NCBI GenBank assembly: GCA_016223085.1
Contig: JACRPS010000034.1
Location: 1 to 64,000 of the forward strand
DNA from: Chloroflexota bacterium
GTDB lineage: Bacteria; Chloroflexota; Anaerolineae; Aggregatilineales; Phototrophicaceae
DNA length: 64,000 nt
Direction: 5' to 3'
In this document: positions 1-64,000 of the stretch, in pieces
Layout: each line of letters begins with the position of its first letter
How positions within the stretch are numbered: the first letter of the stretch is position 1
Notes under the pieces: generated by a model
What the model was told of the DNA's origin: nothing
The model's input: only the letters and a program-made list of their open reading frames with translations
Database searches by the model: none
Program-made: the position numbers and the translations under genes

Positions 1-21
1 AAACGGCTAAACCTGTTATAC

Positions 22-49
22 ACGGGGCAAACCGCCGGTTCGCCCCTAC
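22..49. repeat. GTAGGG palindrome family, degenerate copy
   Basis: Imperfect inverted repeat with arms GGGGCAAACCG and CGGTTCGCCCC, ending in the family signature CCCTAC. The left end has decayed from GTAGGG. It lies downstream of the VanW-like gene. Confidence 0.6.
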
Positions 50-97
50 ATGCAGTATCTGATTGGCCCTTGAAGTGCCAACGAGTATATTGTGGAA

Positions 98-1954
98 TTA
101 CCCACCGGACGCCAGGCGCGGATCGCCAGAGGCCACCTGTACCACCGCCGCCCAGGGCTGGTATTTGGTGTAGATGGTATCGCGGCGGATTTCCTGCCCG
201 CTGCTGTCGAGGATGATGCGCGTCCAGGTTGTTTCCGCGCCTTCCTTCGCCCAATCCACCTGGAGCGATTGCCCCGGCGCGAGTTCGGGATTGGCCTCGT
301 ACACCGTCGGCGGCGGCGGCGTGACGTTACGGATGACCGGCCCTTCCATCACCACCTGCCGCCCCGGATTGGTACTGTACAGCCGGAACTGAATCGCGTC
401 GCTGCCGGGGAACACCGAGGTTTCGATCAATAGATGATAAGGTGTGTCGTTCAGGAACTTAAAGTCGGCGTCCGGCTGGAAGATGGCCGCGTCCAGCCCC
501 GGCGGCATATTGCCCTGTTCGTAAAAGCCGACGCGGTAGCCGTGTGAGTGGCGCTCCGTGATCGGGAAGCCAGCCAGCAGCGCCGCGCGGTAGACTGTCG
601 TGCTGACCTGGCATACGCCGCCGCCCACGCCGTCTATCGTGCGCCCGCCATAGATAATCTTGCCCTGCACGAAGCCGGTTTCCGGGCTGATGTCACCCAG
701 GTAGGTGTTAAACGAAAATTCGTCGCCGGGCGCGATGATTAACCCGTCAAAACGGGAAATCGCCTCAAAGATGTTTTCCTTGCGCGATTGGGTCGAACCG
801 GCGTAGTAGGTGGTCGCTTCGCCGACCAGTTCGGTAATGCCCAGTTCGGCGGCGGTTTGCCCTTCGTGATACTTCGGCAGGGTATAGTTGAAGGCCATCG
901 GCACGATACGGTTGCCGGGGTCAAAGATGGCGGCTTCCATACGCCGGAGCGTTTCATCCACGTCCAGCGACCGGCCATTCACGGCGGCCTCGATCACTTC
1001 CAGTTCGCGCGAGTCGTCGTTGAAGTGGAAGCGGGCGTTTTTCGGCACGGTAATCAAACCCTGCGCCAGCCCTTCGAGATAGCTGCGGAAGGCTTCCACG
1101 TTCAATCCCACGTCAAAGACGCGCGTGCCGTCGGCGTTGACCACCAGCCGCGATTCCAGCAGCGCCGCGATCTGCTCAACCGAGGCCGTCCAGGGGCCAA
1201 AGGTGCCGCCCTGGGGATTATCCGCCACCAGCGTCACCGGCCCGCTGAGCGCGGCGCGGGCTTTGGCCGCAGCGGCCTCAGCATCCCACACCAGCGGCGG
1301 TGTCTCGCTGATCGTCAGGGGGATTTCCGCGCCGGTCGTCAGTTGTAAAACGGCTTCTTCCAGCTTCGCCACTGTTGCGCCGATGTCCAGCGTCAGCCCC
1401 GTTTCGCCGGGGGTGGTGGTGACCATCGCGCCGGTTATCAGCAGCGTGGCGTCCCGCGGCGGTTTGTTGATTTCATTCGCAATCGCGGTTAGCTGCCGCA
1501 CCGCCGCCTGCTGGTCGAAGCGCACGACCGGCGCGACGCTACGCCCGTTCAGCCACGCGCTGGCCTGCGCCACCAGATCAGCGGCGAAGTCTGAAGTATG
1601 GCCGATGGCAAAAGCGTCGTCCACCGTCGCTTCCACATCAAACGTCACGCCCAGATCGGCGGCGGACGTTTGCCAAAAGCGGTCGCCATAGCGGAAGGTG
1701 AAAACGGCCTCCCGGCCATAGGTGAAGCGCTGTTCCAGCGCGGCGGCAGCCTGGGCGCGAGTTAAACCGCCCAGGTTCACGCCCAACGCCGTCACGCCGG
1801 GAGTAATCCGGTCGCTGGTGAAGAACTGAAAGCCGATGACCAGCGCCACCAGCGCCGCGATCACCAGCACCACGCCGGAGACAAACAGCACCGGCAGCCG
1901 CACCAGCCAGGGGTTCAGCGCCGGTTGGTGGGCATAATATTCAGGGGATTGCAT
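98..1954 (-). CDS. VanW family membrane-anchored protein
   Basis: A 618-residue envelope protein. One N-terminal transmembrane segment (about residues 18-45) anchors a long extracellular part. Two repeated alpha/beta regions (roughly 50-165 and 230-350) look like the putative peptidoglycan-binding domains that precede VanW. The VanW domain itself lies at about 380-510 and is marked by EFSFNTYLG, GGGVCQVSTTVYRAAL and ERHSHGYRV. The C-terminal tail is a short beta-rich region. The family is common in Gram-positive bacteria and Chloroflexota; its biochemical role is unknown, although the name comes from vancomycin-resistance clusters. I prefer the ATG at 1954 over the TTG directly before it. The next gene upstream is a lipoprotein on the same strand, 143 nt away. 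Confidence 0.9.
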   Translation of the reverse strand: MQSPEYYAHQPALNPWLVRLPVLFVSGVVLVIAALVALVIGFQFFTSDRITPGVTALGVNLGGLTRAQAAAALEQRFTYGREAVFTFRYGDRFWQTSAADLGVTFDVEATVDDAFAIGHTSDFAADLVAQASAWLNGRSVAPVVRFDQQAAVRQLTAIANEINKPPRDATLLITGAMVTTTPGETGLTLDIGATVAKLEEAVLQLTTGAEIPLTISETPPLVWDAEAAAAKARAALSGPVTLVADNPQGGTFGPWTASVEQIAALLESRLVVNADGTRVFDVGLNVEAFRSYLEGLAQGLITVPKNARFHFNDDSRELEVIEAAVNGRSLDVDETLRRMEAAIFDPGNRIVPMAFNYTLPKYHEGQTAAELGITELVGEATTYYAGSTQSRKENIFEAISRFDGLIIAPGDEFSFNTYLGDISPETGFVQGKIIYGGRTIDGVGGGVCQVSTTVYRAALLAGFPITERHSHGYRVGFYEQGNMPPGLDAAIFQPDADFKFLNDTPYHLLIETSVFPGSDAIQFRLYSTNPGRQVVMEGPVIRNVTPPPPTVYEANPELAPGQSLQVDWAKEGAETTWTRIILDSSGQEIRRDTIYTKYQPWAAVVQVASGDPRLASGG

Positions 1955-2020
1955 CAACCGCTACTCTCAAGCATCTCAGCCCATACCGGTGTTTGACGTT
2001 TAATAGAATTACCGTCCCTG

Positions 2021-2048
2021 GCAGGGGCACGGCACGCCGTGCCCCTAC
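2021..2048. repeat. GTAGGG palindrome family
   Basis: Perfect arms GCAGGGGCACGGC and GCCGTGCCCCTAC around a 2-nt centre. It lies in the gap between the lipoprotein and VanW-like genes. Confidence 0.85.
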
Positions 2049-2097
2049 TTAGACGTTCTATTTTACCATAGGGCTGTATTGGAATTGAGCCGGAATT

Positions 2098-2799
2098 TTA
2101 CGGGCGCGGTTTGGGTGGGGCGGGCGGGAACACCAGCGGATCGGGCAGTTGGTGCAGCGCATCCACGTCCATGCGCGTCCCGTTGACGGTGAGCGAACCG
2201 AGAAGCGCGGGCAGAATGCTGCGGATGCGCCCGGCCTCGCTGGCAGGGGAGGTAACGTTGCAGACCACCATCCGTTCCACGTCTGGCAGGGCGATGGCGA
2301 TCAGCATGGTCATGTTACCGTCGCCGTTGTTGGAGAGGTAAAAGGCGGCGTCGTGGCGGCTCCACTCAAAGCCATAGGGCTTGTTGGCGCGGGCGCTGCC
2401 GATGTACTTCCGGTCGCGGGTGATCTGCTCCAGCACCGACCAGGCGATGTTTTTACCGGCCACAATCGTAAAGCCATCCAGCGTATGGACGAAGATATGC
2501 ACCTGCACACCGCGCATGTCGCCACCGCTCGCCATCGAGCCGGAATGTTCCACCAGCAGGATGCCGTCCTCGGTGTGCTGTACCTGCCAGCCATCCGGCT
2601 TTTCCACACCCACCAACACGCCGTCCACCTCGTGTTCAATCCACTCTGCCGGCGTGGCTTCGGCAGTCGGTTCCGGCAGCGTGGTAGCGGTCGCCAGCGG
2701 CGTCGGCGTGATCGGCGCTGCCGGCGCGATCATCGAACAGGCGGCCAGAGTCGCAACCACGATAAACCACAATGCGCCGCGTGCGATCACCAATCTCAA
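2098..2799 (-). CDS. Lipoprotein of unknown function
   Basis: A 233-residue exported lipoprotein. The hydrophobic signal ends in the lipobox LAAC (Cys at residue 21), followed by a Pro/Thr/Ala-rich linker (PTPLATATTLPEPTAEATP) typical of Chloroflexota surface proteins. The rest is a globular domain with alternating strands and no motif I can name. The start used is a TTG; an in-frame GTG nine bases downstream is possible. A heptamer array lies about 100 nt upstream. The surface location is well supported; the function is not. Confidence 0.75.
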   Translation of the reverse strand: MRLVIARGALWFIVVATLAACSMIAPAAPITPTPLATATTLPEPTAEATPAEWIEHEVDGVLVGVEKPDGWQVQHTEDGILLVEHSGSMASGGDMRGVQVHIFVHTLDGFTIVAGKNIAWSVLEQITRDRKYIGSARANKPYGFEWSRHDAAFYLSNNGDGNMTMLIAIALPDVERMVVCNVTSPASEAGRIRSILPALLGSLTVNGTRMDVDALHQLPDPLVFPPAPPKPRP

Positions 2800-2902
2800 A
2801 CACCCATATACTTAGCATCCAATGGACAGGCGAATTCATCCTATCATGTACCGGGGGTTCGTGGTAGGAATGCTAAACAACCTCTCAGCAAATGGGGAGT
2901 TA

Positions 2903-2930
2903 TCAGTTGTCAGTTGTCAGTTGTCAGTCA
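2903..2930. repeat. Heptamer tandem array, four TCAGTNN units
   Basis: Four consecutive heptamers TCAGTTG, TCAGTTG, TCAGTTG and TCAGTCA. Read in the sense of the downstream lipoprotein gene the unit is CAACTGA. The same unit recurs at 4744-4792 and 26549-26583. Confidence 0.85.
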
Positions 2931-2976
2931 ACTGAAATTGCCGGTAAAAATTCGGCGTGAACCGCGTGGTGGGAAT

Positions 2977-3004
2977 GTAGGGACGAGATAGATCTCGTCC
3001 CTAC
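2977..3004. repeat. GTAGGG palindrome family
   Basis: Perfect arms GTAGGGACGAGAT and ATCTCGTCCCTAC around a 2-nt centre, 17 nt beyond the murJ stop codon. Confidence 0.9.
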
Positions 3005-3021
3005 AGGAGTAGACAGCACCG

Positions 3022-4683
3022 TTATCGCGCCAGGCGACGGCGCAGCAGCCCGACCAGCCAGCGCAGTTCTTCGATGCGCAGCAGCACGGCCACCGCGAGG
3101 AACACAACAATGCTGATGCCGCCCGCTGCGCCCACCAGTGCGACTTCCCGCAGCAGGCTGTCCGCGCCGATCAGGCGCTGCAACGGTGGCAGCGTCAGCG
3201 CCGCCAGCAGTCCCATGGCGCCAGAGGCAAAGCCGGTTTTGGCAATCGTGAGCAGCAGTCGTTGGTCGCCCAGCCCGCGCAGCCGTCGCGCCAGCAGCGC
3301 CGCCGATACAGTGGCGTGAATGACGTGTTTCACGCTGTCGGCGATCATCAGGCTGAACAGGCCGTAGCGGGGGAACAGCGCCACCGCGACGATCATGTAA
3401 ATCACCAGACTCAGCAGCCCAACCAGCGCCGGCGTCAGCGTGTCCTGCCGGGCGTAGAAGGCGTAAACCAGCAGCAAATCCACCGCCGCAAACGGCAGCC
3501 CGACCAGATACAGCCGCAACGCCAATGATGTGATCGCCGTGTCGTGGGCGGTAAACGCGCCGTGCTGGAACAGCAGCGCCACAATCGGCGTCGCCAGCGC
3601 GAACAGCCCGACGGCAGCCGGCAGAATCAACGTGATCGCCAGCCGCAGCCCCAGGCCGAGCGTATCCTTAAAGGCGCGGTCGCCTTCCAGATTCACCAGC
3701 GCCGCCTGCCGCGCCAGCGTTGGCAGAATGGCGATGCTGATGGCCGTCGCCACCAGCCCCTGCGGGAATTGAATCAGCGTCGTCGCCCAGGTCATGTAGC
3801 CGATGCTGCCCTCGCCGGTCTGGCTGGCAAGGTTGTAGCTAAACGTTCTAATAACTAACGTATCGAGAATCAGGGAGAACATCACCGGCGCGTACAGCAG
3901 CGCGATTTGCCGGATGGCCGGATGCCGCCAGTGGAGCGTGAACCGCACCCGCGCCCCGCGCAGCCCCGGTAGTTGCAGCGCCAGTTGCGCCAGCGAGCCG
4001 ATCAGCCAGCCGAGCGTCGCGGCAACGATACCATGCGCCGGGCGGGCGATCACCCATTCGATGTGCAGCGGAGGGGTAATCACCGGCTGGATATGCAGCG
4101 GCGGCGCGCCCAGGAGCATCACCACAACGATGCTGCCGTTAAACACGGCGACCGCAAACGCCGGCCAGGAAAATTCACGCAAGGCATACAGCGTGCCGCT
4201 GAGGACGGCAAACAGGCCGAGAAAAACCAGCGCCGGCGCGGACAGGCGCAGCAGTTCGGTGGCGAGACTGAGCGTGGACGCGTCAAAGCCGCTGCCAACA
4301 AGCTGGATGACCTGTGGCGCGAAGACTTCAATGACCAGCACGACCAGCGCCAGCGCCACCGCGACCAGACTGCACAGCACCGATACCAGCTTCCACAGCG
4401 CCTCGCGGCCTTCGCGGGCAGCCACCTCGCTCAACACCGGCACCAGCGCGCTGTTGACGTGCCCGCCAATCAGCAGATCGTAGAGCGCCTTCGGCACGAT
4501 GATCGCCACGTTGAAAGCGTCCACCGCCCGTGACGCGCCAAACAGATTGGTCAGGGCGATTTCCCGCGCCAGTCCCAGCACGCGGCTGGTAATGTTGCCC
4601 AGCGCTACCACGCCAGTGGCGCGGGCCACGCCGGCGTTGGTTTCCGCCTGGGTTACTTCGGCGGGCAGAGAGTCGGTTGTCAA
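3022..4683 (-). CDS. murJ: MurJ/MviN lipid II flippase
   Basis: A polytopic inner-membrane protein of about 553 residues that moves lipid II across the membrane for peptidoglycan synthesis. The N-terminal part shows the MurJ signature: LGNITSRVLGLAREIALT, then FNVAIIVPKALYDLL and the GGHVNSALVPVLSE segment. About 14 hydrophobic helices follow. A short insertion between helices (HIQPVITPPLHIEWV) contains two near-identical PPLHI segments and looks like a local duplication. I chose the TTG at 4683 because GAGGG lies 7-8 nt upstream; a GTG at 4728 would add 15 residues. The gene pairs functionally with the VanW-like envelope gene nearby. Confidence 0.92.
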   Translation of the reverse strand: MTTDSLPAEVTQAETNAGVARATGVVALGNITSRVLGLAREIALTNLFGASRAVDAFNVAIIVPKALYDLLIGGHVNSALVPVLSEVAAREGREALWKLVSVLCSLVAVALALVVLVIEVFAPQVIQLVGSGFDASTLSLATELLRLSAPALVFLGLFAVLSGTLYALREFSWPAFAVAVFNGSIVVVMLLGAPPLHIQPVITPPLHIEWVIARPAHGIVAATLGWLIGSLAQLALQLPGLRGARVRFTLHWRHPAIRQIALLYAPVMFSLILDTLVIRTFSYNLASQTGEGSIGYMTWATTLIQFPQGLVATAISIAILPTLARQAALVNLEGDRAFKDTLGLGLRLAITLILPAAVGLFALATPIVALLFQHGAFTAHDTAITSLALRLYLVGLPFAAVDLLLVYAFYARQDTLTPALVGLLSLVIYMIVAVALFPRYGLFSLMIADSVKHVIHATVSAALLARRLRGLGDQRLLLTIAKTGFASGAMGLLAALTLPPLQRLIGADSLLREVALVGAAGGISIVVFLAVAVLLRIEELRWLVGLLRRRLAR

Positions 4684-4743
4684 CAGTTTTCCCTCGCGCG
4701 GCCAGCGAACCGCCGCTAAGGATAACACAGGCGGGGGAAGTCG

Positions 4744-4792
4744 TCAGTTCTCAGTTTTCAGTCGGCAGTCTACAGTCATCAGTCGTCAGAGG
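4744..4792. repeat. Heptamer tandem array, seven units
   Basis: Seven units in strict 7-nt register: TCAGTTC, TCAGTTT, TCAGTCG, GCAGTCT, ACAGTCA, TCAGTCG and TCAGAGG. Sequence drifts but the period is kept. The array sits just upstream of murJ, in the same orientation relative to its gene as the array at 2903-2930. Confidence 0.9.
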
Positions 4793-4831
4793 GTGTTAAA
4801 AAGTCAGGCTTAGTATCTATCCATAAACTTC

Positions 4832-4855
4832 GACAGTGGGCTTAAGCCCACTGTC
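4832..4855. repeat. Perfect 24-nt palindrome
   Basis: Arms GACAGTGGGCTT and AAGCCCACTGTC form a perfect palindrome. It resembles single modules of the composite palindrome cassettes at 9429, 35946 and 39024. Confidence 0.85.
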
Positions 4856-5034
4856 TGCCAAGCGAGCTGCGTAAGTCCTAAAATGTTCAATAACCCTGGC
4901 GCTGCATCTGTCACGCCGTTATTAACCGTTGCATTGTTTCGATCTGTTCTGCTATCGTTAGCGCCAGTGAAGCAGGGGCGAAATGCGGTGTTCGCCCGGT
5001 GCGCCCCACGTCACCTTCATCGCGGAGCCTGCGT

Positions 5035-6984
5035 ATGCACGCCGAAGCTGGCAATAATCCGGTTGTCCTGTTCCTCACGATCATGGCCGTTATCCTGATT
5101 ACGCCGCTGCTGTCGGAACGGCTGCGGCTGCCGGGCATCGTTGGCATGATAATCGGCGGGATGCTGGTTGGGCCGCACGGCCTGCGGCTGCTGCAAACCG
5201 ACGCGGTGGTAGACGCGCTGGCAACGATAGGCCTGATCTACCTGATGTTCAGCGCCGGGCTGGAAGTGAACATTCACCAGTTTGCCCGCGTGCGCAACAA
5301 GGGGGTGGTGTTCGGCCTGCTGACGTTCCTGATTCCGCTGGTGATGGGCACGGCCTATGGGCGGCTGACCGGCATAACCTGGCCGGGCGCGATTCTGTTT
5401 GGCTCGGCGCTGTCGTCGCATACGCTGATCGCGCTGCCGATTGCGGCGCGGCTGGGCATCGTCACCAACGAAGCGGTGTCGGTCACGGTCGGTGCGACGG
5501 TGTTCACCGATATTTCGGCGTTCCTGATTCTGGCAATTGTGGCGGGGCAGGCTGATGGCAATTTTTCCGGCGGCGACGTGGCGCTGCTGGTGGCACTCAT
5601 CGTCGGGGTAGCGGCGGCGGTGCTGCTGGGACTGCCGCGTTTGGGCAAATGGTTCTTCCGGCGGTTCAGCGGGCAGACGATTGAATTCCAGTTCGTGCTG
5701 GTGGAACTGTTTATCGCAGCGCTGCTGGCGGAAGCCATCGGGATGCACGCCGTTGTCGGCGCGTTCCTGGCCGGGCTGGCGATCAACTCGACGCTGCCGC
5801 ATCACAGCCCGGTCACAGCGCGGGTGCTGTTTATCGGCCAGTCGTTTTTTATCCCGGTGTTTCTGGTGTACAGCGGCATGATTACCGACCCGCTGGCGTT
5901 CATCGGCGGGACGGACGTGCTGATCACCGGGTTAGTGATTACGGCGATTGCCTATGTCGCTAAATGGCTGGCTGCGTGGCTGACGGCGCGGGTACTGCAC
6001 TATTCGTTTGACGAGATGATGACCGCCTGGGGGTTATCGCAGGCGCAGGCGGCGGTAACACTGCCGACCATCCTGATCGGCGTCGAAATCGGCCTGTTTC
6101 CGCCGATGATTTTTAACGCCGTAATGCTGATGATTCTGTTTACGTCCATCACCTCCCCGCTGATCGTGCAGCGGTACGGCACACGGCTGAAAGCACCCCG
6201 ACCACCGAGCGAGGACAGGCCGCTGTTTGACCGGGTGCTGGTGCCAATTGCCAATCCCGACACACAGGAACATCTGGTTACGCTGGCAAGTATCCTGGCG
6301 CGGGCCGGCGAGGGGATGCTGATACCCCTCAAGGTCATGCGGGAGGTCGAAGGCGAGGCCATCGAAGCGCGGCAGGAACTGCTGGAGGCGGAGATCATCA
6401 ACGACCCGGAGATTGTGGCGAAGCCGGTGTACCGGATTGATACGCTGGTCAGCAAGGGTATCCTGCGGGCGGCAATTGAGCAGGATGCCACACTGATTGT
6501 GATGGGCTGGCGCGGCAAGCCGAACCTGAGCCAGAGCATCTTCGGCACCGTTCTGGACGAGGTGGTGTGGAAAGCGACCGTGCCGGTGCTGGTAGCGCGG
6601 CTGACAACGCCCGTGAACGCGCTGCAACGGCTGGTGCTGGTGGTCCCGCCGGACAGCTTCAACCTGGCGGCGGCACACCCGGTGCTGGTAACAGTGGCCG
6701 CCATCAGCGACGCGCTGAATCTGCCGCTGGTGGTGCTGACCGCGCCGGGGTACGAAGCGGCTTTTGATGCTGAACTCAAGCGGCTGAACCTGGAACGTCC
6801 CTACGACACGGCGCCATTAAACGGGCGGCGCGTGCCGGAGGTGGTGCGGTTCACCCGGCCTAACGATCTGCTGGTGGTGACAACCGCCGGGTCGCGGATG
6901 CGCTTCCGGTCCAGCCTGGGCGACTTCCCGGAAGACCTGGCAGCGGCCACGACGGAAAGTCTGATCGTGATTCACCAGCCGTGA
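5035..6984 (+). CDS. CPA2-type cation:proton antiporter with Usp domains
   Basis: A 649-residue membrane transporter expected to exchange Na+ or K+ for protons. Residues about 10-385 hold 12-13 hydrophobic helices with family landmarks: PGIVGMIIGGMLVGPHGL, LIYLMFSAGLEV and the AVVGAFLAGLAI helix. The cytoplasmic tail is not a TrkA-N/RCK domain. It consists of a universal-stress-like domain (about 400-525, with the Usp signature GMGWRGKPN-like loop and ATVPVLVARL) followed by a second, weaker Usp-like unit to the end. Usp tails on CPA2 transporters are known and are thought to sense nucleotides. I chose the ATG preceded by GCGGAG; the frame is open 36 nt further upstream. Confidence 0.9.
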   Translation: MHAEAGNNPVVLFLTIMAVILITPLLSERLRLPGIVGMIIGGMLVGPHGLRLLQTDAVVDALATIGLIYLMFSAGLEVNIHQFARVRNKGVVFGLLTFLIPLVMGTAYGRLTGITWPGAILFGSALSSHTLIALPIAARLGIVTNEAVSVTVGATVFTDISAFLILAIVAGQADGNFSGGDVALLVALIVGVAAAVLLGLPRLGKWFFRRFSGQTIEFQFVLVELFIAALLAEAIGMHAVVGAFLAGLAINSTLPHHSPVTARVLFIGQSFFIPVFLVYSGMITDPLAFIGGTDVLITGLVITAIAYVAKWLAAWLTARVLHYSFDEMMTAWGLSQAQAAVTLPTILIGVEIGLFPPMIFNAVMLMILFTSITSPLIVQRYGTRLKAPRPPSEDRPLFDRVLVPIANPDTQEHLVTLASILARAGEGMLIPLKVMREVEGEAIEARQELLEAEIINDPEIVAKPVYRIDTLVSKGILRAAIEQDATLIVMGWRGKPNLSQSIFGTVLDEVVWKATVPVLVARLTTPVNALQRLVLVVPPDSFNLAAAHPVLVTVAAISDALNLPLVVLTAPGYEAAFDAELKRLNLERPYDTAPLNGRRVPEVVRFTRPNDLLVVTTAGSRMRFRSSLGDFPEDLAAATTESLIVIHQP

Positions 6985-6988
6985 AGCT

Positions 6989-7016
6989 GTAGGGACAGGA
7001 TATATCGTGTCCTTAT
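6989..7016. repeat. GTAGGG palindrome overlapping a stop codon
   Basis: Arms GTAGGGACAGGAT and ATCGTGTCCTTAT with a few mismatches. Its right end contains the stop codon (TAA on the minus strand) of the DUF4058 gene. In the family consensus the same three bases would be TAG, so the element supplies termination. Confidence 0.85.
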
Positions 7017-7909
7017 GGAGATAAGCCCTGGCTCTGGACGATGGCTGCCAGCCGGTCCCGTATTCGCGCCTGATCGGCGGGTGTATAGCGGTCGAAGTGC
7101 GGCGGCTCCTGCTCATAATCCACGACCATCTGAAAGAAGCGCGAACTGGCGAAGGTGCGGTTATAAACCTCGCCCAGATTGAGCAGCACCACATCCTCAC
7201 CTGCCAGTGGTACGGGAATGATCGGCAGCGTATCGTCCACGCCGAACTCATACACATCGGTTTTACCCTGCTCAAACGTGGGGCGCGGGTCGCTTACCAG
7301 CACAGAATACGGGAAAGCACCCTCATCGCCATCGGCGTAACTGGGCAGATTCAGCATAATTGGCGGCGTCTGGTGCAGGTAATCAATCTCAACCAGTCGC
7401 AGACCGCTGCGCAGCGTTTCGCTCCGTTTGGCGGTATAGTGGGCATTGTGGCTGCCGCCGGGTTTGTTCGCCGGCGAGAGCAGCTCGATTCGGGTAACGG
7501 GTCGCCCCGGCAAATCGCCCTCGATAGTCTGGTAGATCATCACTCCCTGCAAAAAATCCTCGGCGGTCAGCCATTCTTCGATGGAAACCGTACGCGAAGG
7601 GGGTGTGGCCGCCATCGCCAAAGCCGCGCCTTCAGGCTGCGTTGACGACCGGGTTTGAAAGACGGTAACGTCCGGGATAACCTCTTTATTTCGAAGTCTT
7701 GGCCCGATCGGCGGAATGAGTTCGCTGATTTGCAGCGATTGTTCGCTGATCGCCAGATAGCCAGCCGGGAGAATAGAATCAATCGTTCGCGTTAAATCAG
7801 TAATATGCGAGCTGTGAAATGGACGCCATGCACCGCGCCGGTTCTGTAACGCGCTGTTGAGATGGGCGTTGATGCCCGGATACAGGTTCTGGTTTGATTG
7901 AATCGCCAT
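7013..7909 (-). CDS. DUF4058 family protein
   Basis: A 298-residue soluble protein. The N-terminal NLYPGINAHLNSAL, then WRPFHSSHITDLTRTIDSIL, and the central RIELLSPANKPG match DUF4058 proteins of cyanobacteria and Chloroflexota. The ELLSPxNK core resembles the Uma2-type PD-(D/E)XK nuclease core, so a nuclease fold is possible, but this is inference. The C-terminal half has the conserved DDTLPIIPVPLAGED stretch, also typical of the family. Its stop codon lies inside a dispersed palindrome. No functional partner is evident; the antiporter is convergent. Confidence 0.85.
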   Translation of the reverse strand: MAIQSNQNLYPGINAHLNSALQNRRGAWRPFHSSHITDLTRTIDSILPAGYLAISEQSLQISELIPPIGPRLRNKEVIPDVTVFQTRSSTQPEGAALAMAATPPSRTVSIEEWLTAEDFLQGVMIYQTIEGDLPGRPVTRIELLSPANKPGGSHNAHYTAKRSETLRSGLRLVEIDYLHQTPPIMLNLPSYADGDEGAFPYSVLVSDPRPTFEQGKTDVYEFGVDDTLPIIPVPLAGEDVVLLNLGEVYNRTFASSRFFQMVVDYEQEPPHFDRYTPADQARIRDRLAAIVQSQGLSP

Positions 7910-7949
7910 CGCCGCTCTCCTGAAACCTAGTTACAGGATAGCATAAAAC

Positions 7950-7978
7950 GTAGGGGCGAACCGCCGGTCCGCCCCTAC
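7950..7978. repeat. GTAGGG palindrome family
   Basis: Arms GTAGGGGCGAACC and GGTCCGCCCCTAC around a 3-nt centre, between the DUF4058 start and the CoxE-like stop. Confidence 0.9.
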
Positions 7979-8004
7979 AAAACGCCTGTCCCGTTTGGCA
8001 GCGT

Positions 8005-9387
8005 CTACCCGTCCGTCAAAATCCGGTCAACGGCGGCGGCCAGTTCGCGCAGGTTGCTCACCTTGAAAACGCCGTTGGACAGCGGCGCGTACAGGTGCAT
8101 GTCGCTGTCGCCCGTGCCCCACATGTTTGACGGCTCCGGGCAGAACCACAGCAGCCGGCGCGCCTTACGCTGCATATCCTGGGCGATGTCCAGACGCGGG
8201 TCGTTGTAGTTGTTGCGCCCGTCGCCCAGGATGATGATCGTCGTTTTGCTGGTGACTTTGCCCATATGGTCCTGCCTGAAGGTGTTCAGGCTGTTGCCCA
8301 GATCGGTGTTGTAATAACCGGGGCGGTTGGCTTCCAGCACCTGACCGACCGCTTCCTGCGGCTGTTTCTCTTTAAACACCATACTGATGTCGGTCAGGTC
8401 ACTGATGAAGATAAAGCTGTCCGTGCTGGCAACCTGATCCTGTAACTCGTAGATCAGCGTCAGCAGGAATTCGGCGCAGTAACGCATGGAGGTGCTGACA
8501 TCGCAGATCAGCACCAGGCGCGGCTTGACATGGCGCGTGCGGTACTTGAGTTCAATCGGCACGCTACCGTAGCGCATGTTGTGGCGCATCACCCGGCGCG
8601 GGTCGAGATCACCCTGATTGTCGCGCTTCTGCCGCAGCGATGCCCGGCTGCGCAGCCGCGCCGCCAGCCGCCGGATTTCGTCGCGGATGGCGTCCACTTC
8701 GTTCTGCCCAAGCTGGTTAAACGGCACGTCCAGCAGATCGGGCCTGGGCTGCGGCTCCTGCTGCGCCATCTGCTGCGCCAGAGACGCGCCGACATAGTGC
8801 GAGATTTGCTCGCTCAGACCTTCGGCGTTCTGCTCCAGCATTTCGCGCAGTTCCTGCCGCGCCTGCTGGCTCATGCCCATCTGGCGAAGCTGTTCCATCA
8901 ACTGCTCGATCAGGTCTTCAAGCTGCTGCAAGCCGGACTGGCGGTTCATACGGCGCTCGAACCACTGGCGCTGGTACATCTCGCTGCCCTGGTCCAACCC
9001 GGCCTGCTGCCCCATCTGGTTAAGCTGCTCCTGGCTGAAGGGCTGGCCCTGCATCAACTGCTGCAACAACTGCTTGAGCGCCTGCATATCACCCATCAGG
9101 GAGCGCAGGGCTTCCTGAAGTTTCTGCTGGTCGTCCGGCGAGAGATTATCCGGGATGTTTTGCATGGGCGGCGTGGCATTGCCAAAAAACAGCGGGAAGA
9201 AGTAGTCAAACGTTTCGTGATCGCGGCTCTCCTTCACCAGCGTCGTCCGCAGGGTGGAACGGAAGAAGTCGCGGTTGATGGCTCCGACCACATCCACGCC
9301 ATAGGCCGCGTCCTGGCTTTCCGCCAGCGAAATCCGCACGCCCGCCGCCCGCAGCGCCCGAATAAATTCCACCATGCGTGTGTCCAT
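8005..9387 (-). CDS. CoxE-like VWA domain protein
   Basis: A 460-residue soluble protein. The N-terminus (VEFIRALRAAGVRISLAES) is the usual start of CoxE-type proteins. A Gln/Met-rich helical middle (about 90-230) is probably coiled coil. The C-terminal von Willebrand A domain has an intact metal-binding MIDAS motif DVSTS at residue 296, with TDLGNSLN and GDGRNNYNDPR as the later ligands. CoxE-like proteins usually work with an AAA+ ATPase of the MoxR/CoxD type in metal-centre or protein maturation. Here no MoxR gene is adjacent; the nearest ATPases are the two FtsH-like proteases transcribed in the same direction, 294 nt upstream. A functional link with them is only inferred. Confidence 0.85.
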   Translation of the reverse strand: MDTRMVEFIRALRAAGVRISLAESQDAAYGVDVVGAINRDFFRSTLRTTLVKESRDHETFDYFFPLFFGNATPPMQNIPDNLSPDDQQKLQEALRSLMGDMQALKQLLQQLMQGQPFSQEQLNQMGQQAGLDQGSEMYQRQWFERRMNRQSGLQQLEDLIEQLMEQLRQMGMSQQARQELREMLEQNAEGLSEQISHYVGASLAQQMAQQEPQPRPDLLDVPFNQLGQNEVDAIRDEIRRLAARLRSRASLRQKRDNQGDLDPRRVMRHNMRYGSVPIELKYRTRHVKPRLVLICDVSTSMRYCAEFLLTLIYELQDQVASTDSFIFISDLTDISMVFKEKQPQEAVGQVLEANRPGYYNTDLGNSLNTFRQDHMGKVTSKTTIIILGDGRNNYNDPRLDIAQDMQRKARRLLWFCPEPSNMWGTGDSDMHLYAPLSNGVFKVSNLRELAAAVDRILTDG

Positions 9388-9428
9388 ACATTCACCTCAT
9401 CTTAAACTTCCTTGCGATTGGCAACGAC

Positions 9429-9573
9429 GCCAGAGGCTAAAGCCATCTGGCTGAACCTGGCAGCCTGAAGGCTGCTGGAAGCCCACTGAAGGGGCTTTTT
9501 TGTCTGCGGTTTGCTGCTCCCAGCCCCTTTAGCGGGCCTGGCATTTTGGCAGCCGGACGTTTGAACGTCTGGC
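9429..9573. repeat. Composite palindrome cassette (copy A)
   Basis: About 145 nt made of successive imperfect palindromes: GCCAGAGGCTAAAGCC with CATCTGGCTG, then AAGCCCACTGAAGGGGCTT, then CAGCCCCTTTAGCGGGCCTG, then GCCGGACGTTTGAACGTC. Copies with the same module order lie at 39024-39152 and, more diverged, at 35946-36067. It separates the FtsH-like pair from the VWA gene. Confidence 0.8.
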
Positions 9574-9599
9574 GACGCTGGCCGAATCGTTAAGTTGGT

Positions 9600-9628
9600 G
9601 TACCGGGGACACGATAGGTCATGTCCCA
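9600..9628. repeat. GTAGGG palindrome family, degenerate copy
   Basis: GTACCGGGGACACGAT followed by GTCATGTCCC keeps the general pattern with several mismatches. Probably a decayed copy. Confidence 0.5.
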
Positions 9629-9681
9629 GCGCATAACACCGCATTTTAGCCGGCCAACGTAAGATCACCGTACACAGCGGC

Positions 9682-11559
9682 TCACTGAACCGGCGCTTCT
9701 GCCCCGGTTGGAAGCGGCTCCGGCGTCTGACGTGGCAGCAGCGTAATTTCCTCGCCGTCACGGATAACCGATGGATCGGGCGTGTGCAGGCCGTACTGGT
9801 CGAAGAAGGCGCGCACGTCGTCCGCCAGCAGTTCTTCTTTTTCCAGCAGCAGGGCGACCAGCGCTTCAACGATGTGCGCGTGCTGGCGCAAGGCGGCGCG
9901 GGTTTCCAGCAGAATCTTCTGATAGGTTTCCTCAATCGCGCGCGCCTGATCGGGCGTGAAGCTGGTTTTCACGCGGCCTTCAAGGATGTCCATCACTAGG
10001 CCCATGCCCGCGCCCATCGAGTCAAACATGCCGGCGCTGACCATCGCGCCCAGCAGATTAACGATGTGCCGGAAATCCCCGGCCACGCCCAGCGTCTGGT
10101 TCTGCACGCCGCAGAATTCCATCTCCGCTGCCTTGCCCGCCACCGACACGCGCAGCCGGTTCATGTGCTGCTCTTTCGTCCGCAAACCCTGATAGGCTTC
10201 CCGCGCCGGATAGTGCGACACGTGGCCGAAGGCAAAGCCCTGCCGAATGATGGTGATGCGGGCGATGCGGTTTTCCGGCAGGAACAGCCGCACGGCGACG
10301 GCGTGCCCGGCCTCGTGGTAGGCGAGACGTTTTTTCGCTTCCGGCGAAATGTGCTTCAACGGCGCGCGCAGTCCCATTTCATGCTCCGGCTGCGCCAGCC
10401 GAAAGTCGCGGTAGGTGATATAGCGGCGCCCGTCAAACAGGGCGTAGCGCAGCGATTCGTTAAGCAGGTACTTGATGTCCGCCGGGGTATAGCCCGGGGT
10501 TTCCGTCGCCAGAATCGCCGGATCAACTGACTCATCGTGCGCCATCTTCGACAGGTAATACTCGAAGATGTCCCGCCGTCCCTGCATATCCGGCACGTCC
10601 ACCCGAATTTTTTTATCAAAGCGTCCGGGGCGCAGCAGCGCCGCGTCTAACGCACTGATGCGATTGGTCGCGCCGATGACCAGCACGCGCTTTTCCGGTT
10701 TCGGCGGCTTGCGGCGCAGCACGTATTTGTACCAGCGGCTGCGCCAGCGCGCCCGCCACCCATCTTCACGGCTGAAACCATCCATCTCAATCAGCAGCGT
10801 ACTGAGCAAACCCATGCCACCACCGCCGCTGAACATCCCGCCCATGCCCCCCTGGTCGCCCTGGCCACCCACACCGCTCACGCCGCCGCGCGCGCCAACC
10901 GAATCAATTTCGTCCAGGAAGATGATCGCCGCCCCATACTCCTTGGCTTTCTTCCGAGCCTTGGCGAACATACGAATCACCTTCAACGCGCCCGTTCCCA
11001 TAAACATGCCTTGTAGTGACGATGTATCCACGTAGAAAAACGGGACGCCCGCCTCGGTGCTGATGGCCTTCGCCAGCCAGGTTTTGCCCGTGCCAGGTGG
11101 TCCTTCCAGCAGCAGGCCGGTGAGTGGTTCTCCGCCGGCTTTTTCAAACGCCTTCACGCCACGCAGCAGTAAGACGATCTGCTGCGCCTGTTCCAGCAGT
11201 TCCGGCTGGCCGCGATAGTCGGCAAAGCTGACACCCTCTGTGCCGGGATAAACTTCGTACTGGCGTGACCGCGACAGAAACCAGAAGATAGCGACGAACT
11301 GTAACAGTGTGATCGAAAGCAGGACGGCGATCTGCGCGATTACACCCAACGCCGCCAATAGAGACGTCATTAAACCGGCGTCGAACAGCGCAATGAGGAA
11401 CACAACCAGCAGCAGTTTCCACCACCAGCCGGTGCGAAGAAAACGGAGGATGCGGTTGGGCAGGCGGTTACGGCGGTCAACGAGTGTTTCTTCGCTTTCC
11501 CAGTTCCAGCGTCCCGTGTCGAGATACGGTTGGTCGGCGGCATTTTTAATGTTGCTCAT
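9682..11559 (-). CDS. FtsH-like membrane AAA protease, paralog 1
   Basis: A 625-residue membrane-bound ATP-dependent metalloprotease. Two hydrophobic helices (about 47-66 and 70-93) are almost adjacent, so the large extracytoplasmic domain of standard FtsH is missing. The AAA module has Walker A GPPGTGKT (153-160), an aromatic pore loop (MFMG), Walker B IIFLDEID, ATNR and the RPGRFDKK arginine-finger region. A Gly-rich plus basic insertion (GGMGGMFSGGGGMG to VLRRKPPKPEKR) separates Walker B from the sensor. The zinc site HEAGH is at 415-419, and GVAGD is a likely third ligand. It lies 8 nt downstream of a close paralog and certainly shares its transcript. Substrate is unknown; membrane-protein quality control is the family role. 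Confidence 0.9.
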   Translation of the reverse strand: MSNIKNAADQPYLDTGRWNWESEETLVDRRNRLPNRILRFLRTGWWWKLLLVVFLIALFDAGLMTSLLAALGVIAQIAVLLSITLLQFVAIFWFLSRSRQYEVYPGTEGVSFADYRGQPELLEQAQQIVLLLRGVKAFEKAGGEPLTGLLLEGPPGTGKTWLAKAISTEAGVPFFYVDTSSLQGMFMGTGALKVIRMFAKARKKAKEYGAAIIFLDEIDSVGARGGVSGVGGQGDQGGMGGMFSGGGGMGLLSTLLIEMDGFSREDGWRARWRSRWYKYVLRRKPPKPEKRVLVIGATNRISALDAALLRPGRFDKKIRVDVPDMQGRRDIFEYYLSKMAHDESVDPAILATETPGYTPADIKYLLNESLRYALFDGRRYITYRDFRLAQPEHEMGLRAPLKHISPEAKKRLAYHEAGHAVAVRLFLPENRIARITIIRQGFAFGHVSHYPAREAYQGLRTKEQHMNRLRVSVAGKAAEMEFCGVQNQTLGVAGDFRHIVNLLGAMVSAGMFDSMGAGMGLVMDILEGRVKTSFTPDQARAIEETYQKILLETRAALRQHAHIVEALVALLLEKEELLADDVRAFFDQYGLHTPDPSVIRDGEEITLLPRQTPEPLPTGAEAPVQ

Positions 11560-11567
11560 GGTGTCAC

Positions 11568-13382
11568 CTACGCGGGAATAATCGTCTCAGCTTTTGATGC
11601 GGGCAGGTCAATCTTGGGTGTGTACAGGCCGTACTGGTCAAAGAACGCTTCGGCCTCGTTCGCCAGCAGTTCGTCCTTTTCCATCAACAGCTTGATGAGC
11701 GCCTCGCCCATCTCCCGGTGATAACGCAGCGCCAGCCGCACGTCGTGCAGCACGGTCAGGAAAGTTTCTTCCATCATGGCGACGACTTCTTTCGCTTCCG
11801 GCTGGTTGATGCCAACCGGCCCGAACATGCCGGCGTCGGCCATGCGGCGCAGCACGGCGCGGATATAGGCGAAGTCGCCGCCCACGCCGAGTGTTTGCGC
11901 GTCCTCGCCGCAGAATTCCATCTCCCCGGCTTTACCCGCCACCGCCATACGAAGCTGGTTCAACTGGTGGTTGTAGGTGCTCATGTAGTCGTATTCTTCA
12001 ATCGCCGGTTGGTAGCTGACGTGTCCCAGCGCCTCACCCTGGCGGATAATCGTAATGCGCGAGATGCGGTAGTTGGGCATGTACAGACGGAGCGCGATGG
12101 CATGGCCGGCCTCGTGTGCAGCCAGCCGGTACTTGTCCTCTTTGCTCAGGCTCTTGATGGGGGAACGTAAGCCCATTTCGTGTTCCGGCTGGGCACGGCG
12201 GAAGTCTTCGTAGGTGATGTACATACGCCCGTTAAACAGGGCGTAACGCAGGGCTTCGTTCAGCAGGTGCTTGAGGTCTGCCGGGGTATAAAACTGGGTT
12301 TCCGCCGCCAGCACCAGGGGATCTATCGTCTCGTCGTGGGCGATCTTCGACAGGTAATATTCCAGGATATCGCGGCGGCCTTCCATGTCCGGCGCGTCCA
12401 CCCGAATCTTCTTGTCAAAGCGCCCCGGTCGCAGCATGGCCGCATCAAGCGCGTGAACACGGTTGGTTGCGCCGATGGTCAGCACGCGGCGCTGCGGCTT
12501 CGGCGGTTTGCGGCGCAAAACCGTCTTGTAGAATGCGGTTCTTTTGCGCGCCCACCAACCATGTTCGGTGCTAAAACCATCCATCTCTGTCAGCAGCGTG
12601 CTCAACAGCATACTTCCCGCGCCCATGCCAAAAAAGATCGGCAGGCGGTGGCGGTTGTAGAGCGCGCCACCATCGGCGTTTTCCTGCTTCTGCGCGACGC
12701 CGCTGCGAGAGCCAATCGCGTCAATCTCATCCATGAAGATGATGGCCGCGCCATAGTCTTTCGCCGCGCTGCGCGCCTTACGATACAGGTTCATTACTTT
12801 CATCGGCCCAATGCCCATGAACATGGATTGCAGCGACGAGGCATCGAGATAGAAAAACGGCACACCCGCTTCGGTGCTGATGGCTTTCGCCAGCCAGGTT
12901 TTGCCGGTGCCGGGCGGGCCTTCGAGCAGCAGGCCGTTGAGCGGTTCGCCACCGGCTTCTTCAAAAACACGCACACCGCGCAGCAGCTTCACGATCTGGC
13001 GTGCCTGTTCCAGCAGTTCCGGTTGCCCGCGATAATCGTCAAAGCTGATGCCCTCGCTGCCCTGACCCGGCCAGATGGTGTACATACGTGCCCGGCCCAG
13101 AAACCAGAAAATCAGCACAAACTGGCCGATGGCAAAGGTAAGCACTGTAATAATACGGATAATGTATGGCAGGGCGCTGGTCAGCAGCCAGGTCATAAAC
13201 TCGGCGCTGAACAGCGCGGCGAGGATAAACGCGATCAGCAGGATCCGCCGCAGCGAGAACAGCCGTAACAGGCGGTAGCGCAGCTTTTTGCGGCGGTCCA
13301 CCAACGTTTCTTCCGACTGCCAAGCGTACTGCCGGGGAGTGGCTAAAGTGCGGGTGTCCTTGTCGGCTTCGACAATTGCCAT
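11568..13382 (-). CDS. FtsH-like membrane AAA protease, paralog 2
   Basis: A 604-residue paralog of the following gene, with the same architecture: N-terminal WQSEETLVDRRKKL motif, two nearly adjacent transmembrane helices, Walker A at 155-162, pore loop MFMG, Walker B IIFMDEID, RPGRFDKK, HEAGH at 423-427 and GVGGD. Its insertion after Walker B is longer and less Gly-rich than in paralog 1. Both keep all catalytic residues, so a mixed hexamer is possible (inference; FtsH hetero-oligomers are known in chloroplasts and mitochondria). AGGA lies 8 nt before the ATG. A lipoprotein gene precedes it on the same strand, separated by a dispersed palindrome. Confidence 0.9.
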   Translation of the reverse strand: MAIVEADKDTRTLATPRQYAWQSEETLVDRRKKLRYRLLRLFSLRRILLIAFILAALFSAEFMTWLLTSALPYIIRIITVLTFAIGQFVLIFWFLGRARMYTIWPGQGSEGISFDDYRGQPELLEQARQIVKLLRGVRVFEEAGGEPLNGLLLEGPPGTGKTWLAKAISTEAGVPFFYLDASSLQSMFMGIGPMKVMNLYRKARSAAKDYGAAIIFMDEIDAIGSRSGVAQKQENADGGALYNRHRLPIFFGMGAGSMLLSTLLTEMDGFSTEHGWWARKRTAFYKTVLRRKPPKPQRRVLTIGATNRVHALDAAMLRPGRFDKKIRVDAPDMEGRRDILEYYLSKIAHDETIDPLVLAAETQFYTPADLKHLLNEALRYALFNGRMYITYEDFRRAQPEHEMGLRSPIKSLSKEDKYRLAAHEAGHAIALRLYMPNYRISRITIIRQGEALGHVSYQPAIEEYDYMSTYNHQLNQLRMAVAGKAGEMEFCGEDAQTLGVGGDFAYIRAVLRRMADAGMFGPVGINQPEAKEVVAMMEETFLTVLHDVRLALRYHREMGEALIKLLMEKDELLANEAEAFFDQYGLYTPKIDLPASKAETIIPA

Positions 13383-13420
13383 AACGAGAATCCTGTAGAA
13401 CTACATCAACAATGGGTATT

Positions 13421-13448
13421 GCAGGGACGAGGTATACCTCGTCCCTAC
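13421..13448. repeat. GTAGGG palindrome family
   Basis: Perfect arms GCAGGGACGAGGT and ACCTCGTCCCTAC. It lies in the 73-nt spacer between the lipoprotein and the FtsH-like pair, so it is probably transcribed. Confidence 0.9.
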
Positions 13449-13455
13449 GATATGA

Positions 13456-14154
13456 CTACTGCCCGCTGCCGGAAGACTGGGCGCGCGCCTGGGCTTCCAG
13501 ACTCGCCAGCATAAACATCGGATGGTTCGGCTGGCTTTCATAGAAGGCACGTTCGCCGCTGGCGGGCGTCTGGTAGGTGATCTCGCCATCCACAATCAGA
13601 TTGGCGAAGTCCTGTAACGTGGTCGGGCGTTTGGCGAGGTAACTCAGCGCTTTTTCCCGCGAAATCTCAAAGGTCGCGGCAATCTGGGCGTAGAAAGCCA
13701 GCCCTTTGTCGAGCGTGGGCACAACGCCGGGCTGGAGCATATTCACCCGGATAATATCTGCCCCCTGGCTGGCGGACAACGTGCCCTGCCACGCCAGTTC
13801 GAGGGCGCGGCGCAGCGCGTCGTTCTGCTCCTGCGCGGTGGCGTTCTGGCCGAGATCGGGGTTAAACAGCATGTAGATGTTAAACACGTCGTTGGCGGGG
13901 TCTTCGCGGATTTCGATGATGTCAATCTGGCCGTTGGCAGCGGCCTCAATCCGGTCTGCCGCCGCGATAATCGAGGGGTCGGTATTGCCAGATTTATCCG
14001 CCATCACCAGGCCAGTGGTTTCTACCACCCGGTCGGCGACGGCATCCGGCGCATCCTGCCCGGTCAGCACCCGCAGCCCCGGCAGGGCGCTGCAGCCAGC
14101 CCCAAGCAGCGCCAACAAGACAAACAGGAGAGGGGAACGTGCCGCGTGTTTCAT
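13456..14154 (-). CDS. Lipoprotein at the head of the FtsH-like cluster
   Basis: A 232-residue lipoprotein: MKHAARSPLLFVLLALLGAG runs straight into the lipobox Cys at residue 21. The mature part is a mixed alpha/beta domain with no named motif; it contains DIIEIREDPANDVFNIYML, a helical stretch and a C-terminal Gln/Ser-rich tail. I chose the ATG at 14154 because it directly begins the signal sequence; the frame is open ten codons further upstream. It is the first gene of a leftward cluster with the two FtsH-like proteases, which suggests a surface partner or substrate adaptor, but that is inference. Confidence 0.75.
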   Translation of the reverse strand: MKHAARSPLLFVLLALLGAGCSALPGLRVLTGQDAPDAVADRVVETTGLVMADKSGNTDPSIIAAADRIEAAANGQIDIIEIREDPANDVFNIYMLFNPDLGQNATAQEQNDALRRALELAWQGTLSASQGADIIRVNMLQPGVVPTLDKGLAFYAQIAATFEISREKALSYLAKRPTTLQDFANLIVDGEITYQTPASGERAFYESQPNHPMFMLASLEAQARAQSSGSGQ

Positions 14155-14421
14155 ACCATTACACTTTCGAACGATCATGCACACTATACAAACGGGCTGG
14201 CAATAACGTTCAAACCGCTTCCCCTCATTGTAATGAGGATTGCCTTTCTTTAGATATTACCTTAAACACATCCTCAGCAAATCTTAACCTTTCACCTTAT
14301 CTAACAATGGCTCCTGCTTCCATTTTCAGCAGATTGCACAAGAAAAGAATAAGATCGCCCAACTGCTGCTGCCCCTTGCGGCCTGAACGGGGCTGGCATA
14401 CACTGGCAGCGCGTACCGATC

Positions 14422-16050
14422 ATGTCCTTACCAACATGGTGTCGCCGTGTGCCTACCACAAAGGTAAAACCGTTGTTGAAACGACCGCTCGTCCTGCTCC
14501 TGCTCATCTGTCTGGGCGCGCTGCTGCTGCGGCTGGGGGTGATGGTGTTTGTCCGTCATCCCGGCATCGGCGACCCGAACCATTATTACAACCTGGGTGG
14601 CTTCCTGCTGGAAGGGCGCGGCTTCAACATTGACTATATCTGGCAGTACAACCACCCGCCGGAACGGCTGGAACATGCTGACGATTACTGGATGCCGCTG
14701 ACCGGCGTGCTGGCTGCCGTGTCCATGCGGCTGTTCGGGCAGAGTGTGCCGGGGGCGCTGGCGCTGTTCGCGGTCATGGGCGCGCTCGTGCCTGTTATTG
14801 CTTACGCTGCCGCGCGGCAGTTTGGATGTTCGTTTGGCGGCAGTCTGTTCAGCGCCGCCGCTGCCGCTGTCCTGCCGGAACTGGTTTTGAACTCGGTGCG
14901 GACGGATACGACGATTCCGAATACCCTGCTGGCAGGCGTGAGCATCCTGCTGCTGACACGCGGCCTGCGCACCGGCGGCGTGCTGCCGTTTGTCCTCAGC
15001 GGACTGGGCGCGGGACTGGCGTATCTGGTACGCAGCGACAGTTCGCTGCTGCTGCCGATGCTGGCCGTGACGCTGGCCGCTTACGCCGTGTGGGGGCGGG
15101 AATGGCGCCGGCGGCACTGGATGTACGCGGCGCTGGTGCCGGTTGTCGCCGTGCTGGTGGCGCTGCCCTGGAGCCTGCGCAATGTGCAGTTGTTTGGCAC
15201 GCCGACGACGCCAAAACTGGACGATATGTTCTTCCTGACCGACTTCCGCGAGCACTTTGTTTACGATACCGAGATCAGCCTGCAAACGCTGCTCGCCAGC
15301 CAGACGCCGGCGCAGTTGATCGGCAAGCGGCTGTTTGAGATGGCGGCCAGCGCCAAGATCATGTACACCACGCTCGACGTGTTTCTGCCAGTGGCGGTCG
15401 CCGGCGGGCTGCTGCTGCTGCTGGCCGCCCGCGACCGGGACCGGCTGCTGACGCTGGCGCCCACGCTAATTTTGCTGGGCGGCGTGTTTGTGTTTTATAC
15501 CGTGCTGGTGCCGTTAAAAAGCCAGGGCGGGAGCTTCAAAAAAGCGTACATCTCGCTGATTCCGCTGCTGCTGCCGCTGGCCGCCTACGCGCTGGAACGC
15601 GCCATCACGGACAGGCGGCTGCGTTACGGGGCAATGGCGCTGGCAGTGATTTTCAGCGGGGCGAACGCGGTGGAACTGGTGCGGGCGGACGCACGTTTTG
15701 CCGCCGCCTACGTGGACGAAATGCGGCGCGTGGTGGCGGCGGCGCAGGCGCTGCCGGACACCAATGGCGACGGCGAAATCATCCTGATGGCGCAGGACCC
15801 GTTTATGCTGCGCTTCCTGGGGCTGCGGTCGGTGATGCTGCCGCTGGAAGACCGGGACACGATCCTGGATGTGGCGCGGCGCTACGGTGTGGATTACCTG
15901 ATGATGCCACCTGATCGCCCGGCGCTGGACGCGATTTATAACGGTAGCGAAACCGACCCGCGTTTTCCGCTGGTTGCGCCGGTAGCAGGGACGAAGGTGG
16001 AACTGTACGGCTTCGATTTTGAGGCGGGGGTACAGACCCGTGACGAATAG
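14422..16050 (+). CDS. GT-C membrane glycosyltransferase (GT39/ArnT-like)
   Basis: A 542-residue polytopic membrane protein with about 10-12 hydrophobic helices. The first extracytoplasmic loop carries the acidic motif expected for GT-C enzymes (GIGDPNHYYNLGG), followed by GFLLEGRGF. The family transfers sugars from polyprenyl-phosphate donors onto proteins, lipids or glycans at the outer face of the membrane; the acceptor is unknown. The C-terminal 120 residues are a soluble domain. The ATG at 14422 has no clear ribosome-binding site; a TTG at 14473 preceded by AAAGG is an alternative. The next gene is a second GT-C enzyme overlapping by 11 nt. Confidence 0.85.
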   Translation: MSLPTWCRRVPTTKVKPLLKRPLVLLLLICLGALLLRLGVMVFVRHPGIGDPNHYYNLGGFLLEGRGFNIDYIWQYNHPPERLEHADDYWMPLTGVLAAVSMRLFGQSVPGALALFAVMGALVPVIAYAAARQFGCSFGGSLFSAAAAAVLPELVLNSVRTDTTIPNTLLAGVSILLLTRGLRTGGVLPFVLSGLGAGLAYLVRSDSSLLLPMLAVTLAAYAVWGREWRRRHWMYAALVPVVAVLVALPWSLRNVQLFGTPTTPKLDDMFFLTDFREHFVYDTEISLQTLLASQTPAQLIGKRLFEMAASAKIMYTTLDVFLPVAVAGGLLLLLAARDRDRLLTLAPTLILLGGVFVFYTVLVPLKSQGGSFKKAYISLIPLLLPLAAYALERAITDRRLRYGAMALAVIFSGANAVELVRADARFAAAYVDEMRRVVAAAQALPDTNGDGEIILMAQDPFMLRFLGLRSVMLPLEDRDTILDVARRYGVDYLMMPPDRPALDAIYNGSETDPRFPLVAPVAGTKVELYGFDFEAGVQTRDE

Positions 16051-17398
16051 GCGCGTAGGGGTGGGTCTCAGACCCGCCCCTGCACCTAACCTATTATGGC
16101 TGATTCTGGCGTTGGCGCTGGCGCTGCGGCTGGCCTACGGGCTGGCGCAGGACCCGCTGGCCGTATATGCGACCGGCGGCGACAGCGGCTGGTATCTGCT
16201 GAACGGCTACGCGCTGGTGACAGGTTTTGACGGCGGGGTGTTAACCATCCCCGGCGCGCCACACGCCGGCCTGCCGGTGGCGCTGGCGAACCTGCCAACG
16301 CCGCCGTTGTATCTGCTGCTGGTCGGCTGCTGGAGCGCGCTGCTGCCACCAGCGGCAGCGGTGATCGCCATTCGCATTATGCAGGCTATCATGGGCGCGG
16401 CGACGGTGTACTTTGCCTATGGGCTGGCGCGCGCGCTCGGCGGCGACCGGGCTGGACTGATCGCGGCGCTGGCGCTGGCGGTGTCGCCGGCATTTATCAT
16501 CGAACCGGCGGCGGTGCTGTCGGAAACGCTGTACCTGTTTCTGGTCAGCGCGGCGCTGTGGCTGTATGTACGGTCGTTTGTAGGGACACGATATATCGTG
16601 TCCCTACAGATGGTTGGGGTTGCTGCGCTGCTGGGCCTCGCCACGCTGACACGCGCGCCGCTGCTGCTGTTCCCGGTCGGGCTGGCGCTGCATCTGCTGC
16701 TGGCGTGCGGCTGGCGGGAAGGCCTAAAACGCGCGGCGGTGCTGCTGGCCGCGTTTGCGCTGGTGGTTTCAACCTGGACGGTGTACAACCTGGCGCGCTG
16801 GAACCGGCTGGTGATCGCCGCGCCGGGGTTCGAGGCGTTCCTGTTTATTGCGGCGACCGACTGGCAAGGGCCGGATGCCACTGATCAGGCATTGGCCGAC
16901 ATCGCCGGAACGGAACTACCCGGCGATACCAGCCAGCAGCGTGACATTTACGCAGATGCCGCCGTCCGCAACATTCTAAGCGATCTGCCGGGGTTCATCC
17001 GGCGGCGGGCCAGCGATCTGGCGGATGCTTATCTACAGCCGCACGGCACGACCTATTTCGGCGGGGCCAGCCTGAAGGAACTGGCCGCGAACTGGCTGCG
17101 GCACGACCGCACCCCCGGCGGCCTGCTGCGGCTGATGCAAGGCGACTGGTTCTGGCCGAAGCTGGCGATCTACGTCTTTCACTATGCCGGGCTGGGGTTG
17201 GGGCTGGCAGGGATGTGGCTGGCGCGGCGGCAGTGGCGGCTGGCGCTGGCGCTGGTCGGGTTTATCGCCTATACCACGCTCATCCATTTTGTGCTGGACG
17301 CGCTGCCGCGATATCTGTTCCCAACAATGGCCGTCTGGTGGGTGTTCGCGGCGGTCGCGCTCAGCACGTGGCTGCCGCAGCGGGCAGCCGGACGGTAA
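16040..17398 (+). CDS. GT-C membrane glycosyltransferase with two embedded palindromes
   Basis: A membrane protein of about 452 residues. The GT-C loop motif is TGGDSGWYLLNG near residue 40; ten or so helices follow. Two dispersed palindromes lie in the reading frame. One encodes VGVGLRPAP in the N-terminal tail before the first helix; the other encodes VGTRYIVSL (about residues 181-189) between two helices. Both keep the frame open. I chose the GTG at 16040, which overlaps the end of the preceding GT-C gene and follows GGCGGGGG; the frame is open to a TTG at 16019. The 3' end overlaps the convergent histidine kinase gene by 38 nt. The pair probably acts in one glycan pathway. Confidence 0.85.
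   Translation: MTNRRVGVGLRPAPAPNLLWLILALALALRLAYGLAQDPLAVYATGGDSGWYLLNGYALVTGFDGGVLTIPGAPHAGLPVALANLPTPPLYLLLVGCWSALLPPAAAVIAIRIMQAIMGAATVYFAYGLARALGGDRAGLIAALALAVSPAFIIEPAAVLSETLYLFLVSAALWLYVRSFVGTRYIVSLQMVGVAALLGLATLTRAPLLLFPVGLALHLLLACGWREGLKRAAVLLAAFALVVSTWTVYNLARWNRLVIAAPGFEAFLFIAATDWQGPDATDQALADIAGTELPGDTSQQRDIYADAAVRNILSDLPGFIRRRASDLADAYLQPHGTTYFGGASLKELAANWLRHDRTPGGLLRLMQGDWFWPKLAIYVFHYAGLGLGLAGMWLARRQWRLALALVGFIAYTTLIHFVLDALPRYLFPTMAVWWVFAAVALSTWLPQRAAGR
16055..16083. repeat. GTAGGG palindrome inside a coding region
   Basis: Arms GTAGGGGTGGGTC and GACCCGCCCCTGC around TCA. It starts at a codon boundary and is read as V-G-V-G-L-R-P-A-P in the second GT-C gene. If translation starts further downstream, it would instead lie in the leader. 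Confidence 0.85.
16580..16607. repeat. GTAGGG palindrome inside a coding region
   Basis: Perfect arms GTAGGGACACGAT and ATCGTGTCCCTAC. It begins exactly at a codon and is translated as VGTRYIVSL between two transmembrane helices of the GT-C protein. The sequence is identical to the copy at 43966-43993 in another GT-C gene. Confidence 0.97.
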
Positions 17399-19472
17399 AG
17401 ATCGTACCCACGTCCGGCTGGCTGGTATAGTGGATGCTGCCGCCGTGCAGCAGCACGCTGTCCCTGACGACGGCTAATCCCAGGCCGGTGCCTTCAATCG
17501 CGTCGGCATTGCTGCCGCGCTGGAACGGCTCAAACAGGTGTTCCTGATCTTCCGGCGGGATGCCGATGCCCTGGTCGCTAACCTGAAACACAATCCCGTC
17601 GCCATCCGAAAACACGTCAAGGCGAACTTCGCCGCCATCAGGCGAATATTTCACCGCGTTGGAGAGCAGATTCATCAGAATGTGGGTCAGCAGGCGTTCA
17701 TCCAGTTCCACTTCCCGATAATCGCGGTCGCTGCTGAACACGATCTGATGAGTCGGGCGGGCCGACTGGCGTACCAGCCCGATCAGGGTTTTGCAAAACT
17801 CATGCACGTTCATCGGCGCAGGCCGGAATTTGACCTTGCCGGCGCGCGCCTTGCTGAGCTTCAGCACATCTTCGATCATGTCCGCCATGCGCCGCACCTG
17901 CTTTTTAATCTCGTGCAGGTGTTCGATCTGCCGTCCAATGGGCAGCCGTTCACGGTAGTGTTCCAGCAGGTCACTGGACGACTGAATGACGGCCAGCGGC
18001 GTGCGGAATTCGTGCGAAATGGTGTTGATGAACTGCTCCCGCAGTTCCACCAGTTCGCGTTCCTTCTGGATTTGCAGATAGAGCATCTCGGCTTTCAGGC
18101 GTTCTTCTTCCAGCAGGCGGCGCTCGGTGGTGTCCCGCAGCGATACCAGCACTGCCTGTCCCTGTTCCCAGGGGATGAGAGTCGCCATCCAGTCCATCGG
18201 GCAGACGGTGCCGTTGGCGCGCAGGAAATCCAGCGTTCCCAAATGTGTTTCAACACTTTGCACACTGCGCAGCCAGGCTTGACAGGTGATATCGTTACCA
18301 CCCGGCAGCAGGCGGGCGATAGGCTGGCCGATAACGTCGGTTTCGGCATAACCGAGCAGGGCGCTGACGGCGTAGTTCACGTTCCGTATCATCCCGTCTT
18401 CATCCATAATCAGGATGATGTCTGGCGATTCGCTGAAGATGGCGCGGAACTTCTGCTCCTCGGCGCGGGCGGCGGCTTCGGCGCGGCGGCGTTCCAGCAG
18501 CTCGGCCTGCACCTGCTGGTACAGCGCCGCGTTTTTGCTGGCGATGGCAACATGCGCGGCCAGGGACTCGACCAGCCACAGATCGGAGTCAGTGTAAGCG
18601 TCCTTGCGGGCGCTGAATACCTGGATCATACCGACCACTGCCGCTTCCAGCTTCATCGGCACGATGATCGCCGCCCCCGGAAGGTCGGCATTCTCTTCTT
18701 CCTGCCGGGAAAGATCGTCGAGCTTCACCACGCCGTCGTGGTTGTACCGGTAACGGTTGACCGACGTGCGGGAGTGGGCGCGAAAATCGTTCAGCAGCAG
18801 CGACTGGCCGGTGCGAATGGCAACGCTCTGTGTACCGCGCCCTTCCGGCCCCAACGGTACGGGCGGCAGCGTGTCAGGGTCCTGAACCCGGCCTTCATAA
18901 CGCAGATGAACGCAGCGGATGAGGTTATCGTCTGGCGTAAAGCGGGACACGATCAGACTGTCACAATCCATAACGCCAGCGATCACCCGGTACAGTGTGT
19001 CATAAATCGCATCCAGATCAAGCGTTTGGCTCAACTGCTGACCGGCTTCGTGCAGCAGACGTAGTTCCTCGGTGCGCTTGCGCAGGGCGGCTTCCGCCAG
19101 GGTGCGTTCGGTGATGTCGTGGATGACGGAATAGAGCAGAACCTGACCGAGGATATGGATCGGCACGGAGTGGACTTCAACCGTACGAATGTCGCCGGAG
19201 GCGATCCGGTGGGGAAACACGAAGTAGTTTTGGTTCCTGGTGGCGGCAAAGGCCATATTCTGCCGGATTTGCTCCGGCGGCAGCGTGTTGAGATCGGTGA
19301 TTTTAAGCGACCGGAATTGTTCCCGGCTGTAGCCATAGAAGCTACACGCTGCCGGATTGGCATCCACAATGCTGCCGTCAGCCGGGTCCAGCAGCAGCAT
19401 CATGGCGGTATGTTCTTCGAACATCTGGCGATAACGCAGATCGCTGCCGGAAGACGATTCAACCATAACCAT
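17361..19472 (-). CDS. PAS-GAF-PAS sensor histidine kinase
   Basis: A 703-residue soluble two-component kinase. Order: PAS (about 9-125, with ANPAACSFYGYSREQF), GAF (about 145-320), a short coiled-coil linker, a second PAS (about 340-460, NVNYAVSALLGYAETDVIG), then HisKA with the phospho-accepting His487 in SHEFRTPL. The ATPase domain has the N box (NLLSNAVKYSPDGG), G1 (DQGIGIPPED) and G2 (GTGLGLAVV). There is no membrane segment and no receiver domain, and no response regulator gene is adjacent, so it is an orphan cytoplasmic sensor. All kinase motifs are intact. The 3' end overlaps the convergent glycosyltransferase gene by 38 nt. Confidence 0.93.
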   Translation of the reverse strand: MVMVESSSGSDLRYRQMFEEHTAMMLLLDPADGSIVDANPAACSFYGYSREQFRSLKITDLNTLPPEQIRQNMAFAATRNQNYFVFPHRIASGDIRTVEVHSVPIHILGQVLLYSVIHDITERTLAEAALRKRTEELRLLHEAGQQLSQTLDLDAIYDTLYRVIAGVMDCDSLIVSRFTPDDNLIRCVHLRYEGRVQDPDTLPPVPLGPEGRGTQSVAIRTGQSLLLNDFRAHSRTSVNRYRYNHDGVVKLDDLSRQEEENADLPGAAIIVPMKLEAAVVGMIQVFSARKDAYTDSDLWLVESLAAHVAIASKNAALYQQVQAELLERRRAEAAARAEEQKFRAIFSESPDIILIMDEDGMIRNVNYAVSALLGYAETDVIGQPIARLLPGGNDITCQAWLRSVQSVETHLGTLDFLRANGTVCPMDWMATLIPWEQGQAVLVSLRDTTERRLLEEERLKAEMLYLQIQKERELVELREQFINTISHEFRTPLAVIQSSSDLLEHYRERLPIGRQIEHLHEIKKQVRRMADMIEDVLKLSKARAGKVKFRPAPMNVHEFCKTLIGLVRQSARPTHQIVFSSDRDYREVELDERLLTHILMNLLSNAVKYSPDGGEVRLDVFSDGDGIVFQVSDQGIGIPPEDQEHLFEPFQRGSNADAIEGTGLGLAVVRDSVLLHGGSIHYTSQPDVGTIFTVRLPAAAATC

Positions 19473-19585
19473 TTACGCATCTCTATCGGTTGGGCTACGT
19501 TCCAATTTTAATCGAATTCTTTCTTGCACAATATAACGATTTTCGCCAGTGGGTGAATCCCGCGTCCTGAATTCAACCTGCCCCA

Positions 19586-19594
19586 TGCTATAAT
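19586..19594 (+). promoter_or_regulatory. Candidate extended -10 promoter of tsaD
   Basis: TGCTATAAT gives a consensus -10 hexamer with the TGN extension, 29 nt before the tsaD start codon. The matching -35 (CCTGAA) is poor, which is common for extended -10 promoters. Confidence 0.5.
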
Positions 19595-19623
19595 GCGTCT
19601 GGCAGGCAGAAAGGTGTTAACCC

Positions 19624-20688
19624 ATGACGTACATCCTCGGTATTGAAACCTCGTGCGACGAAACCGCCGCCTCGGTGGTGCTGGATGGCAAAACCATTGT
19701 CTCGAACATCGTCGCTTCGCAGATTGATCTGCACGCCAGGTATGGCGGCGTGTTCCCGGAACTGGCATCGCGCGCGCATGTGGAAGCGATTGGCGCGGTG
19801 GTGGAGCAGGCGGTCCACGACGCCGGCATCGGCTTCGACAGGCTGGACGCCATCGCCGTGACGCGCGGCCCCGGTCTGGTGGGGTCGCTGCTGGTGGGTG
19901 TAAATTACGCCAAAGGGCTGGCGCTGGCGACCGGCAAACCGCTGCTGGGCGTCAACCATCTGGAAGGCCACGTGTATTCGCTGTGGCTGACCGAACCCAG
20001 CCGCGAGATCAAATTCCCGGTGGTGATTTTGATCGTGTCCGGCGGGCACACCGAACTGCTGCTGATGGAAGATCACGGCCAGTACGAACGGCTGGGCGGC
20101 ACGCTGGACGACGCGGCGGGTGAGGCGTTTGACAAGGTGGGGCGGCTGCTGGGGCTGCCGTTCCCCGGCGGGCCGAACATCGAACGGGCGGCGCAGATGG
20201 GCAACGCGGTCGCCTTCAGGTTCCCGCGCGCCAAACGTGACGAGAGCTACGATTTTAGCTTCTCCGGCCTCAAAACGGCGGTGATGCGCGAGGTGATTGT
20301 GCCCTCCGCCAGCGGCGATACCCGCAGCCGCCGCGCCGACAAAGCGCCGCCGAAGCTGCGCTCGGACGTGTCCATCAGCGACGTGGCCGCCAGCTTCCAG
20401 GAGGCGCTGGCAAGCGCGCTGGTGGATAAAACCGTGCGCGCCGCCAAGTCCTACAACGCGACCGAAATCCTGATGGCGGGCGGCGTGAGCGCCAATCAGG
20501 CGCTGCGCCAGAAGATGCGCGCCGAGTCCAGCCTGCCGGTGCGTTACCCGCCGCTGCATCTGTGTACCGACAACGCCGCCATGATCGCCGCCGCCGGCCA
20601 TTACCGCTTCCAGGCCGGGCTGCGGAACAAGCTCGACATGGACGTGAAGCCGATGTGGCCGCTGACGAGTGATGCTTATGAAAAATGA
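19624..20688 (+). CDS. tsaD: tRNA threonylcarbamoyltransferase TsaD
   Basis: The 354-residue catalytic subunit that transfers the threonylcarbamoyl group to A37 of ANN-decoding tRNAs (t6A), working with TsaB and TsaE. The N-terminal ILGIETSCDETAASVV, the metal-binding NHLEGHVYS, the ATP-binding VSGGHTELLL and GEAFDKVGRLLGLPFPGG are all standard. A loop of roughly 20 residues (SASGDTRSRRADKAPP) is inserted before the DVAASFQEAL helix and is longer than in most family members. It appears to be monocistronic; tsaB and tsaE are not in the window. A universal gene and a good phylogenetic marker. Confidence 0.97.
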   Translation: MTYILGIETSCDETAASVVLDGKTIVSNIVASQIDLHARYGGVFPELASRAHVEAIGAVVEQAVHDAGIGFDRLDAIAVTRGPGLVGSLLVGVNYAKGLALATGKPLLGVNHLEGHVYSLWLTEPSREIKFPVVILIVSGGHTELLLMEDHGQYERLGGTLDDAAGEAFDKVGRLLGLPFPGGPNIERAAQMGNAVAFRFPRAKRDESYDFSFSGLKTAVMREVIVPSASGDTRSRRADKAPPKLRSDVSISDVAASFQEALASALVDKTVRAAKSYNATEILMAGGVSANQALRQKMRAESSLPVRYPPLHLCTDNAAMIAAAGHYRFQAGLRNKLDMDVKPMWPLTSDAYEK

Positions 20689-20849
20689 GACGAAACAGCT
20701 TGATTTTTCACAGGTTGGTTAAGAACTGGGGGTACAATGGGTGATCGTTTGCAAAAAAAGCTGCTTCTGGTCAAAATAGATAACGGGAAACATTGCTATC
20801 AGGCGATGTTTAAAAACGCAATCTTATATATTTTAGGAGCACGTACATC

Positions 20850-22154
20850 ATGAGAAAATCCTTGACTTTGATTGGTCTTTTTATGGTGGCTATCGCACTT
20901 CTCAGTGCAGGCTTCGTAACGGCGCAAGATGAGGCCCTGGTTGCAGGCGTCTCTGATGCCTATGCAGGAACGGAAGTGCGTCTGATTTTCGCCAACCATC
21001 CCTGGAACAATGCCATTCAGCGGCTCCTGCCGCAGTTCGAGCAGGCCAGTGGTATCACGCTCCGTGTGGAAAGTTACTTTGAAGATCAACTCTCCCAGCG
21101 TCTTCAGATTGGTTTAACCAGCGGCAACACCCAGGCCGATGCTTTTATGTTCCGTCCTTTGCAGGAGGGTCGGTTATTTGCGTCGAATGGGTGGCTGGCC
21201 GATCTGAGCGAGTACGTTACTGCCGATGAAGATTGGAATTGGGAAGATTTCCAGGAAGCAGCGCGTGATACGGTGACGTTCGCCGACGTTGTGTACGGGA
21301 TACCGATTGTCACCGAGCGCGAAATGCTTTACTACCGCCGGGATATTTTTGAGGAAAATGGTTTGCAGCCTCCGCAAACGCTCGACGAACTTGAGCAAAT
21401 CGCAGCCCAACTCCACAATCCTGATGAGGAGTTTTATGGTGTGGTGGTTCGTGGACGGCGTAGCCCGGCGGTTACCCAGTTCAGTAGCTTCCTGTACAGC
21501 TTCGGTGGTGAGTGGATAACCGAGGAGGGTCAATCCGGCCTGGATTCTGAGGAAGCTTTACAGGCGTACACCTATTACGGCAATCTGCTCCGCAATTACG
21601 GCCCCCCTGGCGTAACCAATATGAGCTGGCCTGAAGCGCTGGCTCTGTTCCAGCAAGGGCGCGTTGCGATGTGGTTAGACGCGGACGTATTCTACGCGAA
21701 TGTGATTGATCCAACCCAATCGGTTGTCGCGGATACTACTGGTTTTGCACCGTTCCCGGAAGGGCCAGCGGGCGCAAACAACTACAATGTAACTTCGTGG
21801 GGATTGGGCATGAACGCGGCTTCTGAAGTCAAGGACGCCGCCTGGGAATTCCTCAAGTGGGCTACGAGCAAGCCCGTAGTCCTGGCCCTCCAGCAACAGG
21901 GGACGCCGGGTGCGCGAGCTTCGGTCTGGGCAATGCCAGAAGGACTGGAGCACTTCCCTGAAGATTACGCTGAAGTTGTCCAGCTTCAGGCGGGACGAGG
22001 CGTCGGCCACGATCGTCCACTCGTGATTCGGGTAGGTGAGGCCCGTGACATCGTGGGTGCACCGATTGTAGTCGGTATCGAGGGTGGTGACGTGACAGCA
22101 GCAGTGCAAGAGGCGCACGACACCTTTAACGCTTTCCTTGAGGCAGGTGGTTAA
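20850..22154 (+). CDS. ABC transporter sugar-binding protein
   Basis: A 434-residue extracellular solute-binding protein, family 1. A classical signal peptide (MRKSLTLIGLFMVAIALLSA, cleavage probably after VTAQ) lacks a lipobox. The mature protein shows family features: EQASGITLRVESYFEDQLSQRL near the N-terminus and VTSWGLGMNA late in the domain. AGGAG lies 10 nt before the ATG. Two permease genes follow at once, so the three form an importer, most likely for a sugar or oligosaccharide (substrate inferred from the family only). Base use is more AT-rich and codon choice more even than in neighbouring genes, which may point to acquisition by transfer. Confidence 0.92.
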   Translation: MRKSLTLIGLFMVAIALLSAGFVTAQDEALVAGVSDAYAGTEVRLIFANHPWNNAIQRLLPQFEQASGITLRVESYFEDQLSQRLQIGLTSGNTQADAFMFRPLQEGRLFASNGWLADLSEYVTADEDWNWEDFQEAARDTVTFADVVYGIPIVTEREMLYYRRDIFEENGLQPPQTLDELEQIAAQLHNPDEEFYGVVVRGRRSPAVTQFSSFLYSFGGEWITEEGQSGLDSEEALQAYTYYGNLLRNYGPPGVTNMSWPEALALFQQGRVAMWLDADVFYANVIDPTQSVVADTTGFAPFPEGPAGANNYNVTSWGLGMNAASEVKDAAWEFLKWATSKPVVLALQQQGTPGARASVWAMPEGLEHFPEDYAEVVQLQAGRGVGHDRPLVIRVGEARDIVGAPIVVGIEGGDVTAAVQEAHDTFNAFLEAGG

Positions 22155-22280
22155 GGTTCTGAGCCAGACAGCGGTGGGATGTGTAAGACCGCATCCCACC
22201 GCCTATCTAAAACTCCCTTCCACGCTGGACTGTTGCAGTCCCTTCAATAATCCTCCAGGATATGATGGTTATTAAGTTTC

Positions 22281-23186
22281 ATGACCCCTTCATCACGTAT
22301 TTCAGCCACCGACATCAATAAATGGGTGTGGTTATTATTTGTCCTGCCCGCCGTTGTGTTCGTCCTGCTCATGATTATATTCCCCATCGCTTATACGGTA
22401 CATCTCAGTCTGCACGAATGGAGCGGGTCAGCGACGCGCCCACCGACCCCTGTACAGTTCGGCAATTACGAAAATCTGCTTACACGCGACCCGCGCTTTG
22501 GTGAGGCAGTTCTTCGTACATTTCAGTTTACGGGTATTGCCGTTGCGGTTGAACTGGGGCTGGGACTTGGTATTGCGCTGCTGATTAACGGCCCATTTCT
22601 GGGGCATGGGATCGTCCGAGCATTGGTATTGCTGCCGATGGTGGCTACCCCGGTGGCAATCGCAATGGCCTGGTTGTTGATGTTTCAGCCGACAATCGGC
22701 CTGTTTAACGGGATATTGAAAACACTGGGTCTGCCGCCCCAGATGTGGATTGGGTCACAAGACCAGGCGTTAGGTAGCTTAATCCTGGTAGATGTGTGGC
22801 AGTGGACGCCGATGATGGTGCTTATTCTGCTGGCAGGGCTGACGACATTACCCTCTGAGCCTTTTGAAGCTGCACGTGTAGATGGAGCGAGCGCGTGGCA
22901 GCGGTTTTTCTACATGACCTTACCACTATTATTTCCGACGATGATTGCAGCCGTCCTGTTACGCTCGATAGACGCGCTTAAAACTTTCGACATCATCTAC
23001 ACGATGACGCGAGGTGGCCCAGGCTTTGCGACAGAAACGATTAACATCTACGGTTATGTCCTGGCTTTTGAGTATTTTCGTCTAGGTAATGCGTCCAGTC
23101 TTTTGGTCGTGTTTTTTGCGATTGTGCTCGGCATCAGCCTGTTCTTTGTGCAGATTCGTAAGCGTTGGGGAGCGACCTACGAATGA
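22281..23186 (+). CDS. ABC sugar permease, MalF/UgpA type
   Basis: A 301-residue inner-membrane permease with six hydrophobic helices. The cytoplasmic coupling loop is EAARVDGASAWQRFFYMTLP, the standard EAA motif that contacts the ATPase. The N-terminus WVWLLFVLPAVVFVLLMIIF is the first helix. It pairs with the following permease, whose start codon overlaps this stop. No ATPase gene is present, so the importer probably uses a shared ATPase encoded elsewhere, as many CUT1 systems do. Confidence 0.93.
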   Translation: MTPSSRISATDINKWVWLLFVLPAVVFVLLMIIFPIAYTVHLSLHEWSGSATRPPTPVQFGNYENLLTRDPRFGEAVLRTFQFTGIAVAVELGLGLGIALLINGPFLGHGIVRALVLLPMVATPVAIAMAWLLMFQPTIGLFNGILKTLGLPPQMWIGSQDQALGSLILVDVWQWTPMMVLILLAGLTTLPSEPFEAARVDGASAWQRFFYMTLPLLFPTMIAAVLLRSIDALKTFDIIYTMTRGGPGFATETINIYGYVLAFEYFRLGNASSLLVVFFAIVLGISLFFVQIRKRWGATYE

Positions 23187-24076
23187 GCGGTGTAAAATCA
23201 CAACCCATCCAGGCTTCACTCGGTCAAGCTGAAAAACATGCCGCGCAGCGAAATCGCTCTGCGCTCATGATTTCGCTGGGTATCCTTCGTTATGTGCTCG
23301 TTATTGTGGTGGTTGTGGTACTCGTCTTTCCCTTCGCCTGGATGCTGTTAAGCTCGTTCAAAAATCAGATTGACATCACCACCAGCCGTAATCTGTTAAG
23401 TTTCACCCCAACGCTGAACAACTATCGCAACGTGTTCGAGCAGCAAAACTATCTGTTATTTTTGTTCAATAGTTTGCTGGTCGCATCGGCATCTACTTTT
23501 TTCTCACTGGTACTGGGGCTACCCGCTGCCTATGCTATCGCCCACAACAAACGGATGACCTGGTTCGGTGTCGTCCTTTTGACAGCGCGCATCATTCCTG
23601 GCATCACGTTTTTAATTCCCTGGTATATTATTTTCGGACAGTTGAAGCTGCTGGGTTCGTACTGGGCACTTATCCTCAGTCACATGCTTGTTGGGCTTCC
23701 GTTCATTGCCTGGGTGATGATTCCATTCTTCGAAAGTCTGCCGCGCGAACTCGATGAATCGGCGCTGATTGATGGCGCATCGCGGTTTGGGGCTTTCTTC
23801 CGCATTGCGTTGCCGCTGGCCGTGCCAGGCATCATTACCGCCGCTATCATGGCTTTCATTTTCTCCTGGAACAACTTTATGTTCTCGCTGGTGCTGGCGG
23901 GAGATGAGACCAAAACCCTGCCAATCGCCATTTTCAATTTCCTATCCTATTCGAGCGTTGATTGGGGCGGACTGATGGCAGCGGCGGTTGTCATTACCCT
24001 ACCCGTACTGATTGTAACCCTCTTTGTGCAACGCTATATTGTTGCCGGATTAGTCGCCGGGGCGGTAAAAGGCTGA
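23183..24076 (+). CDS. ABC sugar permease, MalG/UgpE type
   Basis: A 297-residue permease with six helices and the coupling loop ELDESALIDGASRFGAFFRI. The ATG overlaps the preceding TGA (ATGA), a sign of translational coupling; GGGGAG lies just upstream. The frame is open 18 nt further upstream, but the overlap start is the natural one. It ends in the GLVAGAVKG C-terminus typical of MalG-like proteins. Confidence 0.93.
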   Translation: MSGVKSQPIQASLGQAEKHAAQRNRSALMISLGILRYVLVIVVVVVLVFPFAWMLLSSFKNQIDITTSRNLLSFTPTLNNYRNVFEQQNYLLFLFNSLLVASASTFFSLVLGLPAAYAIAHNKRMTWFGVVLLTARIIPGITFLIPWYIIFGQLKLLGSYWALILSHMLVGLPFIAWVMIPFFESLPRELDESALIDGASRFGAFFRIALPLAVPGIITAAIMAFIFSWNNFMFSLVLAGDETKTLPIAIFNFLSYSSVDWGGLMAAAVVITLPVLIVTLFVQRYIVAGLVAGAVKG

Positions 24077-24255
24077 GCAGTCGTTATCGTGCCGGAACCC
24101 GCAGGAATTGTCATAGACCCTTTGACCGGCCACAAAGCGGATGGCCGCCGACCTCGAATTGGATTGCCTTAGGTCTATCCACAGCCCGCAAATTCCACGA
24201 CACTCATACAATCAGTTTTGATCCTGTAGCGAAATCCGGTTAGAAAGGGGTCGTG

Positions 24256-25604
24256 ATGATGCGGGAATTACTCCAATCGGCTGCCGCGCGGGCCAGCACC
24301 TACCTCGAAAATCTGGACAGCCGCAGCGTTGCGCCCTCGCCACAGGCGCTGGCACGGCTGGCGGAACTGGACGAAGTCCTGCCCGATCAGCCCTGTGATG
24401 CGGAAAGCGTTCTTGCGCTGCTGGACGAGACCGGCTCACCGGCCACCGTCGCTACCGCCGGCAGCCGGTTCTTTGGGTTCGTGGTTGGCGGCTCGCTCCC
24501 GGCAACCCTCGCGGCCAACTGGTTAGCCGGGGCGTGGGATCAGAATGCGGGGATAATCGCCCTATCGCCCACTGCGGCCAAACTGGAAGCCGTCGCCATG
24601 AGCTGGCTGCTGGCCGTGCTGGGGCTGCCAGCCGGCGCCGGCGTCGGGTTTGTCACCTGTGCGACGACCGCTAACTTTACCGCGCTGGCGGCGGCCCGCC
24701 ATGCCCTGCTGCAACAGGCGGGCTGGGATGTTGAAGCACAGGGCCTGTTTGGCGCGCCGCCGATTACGGTCATTGTCGGCGACGAGGTGCATGTCAGCGT
24801 CCTGAAGGCGCTGATGCTGCTGGGGTTGGGGCGCGACCGGGTGGTGCGCGTGCCGGTGGATGGACAGGGGCGAATGCGGGCGGACGCGCTGCCAAAGATG
24901 GCCGGGCCGACCATCGTTTGTATTCAGGCGGGCAATGTTAATACGGGGGCGTTTGACCCGGCCAGTGAAATCTGTGCTGCTGCCCACGAAGCCGGCGCGT
25001 GGGTGCACGTGGATGGCGCATTCGGGCTGTGGGCAGCGGTGTCACCCAGGTACGACTATCTGACAGATGGCGTTGCCGATGCCGACTCCTGGGCAACCGA
25101 CGCGCACAAGTGGCTAAACGTGCCTTATGACAGCGGGTTGGTCATCTGCCGCCATGCTAACATCTCCGGGCGGCGATGTCGGTCAGTGCCGCTTATCTGG
25201 TGCAGACCGCCAACCGCGAGCCGGACGATTATACGCCGGAGTTTTCGCGGCGGCCGCGTGGAGTCGAGGTATGGGCGGCTTTACGGTCGCTTGGCCGGGC
25301 AGGTTTGGCCGACCTGATCGAACGTACCTGCCGCCATGCCCGAAGGTTTGCGGAGGGCTTGCAGGGTGCGGGTTACACAGTTCTGAACGATGTTGTCCTG
25401 AATCAGGTGCTGGTCTCGTTTGGTGATGCGGACACCACGCGCCGGGTAATTGCTGCCCTGCAAGCCGAGGGAACGTGCTGGTGTGGGGGAACGGTGTGGC
25501 AGGGGCAGGCCGCCATGCGGATTAGCGTGTCATCTTGGGCCACGACGGAGGCAGATGTGGAGCGGAGTCTGGAGGCAATCATTCGTGTGGCTAGATCACA
25601 GTAA
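24256..25604 (+). pseudogene. PLP-dependent group II decarboxylase, frameshifted
   Basis: About 450 residues when the frame is restored. The first part (to about 25158) carries NTGAFDPASEI, HVDGAFGLWAA and the PLP-lysine motif DAHKWLNVPYDSGL, all typical of aromatic amino acid/glutamate-type decarboxylases. At the segment reading RHA the frame breaks; the other frame then continues with LRAAMSVSAAYLVQ and runs to the normal C-terminus at 25604. Restoring one base near 25158-25160 gives RHA-x-HLRAAMSVSAAYL without a gap, so a single-nucleotide deletion explains everything. It may be a true recent inactivation or an assembly error. AAAGGGG precedes the chosen ATG. Substrate cannot be assigned. 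Confidence 0.85.
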
Positions 25605-25699
25605 GGGGAATTCGTTGACGAAACCACCCCTACCGATTCCGCACGTGTCCGGTACAATTCCAGGCGTTTTGGACGAGGATAGGAAAGCGAAACGCCTGC

Positions 25700-26446
25700 A
25701 TGGACCTATACATCATCCGGCATGGACAATCTACCAATAACGTCATTGGCGACTCCAGCGCCGATTATGAGGCCCGCCGCGAAGCTGACCCGCCGCTGAC
25801 CGATCTGGGCAAGCAGCAGGCGGAAGCGGTGGCGCGCTACCTGGCAGAGGGTGAGAATCTGGAAGCGTGGGCGGAACTGCCACAGTCGCAGCGGCAGGAC
25901 GTGCCGCGCGGCTTCGGTCTGACGCACCTATACGCCAGCCCGATGCTGCGGGCGCTGCAAACGGCACAGCCCATCGCCCGCGCTTTTGGTCTGCCGGTGG
26001 AAGTCTGGATTGAACTGCACGAACACGGCGGCATGTATATCGAATACCCGGACGAGCGCGGCGTGATCGGTCACAGCGGGCGGCGGCGGTCGGAAATCCA
26101 GCAGGATTTCCCCGATTACGTGCTGCCCGACGAGCTGACCGAGGAAGGCTGGTGGAATCCGGCCAACCTGCGCGAGGACATCACCGGCGCGTATGCCCGT
26201 GCCATGCGGGTGGCGGCGGCGCTGCGCCGGCGCGCCAGCACGCAGGAACGAATCGCGCTGGTGACACACGGCACGTTCGCCGAGTGTCTCATCAAGGCGC
26301 TGCTGAACATGCTACCGTCGCCGGATATACGGACATATCTGTACAACACCAGCGTGTCGCATATCCATTTTTACCCCAGCGGTAACCGCATCACCCTACG
26401 CTATATCAACCGGGTGCAGCACCTGCCGCCGGAGATGGTGTCATAG
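25700..26446 (+). CDS. Histidine phosphatase family protein
   Basis: A 248-residue soluble phosphatase of the phosphoglycerate mutase-like superfamily. The catalytic RHG motif is at the very start (LYIIRHGQSTNN), with the downstream TDLGKQQAEAVARYL, ASPMLRALQTAQPIA and second histidine (VTHGTFAECLI). A long insertion (about 105-160, containing EHGGMYIEYPDERG) sits where the variable lid is found. The substrate could be a sugar phosphate, a cofactor precursor or a phosphoprotein; sequence alone does not decide. It stands alone between the decarboxylase remnant and a membrane protein. Confidence 0.88.
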   Translation: MDLYIIRHGQSTNNVIGDSSADYEARREADPPLTDLGKQQAEAVARYLAEGENLEAWAELPQSQRQDVPRGFGLTHLYASPMLRALQTAQPIARAFGLPVEVWIELHEHGGMYIEYPDERGVIGHSGRRRSEIQQDFPDYVLPDELTEEGWWNPANLREDITGAYARAMRVAAALRRRASTQERIALVTHGTFAECLIKALLNMLPSPDIRTYLYNTSVSHIHFYPSGNRITLRYINRVQHLPPEMVS

Positions 26447-26548
26447 AATCTCGCTTTGTCACCCGAATCTCATGTAGATTCGCGTAGATTTTGCACGCCT
26501 GCCTGCGTTACAATCGAACGTGGCTCAGTTGCCGGTCACCCGTTTTTT

Positions 26549-26583
26549 GACTGACGACTGCTGACTGACGACTGTAGACTGAA
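26549..26583. repeat. Heptamer tandem array, five GACTGNN units
   Basis: GACTGAC, GACTGCT, GACTGAC, GACTGTA and GACTGAA in strict 7-nt register. This is the reverse complement of the arrays at 2903 and 4744, but the next gene here runs rightward, so the orientation relative to the downstream gene is the same. It ends 21 nt before the start codon. Confidence 0.88.
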
Positions 26584-26604
26584 AACGGATAACCAGAGGC
26601 TTCT

Positions 26605-27387
26605 ATGCTATCCCTCCCCTTCATCCTGTCGGTCATCAGCACCGTGACCAGCGGCCTGTTCGCGGCGCTGGTGCTGCGGCGCTGGTGGCAGAAACGCCGC
26701 GACGGCCATCCCGCGCCGCACCTGCTGGCGTGGGGCATCGGTATGGTGATGTACTTCGTCGGTACGCTGGCACAGGTGGTGCTGACGCTGACGTGGAGTC
26801 CGCTGTTTTTTGCATTTTGGTACTGGTGCGGCGCGCTGATGACGGCGGCCTGGCTCGGTCAGGGCACGGTTTATCTGCTGTGGCGCAGGGGCAACGTCGC
26901 CCGCAACCTGCAAATGGCGCTGATTCTGGTCGGTGTGATGACGCTGCCCTGGACGCTGTTCCTGACTGAGTTCAACGAAGCGGCCTGGAAGCCCGGCGCG
27001 GACATGACCCAGCTTTACCGCGACCACGTGGACGAAAACGGCGTGGTTCAGCCGGGCATCATGGCAGGCGAATCGCGGGGGACGGTGCGCTTCTTCTCGC
27101 CAATTATGAATGTGTGGGGCACGATTGCGCTGGTTGGCGGCGCGATTTATTCGGCCTACCTGTTCCGCCGCAAGCAGATTTTACGTAACCGCATGATCGG
27201 TAACTGGCTGATCGCGCTGGGGGGGCTGATGCCGGCGCTGGGCGGCGCGCTGATTCGCCTGGGCGACCCGTCGTTTAAATACACGGGAGAGATGCTCGGC
27301 GCGGTTTTGCTTTTCGCCGGTTTCCTGCTGGCGACGCAGGCCGCCGACGAACTGCGCGAACAGCGCCGCGCGCCCGCCGTGAGTTAG
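26605..27387 (+). CDS. Seven-helix membrane protein of unknown function
   Basis: A 260-residue integral membrane protein with about seven hydrophobic segments, the first at the very N-terminus (LPFILSVISTVTSGLFAALV). A roughly 55-residue polar loop between helices 4 and 5 contains FNEAAWKPGADMTQLYRDHV. No family motif is recognised. The next gene encodes another small membrane protein and then comes the probable selenoprotein, all on the same strand; a functional link is possible but unproven. Confidence 0.7.
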   Translation: MLSLPFILSVISTVTSGLFAALVLRRWWQKRRDGHPAPHLLAWGIGMVMYFVGTLAQVVLTLTWSPLFFAFWYWCGALMTAAWLGQGTVYLLWRRGNVARNLQMALILVGVMTLPWTLFLTEFNEAAWKPGADMTQLYRDHVDENGVVQPGIMAGESRGTVRFFSPIMNVWGTIALVGGAIYSAYLFRRKQILRNRMIGNWLIALGGLMPALGGALIRLGDPSFKYTGEMLGAVLLFAGFLLATQAADELREQRRAPAVS

Positions 27388-27398
27388 TTACGAGCAAC

Positions 27399-27448
27399 GA
27401 GGTATGAGGGATGAGTTTAATCTGTTCTTCACTCATCCCCCATACCTC
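27399..27448. repeat. Inverted repeat with GGGATGAG arms
   Basis: GAGGTATGAGGGATGAGT pairs with ACTCATCCCCCATACCTC across a 14-nt loop, with one mismatch. Further copies of the CATACCTC word follow directly. Related GGGATGAG/CTCATCCC elements lie at 39542-39592 and 40689-40736. Confidence 0.8.
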
Positions 27449-27466
27449 ATACCTCATCCCTAAAAC

Positions 27467-27865
27467 ATGAACCTCGGACAACTGTACCTGTTTCTCGAAC
27501 CGATACACTACTGGCTCAGCCGGGTGGGGCTGGCAGCAGCGGTGCTGATGGCGCTGGTCGGCGTGTACATCGGCATCATCCGCAAACGCGACGTAACCCC
27601 CTGGTTCCGGCGCGCGACCTACACCATCGCCGGCGTGATGGCTGTGCAGGCGCTCATCGGCGCGATCCTGTACTTTCTCATCGGCGTGCGCCCGTATGAG
27701 GAAGTCCACCTGATTTACGGGCTGGCAGCAGTACTGGCGCTGCCGTTTTTTATCTTCGTGGAAGTGACTGCCAAAAAGCGCCCGGCGATGGGCAGCTACA
27801 TCTGGGGCTTTGCCATCCTCGCGGGGGTGCTCATCCGCAGCATCATGACCGGAGCAGCAGGCTGA
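27467..27865 (+). CDS. Small four-helix membrane protein
   Basis: A 132-residue protein with four hydrophobic helices (about 18-38, 49-70, 80-100 and 110-127). Conserved-looking polar positions include EPIHYWLSR, the RKRDVTPWFRRATY loop and YEEVHLIYG. The His residues inside or next to helices (IHYW, VHLIYG) would suit haem or quinone binding, but that is speculation. It sits between a membrane protein and the probable selenoprotein on the same strand, which hints at a redox role. Confidence 0.68.
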   Translation: MNLGQLYLFLEPIHYWLSRVGLAAAVLMALVGVYIGIIRKRDVTPWFRRATYTIAGVMAVQALIGAILYFLIGVRPYEEVHLIYGLAAVLALPFFIFVEVTAKKRPAMGSYIWGFAILAGVLIRSIMTGAAG

Positions 27866-27901
27866 TGATTTTCCGTCAGCGTGATAATACGATTCTTACT
27901 C

Positions 27902-28945
27902 ATGTCCGCTACAGTCTGGGTGACGAACAGACTGACACGGGATGATGTAGCAATGCTGGCAACGAAGGTCGAAGAACGATTCGAGACTTTACCCTCCACC
28001 GAAAGGCTCGGTATCCGCGAGTACAACTTCACGCACTTTCAACGAAAGCACCTCGTCCGCGACGCGCAGCGCACGCTGCACAACCGGGGGATTCTGCCCG
28101 GCATGGTCGCGCCGGACTTTGAGCTGCCTACCACCGAGGGGCGCACGGTGCGTTTAAACGATCTGCGCGGCAAGCCGGTGCTGCTGCATTTTACGTCCCG
28201 CACCTGACCGGCGGCCAACGGCTCGGTCGAGCCGCTGAAAAAGCTGCACACCCGCTGGGGTGACCGCGTGCAGTTTGTTGAGGTGTTTATCCGTCAGGCG
28301 CATCCCGGACCGAACGCGCCGCCCTACCGCACGTTTGAGCAGAAACTGGCAGACGCGCGGCGCTTCAAACGGGAAGAAAATCTGCCCTGGCCGCTGCTGG
28401 TGGATGATCTGGCCGGCACAGTGCATCAGGTGTATGGCACGCTGGCTGACCCCACCTATCTGATTGACGCCAACGGGCGCGTGGCCTATTACAACATGTG
28501 GACGCTGGCGCCCGCGCTGCACAAAGCGATTGAGATGCTGCTCAAACAGCGCGGCTGGGGCATCGTAGAGGGTGGGATTAACCACACCCCGAACCTGCTG
28601 CCGACGATCATCGGCGGCTGGAAAGGGCTGCGGCGCGGCCTGCCGCAGAGTTACGTTGATCTGGAACTGGCGCTGCCCACGTCGGCAACCATGATCTGGC
28701 TGGGGAACAAACTCCGTCCGCTGCTGGGGCCGCTGGCGCTGCGCGCCGAACCGATTCCGACCGGTCTGAAACTGGCGGCGGGTGCGGGTCTGGCAGTTTC
28801 CGCCCTGATGGCGGCGCTAACGGTGCGGCAGCGGCAGGAAGATCAACGCCGCGCCGAACTGGAACGCGCTCTGAAGGTAGACGACCGTCTGAACGGGTTG
28901 TTGATCGCCGCGCGCGGCCTGGCGCGACGGGCGCTGCGGCGGTAG
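27902..28945 (+). CDS. Probable selenoprotein, deiodinase/redoxin-like, UGA read as Sec
   Basis: A protein of about 347 residues if the in-frame TGA at 28205 is read as selenocysteine (residue 102). The coding frame, composition and homology-like sequence continue across the TGA without a shift: [10 protein letters not shown], then Sec, then [19 protein letters not shown]. This matches the thioredoxin-fold layout of iodothyronine deiodinases and related bacterial redoxins (GSxTUPPF; then VFIRQAHPG versus YIEEAHxSDGW). Upstream is the standard redoxin entry [15 protein letters not shown] bacterial SECIS-like hairpin follows the TGA. After the redoxin domain (to about residue 220) comes a unique tail with one hydrophobic helix. 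The start could be GTG 27881, ATG 27902 or ATG 27953. The alternative is a nonsense mutation, which I consider less likely. Confidence 0.8.
28219..28234 (+). promoter_or_regulatory. Candidate bacterial SECIS hairpin
   Basis: CGGCTC and GAGCCG form a perfect 6-bp stem closing a GGTC tetraloop; the loop begins 17 nt after the TGA. CA/TG pairs extend the stem beyond an A-C mismatch. The E. coli fdhF SECIS has a GGUCU apical loop at almost the same distance, which is the part SelB recognises. Confidence 0.7.
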
Positions 28946-28963
28946 GGGCGCCGGCCATCACCC

Positions 28964-30064
28964 TTACGGGATTCTCCGCCAGCCGGAACGCAGCCTGACC
29001 TGTCCGGCCTCGCCCAGCGTCATCACGCCGTTCCATTCATAGGTCTTCGGCCACTGCTTAAAAAAACGCAGCAGCGAGAAAACCAGCCGCGCGCTCCGGT
29101 GCGGGTCGCCGGGCTGCCAGCCGCCGGAGGGATGCAGCCGCAGCCGCACTTCGTTCCCCGTGCGTTGGACTTCATATACGCCCGTCACCTGCCCGGCTGC
29201 CACATGGCTGGTGGCAACAAACGCGCCGGTTACAGCAGCGCCGTCTTTCAGCGCGGCGGCGTCAGGAAACGGCGGCGTGAAGGTGACGCCGGATGTGTGG
29301 TCATCACTGCGAACGGTCATGGACACCAGTTCAGGATGGCCGTTGTGGTGGCTTAACCGATACTCCACACCGTCCCGGCTGACCGTTTGCGACTGCCCGG
29401 CGCTGATCGGCGTCAACTGGCCGTCGAAGGCTTTATTCCAGAAGGTAATGACCGGCGCGCCGCAGTAGCGGGCGATGTACACCCACTCCCCGCCCAGCGG
29501 CAGCGGCACGGGAATCAGCCGGCAGGGTTCGCCGTCAATCGTGATCGTCAGTTCCGTGCTCCTGCGCCGCGCGAACGAAAAGTGGTACAGCCAGAACAGC
29601 GGCAGATATTCCGGCTGTTTTACCGCCACGCCCATCGGCGCCAGCAGCGCGAAGGCCGGCGCCGGCTTTTCGCGGTGTTCCAGCGCGCGAATCACCACGT
29701 GCCGCCCGGCCAGATCGTTAAAGGCCACGTCCACGTCTGCGCCTGCCGGGCCAATCTCAAACCGGGCGCGCTCGAACGTCGTCGGCGTCCACGCATTCAG
29801 ACCGGCCCCGATGGAATAGGACTGGCGGTCGAGCGTCAGCGACGGCTCAAAATACACATCCACTTTGCCGTCCAGGTGCGCCAGCAGCACCAGCAACCCG
29901 CGCCCGTGTACGTCGTCGTCTATGAACTGAATCTCCAGCCCTTTGTAGACCTTGCCTTTGCGCCAGTCGGCCAGGAACAACCGCTTTTTGTAGTCGGCGG
30001 ACAGGTTAAACGGGGAATAAAAAACGCCTTCTCCCGGTTCGGCGTAGAGGGCCTGTAACTGCAT
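28964..30064 (-). CDS. Conserved hypothetical protein
   Basis: A 366-residue soluble, beta-rich protein without signal peptide or membrane segment. The N-terminal half has FNLSADYKKRLFLADWRKGKV; the C-terminal half has two repeated strand patterns around VSRDGVEYRLSHHNGHPEL and VYEVQRTGNEVRLRLHP. I recognise no domain. The start is the ATG at 30064, directly after an in-frame TTG. It is convergent with the selenoprotein gene, 18 nt apart. Three palindromes lie upstream of its start. Confidence 0.65.
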   Translation of the reverse strand: MQLQALYAEPGEGVFYSPFNLSADYKKRLFLADWRKGKVYKGLEIQFIDDDVHGRGLLVLLAHLDGKVDVYFEPSLTLDRQSYSIGAGLNAWTPTTFERARFEIGPAGADVDVAFNDLAGRHVVIRALEHREKPAPAFALLAPMGVAVKQPEYLPLFWLYHFSFARRRSTELTITIDGEPCRLIPVPLPLGGEWVYIARYCGAPVITFWNKAFDGQLTPISAGQSQTVSRDGVEYRLSHHNGHPELVSMTVRSDDHTSGVTFTPPFPDAAALKDGAAVTGAFVATSHVAAGQVTGVYEVQRTGNEVRLRLHPSGGWQPGDPHRSARLVFSLLRFFKQWPKTYEWNGVMTLGEAGQVRLRSGWRRIP

Positions 30065-30168
30065 CAATCATGCTCCGTGTTGCTTTGGTTGAGTAGACGA
30101 AGCCGATTATACCAGACGAGGCGACTGGAAAGGCCGGTGGTTACGGACAGGGGGTTGGTGAATTGTAA

Positions 30169-30196
30169 GCAGGGACACGATATATCGTGTCCCTAC
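30169..30196. repeat. GTAGGG palindrome family
   Basis: Perfect arms except the first bases: GCAGGGACACGAT and ATCGTGTCCCTAC. The core is identical to the coding copies at 16580 and 43966. Confidence 0.92.
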
Positions 30197-30244
30197 GTGA
30201 CCGCGATATATCCACCCCTCGGACAGGCGCTGGTGACAAAAACC

Positions 30245-30269
30245 GAACACGGCAGTGCCGTGTTTCTAC
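30245..30269. repeat. GTAGGG palindrome family, degenerate copy
   Basis: AACACGGCA and TGCCGTGTT form the stem and CTAC remains at the right end; the left signature is lost. Confidence 0.55.
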
Positions 30270-30326
30270 ACCATGCCTGCCTTACCGAACCTGCCTTATA
30301 GGTAAACGAAATCGGATTCGTAGAAT

Positions 30327-30355
30327 ATAGGGACACGGCGCTGCCATGTCCCTAC
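30327..30355. repeat. GTAGGG palindrome family
   Basis: Arms ATAGGGACACGGC and GCCATGTCCCTAC around GCT, with one stem mismatch; 27 nt beyond the stop of the exported-protein gene. Confidence 0.85.
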
Positions 30356-30381
30356 CATATATGTACAGTACCGAACCGGTT

Positions 30382-31647
30382 TTAGCTGCCCGGCGTCGCT
30401 GTTGGGGTGGCTTCCACCGCTGAACCGCTGCCCGCGCCGGACGAGTCACCCGTTCCATCCGACCCCATCATGCCGCCAAACATCAACGCCATCGCCTGCT
30501 CGGCGGTAATCACCTGCGCGGCAGTGGGCGCTTCGATGGTGGGGGCGCTGTTGAAGTTGTCATAGTTGATGGTGAAGTCGAAGTTGATGACGGGTGCGCC
30601 CTGGCTGGTATCCTCGCCAGTGGCGCTCATCATGTTTTGCAGGTCCCAGTTGAAGGTGGTCTGCTGGCGACGCACGAAGTTATCATCCACATCAATGTAC
30701 TGTGTGCTCTCAAAGGCCAGCCCTTCAAACATCTGCTGCATCATCTGCATGGCCTGCTCGCGGTCAGCGTCACTCATTGTCTCGCCGCCGGCGGCTTCCA
30801 TCTGCTGCTGCATCAACTCCTGGAACGCTTCGCTGGACATCAGGCCAGCATAGTCTACACGGGTGCGGAATACCGCCACCGCTTCACCGCCAATGTCGTC
30901 GTCGTCCAGCCGTTCGACGGTGAGAAATTCGCCCAGTACGTCGGGATCGCTGAACCGGCTGAAGGTGGACAGGTCAAAGCCGGGTGGCAGCATGCCCTGA
31001 ATGCCGCCCTGCGCGTCCATCTGCTCCAGCGACTCTTCCATCGCGCTCCGCAGCAGGCGCGACAGTTCCAGCCCGAACCAACCGTTGGGGATGTTTGCAT
31101 CCGGCAGCGACTCCGCCAGCGACGACAGATCGAGATAGGCAACGCCGTTCACCAGCCGCAGTTCAACCGACAGCGTGTCGGGGATTTGCTGATCGCCCGC
31201 CGCCTGGCTGACCAGTTCTTCCGGCATTGTCAGCGTCAGATTGAGCTGTCCCTGGAACGAGTTCACCGCTTCTTCCAGCAGTTGCGGCAGTTCCTGCATG
31301 TTTTCCAGCAGCACATCCGGCGCACCCTGGAGGGATTGCAGGGTGGACATGGTCTCCGCGTCCACGCTGTACGCGCCGTCGCCATTTAGCTGGAACGCCA
31401 GCGAATCAAACGGCGTGTCCGGGATGTTGGAGATATTCAGGTTCGCCACCAGATTAACGGTCGCGCCGGTCAGCCCCGTCATGGCCTGCTGTGACGCCAG
31501 TAGAATCTGGCAGTCGGCATCGGCCAGCGTGCCACAAAAGACGGTTGGTAAATCGCCGCTGCCCGCTTCACCCTGGCCTTCCTGCGCCAGCGCCACGCCG
31601 CTGACCATGACCAGCAGCACGGCCAGGAGGATCAACAGTTTCTTCAT
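30382..31647 (-). CDS. Exported protein, paralog 1 of a tandem pair
   Basis: A 421-residue exported protein. The signal peptide MKKLLILLAVLLVMVSGVAL ends near ALAQ with no lipobox. The mature N-terminus has FCGTLADADCQILLASQQAM, with two cysteines that could form a disulphide, then NISNIPDTPFDSLAFQLNGD. The middle is beta/alpha mixed and Gln/Glu-rich; the C-terminus is a Gly/Ser/Thr tail ending in PTATPGS. I chose the ATG preceded by GGAG rather than the ATG four codons upstream. The neighbouring upstream gene is a clear paralog. The overall look (surface lipid- or ligand-binding fold, as in LppX-type proteins) is only an impression; I cannot name the family. Confidence 0.75.
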   Translation of the reverse strand: MKKLLILLAVLLVMVSGVALAQEGQGEAGSGDLPTVFCGTLADADCQILLASQQAMTGLTGATVNLVANLNISNIPDTPFDSLAFQLNGDGAYSVDAETMSTLQSLQGAPDVLLENMQELPQLLEEAVNSFQGQLNLTLTMPEELVSQAAGDQQIPDTLSVELRLVNGVAYLDLSSLAESLPDANIPNGWFGLELSRLLRSAMEESLEQMDAQGGIQGMLPPGFDLSTFSRFSDPDVLGEFLTVERLDDDDIGGEAVAVFRTRVDYAGLMSSEAFQELMQQQMEAAGGETMSDADREQAMQMMQQMFEGLAFESTQYIDVDDNFVRRQQTTFNWDLQNMMSATGEDTSQGAPVINFDFTINYDNFNSAPTIEAPTAAQVITAEQAMALMFGGMMGSDGTGDSSGAGSGSAVEATPTATPGS

Positions 31648-31739
31648 AACGTTCTCCATAGCTGTAAAACGATGACCGCTATGCTAAACCAGCACCATTG
31701 GATTTTCGTTAAGCGCAGCATTACAAAGTGGCAAAAAGC

Positions 31740-31768
31740 GCAGGGGAGGGTCTCGGACCCTCCCCTAC
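31740..31768. repeat. GTAGGG palindrome family
   Basis: Arms GCAGGGGAGGGTC and GACCCTCCCCTAC around TCG; a distinct but fully paired stem. It lies between the two paralogous exported-protein genes. Confidence 0.9.
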
Positions 31769-31786
31769 CCGTACGCTGCCTGAACC

Positions 31787-31810
31787 ACAGGGACATGGCC
31801 GCCCCATGTG
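31787..31810. repeat. GTAGGG palindrome family, degenerate copy
   Basis: ACAGGGACATGG followed by CCATGTG keeps the left half and an ACATGG/CCATGT stem; the right end is lost. Confidence 0.45.
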
Positions 31811-31851
31811 ATGGTATTTAGAACCTATCGGTAAACCATTCTGATGCGAAC

Positions 31852-31879
31852 ATAGGGACGCGGCATGCCGCGTCCCTAC
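31852..31879. repeat. GTAGGG palindrome family
   Basis: Perfect arms ATAGGGACGCGGC and GCCGCGTCCCTAC, 21 nt beyond the stop of the second exported-protein gene. Confidence 0.9.
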
Positions 31880-31900
31880 AGCCGGTTTACGAGTCGATTT

Positions 31901-33037
31901 CTAGCTTTTCGGCGCAGCCTCCATGCCGCCCATAAACATCTGCATCGCTTCTTCCGCCGTCATGACGGTGGCGTCTGCCGGCGCGGTGATGGCCGGCGCG
32001 GCGTTAAAGTCGCTGTAGGTCGCGCTCAGATTCATGGTGATAACCGGCGCAGCAGCGGCGGACTCGCCAACCGCGTCCATCAGCGACGCCATGTCCCAGT
32101 TGAAGGTCATGTCCATGCCACGCATGGTGCTGTCATTCAGGTTGATGGTGTAGATGGCCTGCATGTCCAGCCCTTCGTACATCCGGGCGACCATTTCCAG
32201 CGCCGCGTCCACGTCAGCCTCGCTCATCGTCTGGCCGGTCGCTTCCATCTGCTGTTTCATCAGGTCACGGAAGGCCGGGTTTTCCATCAGCGCCGCCATG
32301 TCCATCGTCATCTGGAACACCGCCGCGCCGTCACTGTCCGCCAGCCGTTCGAGCTTCAGATAGCTTTCGAGGAATGCCGGGTCGTAAAACTGGCTGAAGG
32401 TCGAGGGGTCGAAGCCGGACATATCCAGGTCTTCAAGCTCAGACATAGACATTTCCATGACGTTGCCCAGCAGCTTCGCAATTTCCAGCCCATACCAGCC
32501 GCTGGGGATACCGGCTTCCGGTAGCGCTTCCGCCAGCGAACTGAGATTGATGTACCCCACGCCATCCACCAGCATCAGGTCTACCGCCAGCGTGGACGGG
32601 AGGGCAGTTTCCGATTGTTCGGCCAGCGCCACGAGTTCATCTGGCAGCGTCAGCACCAGGTTCATCTGGCCGTCGAAGCCGGCAAACAGGTCTTCCAGCA
32701 GTTTCGGTAGCTGGCTCAGGTTCTGAAACAGGGCCGCCGGGTCGCTCTGCATGGCAGCGTATTTCTCCATCAGCCCCGGTTCGACATGATACACGCCCTC
32801 GGCCCTGAGGTTAAACGCCAGCGAGTCAAACGGGGCGTCCGGGATATTGCTCACCGTTAGATCGAGACTGGCGTCCATCGAGGCGCTTTCCAGCTTTGCC
32901 ATTGCCTCGGTAGAAGCGGTGAAAAGCTGGCAGTCCGCCTCGGACAGCCCGCCGCAAAAACCCGGCGGCAGTTGCGCGAAAGCCGATCCGCCGATGGTCA
33001 GCAGCAGAACGGTCAGCAGGACGATCATCTTCTTCAT
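31901..33037 (-). CDS. Exported protein, paralog 2 of a tandem pair
   Basis: A 378-residue paralog of the next gene. The signal peptide (MKKMIVLLTVLLLTIGGSAF, cleavage near AFAQ) is followed by FCGGLSEADCQLFTASTEAM and TVSNIPDAPFDSLAFNLRAE, which align closely with paralog 1. Both share an internal GWYGLEIAKLLGNVME-like segment. It lacks the Gly/Ser tail of paralog 1. The start is the ATG 8 nt after AGGAG; the frame is open a further 24 codons. Gene duplication with divergence is clear; the function is unknown. Confidence 0.75.
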   Translation of the reverse strand: MKKMIVLLTVLLLTIGGSAFAQLPPGFCGGLSEADCQLFTASTEAMAKLESASMDASLDLTVSNIPDAPFDSLAFNLRAEGVYHVEPGLMEKYAAMQSDPAALFQNLSQLPKLLEDLFAGFDGQMNLVLTLPDELVALAEQSETALPSTLAVDLMLVDGVGYINLSSLAEALPEAGIPSGWYGLEIAKLLGNVMEMSMSELEDLDMSGFDPSTFSQFYDPAFLESYLKLERLADSDGAAVFQMTMDMAALMENPAFRDLMKQQMEATGQTMSEADVDAALEMVARMYEGLDMQAIYTINLNDSTMRGMDMTFNWDMASLMDAVGESAAAAPVITMNLSATYSDFNAAPAITAPADATVMTAEEAMQMFMGGMEAAPKS

Positions 33038-33351
33038 GCTCATTTCTCCTGAAGTGGTGCGCCGGACAACCCGGCGTAACTCCGCGACATTGAGGTGGGC
33101 GTTCAGCACTGGCAGGCAGCACTGAGCGCCTAATACTCATTATACGCAGGAGCAGCCACAGGAGTTGCCCGAAAAAATGGGGGATGGTTTCGACCGGGGC
33201 CTGTCCGCTGACTCCAGGGCAGGTAAATACTGAATAAAGTGTGAAAGTCGAAATTCACGCTTAAAAACATTACGATTCCGGTCTATATTATAAGCAACCC
33301 TTTTTAAGCCGCCCGTGTGATTTCAATACCAGCCAGTGGCAGAAGATCATC
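33038..33351. other. Divergent intergenic region
   Basis: It separates the leftward exported-protein pair from the rightward STAS-like gene and is AT-richer than its surroundings. CTATATTATAAG about 60 nt before the rightward start could hold a -10 element, but no good -35 is spaced correctly. No repeats of the main families are present. Confidence 0.5.
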
Positions 33352-33771
33352 ATGTACCCACAGAAGCAGTACACACTGGATTATATTGAAGATGGCAGCG
33401 TTCTCTATGTGCGCATCGGGGCGCTGAATAGCCACAGCCAGATCAGCGCGTTTTTTGACGAATACGAAGCCATTCTGAGCAGCCAGACACCCGGCACACG
33501 CTTTTCGACCCTGTTTGACGCGCTGGACAGCAGCAATGTCTGGTCGCCTAACCTCCGCCGGCGGATTGAGCAGCTCAACCGGGTGGCGTTCAGCCGCAAC
33601 CTCTGGACGCGCGCCGCCGTTTTGCTGGCAGATTCGCCCACCAGCAACCTGATGAAAGATTTGCTGCTGCTGACGATACGCCTGCTGATTCACCGGCGGG
33701 TGGAGATAGGCATCTTCGCCGACCGCGATCAGGCGCTGGCGTGGTTGAGGCAGCCCTTGCCAAAACAGTAA
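33352..33771 (+). CDS. Small STAS/SpoIIAA-like protein
   Basis: A 139-residue soluble protein. Strand-helix alternation (YTLDYIEDGSVLYVRIGAL, then a helix, then FSTLFDALDSS) and the final IFADRDQALAWLRQ are typical of SpoIIAA-like/STAS proteins, where that terminal helix is the family hallmark. Such proteins act as regulatory or lipid-binding modules. No phosphorylatable Ser in the usual position can be assigned with confidence. It stands alone upstream of the BchI-like operon promoter. Confidence 0.65.
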   Translation: MYPQKQYTLDYIEDGSVLYVRIGALNSHSQISAFFDEYEAILSSQTPGTRFSTLFDALDSSNVWSPNLRRRIEQLNRVAFSRNLWTRAAVLLADSPTSNLMKDLLLLTIRLLIHRRVEIGIFADRDQALAWLRQPLPKQ

Positions 33772-33802
33772 CTGCTCCGACCCATATGGCTTAAGCTGGC
33801 AA

Positions 33803-33830
33803 TTGACCTGTTCCCCCGCCGGGGTATAAT
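33803..33830 (+). promoter_or_regulatory. Sigma-70 type promoter of the BchI-VWA operon
   Basis: TTGACC, a 16-nt spacer and a consensus TATAAT. Transcription would start near 33838, about 30 nt before the start codon. The best promoter in the window. Confidence 0.7.
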
Positions 33831-33869
33831 CGCCATTGTGTAAGTTATCACTTTGGAAAAGCGCACACA

Positions 33870-34985
33870 ATGAGCAGACGACCTCCGGTTTATCCTTTTA
33901 CTGCCATCGTTGGTCAGGAGCGCATGAAACGTGCCCTGATCCTAAACGCGATTGATATGCGCATTGGCGGCGTACTGATTCGCGGTGAACGCGGCACGGG
34001 CAAATCCACCGCTGCCCGCGCGCTGGCCGCCCTGCTGCCGGAAATTGATACGATTGCTGAATCCCCGTTTGGTGACGACCCGGCCCACCCGGAAACGTGG
34101 TCGGATGACGTGCGTGAGCGGAAGGAACGGGGGGAATCCCTGACGATTAAACGCCGCAAAATCCGCTTTGTGGACCTGCCCGTCAGCGCGACCGAAGACC
34201 GCGTGGTGGGCACGCTGGACATTGAAAAGGCGATTCAGAAGGGCGAACGGCACTTTGACCCGGGCGTGCTGGCGGCGGCCAACCGGGGCATCCTGTACGT
34301 GGACGAAGTGAACCTGCTGGACGACCACGTGGTGGACCTGCTGCTGGACAGCGCCGCGATGGGCGTGAATGTGGTGGAGCGCGAAGGCATCAGCTTTTCG
34401 CATCCGGCGCGGTTTATCCTCGTCGGCACGATGAACCCGGAAGAAGGTGATCTGCGCCCGCAACTGCTCGACCGCTTTGCGCTGTCGGTCGAGGTGCATG
34501 GCATCGCCGACGCGCAGGAACGCATGGAAATCCTGGAACGGCACATCGCCTATGAAGCCGACCCGGAGGGCTTCCGCCACGAATGGGCGACGGCAGAGCA
34601 GGAACTGGGCCAGCGCATTGCCGCGGCGCGGGAAATCGTGGACGAGGTTATGTATACCCGGCGCGATCTGTACACGATTGCCAACATCACCAGCGGCCTG
34701 CACATTGATGGTCACCGCGCCGATCTGGTCATCCTCAAGACCGCGCGCGCCCAGGCCGCCTTTGAAGGCCGGACCCACATCACCAACGACGACATTCTGC
34801 TGGCCGCCGAACTCGCCATCCCGCACCGGCTCAAACGCGGGCCGTTTGCCGACGCGCAGATGAGCGTCGCTGCCATCGAAGAACAGATGGAACAGATTGC
34901 GTCGGAATGGGGCGAAGGCGATGAGATCGAAGACGCCGCGCCCAGCGACGATCAAACGGCAGTGAAAAAAAAAGTCAGCAGCTAG
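33870..34985 (+). CDS. BchI/ChlI-like AAA+ ATPase
   Basis: A 371-residue ATPase of the magnesium-chelatase subunit I family. Features: YPFTAIVGQERMKRALILNA at the start, Walker A GERGTGKST (39-47), FVDLPVSATEDRVVGTLDIE, Walker B GILYVDEVNLLDDHVVDLLL and GTMNPEEGDLRPQLLDRF. These are family hallmarks. No BchH/CobN or pigment genes are near, so a role in chlorophyll synthesis is unlikely from context; the ATPase plus a VWA partner suggests a stand-alone chelatase-like or MoxR-like remodelling machine. A strong promoter precedes it, and the VWA gene follows after 20 nt. Confidence 0.92.
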   Translation: MSRRPPVYPFTAIVGQERMKRALILNAIDMRIGGVLIRGERGTGKSTAARALAALLPEIDTIAESPFGDDPAHPETWSDDVRERKERGESLTIKRRKIRFVDLPVSATEDRVVGTLDIEKAIQKGERHFDPGVLAAANRGILYVDEVNLLDDHVVDLLLDSAAMGVNVVEREGISFSHPARFILVGTMNPEEGDLRPQLLDRFALSVEVHGIADAQERMEILERHIAYEADPEGFRHEWATAEQELGQRIAAAREIVDEVMYTRRDLYTIANITSGLHIDGHRADLVILKTARAQAAFEGRTHITNDDILLAAELAIPHRLKRGPFADAQMSVAAIEEQMEQIASEWGEGDEIEDAAPSDDQTAVKKKVSS

Positions 34986-35005
34986 CCGGTGAAGCCTCGG
35001 AAGAA

Positions 35006-35938
35006 ATGCCGGACTTCGGCCAGACCACACCCACGCCGCAAAACGTGTTCGACAACAAGGATGCGTACTGGTGGGAGGGCGGCCAGAAGGTCGAGTCCGG
35101 CGCGGAATTTGCCCCGCGCAAGTTACAAACCACGCTCGATAGATTAACCCGCCAGCAGGCCGGGCGGCGTTCCCGCACGCGCACCGACCGCAAGCGCGGG
35201 CGGTATATCCAGGCGCGCCCCGCCAACGGCAAAACCAGCGACATCGCCTTCGATGCCACGCTGCGCGCCGCCGCGCCGTACCAGCGCCGCCGCACCCGGC
35301 AGTTGGCCGAAACTGGCATGGCCTTCGCCGTCCAGAAGGGAGATTTGCAGCGTAAAATCCGCGTGCGGCGCACGTCGAATTTGATCCTGTTTGTCGTAGA
35401 TGCCTCCTGGAGCATGGCCGTTTCCGAACGGATGCAGGCGACCAAAGGCGCGATCATGTCGCTGCTGACCGACGCCTACCAGCGCCGTGATCGCGTGGGC
35501 CTGATCGTCTTCCAGAAAGACCGCGCCAGTATGGTGCTGCCGCCGACCAATTCCGTGCTGTTGGCAAAAAAGGCGCTGCAAGTCATCCCGGTTGGCGGGA
35601 AAACACCGCTGTCCGCCGGGCTGCTGCTGGCCTATGAAACGATCAGGCGCGAAAAGGCGTTGCACCCGGACGTGCTGCCGCTGCTGATTCTGCTGACCGA
35701 TGGCGCCGGCAACGTGTCCATGAGCAGCCTACCGCCGCAGGAAGAAGCGCACCGCATCGCCGAACAGATTAAGGAAGAAGGTATCAAGACCGTCACCATC
35801 AACATGGAACATGTTGCCTTCGATCAGGGGCTGGCGGCGAAGCTGGCGGAGCGGATGGGCGGGCCGTGTTACGCGCTGGCGCAGCTCCGCGCCGACGTGC
35901 TGTACCAGACGGTCAGGAAAGAGATGGGGAACGGGTAG
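35006..35938 (+). CDS. ChlD-like VWA domain protein
   Basis: A 310-residue partner of the preceding ATPase. The N-terminal 120 residues are basic and Arg-rich (RQQAGRRSRTRTDRKRGRY), as in the linker of ChlD/BchD. The VWA domain starts at about 125 with an intact MIDAS motif DASWS at residue 132, then GKTPLSAGLLLA and LTDGAGNVSMS. The ATPase-like half of full ChlD is missing, so this is a short form in which the AAA+ part is supplied only by the neighbouring gene. AAGA precedes the ATG; one transcript with the ATPase is likely. Confidence 0.9.
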   Translation: MPDFGQTTPTPQNVFDNKDAYWWEGGQKVESGAEFAPRKLQTTLDRLTRQQAGRRSRTRTDRKRGRYIQARPANGKTSDIAFDATLRAAAPYQRRRTRQLAETGMAFAVQKGDLQRKIRVRRTSNLILFVVDASWSMAVSERMQATKGAIMSLLTDAYQRRDRVGLIVFQKDRASMVLPPTNSVLLAKKALQVIPVGGKTPLSAGLLLAYETIRREKALHPDVLPLLILLTDGAGNVSMSSLPPQEEAHRIAEQIKEEGIKTVTINMEHVAFDQGLAAKLAERMGGPCYALAQLRADVLYQTVRKEMGNG

Positions 35939-35945
35939 ATAGACC

Positions 35946-36067
35946 GCCGATGGTTTAAACCATCGGCTAAACAGAAAACCAAGTCCACTAAAGGGACTGT
36001 TGTGAGCTTTCCTGAACCCCTATGGTGGGTTTGTCTTTACATGCAGTCCGGGGTTTAAACCCAGGGG
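35946..36067. repeat. Composite palindrome cassette (copy C, diverged)
   Basis: Four palindromic modules: perfect GCCGATGGTTT/AAACCATCGGC, then GTCCACTAAAGGGAC, then ACCCCTATGGTGGGT, then CCGGGGTTTAAACCC. Module order and spacing parallel the cassettes at 9429 and 39024, although the stem sequences differ completely. It lies immediately upstream of the MmeI-like gene. Confidence 0.75.
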
Positions 36068-36075
36068 ATGTCGTT

Positions 36076-38955
36076 ATGTGGAGAGGTCAACAGGAGCAGC
36101 ATATTTTGACCCGCGAACAACAATTACACGGCTTTGTCGAATGGTGGCGCTCCTACTGTAAGGGCGACGAAAAAGGCGAGGCGCAGATGTTCCTTGACCG
36201 GCTGTTCCGCGCGTTGGGTTATGACGGCGCGCTCGAAGCCGGCGGCGTATTTGAGGAGCGAGTGAAACGCCAGCGCGACGGCAAAACCTCGGTGGCGTTT
36301 GCCGATTATGTCATCCCGCAGCGCGTGTTAATCGAAATGAAAAAGCGCGGCGAAGACCTGCGCCAGCATTATAACCAGGCGCTTGATTACTGGATTGACC
36401 TGGCCGACAAACGCCCGCAGTACGTCATCCTGTGCAATTTTGATGAATTCTGGGTCTACGATTTCAATTACCAGCCGCGTGACCCAATGGACAAGGTGCG
36501 CGTGGATGACCTGCCGGAACGGTGGGGGCCGCTGGCTTTCCTGTTCCCACGCCCGGAAACGCCGGTATTTGATTATGATCGCGTCGCCGTCACCCGTGAC
36601 GCGGCCTTCAGCCTGTCGCGGGTGTTCCAATCGCTGCTGCGGCCCGTCGGCAGGCGCAGCCTCGACCGGGAAACGGCGCAGCGGTTCATCCTGCAATGTA
36701 TGATGGCGCTGTTTGCCGAGGACATCGGCCTGCTGCCACGTTATGTCTTCACGCAGATCATCGAGGACTGCCAGCAGGGCGCGAGTTCCTACGACCTGAT
36801 GACGCTGCTGTTCCATGCCATGAACCGCCCCGGCCAGGAACGCGCCGGGCGTTTTCACGGTGTGGATTATTTTAACGGCGGCCTGTTCGCGCGGATTGAC
36901 CCGGTGGAACTGACCGCCGAAGAACTGCGACTGCTGCGCGAGGCGGTGCGCCAGGACTGGGCCAAAATCCACCCTGGCATCTTCGGCACGATCTTTGAAC
37001 AGAGCATGGACGCGGCAGAACGCCACCAGATCGGCGGGCACTACACCAGCGAAACCGACATTTTACGCATCGTGCGCCCGGTCATCACCCGACCCTGGCG
37101 TGAACGCATCGCGGCGGCCAGCAGTGTGGCCGACCTGCGCGCCCTGCAGGAGGAACTGCGGCACTACCGCGTGCTGGACCCGGCCTGCGGCAGCGGCAAC
37201 TTCCTCTACGTGGCCTACCGCGAAATGAAGGCGCTGGAACACGAAATCCTGCTGCGGTTGCAGGAGCGCAGCGGCAACGGCCAACTGGAAATGGGTTTTG
37301 TCACGGCGCGGCAGTTTTACGGCTTTGACATCAAACCGTTTGCCGTCGAACTGGCGAAGGTGACGCTGATGATCGCCCGCAAGCTGGCGGTGGACGAGGC
37401 GCACTCCCCGGAAAACCCGCTGCCGCTGGACAACCTCGACGCCAACATCCGCTGCGCCGACGCGCTGTTTGAACCCTGGCCGGAGTTTGACGCCTGCATC
37501 GGCAACCCGCCCTACCTGGGCGCGAAGCGGCTGAAACAGGAACACAGCGCCGAATACGTCAACCGCGTGCGCGCCGCCTTCCCAGACGTGCCGGGCAACG
37601 CCGATTACTGCGTCTACTGGATTCGCAAGGCGCACGAGGTGATGAAGCCGGGGGCGCGCGCCGGGCTGGTCGGCACGAACACCATCCGGCAGAACTATTC
37701 GCGCATCGGTGGGCTGGATTATGTGGTAGACAACGGCGGCCACATCTTCGAAGCGTTTTCGACGTTTCCCTGGTCGGGCGAGGCGAAGGTTCACGTTTCG
37801 ATTGCCTGCTGGAGCAAAGGCGAACCGCCCTATAAACCTGCCCGGCTGTGGGTGGACGACGCCAGAACCGTGCTGGAACTGCCGGCCATCAGCAGCAGCC
37901 TGTCGGCCAAAACCGACGTAAGCGAGGCAAAAACACTGGACTGCAACACTAGGCCGAAGCGCGTGTTTCAGGGGCAGATTCCCGGCCACGAGGCATTTGT
38001 ATTAACCCCCGACGAAGCGCGGGACATGATTAAACGCGACCCAACCAGCAAACAAGTGCTTTTCCCGTTTTTGATCGGGCGTGATTTAGTAGCCGAATCC
38101 GGCGGGAAACCGAGTCGTTATGTGATTGATCTAAATGCCTATGATGTCATAGAAGCACAGCAGTTCAAAGCGGCTTTCAACCATATCCAAGAACACATTT
38201 TGCCTATCCGACAGGCTAAAGCGCAAAAAGAAGCTGAACGAAATAAGAGGGCGCAGGCTGCCGATCCAAAAGCGAAAGTTAATCGTCATCATGAAATGTT
38301 TCTCCGTCAGTGGTGGAAACATTCCTATGGTCGGCAAGATATGTTAAGCGTAATTTTAAAGCTTCCGCGATTTATTGTATGTCCTGAAGTGGCAAAGCGT
38401 CCAATTTTCGATTTTGTATCACCCTACATACGACCAGATCACCGTCTATTTGCCTTTGCATTCGACGACGACTACAGTTTTGGCATTCTGCAATCGAACG
38501 CGCATTGGTTATGGTGGCTTGAGCGCGGCGCAACGTTGAAAAGTGACCCTGCATACACGCCGCACAGCGTGTTTGATACCTTCCCCTGGCCGCAGCAGCC
38601 AACGCCGGCGCAGGTGAAAGCCGTCGCCGAGGCAGGCCGCGCGCTGCACGAGTACCGCCGCGAGGCCATGCGCAAAAATCCGCGCCTGACGCTGCGTGAC
38701 CTGTACCGGTCGCTGGAACAGCCGGGCGAGAATCCGCTGAAGGATTTACACGCCGCGTTGGATGAGGCCGTGCTGGCGGCGTATGGGTTCGACCCGCAGG
38801 GCGATTTGCTGCTACAATTGCTGGCACTCAACAAAACGGTGGCGGGGCGAATCGCGGCAGGCGAGCCGGTGACTGCGCCGGGCATTCCGGCGGATTATCC
38901 CAACCCGGCGGAACTGGTCAGCGCGGGGTGCATCACGCCGCCGGAACTGGTCTAA
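36076..38955 (+). CDS. MmeI-like type II restriction-modification enzyme
   Basis: A 959-residue single-chain enzyme combining nuclease, N6-adenine methyltransferase and target recognition. The N-terminal nuclease has D77-x9-E87-M-K89, exactly the D-x9-ExK spacing of MmeI. A helical connector follows, then SAM motif I DPACGSGNFL (D368) and catalytic motif IV NPPY (N477), then a target-recognition region and a C-terminal helical part with YTPHSVFDTFPWPQ. Such enzymes methylate one strand and cut about 20 nt away, and need no separate methylase. Bases about 38010-38560, the recognition part, are much more AT-rich than the rest. I chose the ATG after AGGGGATG; the frame is open into the upstream palindrome cassette. 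No other defence gene is adjacent except the HEPN-FHA gene downstream. Confidence 0.93.
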   Translation: MWRGQQEQHILTREQQLHGFVEWWRSYCKGDEKGEAQMFLDRLFRALGYDGALEAGGVFEERVKRQRDGKTSVAFADYVIPQRVLIEMKKRGEDLRQHYNQALDYWIDLADKRPQYVILCNFDEFWVYDFNYQPRDPMDKVRVDDLPERWGPLAFLFPRPETPVFDYDRVAVTRDAAFSLSRVFQSLLRPVGRRSLDRETAQRFILQCMMALFAEDIGLLPRYVFTQIIEDCQQGASSYDLMTLLFHAMNRPGQERAGRFHGVDYFNGGLFARIDPVELTAEELRLLREAVRQDWAKIHPGIFGTIFEQSMDAAERHQIGGHYTSETDILRIVRPVITRPWRERIAAASSVADLRALQEELRHYRVLDPACGSGNFLYVAYREMKALEHEILLRLQERSGNGQLEMGFVTARQFYGFDIKPFAVELAKVTLMIARKLAVDEAHSPENPLPLDNLDANIRCADALFEPWPEFDACIGNPPYLGAKRLKQEHSAEYVNRVRAAFPDVPGNADYCVYWIRKAHEVMKPGARAGLVGTNTIRQNYSRIGGLDYVVDNGGHIFEAFSTFPWSGEAKVHVSIACWSKGEPPYKPARLWVDDARTVLELPAISSSLSAKTDVSEAKTLDCNTRPKRVFQGQIPGHEAFVLTPDEARDMIKRDPTSKQVLFPFLIGRDLVAESGGKPSRYVIDLNAYDVIEAQQFKAAFNHIQEHILPIRQAKAQKEAERNKRAQAADPKAKVNRHHEMFLRQWWKHSYGRQDMLSVILKLPRFIVCPEVAKRPIFDFVSPYIRPDHRLFAFAFDDDYSFGILQSNAHWLWWLERGATLKSDPAYTPHSVFDTFPWPQQPTPAQVKAVAEAGRALHEYRREAMRKNPRLTLRDLYRSLEQPGENPLKDLHAALDEAVLAAYGFDPQGDLLLQLLALNKTVAGRIAAGEPVTAPGIPADYPNPAELVSAGCITPPELV

Positions 38956-38965
38956 CGATCGGCTC

Positions 38966-38994
38966 GTAGGGACACGATCGTTCGTGTCCCTTGC
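38966..38994. repeat. GTAGGG palindrome family
   Basis: GTAGGGACACGA and TCGTGTCCCTTGC around a short centre, 11 nt after the MmeI-like stop codon. Confidence 0.88.
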
Positions 38995-39023
38995 GTACCA
39001 GGATAAGATTGCGACAGGTTGTC

Positions 39024-39152
39024 GCCAGAGGCTTAAGCCATCTGGCTGAGAGAAAAAAGCGCACTAAAGGCGCTCTTTAAAACCCGAATGTTGCTTCCAG
39101 CCTCTTCAGTGGGCCTGGCTTTTCGGTAGCCAGCCGGTTTTAACCGCTGGCT
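39024..39152. repeat. Composite palindrome cassette (copy B)
   Basis: GCCAGAGGCTTAAGCC with CATCTGGCTG, then GCGCACTAAAGGCGC, then CAGCCTCTTCAGTGGGCCTG, then AGCCGGTTTTAACCGCTGGCT. The first and third modules are nearly identical to copy A at 9429. Confidence 0.82.
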
Positions 39153-39193
39153 GCCACTTTTGCCTGCAAACATTCACAAAGCGAGGGTGGTCT

Positions 39194-39538
39194 ATGGACG
39201 TAAAAGTCTTCGAAGTCAAGGAATACATGATTATCTGGCGGCAGTTGGAGATGATGACCTTCAACGGTATCGCCGTGCCGGTGCGGGCAATTGTTCGCCT
39301 GACCGGCGGCGAGTACATGATGGACGTTCACTTCGTGGATGACGACGCCACCGTGCCGGACCCATTTTATGACGTGCCCAACAAAAAGGGGTACATGTTC
39401 CTCAATATCCGCAATATTCTGGCGTTTGTGGACATGCTGCGCAACGAGCGCCCGGTCTACGGCCACCTGCGCGGCGACCGCCCCGACTGGATGAGCGTCA
39501 CCACCGCCAAAGAGCCGATTGGCGAGGGCGAGGGGTAA
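39194..39538 (+). CDS. Orphan 114-residue protein
   Basis: A small acidic soluble protein with alternating strands and one C-terminal helix: MDVKVFEVKEYMIIWRQLEM, VRAIVRLTGGEYMMDVHF and FLNIRNILAFVDMLRNERP. GAGGG lies 7 nt before the ATG. I do not recognise a family. It lies between the MmeI-like and HEPN-FHA genes, all on the same strand. Confidence 0.65.
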   Translation: MDVKVFEVKEYMIIWRQLEMMTFNGIAVPVRAIVRLTGGEYMMDVHFVDDDATVPDPFYDVPNKKGYMFLNIRNILAFVDMLRNERPVYGHLRGDRPDWMSVTTAKEPIGEGEG

Positions 39539-39541
39539 TGG

Positions 39542-39592
39542 CAGGGATGAGGGGATGAGCAGCAGGCGCTTGCCTCGTCCCTCGTTGTCTGT
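39542..39592. repeat. Inverted repeat with GGGATGAGG arms
   Basis: AGGGATGAGG and CCTCGTCCCT flank a 20-30 nt centre. It belongs with the elements at 27399 and 40689. Confidence 0.6.
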
Positions 39593-39612
39593 CACTCAGA
39601 AAAGCAGGAGCA

Positions 39613-39642
39613 GCCGACCTGGGGATTGTTCCGGCTTTTTTA
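39613..39642 (+). terminator. Possible weak terminator
   Basis: AGCCG and CGGCT form a 5-bp stem with a 15-nt loop followed by six T residues. It would terminate transcription after the orphan gene. The stem is short, so this is tentative. Confidence 0.35.
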
Positions 39643-39759
39643 GATTGCTAACCGGGTTTTCACACATTTTTCCGTTATCCCAACCGCAATGTAAGGCAGA
39701 GGCAAAACAATTCTGTTTAAAGTGTCATTATCGAATATTTTTATGTGAGGAGGTGCGGT

Positions 39760-40674
39760 ATGGCGATCTCCAACCGCGAGTGGGTTGGGCGGATTCTGGA
39801 TGAATTAAAACCGGCGCTGGGAAACTATGTCGTTCAAAACTACTTTCAGCATCACCCCAACCGGGATTATATCACACAAATCAAGCAGGATTTAAAGGCG
39901 CACAGCCAGTCGCGCGATGTGCGTTTAAGCGCCATCCACGATGAGGAGTCGCTGCTGCGGGAAGTGGACGTGCAGGGGTGGCTGCGCTTAATCCGGCACG
40001 GGTCGGCCACCAACCCGGACAACAACCAGCGCGTCAATATTTTTAAGGGACGTTTTACGCCGCTGATGCGCAGCCACATGCGGGAACTGCTGGACTATCG
40101 CAACACCTGGGCGCACCAGAAACCAATCAGCACCGAGGACGCTTATTACGTCGCCGTGATCGCCGCCCGACTGCTGGACGACATCAACGCCAAAACGCAG
40201 GCGCAGGCGGTGCGGGAGATCGCCAACCGGCTGCTTCAAATGGGGCGGACGGCGGCATTTAGTCCGGTGGGCGCGCCCGTACTGTATATGGTCAACGAAG
40301 CCGAGGCCGAAGGCTGCACCGAACCGATCACGCTCTATCCCGGCGACTGGATTGAGTTCCGCTATCAGGGGGATGACATCCGGCAGCACCCGCTGCCCGC
40401 CCGCGATCAGCGGCTGATTATCGGACGCAGCCCCGCCACCAGCGATGTGGCGCTGCCGGACAAAAAAGTGTCGCGGGTGCACCTGCAAATTGCCCGCAAT
40501 CAGGATGAAGAACTAACGCTCACCGATTTACGCAGCGCCAATGGCACCTGGCTCAACGGCAGCCGGATTCCGCCGAACACGCCGGTGAGCTGGCTGCACG
40601 GACAGGCGGTGATTATCGGCAGCACGGAACTGGTGCTGCGGCTGAACCACGATCAGGAACGCCGAACGGCCTGA
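39760..40674 (+). CDS. Swt1-type HEPN domain fused to FHA domain
   Basis: A 304-residue protein. Residues 1-150 form an all-alpha HEPN domain of the Swt1 type, with the catalytic-type R114-x4-H119 motif (RNTWAH) expected of a metal-independent RNase. Residues about 190-300 form an FHA domain with GRS, the phosphothreonine-binding SRVHLQI and NGTWLNGSRIP motifs. FHA domains bind phosphothreonine, so the RNase could be directed by a Ser/Thr kinase. A kinase gene lies 19 kb away. The start follows AGGAGG by 6-7 nt. HEPN proteins often act in defence or toxin-antitoxin systems; no antitoxin of the usual MNT type is adjacent. Confidence 0.88.
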   Translation: MAISNREWVGRILDELKPALGNYVVQNYFQHHPNRDYITQIKQDLKAHSQSRDVRLSAIHDEESLLREVDVQGWLRLIRHGSATNPDNNQRVNIFKGRFTPLMRSHMRELLDYRNTWAHQKPISTEDAYYVAVIAARLLDDINAKTQAQAVREIANRLLQMGRTAAFSPVGAPVLYMVNEAEAEGCTEPITLYPGDWIEFRYQGDDIRQHPLPARDQRLIIGRSPATSDVALPDKKVSRVHLQIARNQDEELTLTDLRSANGTWLNGSRIPPNTPVSWLHGQAVIIGSTELVLRLNHDQERRTA

Positions 40675-40688
40675 GCGACAGTAACGAC

Positions 40689-40736
40689 AGGGGATGAGAG
40701 GCAGCCCCGGCGGAAGGCACGCTGTACTCATCCCTC
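40689..40736. repeat. Inverted repeat with GGGATGAG arms
   Basis: GGGGATGAG and CTCATCCCT flank about 30 nt between the HEPN-FHA gene and the epimerase. The last bases supply the epimerase stop codon. Confidence 0.6.
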
Positions 40737-41715
40737 ACACATACCCACGCGCCCGGTACCACTCGTAGGTATCGCGTACGCTCTGGCGCATGTCTATTTC
40801 CGGGCGGGCCAGTTCGGCCCAGGCCTTGGAAAAATCGAAGGTGATAAAGCGCCCGCCGAGCCGCACCTGATTGCTGTCTACGGGGGTGGACAGGCCGAAG
40901 CGCCGCGCCAGATCAACAGCGGCGGCCACCGGCGGCAGCGCCCAGTTCGGCGCGGGCAGGAAGGGGCGGCGCACCCCCACCACGTCCGCGATCAGCGCCA
41001 GCCAGTCGCGGTGAGTGTAGTTGGCTACGCCGAGGATGTAGCGTTCGCCGGTACGCCCCCGTTCGGCGGCGGCCAGGTGCATCCGCGCCACGTCGCGTAC
41101 GTCAATCACGCTGATGCCGCCGGACGTGACCGGCACCAGCGGCCCGAAGCGCTTCACCTGCGTGATGTAACTGCCGGAAATCATGTTCAGGTCGCCTGGC
41201 CCCATCACGATCACCGGGTTAACGATCACGGCGTCCTGCCCGGTAGCGACTGCTTCCCGCACCTCCTGTTCCGCCAAAACCTTGCTGTAGCCATAGGGGA
41301 ACCGTTTGGGCGGCAGGTTAAAGGGCACGCTTTCGTCGGCGGGTTGACCATCGGCGCGGATACCGACCGCTGCCGCGCTGCTGGTGAACACCACCCGTTT
41401 GACGCCCGCTACGTGCGCCGCGTGCAGCACCAGCCGCGTACCCTCCACATTGGCTTTCATCAGGCGGGCCACATCGGCCCGCCAGTAATCGGCTACCGCC
41501 GCTACGTGAAACACCCAGTCACAGCCGTCACAGGCCGCCCGCAGCGAGTTATCATCCAGAATGTCACCCAGAACTGATTCGTACCCCGCGCCTGCCAGCG
41601 CATCCAGCCGCGACGAGGGCCGGTGCAGCACGCGGACGCTGTGCCCGGCAGCGTTCAGCGCCCGGACAAGATGCGAACCAACAAAACCGGTACCGCCGGT
41701 GACGAGTGCTTTCAC
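40735..41715 (-). CDS. NAD-dependent epimerase/reductase (extended SDR)
   Basis: A 326-residue Rossmann enzyme. The N-terminus VKALVTGGTGFVGSHLVRAL holds the GxxGxxG nucleotide motif; catalytic residues are in FTSSAAAVG and YGYSK. VFHVAAVADYW and MGPGDLNMISG are typical of dihydroflavonol-reductase/HpnA-like members of the extended short-chain family. The substrate is probably a nucleotide sugar, isoprenoid or hydroxy-ketone; not decidable here. I chose the GTG preceded by AGGGGG; the frame is open 26 codons further. Confidence 0.88.
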   Translation of the reverse strand: MKALVTGGTGFVGSHLVRALNAAGHSVRVLHRPSSRLDALAGAGYESVLGDILDDNSLRAACDGCDWVFHVAAVADYWRADVARLMKANVEGTRLVLHAAHVAGVKRVVFTSSAAAVGIRADGQPADESVPFNLPPKRFPYGYSKVLAEQEVREAVATGQDAVIVNPVIVMGPGDLNMISGSYITQVKRFGPLVPVTSGGISVIDVRDVARMHLAAAERGRTGERYILGVANYTHRDWLALIADVVGVRRPFLPAPNWALPPVAAAVDLARRFGLSTPVDSNQVRLGGRFITFDFSKAWAELARPEIDMRQSVRDTYEWYRARGYV

Positions 41716-41835
41716 GCTGTAACCCCCTGTGTAACGCGCCGGAATTGTAGCCCGTTTGTGGCGGCATTCCCAGCCGGAGCGAGTGTCCAACAACTCAGCG
41801 CAGTATGACGCAGAAACCGGCGCAGGCTGTTCATC

Positions 41836-43260
41836 TTATCGCCCGTAACGTACGCGCCAGACGTGGCCGTAGATCGAATCCGCCACCACCAGCGAACCGT
41901 CCGGCGCGAGCGCCACATCCACCGGGCGAATCAGGCCGGTCACAAACGGCTCTGGGGTGTAATCGTCGCGCCCTAACCGCCAGTCGTTCGGGTCAATCCG
42001 CACCACACGCTGCGCGTCCGGCGTGCCGTTCCACAGCACCACAAACAGGCTGCCAAACATGCCCGCCGGGAACTGCGTGCCGGTGTAGGCCAGCAGCCCG
42101 CGCGGAATGCTTAAGTCGGGAAAGGTGTACAGGTCGGGCGTTATGACCTGCGCCGCGCGCGGTGGGCATTCGGCGCAGCCGCGCGCGCGGTAATACGGCC
42201 AGCCGTAAAACGCGCCCCGGTCAATCTTCAGCAGGCGGTCGCCCGGCCCGGCGATAAGCCCCTGATCGGTGGCGTAAAGCTGGCCGTCCGGGGCGAAGGC
42301 CAGATCAAACGGGTTGCGGATGCCGGTGGCGTACACTTCAATCTCGCCGGTATGGGGCTGAATCCGCAAAATCGCGGCTTCGTCTGGCCGGATGTCGGCG
42401 TAGGGCTTCGACTCCGGCTGCTGCGATTCGGCGTGGTCGGTCAGGCTGCCCACGCCCAGGTAGAGATAGCCGTCCGGCCCAAACACGATGCCATTGGGCT
42501 GGTTTTCGATCACCGACAGGCAGCAGGGTAAATCGGTCAGCACCGCCTGCGCCGGTTCGCCGGGGGGCAGGCGGTAGAGCGCGCCGCCCTGCAGCGGCGT
42601 CGCCCGCGCCGTGACATACAGCACGTCCGTCCCTGGCTGGAAGGCCAGCCCAACCGGCGAGATGAACGTGTCGCTGAAACGCTCGGCGCTGCCATCGGTG
42701 TTGAGGGCGTAGACCGCGCCATCGCGTGTGCCGTTTTCCAGCACCGTCGCGTACAGCCGGCCATCCGGCCCATAGGTGATCTGCACCGGTTGGCCGGGGA
42801 ACTGCCCGGCGTGTTCCAGCGTGTAGCCCGCCGGGACGCGAATCCGCTGCAAAAAGCCGTTGATGTCGTCCTCGCACGGGAAGTCCTCGCATGACCAGCC
42901 CGCCGTCGGCGCGAATTCCGCCGGTTCGGGCAGGATTGCCGGGGGCGCACCGGTATTCGAGGCGGGCGTCAGCGTCCAGAGAGGCTGCGTCGGCGTGGGC
43001 GACAGCGTGGGGGTGAAGGTGGTGGTTGGCGTGAGTGTCGGGGTTGGCGTGGGGCTGGGTGTCCGGGTAAACGTGGCCGTCGGCGTCAGCGAGGGGGTGA
43101 CGCTCGGCGTCGGGCTGTAGACCGGCGCGTTGAGCGCGGTCGGCGGCAGCGTGGCGCGGAAGGCCTGCGGCGTGGGGTTCGCGCCGCAGGCGGAGAAAAG
43201 GATTAACGCAAAGGCGCAAAGAAGCAAAGGCGCAGAGATAAATTTCTGATTCACGGGCAC
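41836..43260 (-). CDS. Lipoprotein glucose/sorbosone dehydrogenase-like
   Basis: A 474-residue exported lipoprotein. The lipobox FSAC follows a signal sequence that is encoded by a tandem 8-mer repeat. A roughly 75-residue Thr/Pro/Ser linker (TPSLTPTATFTRTPSPTPTP) precedes a six-bladed beta-propeller of the PQQ-dependent sugar dehydrogenase family: VPAGYTLEHAGQFPGQPVQI, GPDGRLYATVLENG, IRNPFDLAFAPDGQLYATD and PVDVALAPDGSLVVADS. A cysteine-containing insertion (ARGCAECPP) may bind metal. Soluble members oxidise sugars using PQQ; no pqq genes are present, so the cofactor is uncertain. The start codon is GTG, at 43260 or 43254. Confidence 0.85.
   Translation of the reverse strand: MPVNQKFISAPLLLCAFALILFSACGANPTPQAFRATLPPTALNAPVYSPTPSVTPSLTPTATFTRTPSPTPTPTLTPTTTFTPTLSPTPTQPLWTLTPASNTGAPPAILPEPAEFAPTAGWSCEDFPCEDDINGFLQRIRVPAGYTLEHAGQFPGQPVQITYGPDGRLYATVLENGTRDGAVYALNTDGSAERFSDTFISPVGLAFQPGTDVLYVTARATPLQGGALYRLPPGEPAQAVLTDLPCCLSVIENQPNGIVFGPDGYLYLGVGSLTDHAESQQPESKPYADIRPDEAAILRIQPHTGEIEVYATGIRNPFDLAFAPDGQLYATDQGLIAGPGDRLLKIDRGAFYGWPYYRARGCAECPPRAAQVITPDLYTFPDLSIPRGLLAYTGTQFPAGMFGSLFVVLWNGTPDAQRVVRIDPNDWRLGRDDYTPEPFVTGLIRPVDVALAPDGSLVVADSIYGHVWRVRYGR
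43203..43237. repeat. Tandem 8-mer repeat encoding a signal peptide
   Basis: On the minus strand the units TGCGCCTT, TGCTTCTT, TGCGCCTT and TGCGTTAA run in 8-nt register. They encode APLLLCAFAL, the hydrophobic core of the lipoprotein signal. Confidence 0.75.
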
Positions 43261-43425
43261 TCATCAGGGTGATATGGACACAGCGCCCGCCATTATACAC
43301 AGGCGGAGCGGGATGTTGAGGGTTAGTGCGGTCGTCAGGCTTTCAGTCAAAACCGGGGCTGCTGGAATCGGCTGGTGAAGATATATAATCGGCGGCTGTC
43401 GTTTTCATCGTGGTCCGTGATCTCC

Positions 43426-45711
43426 ATGTCGGTTGATACCCGCCTGCGTGTTTTGCTTGGCTGCCTGCTGCTCGGCGTTTACCTGCTGGTGTACACGCCG
43501 CGTCCAGACTCTGCCGACGGGCAGGCGATTCTGGCAGTAACGGCGGCCACGCTGCGGCACGGCGTGCCGGAGATTGGCGCCATCGGTGCGCTGGACGCGC
43601 TGCTGCCGCTGCAGATGGCGCGTATGGGCGCGTTTGGGGTAGACGGCGCGCCATATTCCAAAAAAGGTATCACGCCGTCGCTGGCGCTGCTGCCGCTGGT
43701 GCTGCTGTCCGACGCGCTGCCCTGGCTGGACACGCGGGCGACTGCGCTGCTGCTGAATCCGATGGTGACAACCGCTACCGCGCTGCTGCTGTATACGTTG
43801 GTACGGTGGCTGGACTATCGCCCACGCACAGCTTTTGTTATGGCGCTGCTGTACGGGCTGGCGACGACGGCGCTGGTATACGCCAAAACGCTCTACGGCG
43901 AACCGCTGGCCGCACTGCTGCTGCTGGGCGCGGTGATGGGGGGATACCGTTTTTATCACGCCGCTGTAGGGACACGATATATCGTGTCCCTACCGATACC
44001 ATCAGACGCCGGGGCGACCATACCGGGTCGCCTCTACCTCTGGCTTATCCTGTCCGGCGCGTGTCTGGGGCTGCTGGCCGGGGTGAATCTGGTGTATGTG
44101 TTGGTTGCGCCGGTAGTAGGAGCGGTTCTGCTCTTAAGAATGCCTGTAGGAACCCGATCTATCGTGTCCCTACGTCAGATCGCTGCTTTCGTACTGCCGG
44201 TGCTAACGGCGCTGGCGCTGCTGGGCCTGTATAACTGGGTGCGGTTTGGCAGCCCGGCCAGCAGCGGCTATCACTTTGCGGCGGGGGAAGGGTTTACGCA
44301 GCCGGTGCTGGTCGGTTTATACGGCCTGACGATCAGCCCGTATCGCGGTCTGTTCTGGTACAGCCCGATACTGCTGCTGGCGCTGCCCGGCTGGCTGATG
44401 CTGCGCCGCCGCGCGCCCTGGCTGGCCTGGCTGGCGCTGGCGCTGGCCACGCTGCAACTGCTGGCGTTTGCTTCGTGGTGGAGCTGGCACGGCGGCATCG
44501 CCTGGGGGCCGCGTTTCCTCGTGCCTGCCCTGCCGCTGCTGGCGCTGCTGCTCGCCCCGCTGGTCGAAGCCGCCTGGCGCAGCCGCTTACTGGCGCTGGT
44601 GATCGCCGCTTTTGCCGGGCTGTCATCGGGTGTACAAATCCTCGGCGCGGCGTACAGCGTGTATCATCACATCGGCTACCTGTATGCGCATTATTACACT
44701 GGCGACGTCAACGCGCTGGTCGGAGCGCTGTCCGACGAAGTGCTGGTTCATCCCGGCCTGAGCGCGATCCTTGGCCACCTGGCATTGGCACGGGTCGGCT
44801 GGCCGCTTGAGCCGGCCTGGGCTGCCGCTGGTATAGATGGTGTGCAGCTGCTGGCGGTGGGGGCGCTGGTGGCGGCTGGCGTGATCGTTTACGTTGCAGG
44901 GGCGCACCGCCGTGCGCCCCTACGGCGGATGTTACGGGTTCTCCCCTTTATCGTCGCCTTTACTGTTCTGAACATCGTCGCGTCGCGCCATTCGGATGCA
45001 ACCGCGCGTGACCTGGAAGCGGCGCTCCAGCCGCCGGGTACGGTGGTCGTAGCATCCACCCTGTTTGGGGATGCGCTGCTTGATCTGGATGGACGCTGGC
45101 GGACGTTCAGCACCAACGCGCCGACCGACACGGACGACCCGCTGACCCGAAGGCTGTGGAACTATGCGCTGCGGCAGGATAAGCGGCTGTGGCTGCTGAC
45201 CTGGTTTCCCCCGGCAGACCGCGCCAACTGGCAGGAAGCGCAGTTGTGGCAGTCCGCCGCGTTTATCGCCGAAGGCCGCGCTGCCGACCACCGCACGCTG
45301 CTGTTCGACCTGTCGCCCGCGCCCGCCAATCGGGACGGCGGCCAACGGTTTGGCTCGATTCGACTGGCGCGGTACGGCGTTCTTAGGGAAACTGGCGCGA
45401 TTAAAGCGACACTGGCCTGGTCAGCCGACGAAGCACCGACGGGCGATTATTACTGGTTTGTGCATGTGATTGACGCGGGCGGCAGCATTCTGGCGCAGCA
45501 GGACCGCACGCCGCTGGGGGGGTACGCGCCGACTTCCGACTGGGTAGAGGGGGCAACTGTCACCGACCGGCTGGCGTTCCTGGGTGAGTTTCCGGCAGAC
45601 GCACGCCTGCGCATTGGCTGGACCGACCCAGCCACCGGCGACCGCCTGCCCGCTTTTGATGCGGACGGTACGCCGCAGCCGGACGGCTATGTCATCATCG
45701 AGGCGCGGTAG
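43426..45711 (+). CDS. GT-C membrane glycosyltransferase with three embedded palindromes
   Basis: A membrane protein of about 761 residues with a dozen helices and a soluble C-terminal domain of about 230 residues. The GT-C acidic loop is DSADGQAILAVTAA near the N-terminus; YGLTISPYRGLFWYSP is a typical later motif. Three dispersed palindromes lie in frame, reading VGTRYIVSL, VGTRSIVSL and AGAHRRAPL, each in a loop between predicted helices. The C-terminal domain has WRTFSTNAPTD and a beta-rich end (WFVHVIDAGG). The ATG at 43426 gives a natural short N-terminus; the frame is open to a GTG 17 codons upstream. Confidence 0.87.
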   Translation: MSVDTRLRVLLGCLLLGVYLLVYTPRPDSADGQAILAVTAATLRHGVPEIGAIGALDALLPLQMARMGAFGVDGAPYSKKGITPSLALLPLVLLSDALPWLDTRATALLLNPMVTTATALLLYTLVRWLDYRPRTAFVMALLYGLATTALVYAKTLYGEPLAALLLLGAVMGGYRFYHAAVGTRYIVSLPIPSDAGATIPGRLYLWLILSGACLGLLAGVNLVYVLVAPVVGAVLLLRMPVGTRSIVSLRQIAAFVLPVLTALALLGLYNWVRFGSPASSGYHFAAGEGFTQPVLVGLYGLTISPYRGLFWYSPILLLALPGWLMLRRRAPWLAWLALALATLQLLAFASWWSWHGGIAWGPRFLVPALPLLALLLAPLVEAAWRSRLLALVIAAFAGLSSGVQILGAAYSVYHHIGYLYAHYYTGDVNALVGALSDEVLVHPGLSAILGHLALARVGWPLEPAWAAAGIDGVQLLAVGALVAAGVIVYVAGAHRRAPLRRMLRVLPFIVAFTVLNIVASRHSDATARDLEAALQPPGTVVVASTLFGDALLDLDGRWRTFSTNAPTDTDDPLTRRLWNYALRQDKRLWLLTWFPPADRANWQEAQLWQSAAFIAEGRAADHRTLLFDLSPAPANRDGGQRFGSIRLARYGVLRETGAIKATLAWSADEAPTGDYYWFVHVIDAGGSILAQQDRTPLGGYAPTSDWVEGATVTDRLAFLGEFPADARLRIGWTDPATGDRLPAFDADGTPQPDGYVIIEAR
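43966..43993. repeat. GTAGGG palindrome inside a coding region
   Basis: Perfect arms GTAGGGACACGAT and ATCGTGTCCCTAC; same sequence as the copy at 16580. Translated as VGTRYIVSL, beginning at a codon boundary. Confidence 0.97.
44146..44173. repeat. GTAGGG palindrome inside a coding region
   Basis: GTAGGAACCCGAT and ATCGTGTCCCTAC; the left arm has changed at two positions, the right arm has not. Translated as VGTRSIVSL in the same frame as the other coding copies. Confidence 0.93.
44896..44923. repeat. GTAGGG palindrome inside a coding region
   Basis: GCAGGGGCGCAC and GTGCGCCCCTAC around CGCC. Translated as AGAHRRAPL, a basic loop after a helix. Same codon phase as the other coding copies, but a different stem. 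Confidence 0.93.
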
Positions 45712-45786
45712 CGCCGGCGGATGCCGGAGATGGCCGTGCCTGCGCTATAATGTTGCCCGGTTGGCTCATGACGGGAGGGGATGGAC

Positions 45787-47679
45787 ATGGCTCAAGCAAT
45801 CTCGCACGCGCTGGTGCTGCCGGACGCGGATTTTACGGCGTGGTACCGGGCTGCCGACGCCTACACCAAGGCGTTCGAGCGCGTGGCGGTGGTGCGCTCC
45901 CCGGCGGGCAACGATCTGAACCGCTTCCGTGACGTGAGCGCGGTGCAGGCTCCCGGCGTGTGGGTCAATAACGATGCTTTGGCGCACATCCGCCGTGTCT
46001 ACCCGATGGTCGTCCGGGTGGACGTGATTCGCGCCAGCACGCCGGCGGAACTGGCGTCAATCCTGCAAGAACGTGTTAGCCGCCACGACCGCTATGGCGC
46101 GTTCCGCAACGACGGCCATATCAACGACCGGTTTGTGATTGGTTGGCCGTCCGAGGCGCGCCCGGCGCGGATCGTGCGTCCGTTTGATGCGCCGTTGCCG
46201 GATAATCGCAAACACGAGGGCATGGACGTGTACGCGCCGGCGGGCACAATCATTCGCTGTGCGGCGCCCGGCGTGGTGGCGACCGTGGCGCGGCAGCCGA
46301 CGGCGGTGGGTTACGGGCAGTACGTGCAGATCAGCAGTGTGGTCGGCGGGCAGACATACCTCGTCACTTACGCCCTGCTGCGGGACATCACCGTGACAAC
46401 TGGCCAACCGGTGAGCGAAGGCGACGAGCTAGGACGGTCGAGCCAGGATCAGGTCAAAATCGTGGTGCAGCAGCCGGGCAAGGGGTTAAAAGGCTATCTG
46501 CTGCCGGATGTGGTGGACCCAGTGCCGCTGCTGTACTGGCTGGAGATGCGTCTAAAGACTAACAGTGACGGCCTGCGTATCCGCGAGAAACCGGGGACAC
46601 AGTTTAAGGCGCTGGGACTGCTGAAGCCGTATGACCGCGCCGAACCGCTGGAACCGCACGGGCGCACGCTGCTCAAGCTGGGCGTGGCCGGGGAGTGGGT
46701 AAAGCTGCGGTCGCCGCAGGCGGTGGAAGGTTTCGCTGCCGCCGAATATCTGGTCGCGGACGAAACTGACCCGACACGCGCGCTCAACCTGACCGGGATG
46801 AACCTGGACATCCTGCACCCATTAGGCCGTCCTGAACCGGCACGGTTGAAAGGGTTGGGCTGGGTGCGCTTCGCCTACAACGTTTCCATGGGGCGCGGCC
46901 TGACGGACCTGAACGCGGCCTACAATCTGTACGCGCCGCACATCGAACGTTACCGGCAGGCGGGCCTGAACGTGATTCTGGTGCTGTCGCACCAAACTTA
47001 CGGCGAAGGCGCGGGTTATATCTGGCCGAACATGACCAGCGCCCAGTGGCGCGACCTGACGGCCAAGTATGCGGATTTTGCCCGCCGCATCGCCGGGCAC
47101 TACGCCGGGCGCGGGCTGGTGTATCAAATCTGGAACGAGCAGGATACGCCGGGCATGAGCGATGCCGCCGTGCCGATTCCCCCGGCGGATTACGGCCACC
47201 TGCTCAGTGAAACGATCAAGGCGATTCGCAGCGCCGATTACCGCGCTACCATCATCACCGGCGGCCACGTCGGCGGGCCGGCGAAGGGGTCGGTGTACGC
47301 CAAAGCCACGCTGGCGGCCATGCCCGCCGGTGTCCGCCCGGACGGTATCGCCTGCCATTCCTACGGGCGCGGGCCGGTGGGGTCAAAGTACAGCCCGTTT
47401 GGCGCGATTGACGACGACGTGGACGCCTATGGCAAGGTGCTGTCCGGCGCGAAGGTGTGGATTACCGAATGGGGCGTGCTGGACTTCCCCAATGACCCCG
47501 CCGCGCAGGTGAGCGACTATGCCGCCGGCTTTGTCGAACGGCTGAAACGGCTGTACTCCGGCAAGGTGGCGGCGGCGGTCTGGTACGCCTGGGCCGATGG
47601 AATGCACAACGGCTACGGCCTGGTGAACGCGCTTGACCATCCCAAAGAGCCGCTGTTCAGCCGCTTTTTACGGCTATAA
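45787..47679 (+). CDS. Degenerate LytM + SH3 + glycoside hydrolase protein
   Basis: A 630-residue three-domain protein. After an N-terminal alpha/beta region (1-125) comes an M23/LytM-like domain (about 130-240) with the first zinc motif H143-E-G-M-D147, but the second motif reads VTYALL where HxH is expected, so catalysis is doubtful. Next is a bacterial SH3 domain (about 255-325), then a TIM-barrel glycosidase of the GH-A clan with probable acid/base E451 (QIWNEQD) and nucleophile E561 (WITEWG), the right 110-residue spacing. There is no signal peptide or membrane anchor, odd for a wall-active protein. GGGAGGGG suits the second ATG, chosen here. Confidence 0.85.
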   Translation: MAQAISHALVLPDADFTAWYRAADAYTKAFERVAVVRSPAGNDLNRFRDVSAVQAPGVWVNNDALAHIRRVYPMVVRVDVIRASTPAELASILQERVSRHDRYGAFRNDGHINDRFVIGWPSEARPARIVRPFDAPLPDNRKHEGMDVYAPAGTIIRCAAPGVVATVARQPTAVGYGQYVQISSVVGGQTYLVTYALLRDITVTTGQPVSEGDELGRSSQDQVKIVVQQPGKGLKGYLLPDVVDPVPLLYWLEMRLKTNSDGLRIREKPGTQFKALGLLKPYDRAEPLEPHGRTLLKLGVAGEWVKLRSPQAVEGFAAAEYLVADETDPTRALNLTGMNLDILHPLGRPEPARLKGLGWVRFAYNVSMGRGLTDLNAAYNLYAPHIERYRQAGLNVILVLSHQTYGEGAGYIWPNMTSAQWRDLTAKYADFARRIAGHYAGRGLVYQIWNEQDTPGMSDAAVPIPPADYGHLLSETIKAIRSADYRATIITGGHVGGPAKGSVYAKATLAAMPAGVRPDGIACHSYGRGPVGSKYSPFGAIDDDVDAYGKVLSGAKVWITEWGVLDFPNDPAAQVSDYAAGFVERLKRLYSGKVAAAVWYAWADGMHNGYGLVNALDHPKEPLFSRFLRL

Positions 47680-47707
47680 TACGCACAGGAAGTGGAAAGG
47701 TAACACG

Positions 47708-47962
47708 ATGGCTGCTGCTCCGCCAACGACTCTGGTAGATGAGATCACTGATTTCTTAATCACCAGTCCGACTCCAGAAGAAATTATCGCGTTCAAGACC
47801 TCAGAGGCCGCCAATCACCGGCTGCATGAATTACTCGATAAAAATCGGAACGAAGGTCTGTCGCCAGAAGAGCGCGAAGAATTAAATGACTTTCTGTCGC
47901 TCGGCCATCTCTTAACCATCCTAGTAGCGAAAGCGCGGCTGCAACTTGAAAGAAACGCATGA
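47708..47962 (+). CDS. Small helical partner of HNH endonuclease
   Basis: An 84-residue acidic, all-helical protein: TPEEIIAFKTSEAANHRLHE, then EGLSPEEREELNDFLSLGHL and a final amphipathic helix. The ATG lies after AAAGG; the frame is open 25 codons further into the preceding gene. It overlaps the HNH gene by 4 nt (ATGA), so the two are co-translated. This small-protein/HNH pair recurs in cyanobacteria and Chloroflexota and looks like an antitoxin-toxin arrangement, but that is inference. Confidence 0.8.
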   Translation: MAAAPPTTLVDEITDFLITSPTPEEIIAFKTSEAANHRLHELLDKNRNEGLSPEEREELNDFLSLGHLLTILVAKARLQLERNA

Positions 47963-48381
47963 CACATATTGACCCCGATCTACGTCGAGAGGTTATTAAC
48001 CGCGCCGGCAACTGCTGTGAATACTGTTTACTCAGTCAGGAAGATTATCCTTTCACATTTCACATCGAACACATCATTGCGGAAAAGCATCGTGGGAAAA
48101 CCGCTTTCGACAATCTGTGTGTGAGCTGTCCAGACTGTAATGTTTATAAGGGAAGCGACCTAAGCCCTGTTGACAAAAAATCAGGCGAAATTGTTACGCT
48201 GTTCAACCCCCGGAAACATCGCTGGCGTGACCATTTTCGTCTGAACGGCGCGGAGATCGAACTGCTGACCCCTGAAGGCCGCGTAACCGTGTTTCTGCTG
48301 CGGTTCAACAACCCGGAACGGCTGACCGAACGCAAGTTCCTGATGCAACTGGGGCGCTACCCGTGCCAGCCACAGGCGTGA
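47959..48381 (+). CDS. HNH endonuclease
   Basis: A 140-residue nuclease. N-terminal RREVINRAGNCCEYCLLSQ provides the first CxxC pair; then FHIEHIIAEKHRGKT holds the catalytic HIEH and NLCVSCPDCNVYKGSD the Asn and second CxxC pair, forming the zinc-bound HNH fold. The C-terminal 60 residues follow the usual LFNPRKHRWRDHFRLNG extension of this subfamily. All key residues are present. It probably cuts DNA; restriction, toxin and mobile functions are all possible. Confidence 0.9.
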   Translation: MTHIDPDLRREVINRAGNCCEYCLLSQEDYPFTFHIEHIIAEKHRGKTAFDNLCVSCPDCNVYKGSDLSPVDKKSGEIVTLFNPRKHRWRDHFRLNGAEIELLTPEGRVTVFLLRFNNPERLTERKFLMQLGRYPCQPQA

Positions 48382-48484
48382 CCTTGCCCATCCTGAACCG
48401 TATTGACCGATTCAATTTTGAACAAAATGGCGGGCAAAACCGTAGTAACGAATGAAGGTAGGCAGCCTTCGCAGCTTTACTCCA

Positions 48485-48542
48485 GGGTGGGCCGGTTCTG
48501 CTATCCCACACGCGATCCCCGGAAAGCAGAGCCGGTCCACCC
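48485..48542 (+). ncRNA. Strong hairpin upstream of the sucrase/ferredoxin gene
   Basis: GGGTGGGCCGGTTCTGCT pairs with AGCAGAGCCGGTCCACCC: 18 continuous pairs, two of them G-U when read as plus-strand RNA (C-A mismatches on the other strand), closing a 22-nt loop. It lies in a 262-nt gap in the mRNA leader region of the following gene. It could be a regulatory RNA element or a small non-autonomous palindromic element. Confidence 0.45.
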
Positions 48543-48643
48543 GCTGCTGCCTCTATCTTACAAATCCCTGCGCAAACTGCAAAATTTTCGCGGTCTGCCT
48601 GCCTGTCCTGCTACAATCCTCACCGTACACAGGGGATAACACC

Positions 48644-49528
48644 ATGCCAGAACAACGGATTTTGTGCTGTGAGGATTCAATTCAGGTGGGTGAGGCGCTG
48701 GCGGGCACGGCACCGCGCAGCGAGGTATGGCTGCTGCTGGAATATGCCGCGCCCTGGGGCGCAAAAGCCCTGGACGAGAGCGCGCTGCCCGACGCCGTGA
48801 AAGACCGGCTGAACGGTTGGCTGAAGGCTATCCCCAGTTCTCGCCTGCAACTGGTGAAGCAGGACAAAGCGGGCGACACGCGCGCCTTCTACATCGCTCT
48901 GGCGCGGCAGGGGCGATTGTACCGCTTCGATCTGGCGGGCTACGAAACGCTGCTGGTGCTGGACATCCCGGCGCTGGTCGGCGGCACTGCCGACTACGAA
49001 GCGCACCGCAGCGGGGAAAAGCTGTTCCTGGCCTGCACCAACGGCAAACGGGATGTCTGCTGCGCCCGCTACGGCCTGCCGCTGTATCAACAACTGCGGG
49101 CCGCTGCCAGGGACAGCACCTGGCAGAGCAGCCATATCGGCGGCCACCGCTTCGCCCCGACGATGGTGTGTCTGCCGCATGGCCTGTACTATGGGCGGGT
49201 GGACGATCCCGCGCCGGTGGTAGATGCTTACCGCCGAGGTGAGTTTTATACCACCAACTGCCGGGGGCGCTGCGTCCTGCCGCCGGCGGCGCAGGCGGCG
49301 GAGATTTACTTGCGCGACCAGCTTGGCCTGCGCGCGCTGGATGCGCTGCAACTGCTGGAGGTGGAGCAGCACGACGACCGCTGGACGGCGCGGTTGGCGG
49401 CGGGTGACGTGGTTTACGCCGTTATGGGGCGCGCCTTGCCGCTGCTGGTGCTGGAAAGCACGGGCGAGGCCGAACGCGGGCGGGTGACGCAGCACGTTGC
49501 CGAGCGTTACGAAATCGTCACCGAATAG
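48644..49528 (+). CDS. Sucrase/ferredoxin-like family protein
   Basis: A 294-residue protein of the sucraseferredoxin-like (Suc_Fer) family, a thioredoxin-like [2Fe-2S] fold. The hallmark block is TNGKRDVCCARYGLPLYQQL followed by SHIGGHRFAPTMVCLPHGLY, which carries the Cys and His ligands. An early CCEDS pair is also present. A role in electron transfer is the usual suggestion; the substrate is unknown. AGGGG lies 9-10 nt before the chosen ATG, although the frame is open 64 codons upstream through the hairpin. Confidence 0.9.
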   Translation: MPEQRILCCEDSIQVGEALAGTAPRSEVWLLLEYAAPWGAKALDESALPDAVKDRLNGWLKAIPSSRLQLVKQDKAGDTRAFYIALARQGRLYRFDLAGYETLLVLDIPALVGGTADYEAHRSGEKLFLACTNGKRDVCCARYGLPLYQQLRAAARDSTWQSSHIGGHRFAPTMVCLPHGLYYGRVDDPAPVVDAYRRGEFYTTNCRGRCVLPPAAQAAEIYLRDQLGLRALDALQLLEVEQHDDRWTARLAAGDVVYAVMGRALPLLVLESTGEAERGRVTQHVAERYEIVTE

Positions 49529-49604
49529 GCAGGCGCGGTGGGCGCGTTTTCGTGTACGATACGGGTAGACACTGCTGCGGAAATAAATTTTAGGAGGAGT
49601 GACT

Positions 49605-50420
49605 ATGACCGTATACGTGACCGTTAATGCCAGCGATGGACTGAAACTGCGCGCCGGTCCGGGCGGCGAAGGCTTCTTCGCCAGCCTGGGGACGATTCCC
49701 AATGGCACGCAGGCCGAGATGATCGGCCAGAACGCGGAGGGAACCTGGCTGAATGTAAAGCTCCCTGATGGGCGCACCGGCTGGTGGAAGCGGGAGTACG
49801 TGACCGTCACCGGCAAGGAGCCGGAAACACCGTCCAGCCCGAATATCGCCACCACCCCCGGTGAAGTGCTGCTGAATGTGCCGTATCACTCGCAGGAAGA
49901 CCTGGACGCGAAGGCCGCCTTTGCTGATTGCGGCCCGTGCAGCCTGCGCATGATTATTGGCTGGAATGCTATACGCCGAGGCCAGCCGGACCCCAACCTG
50001 ACAGTAGATGCCGTTACCAAAGCGACCGGCATCGGGCCGAAGCAGTTCTCCAAATTCCCGCAGTTGATTCAGGCCGGGCGGCAGTACGGGCTGGAAATGC
50101 TCTACACCCGCCCGGCGACGCTCGACCGGATGCAGCACGAACTGGAGATGGGGCGGCCTGTTCTGGCGCTGCTGCATTACGGCAGCCTGAAAAAACGCCA
50201 GTTTATGAACTTTACTGGCGGGCACTTTGTGGTAGTGGTCGGTTATAACCCGGACGAATTTATCATCCACGACCCGTACTGGACAGGTGCGCGCCGGAGC
50301 GAGGGTGCGGCGCTGCGGGTGCCACGCGCGGAATTTGACACCGCCGTTGGCCCGGTTGGCGCGGGTAAGGCCGGCAACATGCCGTATCAGGCGCTGTTTG
50401 TGGATCCCCGGTGTCTGTAA
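49605..50420 (+). CDS. SH3 domain plus C39-like cysteine peptidase
   Basis: A 271-residue protein. Residues 1-70 form a bacterial SH3 domain (SDGLKLRAGPGGEGF, then GRTGWWKREYVTV). After a short Pro/Ser linker comes a papain-fold C39-like peptidase: catalytic Cys109 in DCGPCSLRM, His207 in GGHFVVVVGY and Asp in IIHDPYW. No signal peptide or anchor is visible. AGGAGG precedes the ATG; the frame is open two codons further. Related domains process leader peptides or cell-wall peptides; the substrate is not evident. Confidence 0.86.
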   Translation: MTVYVTVNASDGLKLRAGPGGEGFFASLGTIPNGTQAEMIGQNAEGTWLNVKLPDGRTGWWKREYVTVTGKEPETPSSPNIATTPGEVLLNVPYHSQEDLDAKAAFADCGPCSLRMIIGWNAIRRGQPDPNLTVDAVTKATGIGPKQFSKFPQLIQAGRQYGLEMLYTRPATLDRMQHELEMGRPVLALLHYGSLKKRQFMNFTGGHFVVVVGYNPDEFIIHDPYWTGARRSEGAALRVPRAEFDTAVGPVGAGKAGNMPYQALFVDPRCL

Positions 50421-50424
50421 AAAC

Positions 50425-50452
50425 GTAGGGACACGATAGATCGTGTCCCTAC
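50425..50452. repeat. GTAGGG palindrome family
   Basis: Perfect arms GTAGGGACACGAT and ATCGTGTCCCTAC, 5 nt after the stop codon of the C39-like gene, between convergent genes. Confidence 0.95.
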
Positions 50453-50468
50453 ATGAGTGTCCTTCATT

Positions 50469-50936
50469 CTAGTGGCTGACGGGGTTCATCTCGCTCAGGT
50501 AGTGGTCGAAGGTCAGCAGATCGCGCAGGGCGTACTGGGTCATCGTCCACAGGTCGCCGGTCGGGACAGTGGTAAGGTGGGTATCGGGGCGGGGCAGGTC
50601 ATACACCAGGTTGCAAATGTCCTGCAGGCGGCGTTCCTGGTCGGTGCGCATCCGGCTAAAGCGCGCCAGCGCGCGGTCAATCGCGCGGCTGTCCTGCACC
50701 ATGCGGCGGGTATCCAGCGATTCGTAATAAAACTGGTGGCGCCAGCGGCGGTGTTCTTCGTTCATAAGGTCTATCTGCTCGCGGACGTAAGCCAGCGCCG
50801 CTAACGTGTGTTCCTGGCGCGCGTCGCCCTGCATCAGCAGCAATTGTTCCAGCAGATTCAGCAGGGTTTGCGCCTGCGAGAGCCGTTTGCGGTACTCGTT
50901 GTTGATATTCCACAATACCTGATTGGCAACGGCCAT
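50469..50936 (-). CDS. Helical hypothetical protein
   Basis: A 155-residue, almost entirely alpha-helical soluble protein, probably a coiled coil: YRKRLSQAQTLLNLLEQLLL and EQIDLMNEEHRRWRHQFYYE. Paired RxxxD and HxxD patterns (TFDHYLSE) are present but do not define a family. AAGGA lies shortly before the chosen ATG. No function is proposed. Its upstream gap (50937-51203) is AT-rich and must hold the promoters for this gene and the divergent ftsK. Confidence 0.65.
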   Translation of the reverse strand: MAVANQVLWNINNEYRKRLSQAQTLLNLLEQLLLMQGDARQEHTLAALAYVREQIDLMNEEHRRWRHQFYYESLDTRRMVQDSRAIDRALARFSRMRTDQERRLQDICNLVYDLPRPDTHLTTVPTGDLWTMTQYALRDLLTFDHYLSEMNPVSH

Positions 50937-51203
50937 AACGGTCCTTACCAGGTCTGCTACCACCTATGGCGATTGTACCATAGATTTTAAGCGATAAATG
51001 ATTGGAATTAAAAAAGAAGCGTGTCTAAAAAATGCAGTACTGGCCCTGAAACGTTTGTAATAACCAGAACAAACGTGCTATTCTGACACAAATATGGTAA
51101 AATCATGGTATGATAGCCGCAGGGCTGTTTAATTGATGATTGATGGAGTGTGAAGACTGGCGGCAGCGTTCATGCTGCCGATTAAGTAGAGCAGGTACGA
51201 GAC

Positions 51204-54200
51204 ATGCGTGAATACGGCGACGAATACGACGATCTGCGGGACGATGACGAGTACCTCGACGAGTACGATGATCCCGATGAAGAAATTGATGAGGATGATG
51301 AAGACGAGGAGTCGGCTCCATCCACGTCGCGCGCCAATCCATTCACCAAGCCGGGCAGCACATCCGGTTTGCCTGGGCCGTCGCGCCCCGGCAGCTTTGG
51401 TAGCGGCAGTAGCGCATCACGCCTGCCGGGCAGCGTAGGGCCAAACCGTCCCGGTGGTTCGCCTTCCGGTGGCACGCCGGGCAGCGGGACAGGAAGCCCG
51501 TCGGGCGCGCGACCCTTCGGCAGCGGCACGCCGGGCAGTGGACAGGGCAGCCCTTCTGGCGCGCGCCCGTTCGGTAGCGGGTCGTCGGCGCCGGGCGGTG
51601 GACAGGGTAGTCCGTCCGGGGCACGCCCGTTTGGCAGCGGCACGTCGGGCAGTGGACAGGGCAGCCCTTCTGGCGCGCGCCCGTTTGGCAGCGGTTCGCC
51701 TTCAGGCAGCCCATCGGGCGGGTCAGGCAATCCCCCTGGCACGCGGCCCTTTGGCAGCGGTTCGCCGACCAGCAGCACACCGGGCAGCGGGCAGGGCAGC
51801 CCTTCCGGCGCGCGTCCGTTCGGTAGCGGGTCGTCGGCGCCAGGCGGCAGCACACCCGGCAGGCGCGATGAACCGAAAAAAGAGGATAAACCGGGCGGCG
51901 GGCTGGGTGGCAGACTCGGCGGTTTACCCGGTGGGCTGGGGTCTCGCCTAGGCGGCGACAAACCCGATAACAAACCGGCCAGCAAGCCGGCGGATTCCGG
52001 CAAGGGCGGCATCGGCGGGCTGTTTAACCGGAACAAGGATGCTGCTTCCAATAAGCCGGCCACGCCGAAAAATAAGACAGGCGGCGGGCTGGGTGGCGCG
52101 CTGGGTGGCCTGACTTCGCGTTTTGGCGGCGGCAAGAAGGATGACAAAAAACCGGGCATGGCCACCGGCGCCTCATCGTTTGGTCGCAGTTCTGCCCCGC
52201 CGTCATCCGCCACACCGGGCGCGAAACCGGGCAGCAGCACGTTTGGCAAGCCGTTTGGTGCGTCCGGCGGCACGTCCAGCATTGGCGGCGCCCGACCGGG
52301 CGCTGCGCCAGGCCGACCGGCAGAAAAGAAAGGGCTGTTCTCCTTCCTGCAACGCGGGAAAAAGGACGACAAAAAAGCGGCCAAACCGCGCCAGAGCAAA
52401 GCGCCGAAGGTGGAGACCGGTCAGGGGCTGACGCTCGATAACAAGCTGGACATCCTGGGCGTGGCGCTGGTGCTGGGATCGCTGGTGCTGTTTTTCAGTT
52501 CGATCTCTGTCACCAAAGGCGCGCTGACCGAACGGATCAACCTGGCACTCGCCAATCTGTTTGGCTGGGGCGCGATTGCCATTCCGCTGGCGATGCTGGC
52601 GGCGGGTGTCTGGCTAATCGCACGGCATTTTGGCGACGAAGCGCCGGTGATTGACCGCACGCGCCTGATCGGCGTGGTGGTGTTGTATCTGGGGCTGCTG
52701 ATCTTCCTCCAGTTTGTGGAGTCGTTCAGCTACGCCGGTGTCACCAATCTGGCACAGCTTCGTGTCCAGCTGGAACTGTCGTCCGCGTTTGGTCGCGGCG
52801 GCGGCGGTATTGGCGCGCAGTTGTATTACCTGCTGGTCGCCAATGTGTCGGAAATTGGCGCGTTTTTTGTCACGGTTGGCTGGCTGCTGGTGGGGGTCAT
52901 GCTGACCGCCAACCTCAGCTTCTACCAACTGGCCGTGTTTCTGATTAGCGCCGGGCGCAGCTTCCGCGATGCGCGCGCCCGCCGTGCCCAGGCGAGGGCA
53001 GCAGAACAGGCGGCGAAGGCGCTGGCCGCGCAGCAGACCGCCCCCGGTATCACAGTGACAACGCCGCCGCCGGAGCAACTGCCGATGCCGCAGACGCAGG
53101 CGCTGCCTGCCGCGTCGCAGACGGCAGCCCCCGCGCTGCCGGAACCGCCGCGACCGGCACGCGATATTCCGATCACCATCGGCGGGCGCACCATTACCAG
53201 CGCCTTCAACAGCGGCGAACTGGTCCCGGCGGAAACCGCGCCGGCAGCGCCAGCAACCGGTTCATCAGTACCGGCCAGGCCGGATGAAGGCGGGCGTGGC
53301 GGCCTCGGTTCGCGGCTGCGCGGCGCAGTGCCGTCGTTCAGCCTGCCGGGCAGCAAACCCGCTGACGCCAGCAAGCCGGTCAACGATAAACCCGCGAAGT
53401 CCGACGATAAACCAGACACAGCCAAACCCGCTGCGCCGGGGGTGCGCGAACGGCTGTTTGGCGCGAAACCGGCGACAGCCAGCGCCCCGACGGCGGAGAC
53501 GCCAAAACCAGCAGTCACATCACCGGTAGCCGGAGGCAAACCAGAATCGGTACCCGCCACCGCGCCAACGACGGAAACGCCAGCATCAACGCCTGGCGGC
53601 AATCGCTGGATGCGCCCCGGCGGGCAGCCGCCAACCACCGCGCCGGAAACGGCAAAGGCAGTGGAAGAACCGGCGGCACGGCTGGGCGACCTGATGAAAC
53701 CGGCGGCGAAAACGCCGGAAACAAAGTCTGGGGAAGAACCGGCAGCCCGGTTGGGTGATCTGGTGCGCCCGTCGTCAGCGCCGCCTGCCAAGAAGCAGAC
53801 TGGCTCGTTCCCGGTGGCGAAACCCGCGGACAGCCCGGCCAAACCGGCTGAAAGTCATCCCTTTGGCGCTCCCCCACGCGCAGAGCCGGCAGCGAAACCC
53901 GCTGCGCAGCCGTTTGACGACGACATTGTGGATGACGATGACGACCAAATGACCGAATCGGAGGAACTGCGCAGCCTGCCGCCGGCCCGCCCGAAAGGGT
54001 TTATCGAACCTCCGCCGAAGCCGGAGGAACACAAAACCCGCTTTGGCGTCAGCGTCTTTGGCGCGCCCCGCCCCGGCGCGACTCCGCCCGGCAAACCCGA
54101 ACCGGCGGACGACAAACCGCCGCTGACCGACCGCATGAACCGCCTGAACGCGATTCGCTCCGGCAGTCTAGCGCCGGAGAAGGATGGCGACAAAGCAGAT

Positions 54201-56327
54201 GTGCCCGTCAGGAAACCATCCGGCGAGGAGAAAGCGGGTGGCGATCAGGCTGGAACGACCATCACGCCGGCAGCAGCAACAGTGAAGCCGGAGGATGACA
54301 AACCTGCCGCGCCGGTCCGCCCGTTTGGCGCGAAGCCGGACGATAAACCGGTGGCGCCGTTTGGGCCGCCGCGCTCGGGTGGGGACGGCACAAAAACAAC
54401 AACACAGGAACCGGCCAAACCTGCCGCCAGACCTGAAGACGCCGCGCCGCGACCGTTTGGTTCAACCCCATTCAGCCAACCGCCAGCCGCCGCACCATCC
54501 GGTAAGGCCGGCGACGGCGAAAGGCCGAAAGAAGCAGCCAAACCGACTGAAGACAGCCGCCCCAAATCAACCAGTCCGGCAGCGCCTGCCGCTGCGGCGC
54601 AGACCACGCCGCAGCCGGGGCCAGAACGCCGCAGCGTGTTCACGCCGCCGTCCACGCCACCGGTCGCGCCACAGCGGGCGACGCCAGTCATCAACCCCGG
54701 CGCGCAGTCGGTGCCGCAGGCGGCCCAGCCCGCGCCGCTGCCGACGATCAGCAGCACCAAACGCCGCCGGGAGTGGAAGCTGCCGGATGCGTCCACGCTG
54801 CTGCGACCGGGGTCCGAGCAGGACTTCGACCGCGAGCAGCTTCTGGCGCGCGCGCGCACGATTGAGGACACGCTGAGCAGTTTCGGCGCGCCCGGCAAAG
54901 TGGTCGAAGTGAACACCGGCCCGGTTATCACGCAGTTCGCCGTCGAGCCGGATTACCTGATGTCGCGCGGCGGCAAAAAGAGCCGTGTCAAAGTGAGTGC
55001 CATCGCTCAACTGGACAAGGACCTCCAGCTTGCCCTGGGCGCGAAGTCCATCCGTATCGAAGCGCCGGTGCCCGGCAAGGGCTACGTCGGCATCGAAGTG
55101 CCTAACGAACAGCCGGCGCTGGTCAGCCTGCGCGACGTGATGGAGTCAGAGGAATTTAACAGGATCAAATCACCGCTGACGATCGCGCTGGGACAGAGCG
55201 TGGACGGCACGCCGGTGGCCGCCGACCTGGGCAACATGCCGCACCTGCTGATCGCGGGCACGACCGGCTCCGGTAAATCGGTGTGTGTCAACGCGATCAT
55301 CGCCAGCCTGCTGCTGCGCAACCCACCCGACCGGCTGAAGTTCATCATGGTGGACCCCAAGCGCGTTGAACTCACCGGCTACAACGGCATCCCACATCTG
55401 GTTGCGCCGGTCGTGGTGGAACTGGAGCGCATCGTTGGCGTGCTGAAGTGGGTCACGCGCGAGATGGACGAACGCTACAAACGCTTCAGCAATGCCGGGG
55501 CGCGTAACATTGAAGATTTCAACAAACATCTGGCTCCTAACGACGAGTGGATGCCGTACATCGTCGTCATCATTGACGAGTTGGCCGACCTGATGATGCT
55601 CGCGCCGGACGAAACCGAGCGGGTCATCACCCGTATCGCGGCGCTGGCACGCGCGACCGGCATCCATCTGGTGATCGCCACGCAGCGCCCGTCGGTGGAC
55701 GTGGTGACAGGTCTGATTAAAGCCAACTTCCCGGCGCGGATCGCCTTCGCCGTGGCGTCCAGCGTGGACAGCCGCGTGATCATTGACCAGCCTGGCGCCG
55801 ACCGCCTGCTGGGACGTGGTGACATGCTGTACATGAGCGGCGACTCGCCCGCACCGTTGCGCTTGCAGGGCGTGTTTGTGAGCGATACGGAGATCGCCAA
55901 CATCAACCGTTACTGGAAATCGCAGGTGGCCGAGGACGAGGTGGCAGCAAAGCCGATCACGCAGTTGGTGCTCGATCACACCATTGCTGAACCGCCGCGC
56001 CCGGTCATGCCCAGCAACGAACGCCAGCAGATTCAGCAGGCGTTCTGGGATGAGGAGGAGCGCGCCTCGTCACGCGGGGGGTTCATGGGGCTTGGCTCCG
56101 ATAATGACGACGATGACGCGCCGGACGACGGCGAGGACGAACTGTACGACGAGGCAGTTGAGATGGTGCGCCGCCTGAACAAGGCGTCGGTGTCGCTGCT
56201 GCAGCGGCGGCTGCGCATCGGCTACACCCGCGCGGCGCGGCTGATTGACCTGATGGAAGAACGCGGCGTGGTTGGCCCGGCGGAAAGCGGCAGCAAGCCG
56301 CGTGAGGTGCTGCCGGTGAAGGGGTAA
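51204..56327 (+). CDS. ftsK: FtsK/SpoIIIE DNA translocase with giant low-complexity linkers
   Basis: A 1707-residue septal DNA pump for chromosome segregation, about twice the usual FtsK length. Residues 1-40 are more than half Asp/Glu. Residues about 45-405 are Gly/Ser/Pro-rich, with six near-repeats of GSPSGARPFGSG. Four to five membrane helices lie at about 413-571. A second Pro/Ala/Lys-rich linker of about 600 residues leads to the motor at about 1186: Walker A GTTGSGKS (near 1352), Walker B VVIIDELADL (near 1455), and ARATGIHLVIATQRPSVDVV. A C-terminal gamma winged helix (LQRRLRIGYTRAARLIDLME) would read KOPS-like sites. All motor residues are intact. Confidence 0.95.
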   Translation: MREYGDEYDDLRDDDEYLDEYDDPDEEIDEDDEDEESAPSTSRANPFTKPGSTSGLPGPSRPGSFGSGSSASRLPGSVGPNRPGGSPSGGTPGSGTGSPSGARPFGSGTPGSGQGSPSGARPFGSGSSAPGGGQGSPSGARPFGSGTSGSGQGSPSGARPFGSGSPSGSPSGGSGNPPGTRPFGSGSPTSSTPGSGQGSPSGARPFGSGSSAPGGSTPGRRDEPKKEDKPGGGLGGRLGGLPGGLGSRLGGDKPDNKPASKPADSGKGGIGGLFNRNKDAASNKPATPKNKTGGGLGGALGGLTSRFGGGKKDDKKPGMATGASSFGRSSAPPSSATPGAKPGSSTFGKPFGASGGTSSIGGARPGAAPGRPAEKKGLFSFLQRGKKDDKKAAKPRQSKAPKVETGQGLTLDNKLDILGVALVLGSLVLFFSSISVTKGALTERINLALANLFGWGAIAIPLAMLAAGVWLIARHFGDEAPVIDRTRLIGVVVLYLGLLIFLQFVESFSYAGVTNLAQLRVQLELSSAFGRGGGGIGAQLYYLLVANVSEIGAFFVTVGWLLVGVMLTANLSFYQLAVFLISAGRSFRDARARRAQARAAEQAAKALAAQQTAPGITVTTPPPEQLPMPQTQALPAASQTAAPALPEPPRPARDIPITIGGRTITSAFNSGELVPAETAPAAPATGSSVPARPDEGGRGGLGSRLRGAVPSFSLPGSKPADASKPVNDKPAKSDDKPDTAKPAAPGVRERLFGAKPATASAPTAETPKPAVTSPVAGGKPESVPATAPTTETPASTPGGNRWMRPGGQPPTTAPETAKAVEEPAARLGDLMKPAAKTPETKSGEEPAARLGDLVRPSSAPPAKKQTGSFPVAKPADSPAKPAESHPFGAPPRAEPAAKPAAQPFDDDIVDDDDDQMTESEELRSLPPARPKGFIEPPPKPEEHKTRFGVSVFGAPRPGATPPGKPEPADDKPPLTDRMNRLNAIRSGSLAPEKDGDKADVPVRKPSGEEKAGGDQAGTTITPAAATVKPEDDKPAAPVRPFGAKPDDKPVAPFGPPRSGGDGTKTTTQEPAKPAARPEDAAPRPFGSTPFSQPPAAAPSGKAGDGERPKEAAKPTEDSRPKSTSPAAPAAAAQTTPQPGPERRSVFTPPSTPPVAPQRATPVINPGAQSVPQAAQPAPLPTISSTKRRREWKLPDASTLLRPGSEQDFDREQLLARARTIEDTLSSFGAPGKVVEVNTGPVITQFAVEPDYLMSRGGKKSRVKVSAIAQLDKDLQLALGAKSIRIEAPVPGKGYVGIEVPNEQPALVSLRDVMESEEFNRIKSPLTIALGQSVDGTPVAADLGNMPHLLIAGTTGSGKSVCVNAIIASLLLRNPPDRLKFIMVDPKRVELTGYNGIPHLVAPVVVELERIVGVLKWVTREMDERYKRFSNAGARNIEDFNKHLAPNDEWMPYIVVIIDELADLMMLAPDETERVITRIAALARATGIHLVIATQRPSVDVVTGLIKANFPARIAFAVASSVDSRVIIDQPGADRLLGRGDMLYMSGDSPAPLRLQGVFVSDTEIANINRYWKSQVAEDEVAAKPITQLVLDHTIAEPPRPVMPSNERQQIQQAFWDEEERASSRGGFMGLGSDNDDDDAPDDGEDELYDEAVEMVRRLNKASVSLLQRRLRIGYTRAARLIDLMEERGVVGPAESGSKPREVLPVKG
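51480..51850 (+). repeat. Coding minisatellite in ftsK
   Basis: Six imperfect units of about 45-55 nt, each encoding GSPSGARPFGSG with a variable spacer (GTPGSGQ, SSAPGGGQ, GTSGSGQ). Long near-identical stretches at the nucleotide level suggest recent expansion by slippage or recombination. Confidence 0.85.
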
Positions 56328-56365
56328 CGGCAAGCCGCAGGCCGTTTGGAATAGTCAGGCATCCA

Positions 56366-56394
56366 GTAGGGACGTGGCGCCGCCATGTCCCTAC
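56366..56394. repeat. GTAGGG palindrome supplying a stop codon
   Basis: GTAGGGACGTGGC and GCCATGTCCCTAC around GCC. The TAG of its right-end GTAGGG, read on the minus strand, is the stop codon of the DUF6062 gene. Confidence 0.9.
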
Positions 56395-57104
56395 TTTTCC
56401 CGCCGTGTCCCAAAGACCTCGTCCTTTCCGGCCAGGGTGCTGATCGCCCGCAGCCAACTATCACGTTCCACGCCCATCGGGTCGCCGGCGTAGCGATAGT
56501 CGTTTTTGGTGATAAACGTCTCCAGTTCCCGTTTTAACTGCTGCCAGATCGTGGTTTGCAGCGTCAGCAGGCGTTCGAGCGCGTCAGCATCGGCGACCTG
56601 ACGCAGCGCAGCGCGGAAGTGCGGCAGGCACAGCCCCGCGGAGTCGCGGAAAGCCGACTGGAAACGCTCGTTGCCCAAGTACGTGTTCAGCGTGTCGAGG
56701 TACATCTTTTCCGTTTCGGCCACCGACTCGCACACCGGGCAGGGGCGTTCCGGTTCGAGCCGGTCGGCCAGCGCCGGGCGCGCGTTCGAGCCGAGCCAGC
56801 GCGACAGCGCCGACGACGCCTGCGCCGGGTTGGCCTCGATGAGTTTCAGCACTTCATCCAGTGCCGCGTCCTGCAAAATGGCGATGCCCAGCACCTGGCT
56901 GCCGAAGCGCGTTAGTTGCCAGTTATGGACGTTGCACAGGCCGCGCGCGGCGCGGAACGTGTCGTTGGTGCTGGGCTTGGTCACGTACTCGTACAGCAGC
57001 GAATCAATAAAGCGGTGGGCGTCGCGCAGCAGCAGGCTGCACACCGGGCAGCCGGGTTGGGCGCAGGCTTCGATCAGGTCGTAGTAACTGAAGGGCAGGG
57101 TCAT
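56391..57104 (-). CDS. DUF6062 family cysteine-rich protein
   Basis: A 237-residue soluble protein built from two similar halves. Each has a CPVC pair (residues 19-22 and about 121-124) followed after 35-50 residues by GLCxxH (RGLCNVHNW and AGLCLPHF). The spacing suggests two metal or Fe-S sites with CxxC plus CxxH ligands. The layout matches DUF6062 proteins of Chloroflexota and Firmicutes. Function unknown. The stop codon lies inside a dispersed palindrome. Convergent with ftsK. Confidence 0.82.
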   Translation of the reverse strand: MTLPFSYYDLIEACAQPGCPVCSLLLRDAHRFIDSLLYEYVTKPSTNDTFRAARGLCNVHNWQLTRFGSQVLGIAILQDAALDEVLKLIEANPAQASSALSRWLGSNARPALADRLEPERPCPVCESVAETEKMYLDTLNTYLGNERFQSAFRDSAGLCLPHFRAALRQVADADALERLLTLQTTIWQQLKRELETFITKNDYRYAGDPMGVERDSWLRAISTLAGKDEVFGTRREK

Positions 57105-57119
57105 AACAGCGTCCTAAGT

Positions 57120-57147
57120 GTAAGGGCGCAAGGCCGTGCGCCCCTAC
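57120..57147. repeat. GTAGGG palindrome family
   Basis: GTAAGGGCGCA and TGCGCCCCTAC around a short centre, just upstream of the DUF6062 start. Slightly decayed on the left. Confidence 0.8.
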
Positions 57148-57225
57148 GGGTCAATTGTATGTAAGGGGCGATCACACGGGATTGCCCCTGCGATTACACG
57201 GAATTGTATCACGCGGCGCTGCCGG

Positions 57226-59463
57226 TTACGGCGTGGCAGTCGGCGTTGGGACGACGCCAGTCTCCTCCCGGATGTTCAGGGCAAACCGCGCGGGCTGGGT
57301 GGTATCGTCGTTCAGGCCGGAAACGGCGACGATCAGGAAGTCGTCCGCCGCCAGCGAGAATGGCCACGCGCCGCTGGTTGCCGCTTCGACCGGCGCGATC
57401 AGGCGGCGGACGCGGGCCGTTCCCTCACCAATGTGCGCGGTCTGGACGAGAAACTGCTGCGGTGTGCTGTTGCTCATCTGCCGCCAGCCGGCCAGCGTCC
57501 AGCCGGGCACATCGCCTTCGGCGTCATCACTGAAGTTGATTTCCGGTATGGCGATGTTATCCACCGCAAAACCGGGGTTGTCGCGCCCCGGCAGGCTGAT
57601 CGTCTGGAAGCGCAGCAGAATTTCCTGCCCGGCGTAGGCGGACAGATCAACCGACTGCGGCAGCCACAGCGCGTCCGGCTGGAAAATGCGCGTTGGATGC
57701 GCGCCGAGTGTTACGGGCACATCAAAAAAGCGGTCGCCGCGCTGCATGTACAGGTTAACCGTATCGCCCGCCGCATGGGTCGCCAGCCAGCCGAGCAGAT
57801 TCGGCTGTCCCGGCCAGGGCTGGCCGTCGAACCCGGCGATAACATCGCCCGCCTGCACCCCGGTTCCTGCCAGCGGGCCGTCCGGCACAATCGTCGTGAT
57901 GGTGATACCGTCCGCACCCAGACCAACACCCAGATACGGGAACGGGCGCGGGCCGTCGGCATTACTGATGCCGGTGAAGGCCGGCCCATAGGCCATGCCA
58001 TAAGGGTTCAATCCGCCCGTGCTGCTGGCGGGCAGAATTGTCCAGCTCGCGCCGCCATCGGTGGATACCTGCACGTAGGCGTAATTCCAGCCCTCGGCCA
58101 GCGCGTACCAGGCGTCAAATGTCAGGCTGGCCTGCCGCACGCCGCGCAGATCAACGGCACGGGTGAGCGCCGTTGTTCCGTTGGCCGCGCCGGTCCAGTA
58201 GAACTGGTTGCGGTCGTCCGGCGGCATTGGCAGGCGGTTGACGGTCGGCTGGCCGGAAAATGCCACCGTGATAGCTGCGGGCGTCGCGCTGGTCAGCACC
58301 AGATAGCGCGTGCCCAACTGGTTCACTGCGCCGTCGTCAATGGCGGCATTCAGATTATCGCGCAGCAGCAGGACGGTTGGCTGCCCATCGCCAAAATCCA
58401 CGTTCCGGTACTGGAAGCGCCCATCGCCAACGCCCAGTCCGTTGAGGATGTTCGCCAGCACAAAGTCAGCAAAAACATCGCCTGCGGTCAGGGGTTCGCC
58501 TGTCACCAGATCGGTGATGCTGGCACGTTTTAGCGCCGCATCCAATGATTGCAAGCCCTTGCCCCCTCCGGTTACAAAATCGGTAAACACGTCGCCGCCG
58601 AACCGTTGCAGCACGTAGCGCAGGAATAACTGCTGCGCGGCTACTTCCTGCCCGGCGCTGCCGAGTGCCGGCGGCTGGAGCAGCCCGGTTTCGGGCGCGT
58701 CCAGGAACGGCGTCAGGGCTTCCGGTGTCAGGTCGGCCCGCTGAAGCTGGAGCAGCATGTGCCAGCTTACGGCAGTGGTGAGCCAGGCAGGCTGGTCGGG
58801 ATAGTTGTAATAGGTCAGCAGGGCGACCATCTGCCGCGCCAGAATACCGGCATAGGCTGGGTCATGCAGCGGCACGCCGGGCAGCGTGGCCGTGTTTACC
58901 AGCAGCAGTTCGCGCTGGTTGCTGAAACCGCCGGGCGCGAGTTCCGCCATGACGCTATTCATTGGGTTAAAGCTGGCGTTGGCCGTATCACGTAGTTCAG
59001 CAGCGAACAGGATCGAGAGATGCGGGTCGTTGTCTACATCCGGCAGTGCCAGTTTCGCCCGCGCGTTGTAATCGGCCTGGGTGCGGGGGATGGTTCGCAC
59101 CTGCCCGTAGTTGTCCCGCAGCAGCAGGAGATTGAAGATACCGTTTAGCTGCCCGGCCAGCGTCTGCATGGCGGCGGGGTCATATTCCAGCCCGTTTTCA
59201 ACCCAGAGATAAATGTTGGGCGTGGCGGCGGCCAGTTCGGCGCTGACCTGCACCGGCGCGTCCTGACCGGCGCGGCTTACCCAGAATTGATCGCTGTCGC
59301 CGGGTTGGAACACCGGGGCGGGCGGCGGAACCGGTGGCTCACCGGCAAAGCCGAGCAGTTCCCGCGCCAGCGCCAGCGGGTCAAATGGCGGCTGATTCTG
59401 CGCCTGCACCGGCCAGGCCAGAACGGTTAACATCAGTAAAATTACCACGCGCTTGATGAACAT
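57226..59463 (-). CDS. Exported protein with PDZ domain, immune-inhibitor-A-like
   Basis: A 745-residue exported protein. Signal peptide MFIKRVVILLMLTVLAWPVQ, cleavage near VQAQ. The first 320 mature residues resemble a peptidase-type region, with WLTTAVSWHMLLQLQRADL where a metallopeptidase helix is expected, but no HExxH is present. Next is a beta-sandwich (SLTFDAWYALAEGWNYAYVQ), then a PDZ domain (YLGVGLGADGITITTIVPDG and GTGVQAGDVIAGFDG), then a second sandwich half (AGQEILLRF, GFAVDNIAIP), as in immune inhibitor A-like proteins. It ends in PTPTATP. Probably a surface binding or inactive protease-like protein. The frame is open 77 codons before the chosen ATG. Confidence 0.78.
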   Translation of the reverse strand: MFIKRVVILLMLTVLAWPVQAQNQPPFDPLALARELLGFAGEPPVPPPAPVFQPGDSDQFWVSRAGQDAPVQVSAELAAATPNIYLWVENGLEYDPAAMQTLAGQLNGIFNLLLLRDNYGQVRTIPRTQADYNARAKLALPDVDNDPHLSILFAAELRDTANASFNPMNSVMAELAPGGFSNQRELLLVNTATLPGVPLHDPAYAGILARQMVALLTYYNYPDQPAWLTTAVSWHMLLQLQRADLTPEALTPFLDAPETGLLQPPALGSAGQEVAAQQLFLRYVLQRFGGDVFTDFVTGGGKGLQSLDAALKRASITDLVTGEPLTAGDVFADFVLANILNGLGVGDGRFQYRNVDFGDGQPTVLLLRDNLNAAIDDGAVNQLGTRYLVLTSATPAAITVAFSGQPTVNRLPMPPDDRNQFYWTGAANGTTALTRAVDLRGVRQASLTFDAWYALAEGWNYAYVQVSTDGGASWTILPASSTGGLNPYGMAYGPAFTGISNADGPRPFPYLGVGLGADGITITTIVPDGPLAGTGVQAGDVIAGFDGQPWPGQPNLLGWLATHAAGDTVNLYMQRGDRFFDVPVTLGAHPTRIFQPDALWLPQSVDLSAYAGQEILLRFQTISLPGRDNPGFAVDNIAIPEINFSDDAEGDVPGWTLAGWRQMSNSTPQQFLVQTAHIGEGTARVRRLIAPVEAATSGAWPFSLAADDFLIVAVSGLNDDTTQPARFALNIREETGVVPTPTATP

Positions 59464-59518
59464 GCTGTTTACTCGGTTGCGTTTAAACTTTGGATTTAGC
59501 TGCGGTAACGGTTGCTTT

Positions 59519-59546
59519 GCAGGGATGAGGCATGACTCGTCCCTAC
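59519..59546. repeat. GTAGGG palindrome family
   Basis: GCAGGGATGAGGC and GACTCGTCCCTAC with two mismatches, in the divergent region between the PDZ protein and kinase genes. Confidence 0.8.
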
Positions 59547-59649
59547 GTGACCGCCAGGTTTCGGCACAGTTGATCGGTTCGATTAGTTGTAGTGTAATCA
59601 CGCTTGCCCGGCGCGCGAACGTTCTCTCATGCAGCCTTAACGCGCCTGC

Positions 59650-59678
59650 TTGTCGCTTTCCACCCCCGCCCCTATAAT
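59650..59678 (+). promoter_or_regulatory. Sigma-70 type promoter of the kinase gene
   Basis: TTGTCG, a 17-nt spacer and a consensus TATAAT, 37 nt before the kinase start codon. Confidence 0.65.
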
Positions 59679-59714
59679 GATAAACATGTAGCAAGCTCGC
59701 TAAGGAAGCCGGGT

Positions 59715-62171
59715 ATGGATGTTGGCGTCGAGTTCAGCCATTATCGAATCGTTGAACACGTTGGGCGCGGCGGTATGGCCGACGTGTGGTCGGCGCGGGA
59801 CAAGCGGTTGCAGCGCACGGTGGCGATCAAGACCATCGCCCGTGACCTGTCACAGGATGTTGAGCCGGTCAAGCTGTTCGAGCGTGAAGCCCGCACCATC
59901 GCCCAACTGGAACACCCCCATATTCTGCCGATCTACGACTTTGGCGAATACGACAGCCAGCTTTACATTGTTATGCGCTATGTTACTGGCGGTTCGCTGG
60001 AAAGCCTGCTGGCGCAGGGGCCGCTGCCGATTCCCGAAGCGATGCGCTATGCCAGGGCGATTGCCGCCGCGCTGGATTATGCCCATTCCAGTAACGTTAT
60101 CCACCTGGACCTAAAACCGTCGAATATCCTGATGGACAGCACCCAGTCACCGTACCTGGCGGACTTCGGGCTGGCGACTGTGCTGGGGCCGGAAGGCCGC
60201 GCCGCCAACCCCGGCTATGGCACGCTGCTGTACATGGCGCCGGAGCAGCTTACGTCGAGCCAGATTGACCACCGCGCCGACATTTACAGTTTTGCCATCT
60301 TGATGTTCCAGATGTTCACCGGCGAACTGCCGTTTGACGCGACTACCTCGCTGGCGCTGAAACAGATCCAGTGGCAGGAAGACCTGCCGGAACTGACCAA
60401 GCTGGGCGAGGAACTGGCAGAACTGCTGACGCCGGTGCTGCGGCGTGGCACGGCGCTGGACGTGAACAGCCGACCGAATCGTGTGATTGAACTGGTGGAG
60501 GCCATCGAAGCGGTGCTGGCGCAGAGCAGCGGAGTGGAACGGTTCAGCCTGCCGGCGGACGATCTGGACATCCGCATTGTTTCCGGCGCGGACGCCACCG
60601 TGAACCTGGGGCTGCGGGCGGATACCACGCAGGCCGGGCAGGAAGCGATGGCCCGGATGGAAGCGAAGGACATCTACAACAAGGCCCGCCGCGCCTGGAT
60701 ACAGGGACGCTTCCTGCTGGGTGTGACGCACTTCATGCTGATGAACGATTATTACATGCGCGCTGCCGAACACAATCTGGAACTGGATGACCAGGGCAAA
60801 CAGATGCTGCTGCGCGGCGCACTGGAATATGATACCGAAATTGATTACTGGTGGAACCAACTGGATAACGACAACCGCCGCTGGGTAGCGCTGCACGCCG
60901 TCCGCAGCGAGAACGCGCCGGCGCGGGTGCGGGCAATTTACCGGCTGGAAACACTGCCGGACAGTGACCCGCCCAAAATCCCGATGCTGGTGGCGCAGGC
61001 ACTGTCGGTTGAAACCAACGAGCAGGCCAAACGCGCCGCGATTCACGTGCTGGGCACGCGGGCGAAGCTGCACGCGGGCATCACCAGCGGGGTTTATCCG
61101 GTGGTGGCTGCACCGGCCAGCGGCGTCACCGCCCGCCTGCTAACGGCGACGGCGCGCGTGGGTATCCAACTCATCAAGCCGAACGGCTGGCGCGAGATCG
61201 TTTATACCGATGATATTGATGAACTGCTGGCGAATAATGCGCTCGATGCGTCCATGCCAGCGATTGCGGAACTGGCGGCGCGCACCATTGGGCGCATCCG
61301 GTCGCTGACGGCGCTAAAGGTGATCGCCGAAGCGCAGCGGGCCGGCGAAAAAGGCGCGCTGCGGGCGCTGGCGTTCGTGCGCGACGAAGCACCGTCGCTG
61401 CCGCCGGTGGTCAGCCCACAGGGGCGGCTGTACGCCTGGCTGGCAAATACCTGGCGGCGCATGACCGATGACCCGCTGCACAACGTGTGGCGGTTTGTGT
61501 TCGCGCTGCTCGGCGGGGCATTGGCGATGGGCGCACACGTCTTTATCACCTTCCGCAGCGAAGCGATTTTTAACGCCGACCGCTGGGGCAAAACCATCTC
61601 CATCGGCCTGACGTTTGGCATGTTTGTCGCCACGCTGGTGTTTGTCGCCGGGGAATTTTCGTCCAGGGTGCGCGGCTTCTGGCCCTGGTGGGCGCGGGTG
61701 GCGTTGAGTACGGTAGCCGGGTTCATCTGGGGTACGCTGTCGTGGGGCGCGTTTACGTGGTTCTTCTTTAACTACGTGCCGGACTGGGGCGCGATGGCCT
61801 TCGCCGGGCTGGGGCTGGCGCTGGGTTTTGTGCTGACGGCGGCGCTGAATCTGCGCAGTTGGGCGGCAGTGGTGGTAACAACCATCGCCATCTATCTTCC
61901 GATTTATGTCATGTTCCAGTTTTACTGGACGGGGGAACTAATGTTGCCCGTGCCGCTGTCGGCGGAGTCGCTGTTAAACCCGCTGGCAATTCTGTACTAC
62001 GACAATCCTGACCAGATTTTTACGGTGGCGCTGCCGGTGGCGCTGCTGATCGCCATTGGCGGCCACGCCCAGGCGCTGTGGTACGATGGCCGCAACCTGA
62101 TGCGGCGTCTACGCCTGCGAGTGAAAAGCCGGAAACCGGAGCTTGAGAATCCAGCGGCGGTGCGGGTCTAG
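59715..62171 (+). CDS. Membrane Ser/Thr protein kinase
   Basis: An 818-residue Hanks-type kinase. Glycine loop VGRGGMADVW, VAIK lysine, catalytic loop HLDLKPSN (H130-L131-D132), ADFGLA and MAPEQL are present. The catalytic-loop Arg is Leu, so this is a non-RD kinase that may not need activation-loop phosphorylation. After the kinase (to about 275) comes a helical HEAT-like region (about 330-590, repeated ALHAVRSENAPARVRAIYRL-type helices), then six membrane helices to the end. Having the membrane part at the C-terminus without an extracytoplasmic sensor domain is unusual. AAGGA precedes the ATG. Substrates could include the FHA protein at 39.8 kb (inference). Confidence 0.9.
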   Translation: MDVGVEFSHYRIVEHVGRGGMADVWSARDKRLQRTVAIKTIARDLSQDVEPVKLFEREARTIAQLEHPHILPIYDFGEYDSQLYIVMRYVTGGSLESLLAQGPLPIPEAMRYARAIAAALDYAHSSNVIHLDLKPSNILMDSTQSPYLADFGLATVLGPEGRAANPGYGTLLYMAPEQLTSSQIDHRADIYSFAILMFQMFTGELPFDATTSLALKQIQWQEDLPELTKLGEELAELLTPVLRRGTALDVNSRPNRVIELVEAIEAVLAQSSGVERFSLPADDLDIRIVSGADATVNLGLRADTTQAGQEAMARMEAKDIYNKARRAWIQGRFLLGVTHFMLMNDYYMRAAEHNLELDDQGKQMLLRGALEYDTEIDYWWNQLDNDNRRWVALHAVRSENAPARVRAIYRLETLPDSDPPKIPMLVAQALSVETNEQAKRAAIHVLGTRAKLHAGITSGVYPVVAAPASGVTARLLTATARVGIQLIKPNGWREIVYTDDIDELLANNALDASMPAIAELAARTIGRIRSLTALKVIAEAQRAGEKGALRALAFVRDEAPSLPPVVSPQGRLYAWLANTWRRMTDDPLHNVWRFVFALLGGALAMGAHVFITFRSEAIFNADRWGKTISIGLTFGMFVATLVFVAGEFSSRVRGFWPWWARVALSTVAGFIWGTLSWGAFTWFFFNYVPDWGAMAFAGLGLALGFVLTAALNLRSWAAVVVTTIAIYLPIYVMFQFYWTGELMLPVPLSAESLLNPLAILYYDNPDQIFTVALPVALLIAIGGHAQALWYDGRNLMRRLRLRVKSRKPELENPAAVRV

Positions 62172-62176
62172 CAGAC

Positions 62177-62198
62177 GCCGGATGCTCACGCATCCGGC
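62177..62198. repeat. Perfect hairpin after the kinase gene
   Basis: GCCGGATGC and GCATCCGGC close a TCAC loop, 6 nt after the kinase stop. There is no T-run on the plus strand, so it may stabilise the 3' end rather than terminate. Confidence 0.6.
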
Positions 62199-62202
62199 TG
62201 AC

Positions 62203-62226
62203 AAAAAAAGCCGTCAAGAAACGGCT
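62203..62226 (-). terminator. Rho-independent terminator of the YbjN-like gene
   Basis: On the minus strand AGCCGT and ACGGCT form a 6-bp stem with a 6-nt loop, followed by seven T residues. It lies about 80 nt after the YbjN-like stop codon. Confidence 0.7.
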
Positions 62227-62251
62227 GAAGAATCGTAATCAATGTTCTGAA

Positions 62252-62298
62252 CCTGCTTCAGCAGGCTTATTGGTTCAGCCTCAGGCTTGAGCCTGGGG
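62252..62298. repeat. Short palindrome modules
   Basis: CCTGCTTCAGCAGG and CCTCAGGCTTGAGCCTGGGG, two adjacent palindromes in the style of the composite cassettes but with only two modules. Confidence 0.55.
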
Positions 62299-62306
62299 CG
62301 GTATCC

Positions 62307-62771
62307 TTACACCTTCGCGTACAATCGCCCGCCAAATTCTTCAAACAGCTTGTTGTCCAGATCATCGGCATAGGCAGCGACCAGGCTGATGATGTTATTG
62401 GCTTCGTCGGCGTCCAGCCCGTCCAGCGGGCGTTCGCTGAACACGTACACCACATCCATGTACACGCCAAGCGCCGCGTTGGTCAGTTGCAGATTGAGTT
62501 CCAGCAGGCGGCGATACAGCGGCAGCAGCCCCTGCGCCGGCAGGTGCAGGATGGGCGCAAGCACCTGTAAGTAGCCGACGTTGTTCTGCACCGAGACAAA
62601 CACTTCGATCACTGCCGAACCGCGCTGGAAGCTCCAGCCGAAGCCGGACTCGGTGTTCATGCGCGCCGTCACCGGGTTCACGCCGATTGCCGGCAGAATC
62701 TGCTCGACTGTCGCAGCATAGGTTTCCAGCGTCACCGCCGGTTGGGGTTTACGTCCTCGTCCGAAGACCAT
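62307..62771 (-). CDS. YbjN domain-containing protein
   Basis: A 154-residue soluble alpha/beta protein of the YbjN / type III secretion chaperone-like fold: a helix, an antiparallel sheet (GFGWSFQRGSAVIEVFVSV, VGYLQVLAPIL), then LLPLYRRLLELNLQLTNAAL, the most recognisable segment, and a C-terminal helix. The ATG lies after AGGAG by 9 nt; the open frame extends 24 codons into repeat sequence. It likely shares a transcript with the upstream pseudo-trypsin gene. A chaperone or regulatory role is the general expectation. Confidence 0.8.
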   Translation of the reverse strand: MVFGRGRKPQPAVTLETYAATVEQILPAIGVNPVTARMNTESGFGWSFQRGSAVIEVFVSVQNNVGYLQVLAPILHLPAQGLLPLYRRLLELNLQLTNAALGVYMDVVYVFSERPLDGLDADEANNIISLVAAYADDLDNKLFEEFGGRLYAKV

Positions 62772-62842
62772 GTGTTTTCTCTCCTGAAGAACCTGGCTTG
62801 TAGCCTGTAGCTTTGTTGATGCTTCACGCTTCAGGTCTTTCA

Positions 62843-62870
62843 ACAGCTAATGGCTACAAGCTAAAAGCTA
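62843..62870. repeat. Heptamer tandem array, four NNNGCTA units
   Basis: ACAGCTA, ATGGCTA, CAAGCTA and AAAGCTA in strict 7-nt register. The unit differs from the CAGT arrays. The final CTA is the stop codon (TAG, minus strand) of the next gene. Confidence 0.8.
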
Positions 62871-64000
62871 CGTCTGTTCCCGCCCGCAGCGCAAACACTT
62901 TCCCTGGTAAAAACCGGTGTGGGCGCTGCAATGACGGCAGGCGATACGGTTCTGCTCGTGATACAGGGTGTTGGTTGTGTCGTGCCAGTTGCGCCGCAGA
63001 TTGCCGGCCTGAGGCATTAGGCCGCCGCAGGTTTCGCAGTAGTGGCCGCCATTAGCCGCCGCCTTGCTCAGATCGCCGCAGGTCGGGCAGTAAACCAGCT
63101 TGCCCTGGGCGATGTCCTGCTTGTAGGTTTCCACCGCCCGCATGATGCCGCTGATGTGGATGCCGTACAGGTTGGCCGACGAGGCGCTGGCGTTGCGCGT
63201 CAGCATCCCCACCAGATAGCGATTATCGTCAAACACCGGATTGCCCCCGGCGTCCGGCGGCTGAGTGATGGTCGTGGGGAACCAGTGCGGCGAGAGGATG
63301 CGCTTGGTCGTGCGCAGGCTGCCGCGTACGCTCTGCCCGTTGTAGGCCATCGCCATCAGCGGCGTTTCTTCCGGGATGCGCGGCAGCGGCGTGACCGGCA
63401 GGATGTCGCTGACCGGCTGCTGGACAACAATCAGCGCCAGATCGAGTTCCGGGAACGAGCGCACCACGCGCCCAGGTATTTGATAACCGGTTTCCAGTTC
63501 CACCGTCACCCGTTCCAGGCTGCCCACGACGTAGCGGGTGGTCACCAGAATGCCCTCATGCAGCACGAAGAAGGCTGTGCCCGCGCCGTTTGGCCCGCCA
63601 ATCACGCCCGCGATGCGGTAATGCCCGATGTTCGATGGCGGCAGGGTGCCAAAGCCGGGAATGGTCGTCGGCGGGGTGCTGTAGGCTGGCTGCGCCGGCA
63701 TTCCCGGCAGTGTGCCAGGGGGTGGTGGGGTGGTCGGCGGTGGGCTAAAGTCAACCTGCGGCGTTACCGTCACGGCGGGCTGCGGGGGCGGCGTGACCGT
63801 CGGCGCGCTGGTGGGCGGCGTGGGAAGCTGCGCGGCCAGCCAGCGTTCGACCCGGTGGCGGATTTCCGGGTCGTCCGGGGCGGCAGCCAGCGCCGCGTCA
63901 TAATAGGCGCGCTTGGTGTTGGGGTCGGTCGTCGTTTCAGCCAGCCACAGGCAGGCGATGGCACGGATACCGCCGGTCAGTTCCGGGTCTTTGAGCGCGA
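62868..64000 (-). CDS. Pseudo-trypsin with zinc ribbons, partial at window edge
   Basis: The 3' part of a longer gene. The frame continues without a stop to the window end, so the GTG at 63773 is not a real start. Visible order: TPR-like helices (ALKDPELTGGIRAIACLWLA, KRAYYDAALAAAPDDPEI), a Pro/Thr linker, a trypsin-fold domain and two zinc ribbons (CPTCGD with CETCGG; CRHCSA with CLRCGRE). In the trypsin domain the catalytic His position reads TTRYVVG and the Ser position DAGGNPVFD, so both are lost; LDLALIVVQ keeps the Asp. An inactive sensor or scaffold is likely. The stop codon comes from a heptamer array. Confidence 0.8.
   Translation of the reverse strand, partial: ALKDPELTGGIRAIACLWLAETTTDPNTKRAYYDAALAAAPDDPEIRHRVERWLAAQLPTPPTSAPTVTPPPQPAVTVTPQVDFSPPPTTPPPPGTLPGMPAQPAYSTPPTTIPGFGTLPPSNIGHYRIAGVIGGPNGAGTAFFVLHEGILVTTRYVVGSLERVTVELETGYQIPGRVVRSFPELDLALIVVQQPVSDILPVTPLPRIPEETPLMAMAYNGQSVRGSLRTTKRILSPHWFPTTITQPPDAGGNPVFDDNRYLVGMLTRNASASSANLYGIHISGIMRAVETYKQDIAQGKLVYCPTCGDLSKAAANGGHYCETCGGLMPQAGNLRRNWHDTTNTLYHEQNRIACRHCSAHTGFYQGKCLRCGREQT

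Follow-up and report, generated by a model that had tools for sequence, protein, structure and literature searches.

Does the TGA at positions 28205-28207 end a short gene, or is it translated as selenocysteine (Sec) within a longer one? The question is raised by a locus on the plus strand of the window, by which we mean the whole stretch of DNA analysed here, 64,000 nt from a Chloroflexota bacterium. An earlier note on this DNA had claimed that the TGA interrupts one continuous frame, and the letters bear this out: it is the sole stop codon from ATG 27902 to the final TAG at 28943-28945, and 245 further codons are open after it. Numbered from ATG 27902, the TGA is residue 102, and the frame read through it (27902-28945), with one internal TGA and with homologues, would encode 347 aa with Sec102. 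We consider it very likely that 27902-28945 encodes a genuine selenoprotein. An in-frame UGA occupies the active-site position, a hairpin with compensatory changes lies downstream, the genome has a complete set of Sec genes, and protein homology runs through UGA 28205.

Extent of the coding region

The coding region is probably shorter at its 5′-end than this frame. Because homologues begin near residue 18, ATG 27953 is a likelier translation start than ATG 27902, and the more likely coding extent would be 27953-28945, with a product of 330 aa carrying Sec85; no clear ribosome-binding site was seen upstream of ATG 27902 or ATG 27953. The ORF list holds the locus as two pieces, 27881-28207 and 28268-28945, and the earlier statement that gene calling yields two proteins stands for these listed ORFs alone, not as gene-caller output. 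TGA is the ordinary stop codon of the neighbour genes 22281-23186, 23165-24076 and 27467-27865. Five other long frames bridged by a TGA are present in the 64-kb window. As candidates, the frame at 40672 was set aside because it reads like an FHA-like gene that simply ends there, and the frame at 52423 because it reads like an antisense frame.

A hairpin of SECIS type downstream of the TGA

Downstream of the TGA, CGGCTC (28219-28224) and GAGCCG (28229-28234) pair into a stem with the apical loop GGTC (28225-28228; GGUC in the RNA), and on the basis of covariation and folding we annotate 28219-28234 (+) as a predicted SECIS hairpin. The stem begins at the 12th base past the TGA and 17 bases separate the TGA from the loop, which reproduces the geometry given by the earlier note. 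Rules for bacterial SECIS elements, as set out in a review (PMC13188914), allow a loop of 3-9, a stem of 4-16, a G in the first two loop places, a distance of 16-37 nt and an MFE of at most -7.5; the hairpin lies within all of these, with a loop of 4 (GGUC), a stem of 6, a distance of 17 nt and -9.5 kcal/mol. Its resemblance to a bacterial SECIS, proposed earlier, is thus upheld by the published rules and by the covariation described below. The folding result is divided: the 16-mer 28219-28234, picked after the fact, folds at -9.5 kcal/mol with a z of -3.26 (3 of 200 shuffles were equally good), but folds of 46, 66 and 30 nt at the UGA gave z values of only -1.55, -0.16 and -1.28. Longer RNA folds around the UGA were little or no better than shuffles and were dropped as support, and an Rfam scan of 28100-28400 returned three hits, all below the gathering score and none of them a SECIS.

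A comparable hairpin, defined as six Watson-Crick pairs with a loop of 3-9, a G in the first two loop places and a distance of 16-37 nt, follows 62 of the 1758 TGA triplets on both strands, TGA 28205 included, and turned up in 7.5% of 20000 versions of the sequence recoded with synonymous codons. Because of these two frequencies the hairpin at this one site could be chance, and when alone it is weak evidence; its exact geometry occurs after only one of the 1758 triplets.

Comparison of the hairpin across relatives, judged from aligned sequences, is strong evidence. The covariation set consisted of 14 Sec sequences, namely the clade of 13 described below and L033 (an earlier run used the first eight), and the Sec forms L039 and L050 stand outside both sets. 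The loop is GGTC in 12 members and AGTT in two. Stem cells are paired in 83 of 84 cases (98.8%) compared with 75.8% in shuffles, 18 cells are changed on both sides compared with 7.3, and the covariation score is 0.549 compared with 0.153; none of 500 shuffles reached any of these three values. Changes on both sides occur at four of the six pairs (e.g. GC to UA, or CG to GC to AU), a count reached by 47 of 500 shuffles, and the number of further pair types was reached by 156, so that three of the five measures lie beyond all 500 shuffles and two are not exceptional. These shuffles ignore relatedness and give no probability. When the partner strand was slid along, pairing in the 14 sequences dropped to 36-70%. 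In a separate UPYC group (n = 18), a distinct hairpin with a loop of 5 nt also covaries, 96.3% paired and with a score of 0.363 versus 0.128 in shuffles (0 of 500 reached it); its weaker measures were reached by 33 of 500 shuffles (pairs changed on both sides) and by 189 of 500 (further pair types).

Five relatives without Sec entered the stem count, from which L034 was left out. The Cys forms retain 4, 3 and 3 of the six stem pairs, and two Asp-bearing relatives retain all six with a CCTG loop in which the loop G is absent. Because the Asp forms keep 6/6 pairs without the loop G, part of the stem pairing may be due to coding constraint.

Relatives and the residue at the Sec position

Three loci 60-64% identical to the window protein, L019 (titled Armatimonadaceae) and L020 and L021 (titled Thermomicrobiales), all carry TGA at the same place; six other loci of that search were distant redoxins. 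In a phylum sample, 36 of 400 genomes matched at E ≤ 1e-10, the window's own genome included, and the 33 loci read have at the Sec column U in 16, C in 13 and D, A, S and G in one each; redoxins of the CxxC type account for 11 of the 13 C-bearing loci. Alignment A1 matched 27 of 158 genomes at E ≤ 1e-20 in the class to which L020's genome belongs, and the 30 loci read have U in 22, C in 4 and D in 2, with the column unreached in 2. Seven listed phylum-sample matches and one class match lie outside the loci read. Counted once each, the TGA-bearing sequences number 34. The tree was built from 45 rows, leaving out the 11 CxxC redoxins among the 33 phylum loci, L078 and L084, which end short of the column, and L058, L059, L061, L074 and L077, which repeat loci or proteins already included. 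Its Sec column has U in 34 rows (the window among them, on which we annotate 28205-28207 as a UGA probably read as selenocysteine), C in 6, D in 2 and A, S and G in one each.

The window falls in a starred clade of 13 (100/99), every member of which has TGA, and its neighbour in the tree is an unstarred group of six Cys or Asp forms (89/76). The expectation that the column would hold Sec or Cys is thus borne out for all 13 clade rows and for 40 of the 45 rows (U 34, C 6), but five others have D, A, S or G. The earlier note had taken such other residues in homologues as speaking against the Sec reading; they do occur, in those five rows, and the clade itself is TGA throughout.

Close relatives differ at this column, L032 and L062 having Asp and L065, 77% identical, having Cys, and these differences are a natural exchange at the active site; the genome of L032 (G347) has both SelA and SelB. 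The deiodinase-like L036, L037 and L038, whose residues at this column are Ala, Ser and Gly, are hence perhaps members without redox activity. Two genomes have three deiodinase-like matches each, G401 (L058, L086 and one more match) and G402 (L059, L085 and L087), and L087 has a TAG within the matched region. The locus L032 was reached a second time, as L061, from the other search centre, so that the genome of the window and that of the Thermomicrobiales bacterium belong to a single phylum in the classification used. NCBI gives the phylum of the Thermomicrobiales genome as Thermomicrobiota, which GTDB counts to Chloroflexota. A viral origin was set aside, because a search of viral contigs with A1 gave no relative.

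Selenocysteine genes in the genome

The window is contig C28 of a 37-contig, 6.03-Mb genome, 97.85% complete with 4.44% contamination. The earlier note had proposed a search for selA, selB, selC and selD, and all four are present: SelA at 449 bits, SelB at 373 bits (over the cut-off), SelD at 368 bits with one in-frame TGA (L009, G000:C35:83024-83959), and a tRNA-Sec at 73 bits whose anticodon is tca by ARAGORN. The in-frame TGA of selD is itself followed by a predicted stem with a GGA loop 20 nt downstream; a second stem, whose GGG loop would lie at 17 nt, can be drawn by eye and is not the minimum-energy fold. Because SelA occurs in 321 of the 400 genomes of the phylum sample, these genes are necessary rather than telling, and are weak evidence. 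The same test covered 16 genomes with the TGA form, those first met in the class search lying outside it; SelA was found in 14 (in pieces only in G400 and G401) and SelB over the cut-off in 15. Among the 16, G217 (86% complete) had neither SelA nor SelB over the cut-off, and SelA was not found in G270.

Alternative explanations for the TGA

A nonsense mutation or sequencing error in a decaying redoxin gene, with a hairpin that arose by chance, would fit the absence of the gene from all 40 relatives searched (see below) and the comparable hairpins after 62 of 1758 TGAs. Decay would not be expected to leave TGA in 13 of 13 clade members, 245 open codons past it and a covarying hairpin, and we regard this explanation as very improbable. 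We rate as equally improbable that the locus holds two genes, one for a short peptide whose stop is at 28207 and one for a second protein with its start at GTG 28268. Each piece does appear in the ORF list, but the relatives with Cys or Asp (L032, L062 and L065) are one unbroken chain over both parts, and breaking the protein here would divide the thioredoxin fold at the active site.

The frame is open whatever residue the TGA is given, and UGA might be read as another amino acid (e.g. Trp) by suppression or a changed code. Neighbour genes nevertheless end in TGA, the tRNA-Sec of the genome carries the anticodon tca, and where relatives lack TGA their residue is Cys, Asp, Ala, Ser or Gly and in no case Trp, which makes this the most far-fetched of the three. 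Translation of the UGA as selenocysteine is the preferred reading in what follows.

Fold, active site and possible function

The read-through protein matches Pfam AhpC-TSA at 53.6 bits (cut-off 26; a broad superfamily model) and Redoxin at 36.7 bits, both within residues 66-198, and the match to T4_deiodinase (PF00837) within the same span is marginal, at 27.3 bits against a gathering score of 27. Its best NCBIfam match is NF038285 (deiodinase_rel), at 72 bits and below the cut-off of 250. In alignment A3, PF00837 matches 20 of 21 members and NF038285 matches 21 of 21 at E ≤ 0.001. Against solved sequences, the profile of the 21 A3 members ranked Dio3 (2.8e-23) and Dio2 (2.3e-17) before ResA (4.8e-13); with the window sequence alone, Dio3 came third after two bacterial thioredoxins. 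A core model (residues 60-216, four sequences, pLDDT 81.8) has a thioredoxin fold and matches the DsbE-like 3gl3 (Z 19.1), Dio2 (18.6 over 154 residues), ResA (about 18-17), Dio3 (17.3) and AhpE (17.0), and in Foldseek ResA-like chains came before Dio3, which was at rank 49. With Z from 19.1 to 17.0, comparison of the predicted fold cannot separate a deiodinase from ResA or AhpE. From Pfam, the core model and the fold matches, we predict a thioredoxin-fold redoxin or deiodinase-like domain at about residues 67-197 (28100-28492). The whole-chain model (four sequences, pLDDT 51.6) was too poor to use, as was its fold for the C-terminal extension.

The 13 clade members have this C-terminal extension in common; it is conserved in alignment A1 at about residues 217-289 (28550-28768), belongs to no known family, and lies past the Pfam matches, which end by residue 198. 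It is followed by a hydrophobic stretch at residues 290-308 (28769-28825), a hydropathy peak and possible membrane anchor. All 13 members have such a peak near the C terminus, with 19-residue maxima of 1.31-2.18; 10 of them reach the usual threshold of 1.6 and three are weak.

The relay of animal Dio2 is given as Ser127, Thr129, Tyr157, Glu160, His162 and His182 (PMC11592359). With residues counted on the profile-to-solved-sequence alignment, the clade keeps Ser in 12 of 13 members, Thr in 11 (Ser in the other two) and His162 in all 13, but all 13 have Gln for Glu160 (every one of the 32 other tree rows has Glu), Tyr for His182 and F, L, I or V for Tyr157. Most or all of the 13 retain S-x-T-U-P and the 'AHP' His. 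Position 105, three after Sec, is A in two members, T in 11 and Cys in none, and 10 of the 13 proteins, that of the window included, have no cysteine at all. Hence 'deiodinase-like', as the earlier note called the protein in assigning it to the deiodinase/redoxin family, is right for ancestry, the profile being nearest to Dio3 and Dio2, but as a description of activity it is no more than putative, three of the six relay positions being changed.

In the mechanism that we propose, SelB carrying Sec-tRNA would bind the hairpin and the ribosome would insert selenocysteine at UGA 28205. The product would be a thioredoxin-fold protein of the deiodinase-like family, which its hydrophobic C-terminal stretch may tether to the membrane, and it might work as a one-selenol reductase in the style of a 1-Cys peroxiredoxin or a deiodinase, its oxidised selenium being reduced by an outside thiol or thioredoxin. 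Because the window protein has no cysteine, the selenol should not be resolvable within the chain, and we see about an even chance that the protein is a one-selenol enzyme that relies on an outside thiol or thioredoxin. Most likely as its substrate would be a peroxide or some other small molecule, oxidised or halogenated.

A true reductive dehalogenase, whose selenol would strip iodine or another halogen from small aromatics as animal deiodinases do, would agree with Dio3 and Dio2 as the nearest solved sequences, with the retained S-x-T-U-P and 'AHP' His, and with the lack of a resolving Cys beside Sec. The replacement of Glu160, His182 and Tyr157 and the missing Dio3 and Dio2 insertion (9 and 12 residues) between 'EAHP' and 'HR' speak against it, and we think it quite unlikely. 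A wider scenario, which we also hold to be unlikely, is a laterally spread, membrane-tethered, cysteine-free lineage with selenium as its sole chalcogen nucleophile, a rebuilt Gln/Tyr relay and a substrate of its own, possibly in organohalide dehalogenation, for which Cys would be a poor substitute; on this last point, relatives without Sec have not only Cys at this place but also Asp, Ala, Ser or Gly.

Origin of the gene

A neighbour protein (33870-34985) has counterparts of 95, 91 and 90% identity in the closest genomes of the genus, and tetranucleotide usage of the contig correlates at r of 0.88-0.90 with stretches around the four Sec genes (0.85 for C22). With five stretches taken from other genomes, three of them only about 6.8 kb long, r is 0.51-0.68. 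Hence the contig is native, and a contaminant contig was ruled out. The gene was found in none of 40 relatives (16 of the same genus, 8 of the same family and 16 of the same order) at E ≤ 1e-15, and is thus unique among 41 related genomes, its own included. Eight genomes of the same genus match the two membrane genes upstream at the DNA level, the matches end by 27865, and the selenoprotein region has no DNA match; past the upstream genes one of these genomes has an isocitrate-lyase-like gene (by reading) and a second has another gene. Because none of the 40 relatives searched has the gene although the contig is native, lateral acquisition is likely and is the simplest reading, probably from a donor group including Thermomicrobiales-type bacteria. 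It looks as if a selenoprotein gene together with its SECIS entered a genus without it and met a resident Sec machinery.

Next to the gene, 28964-30067 (-) encodes 367 aa without a Pfam match at E ≤ 0.01 or a DNA match in the eight same-genus genomes, and it may have arrived together with the selenoprotein gene. When all flanking ORFs were compared with one another, most matches were frames of the gene itself and their shadow frames, and conserved gene neighbours were set aside; one downstream or flanking ORF is common to L019, L029 and L031. Elsewhere in the window, a pyridoxal-dependent decarboxylase gene (24253-25604) looks broken: ORF 24253-25317 matches the family, and the C-terminal part is apparently in another frame (25176-25604), through a frameshift or an assembly error. 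Two similar, secreted-looking proteins (by reading) at 30382-31659 and 31901-33109 (-), with DNA 65% alike over about 400 bases, appear to be a tandem duplicate.

Comparison with known systems

The clade shares with animal Dio2 (9h48) and Dio3 (4tr3) the thioredoxin fold, Sec, S-x-T-U-P and a conserved His (Dio2 His162), and differs from Dio2 in the Gln, Tyr and F/L/I/V at Glu160, His182 and Tyr157 and from both in lacking the insertion between 'EAHP' and 'HR'. Animal deiodinases have their membrane anchor at the N terminus, whereas the possible anchor of the clade protein is at the C terminus. The window protein resembles AhpC/TSA peroxiredoxins and ResA/TlpA redoxins (PF00578) in fold, and scores higher with their Pfam model, but unlike them it has the deiodinase-type 'AHP' and neither CxxC nor any other Cys. 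NF038285 is its best NCBIfam match, yet the 250-bit cut-off of that model misses it by far.

Bacterial deiodinase-like selenoproteins were described in 2005 from the Sargasso Sea, in Sec and Cys forms and with a supposed redox role (PMC1088965). The window protein is like these members of PF00837 in its probable Sec in a deiodinase-type context, its predicted coding-region SECIS and the Sec and Cys forms among its relatives. The bacterial motif is given as UxxC in two reviews (PMC9312934, PMC13188914), and the 2008 ocean survey, in its accessible portion, lists no motif for deiodinase-like proteins (PMC2398784). Unlike the UxxC proteins, the window clade has A or T three after Sec and a C-terminal extension; such a cysteine-free clade with the extension was not met in the open-licence papers searched. 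Among the bacterial kin of a hormone enzyme it is a clear additional subfamily. Its cysteine-free members offer an unusually clean model for a lone selenol without an internal partner, and the neighbouring Cys and Asp forms are natural replacements for comparison. The kind has been known since 2005, and within it the cysteine-free clade is a distinct variant of bacterial deiodinase-like selenoproteins.
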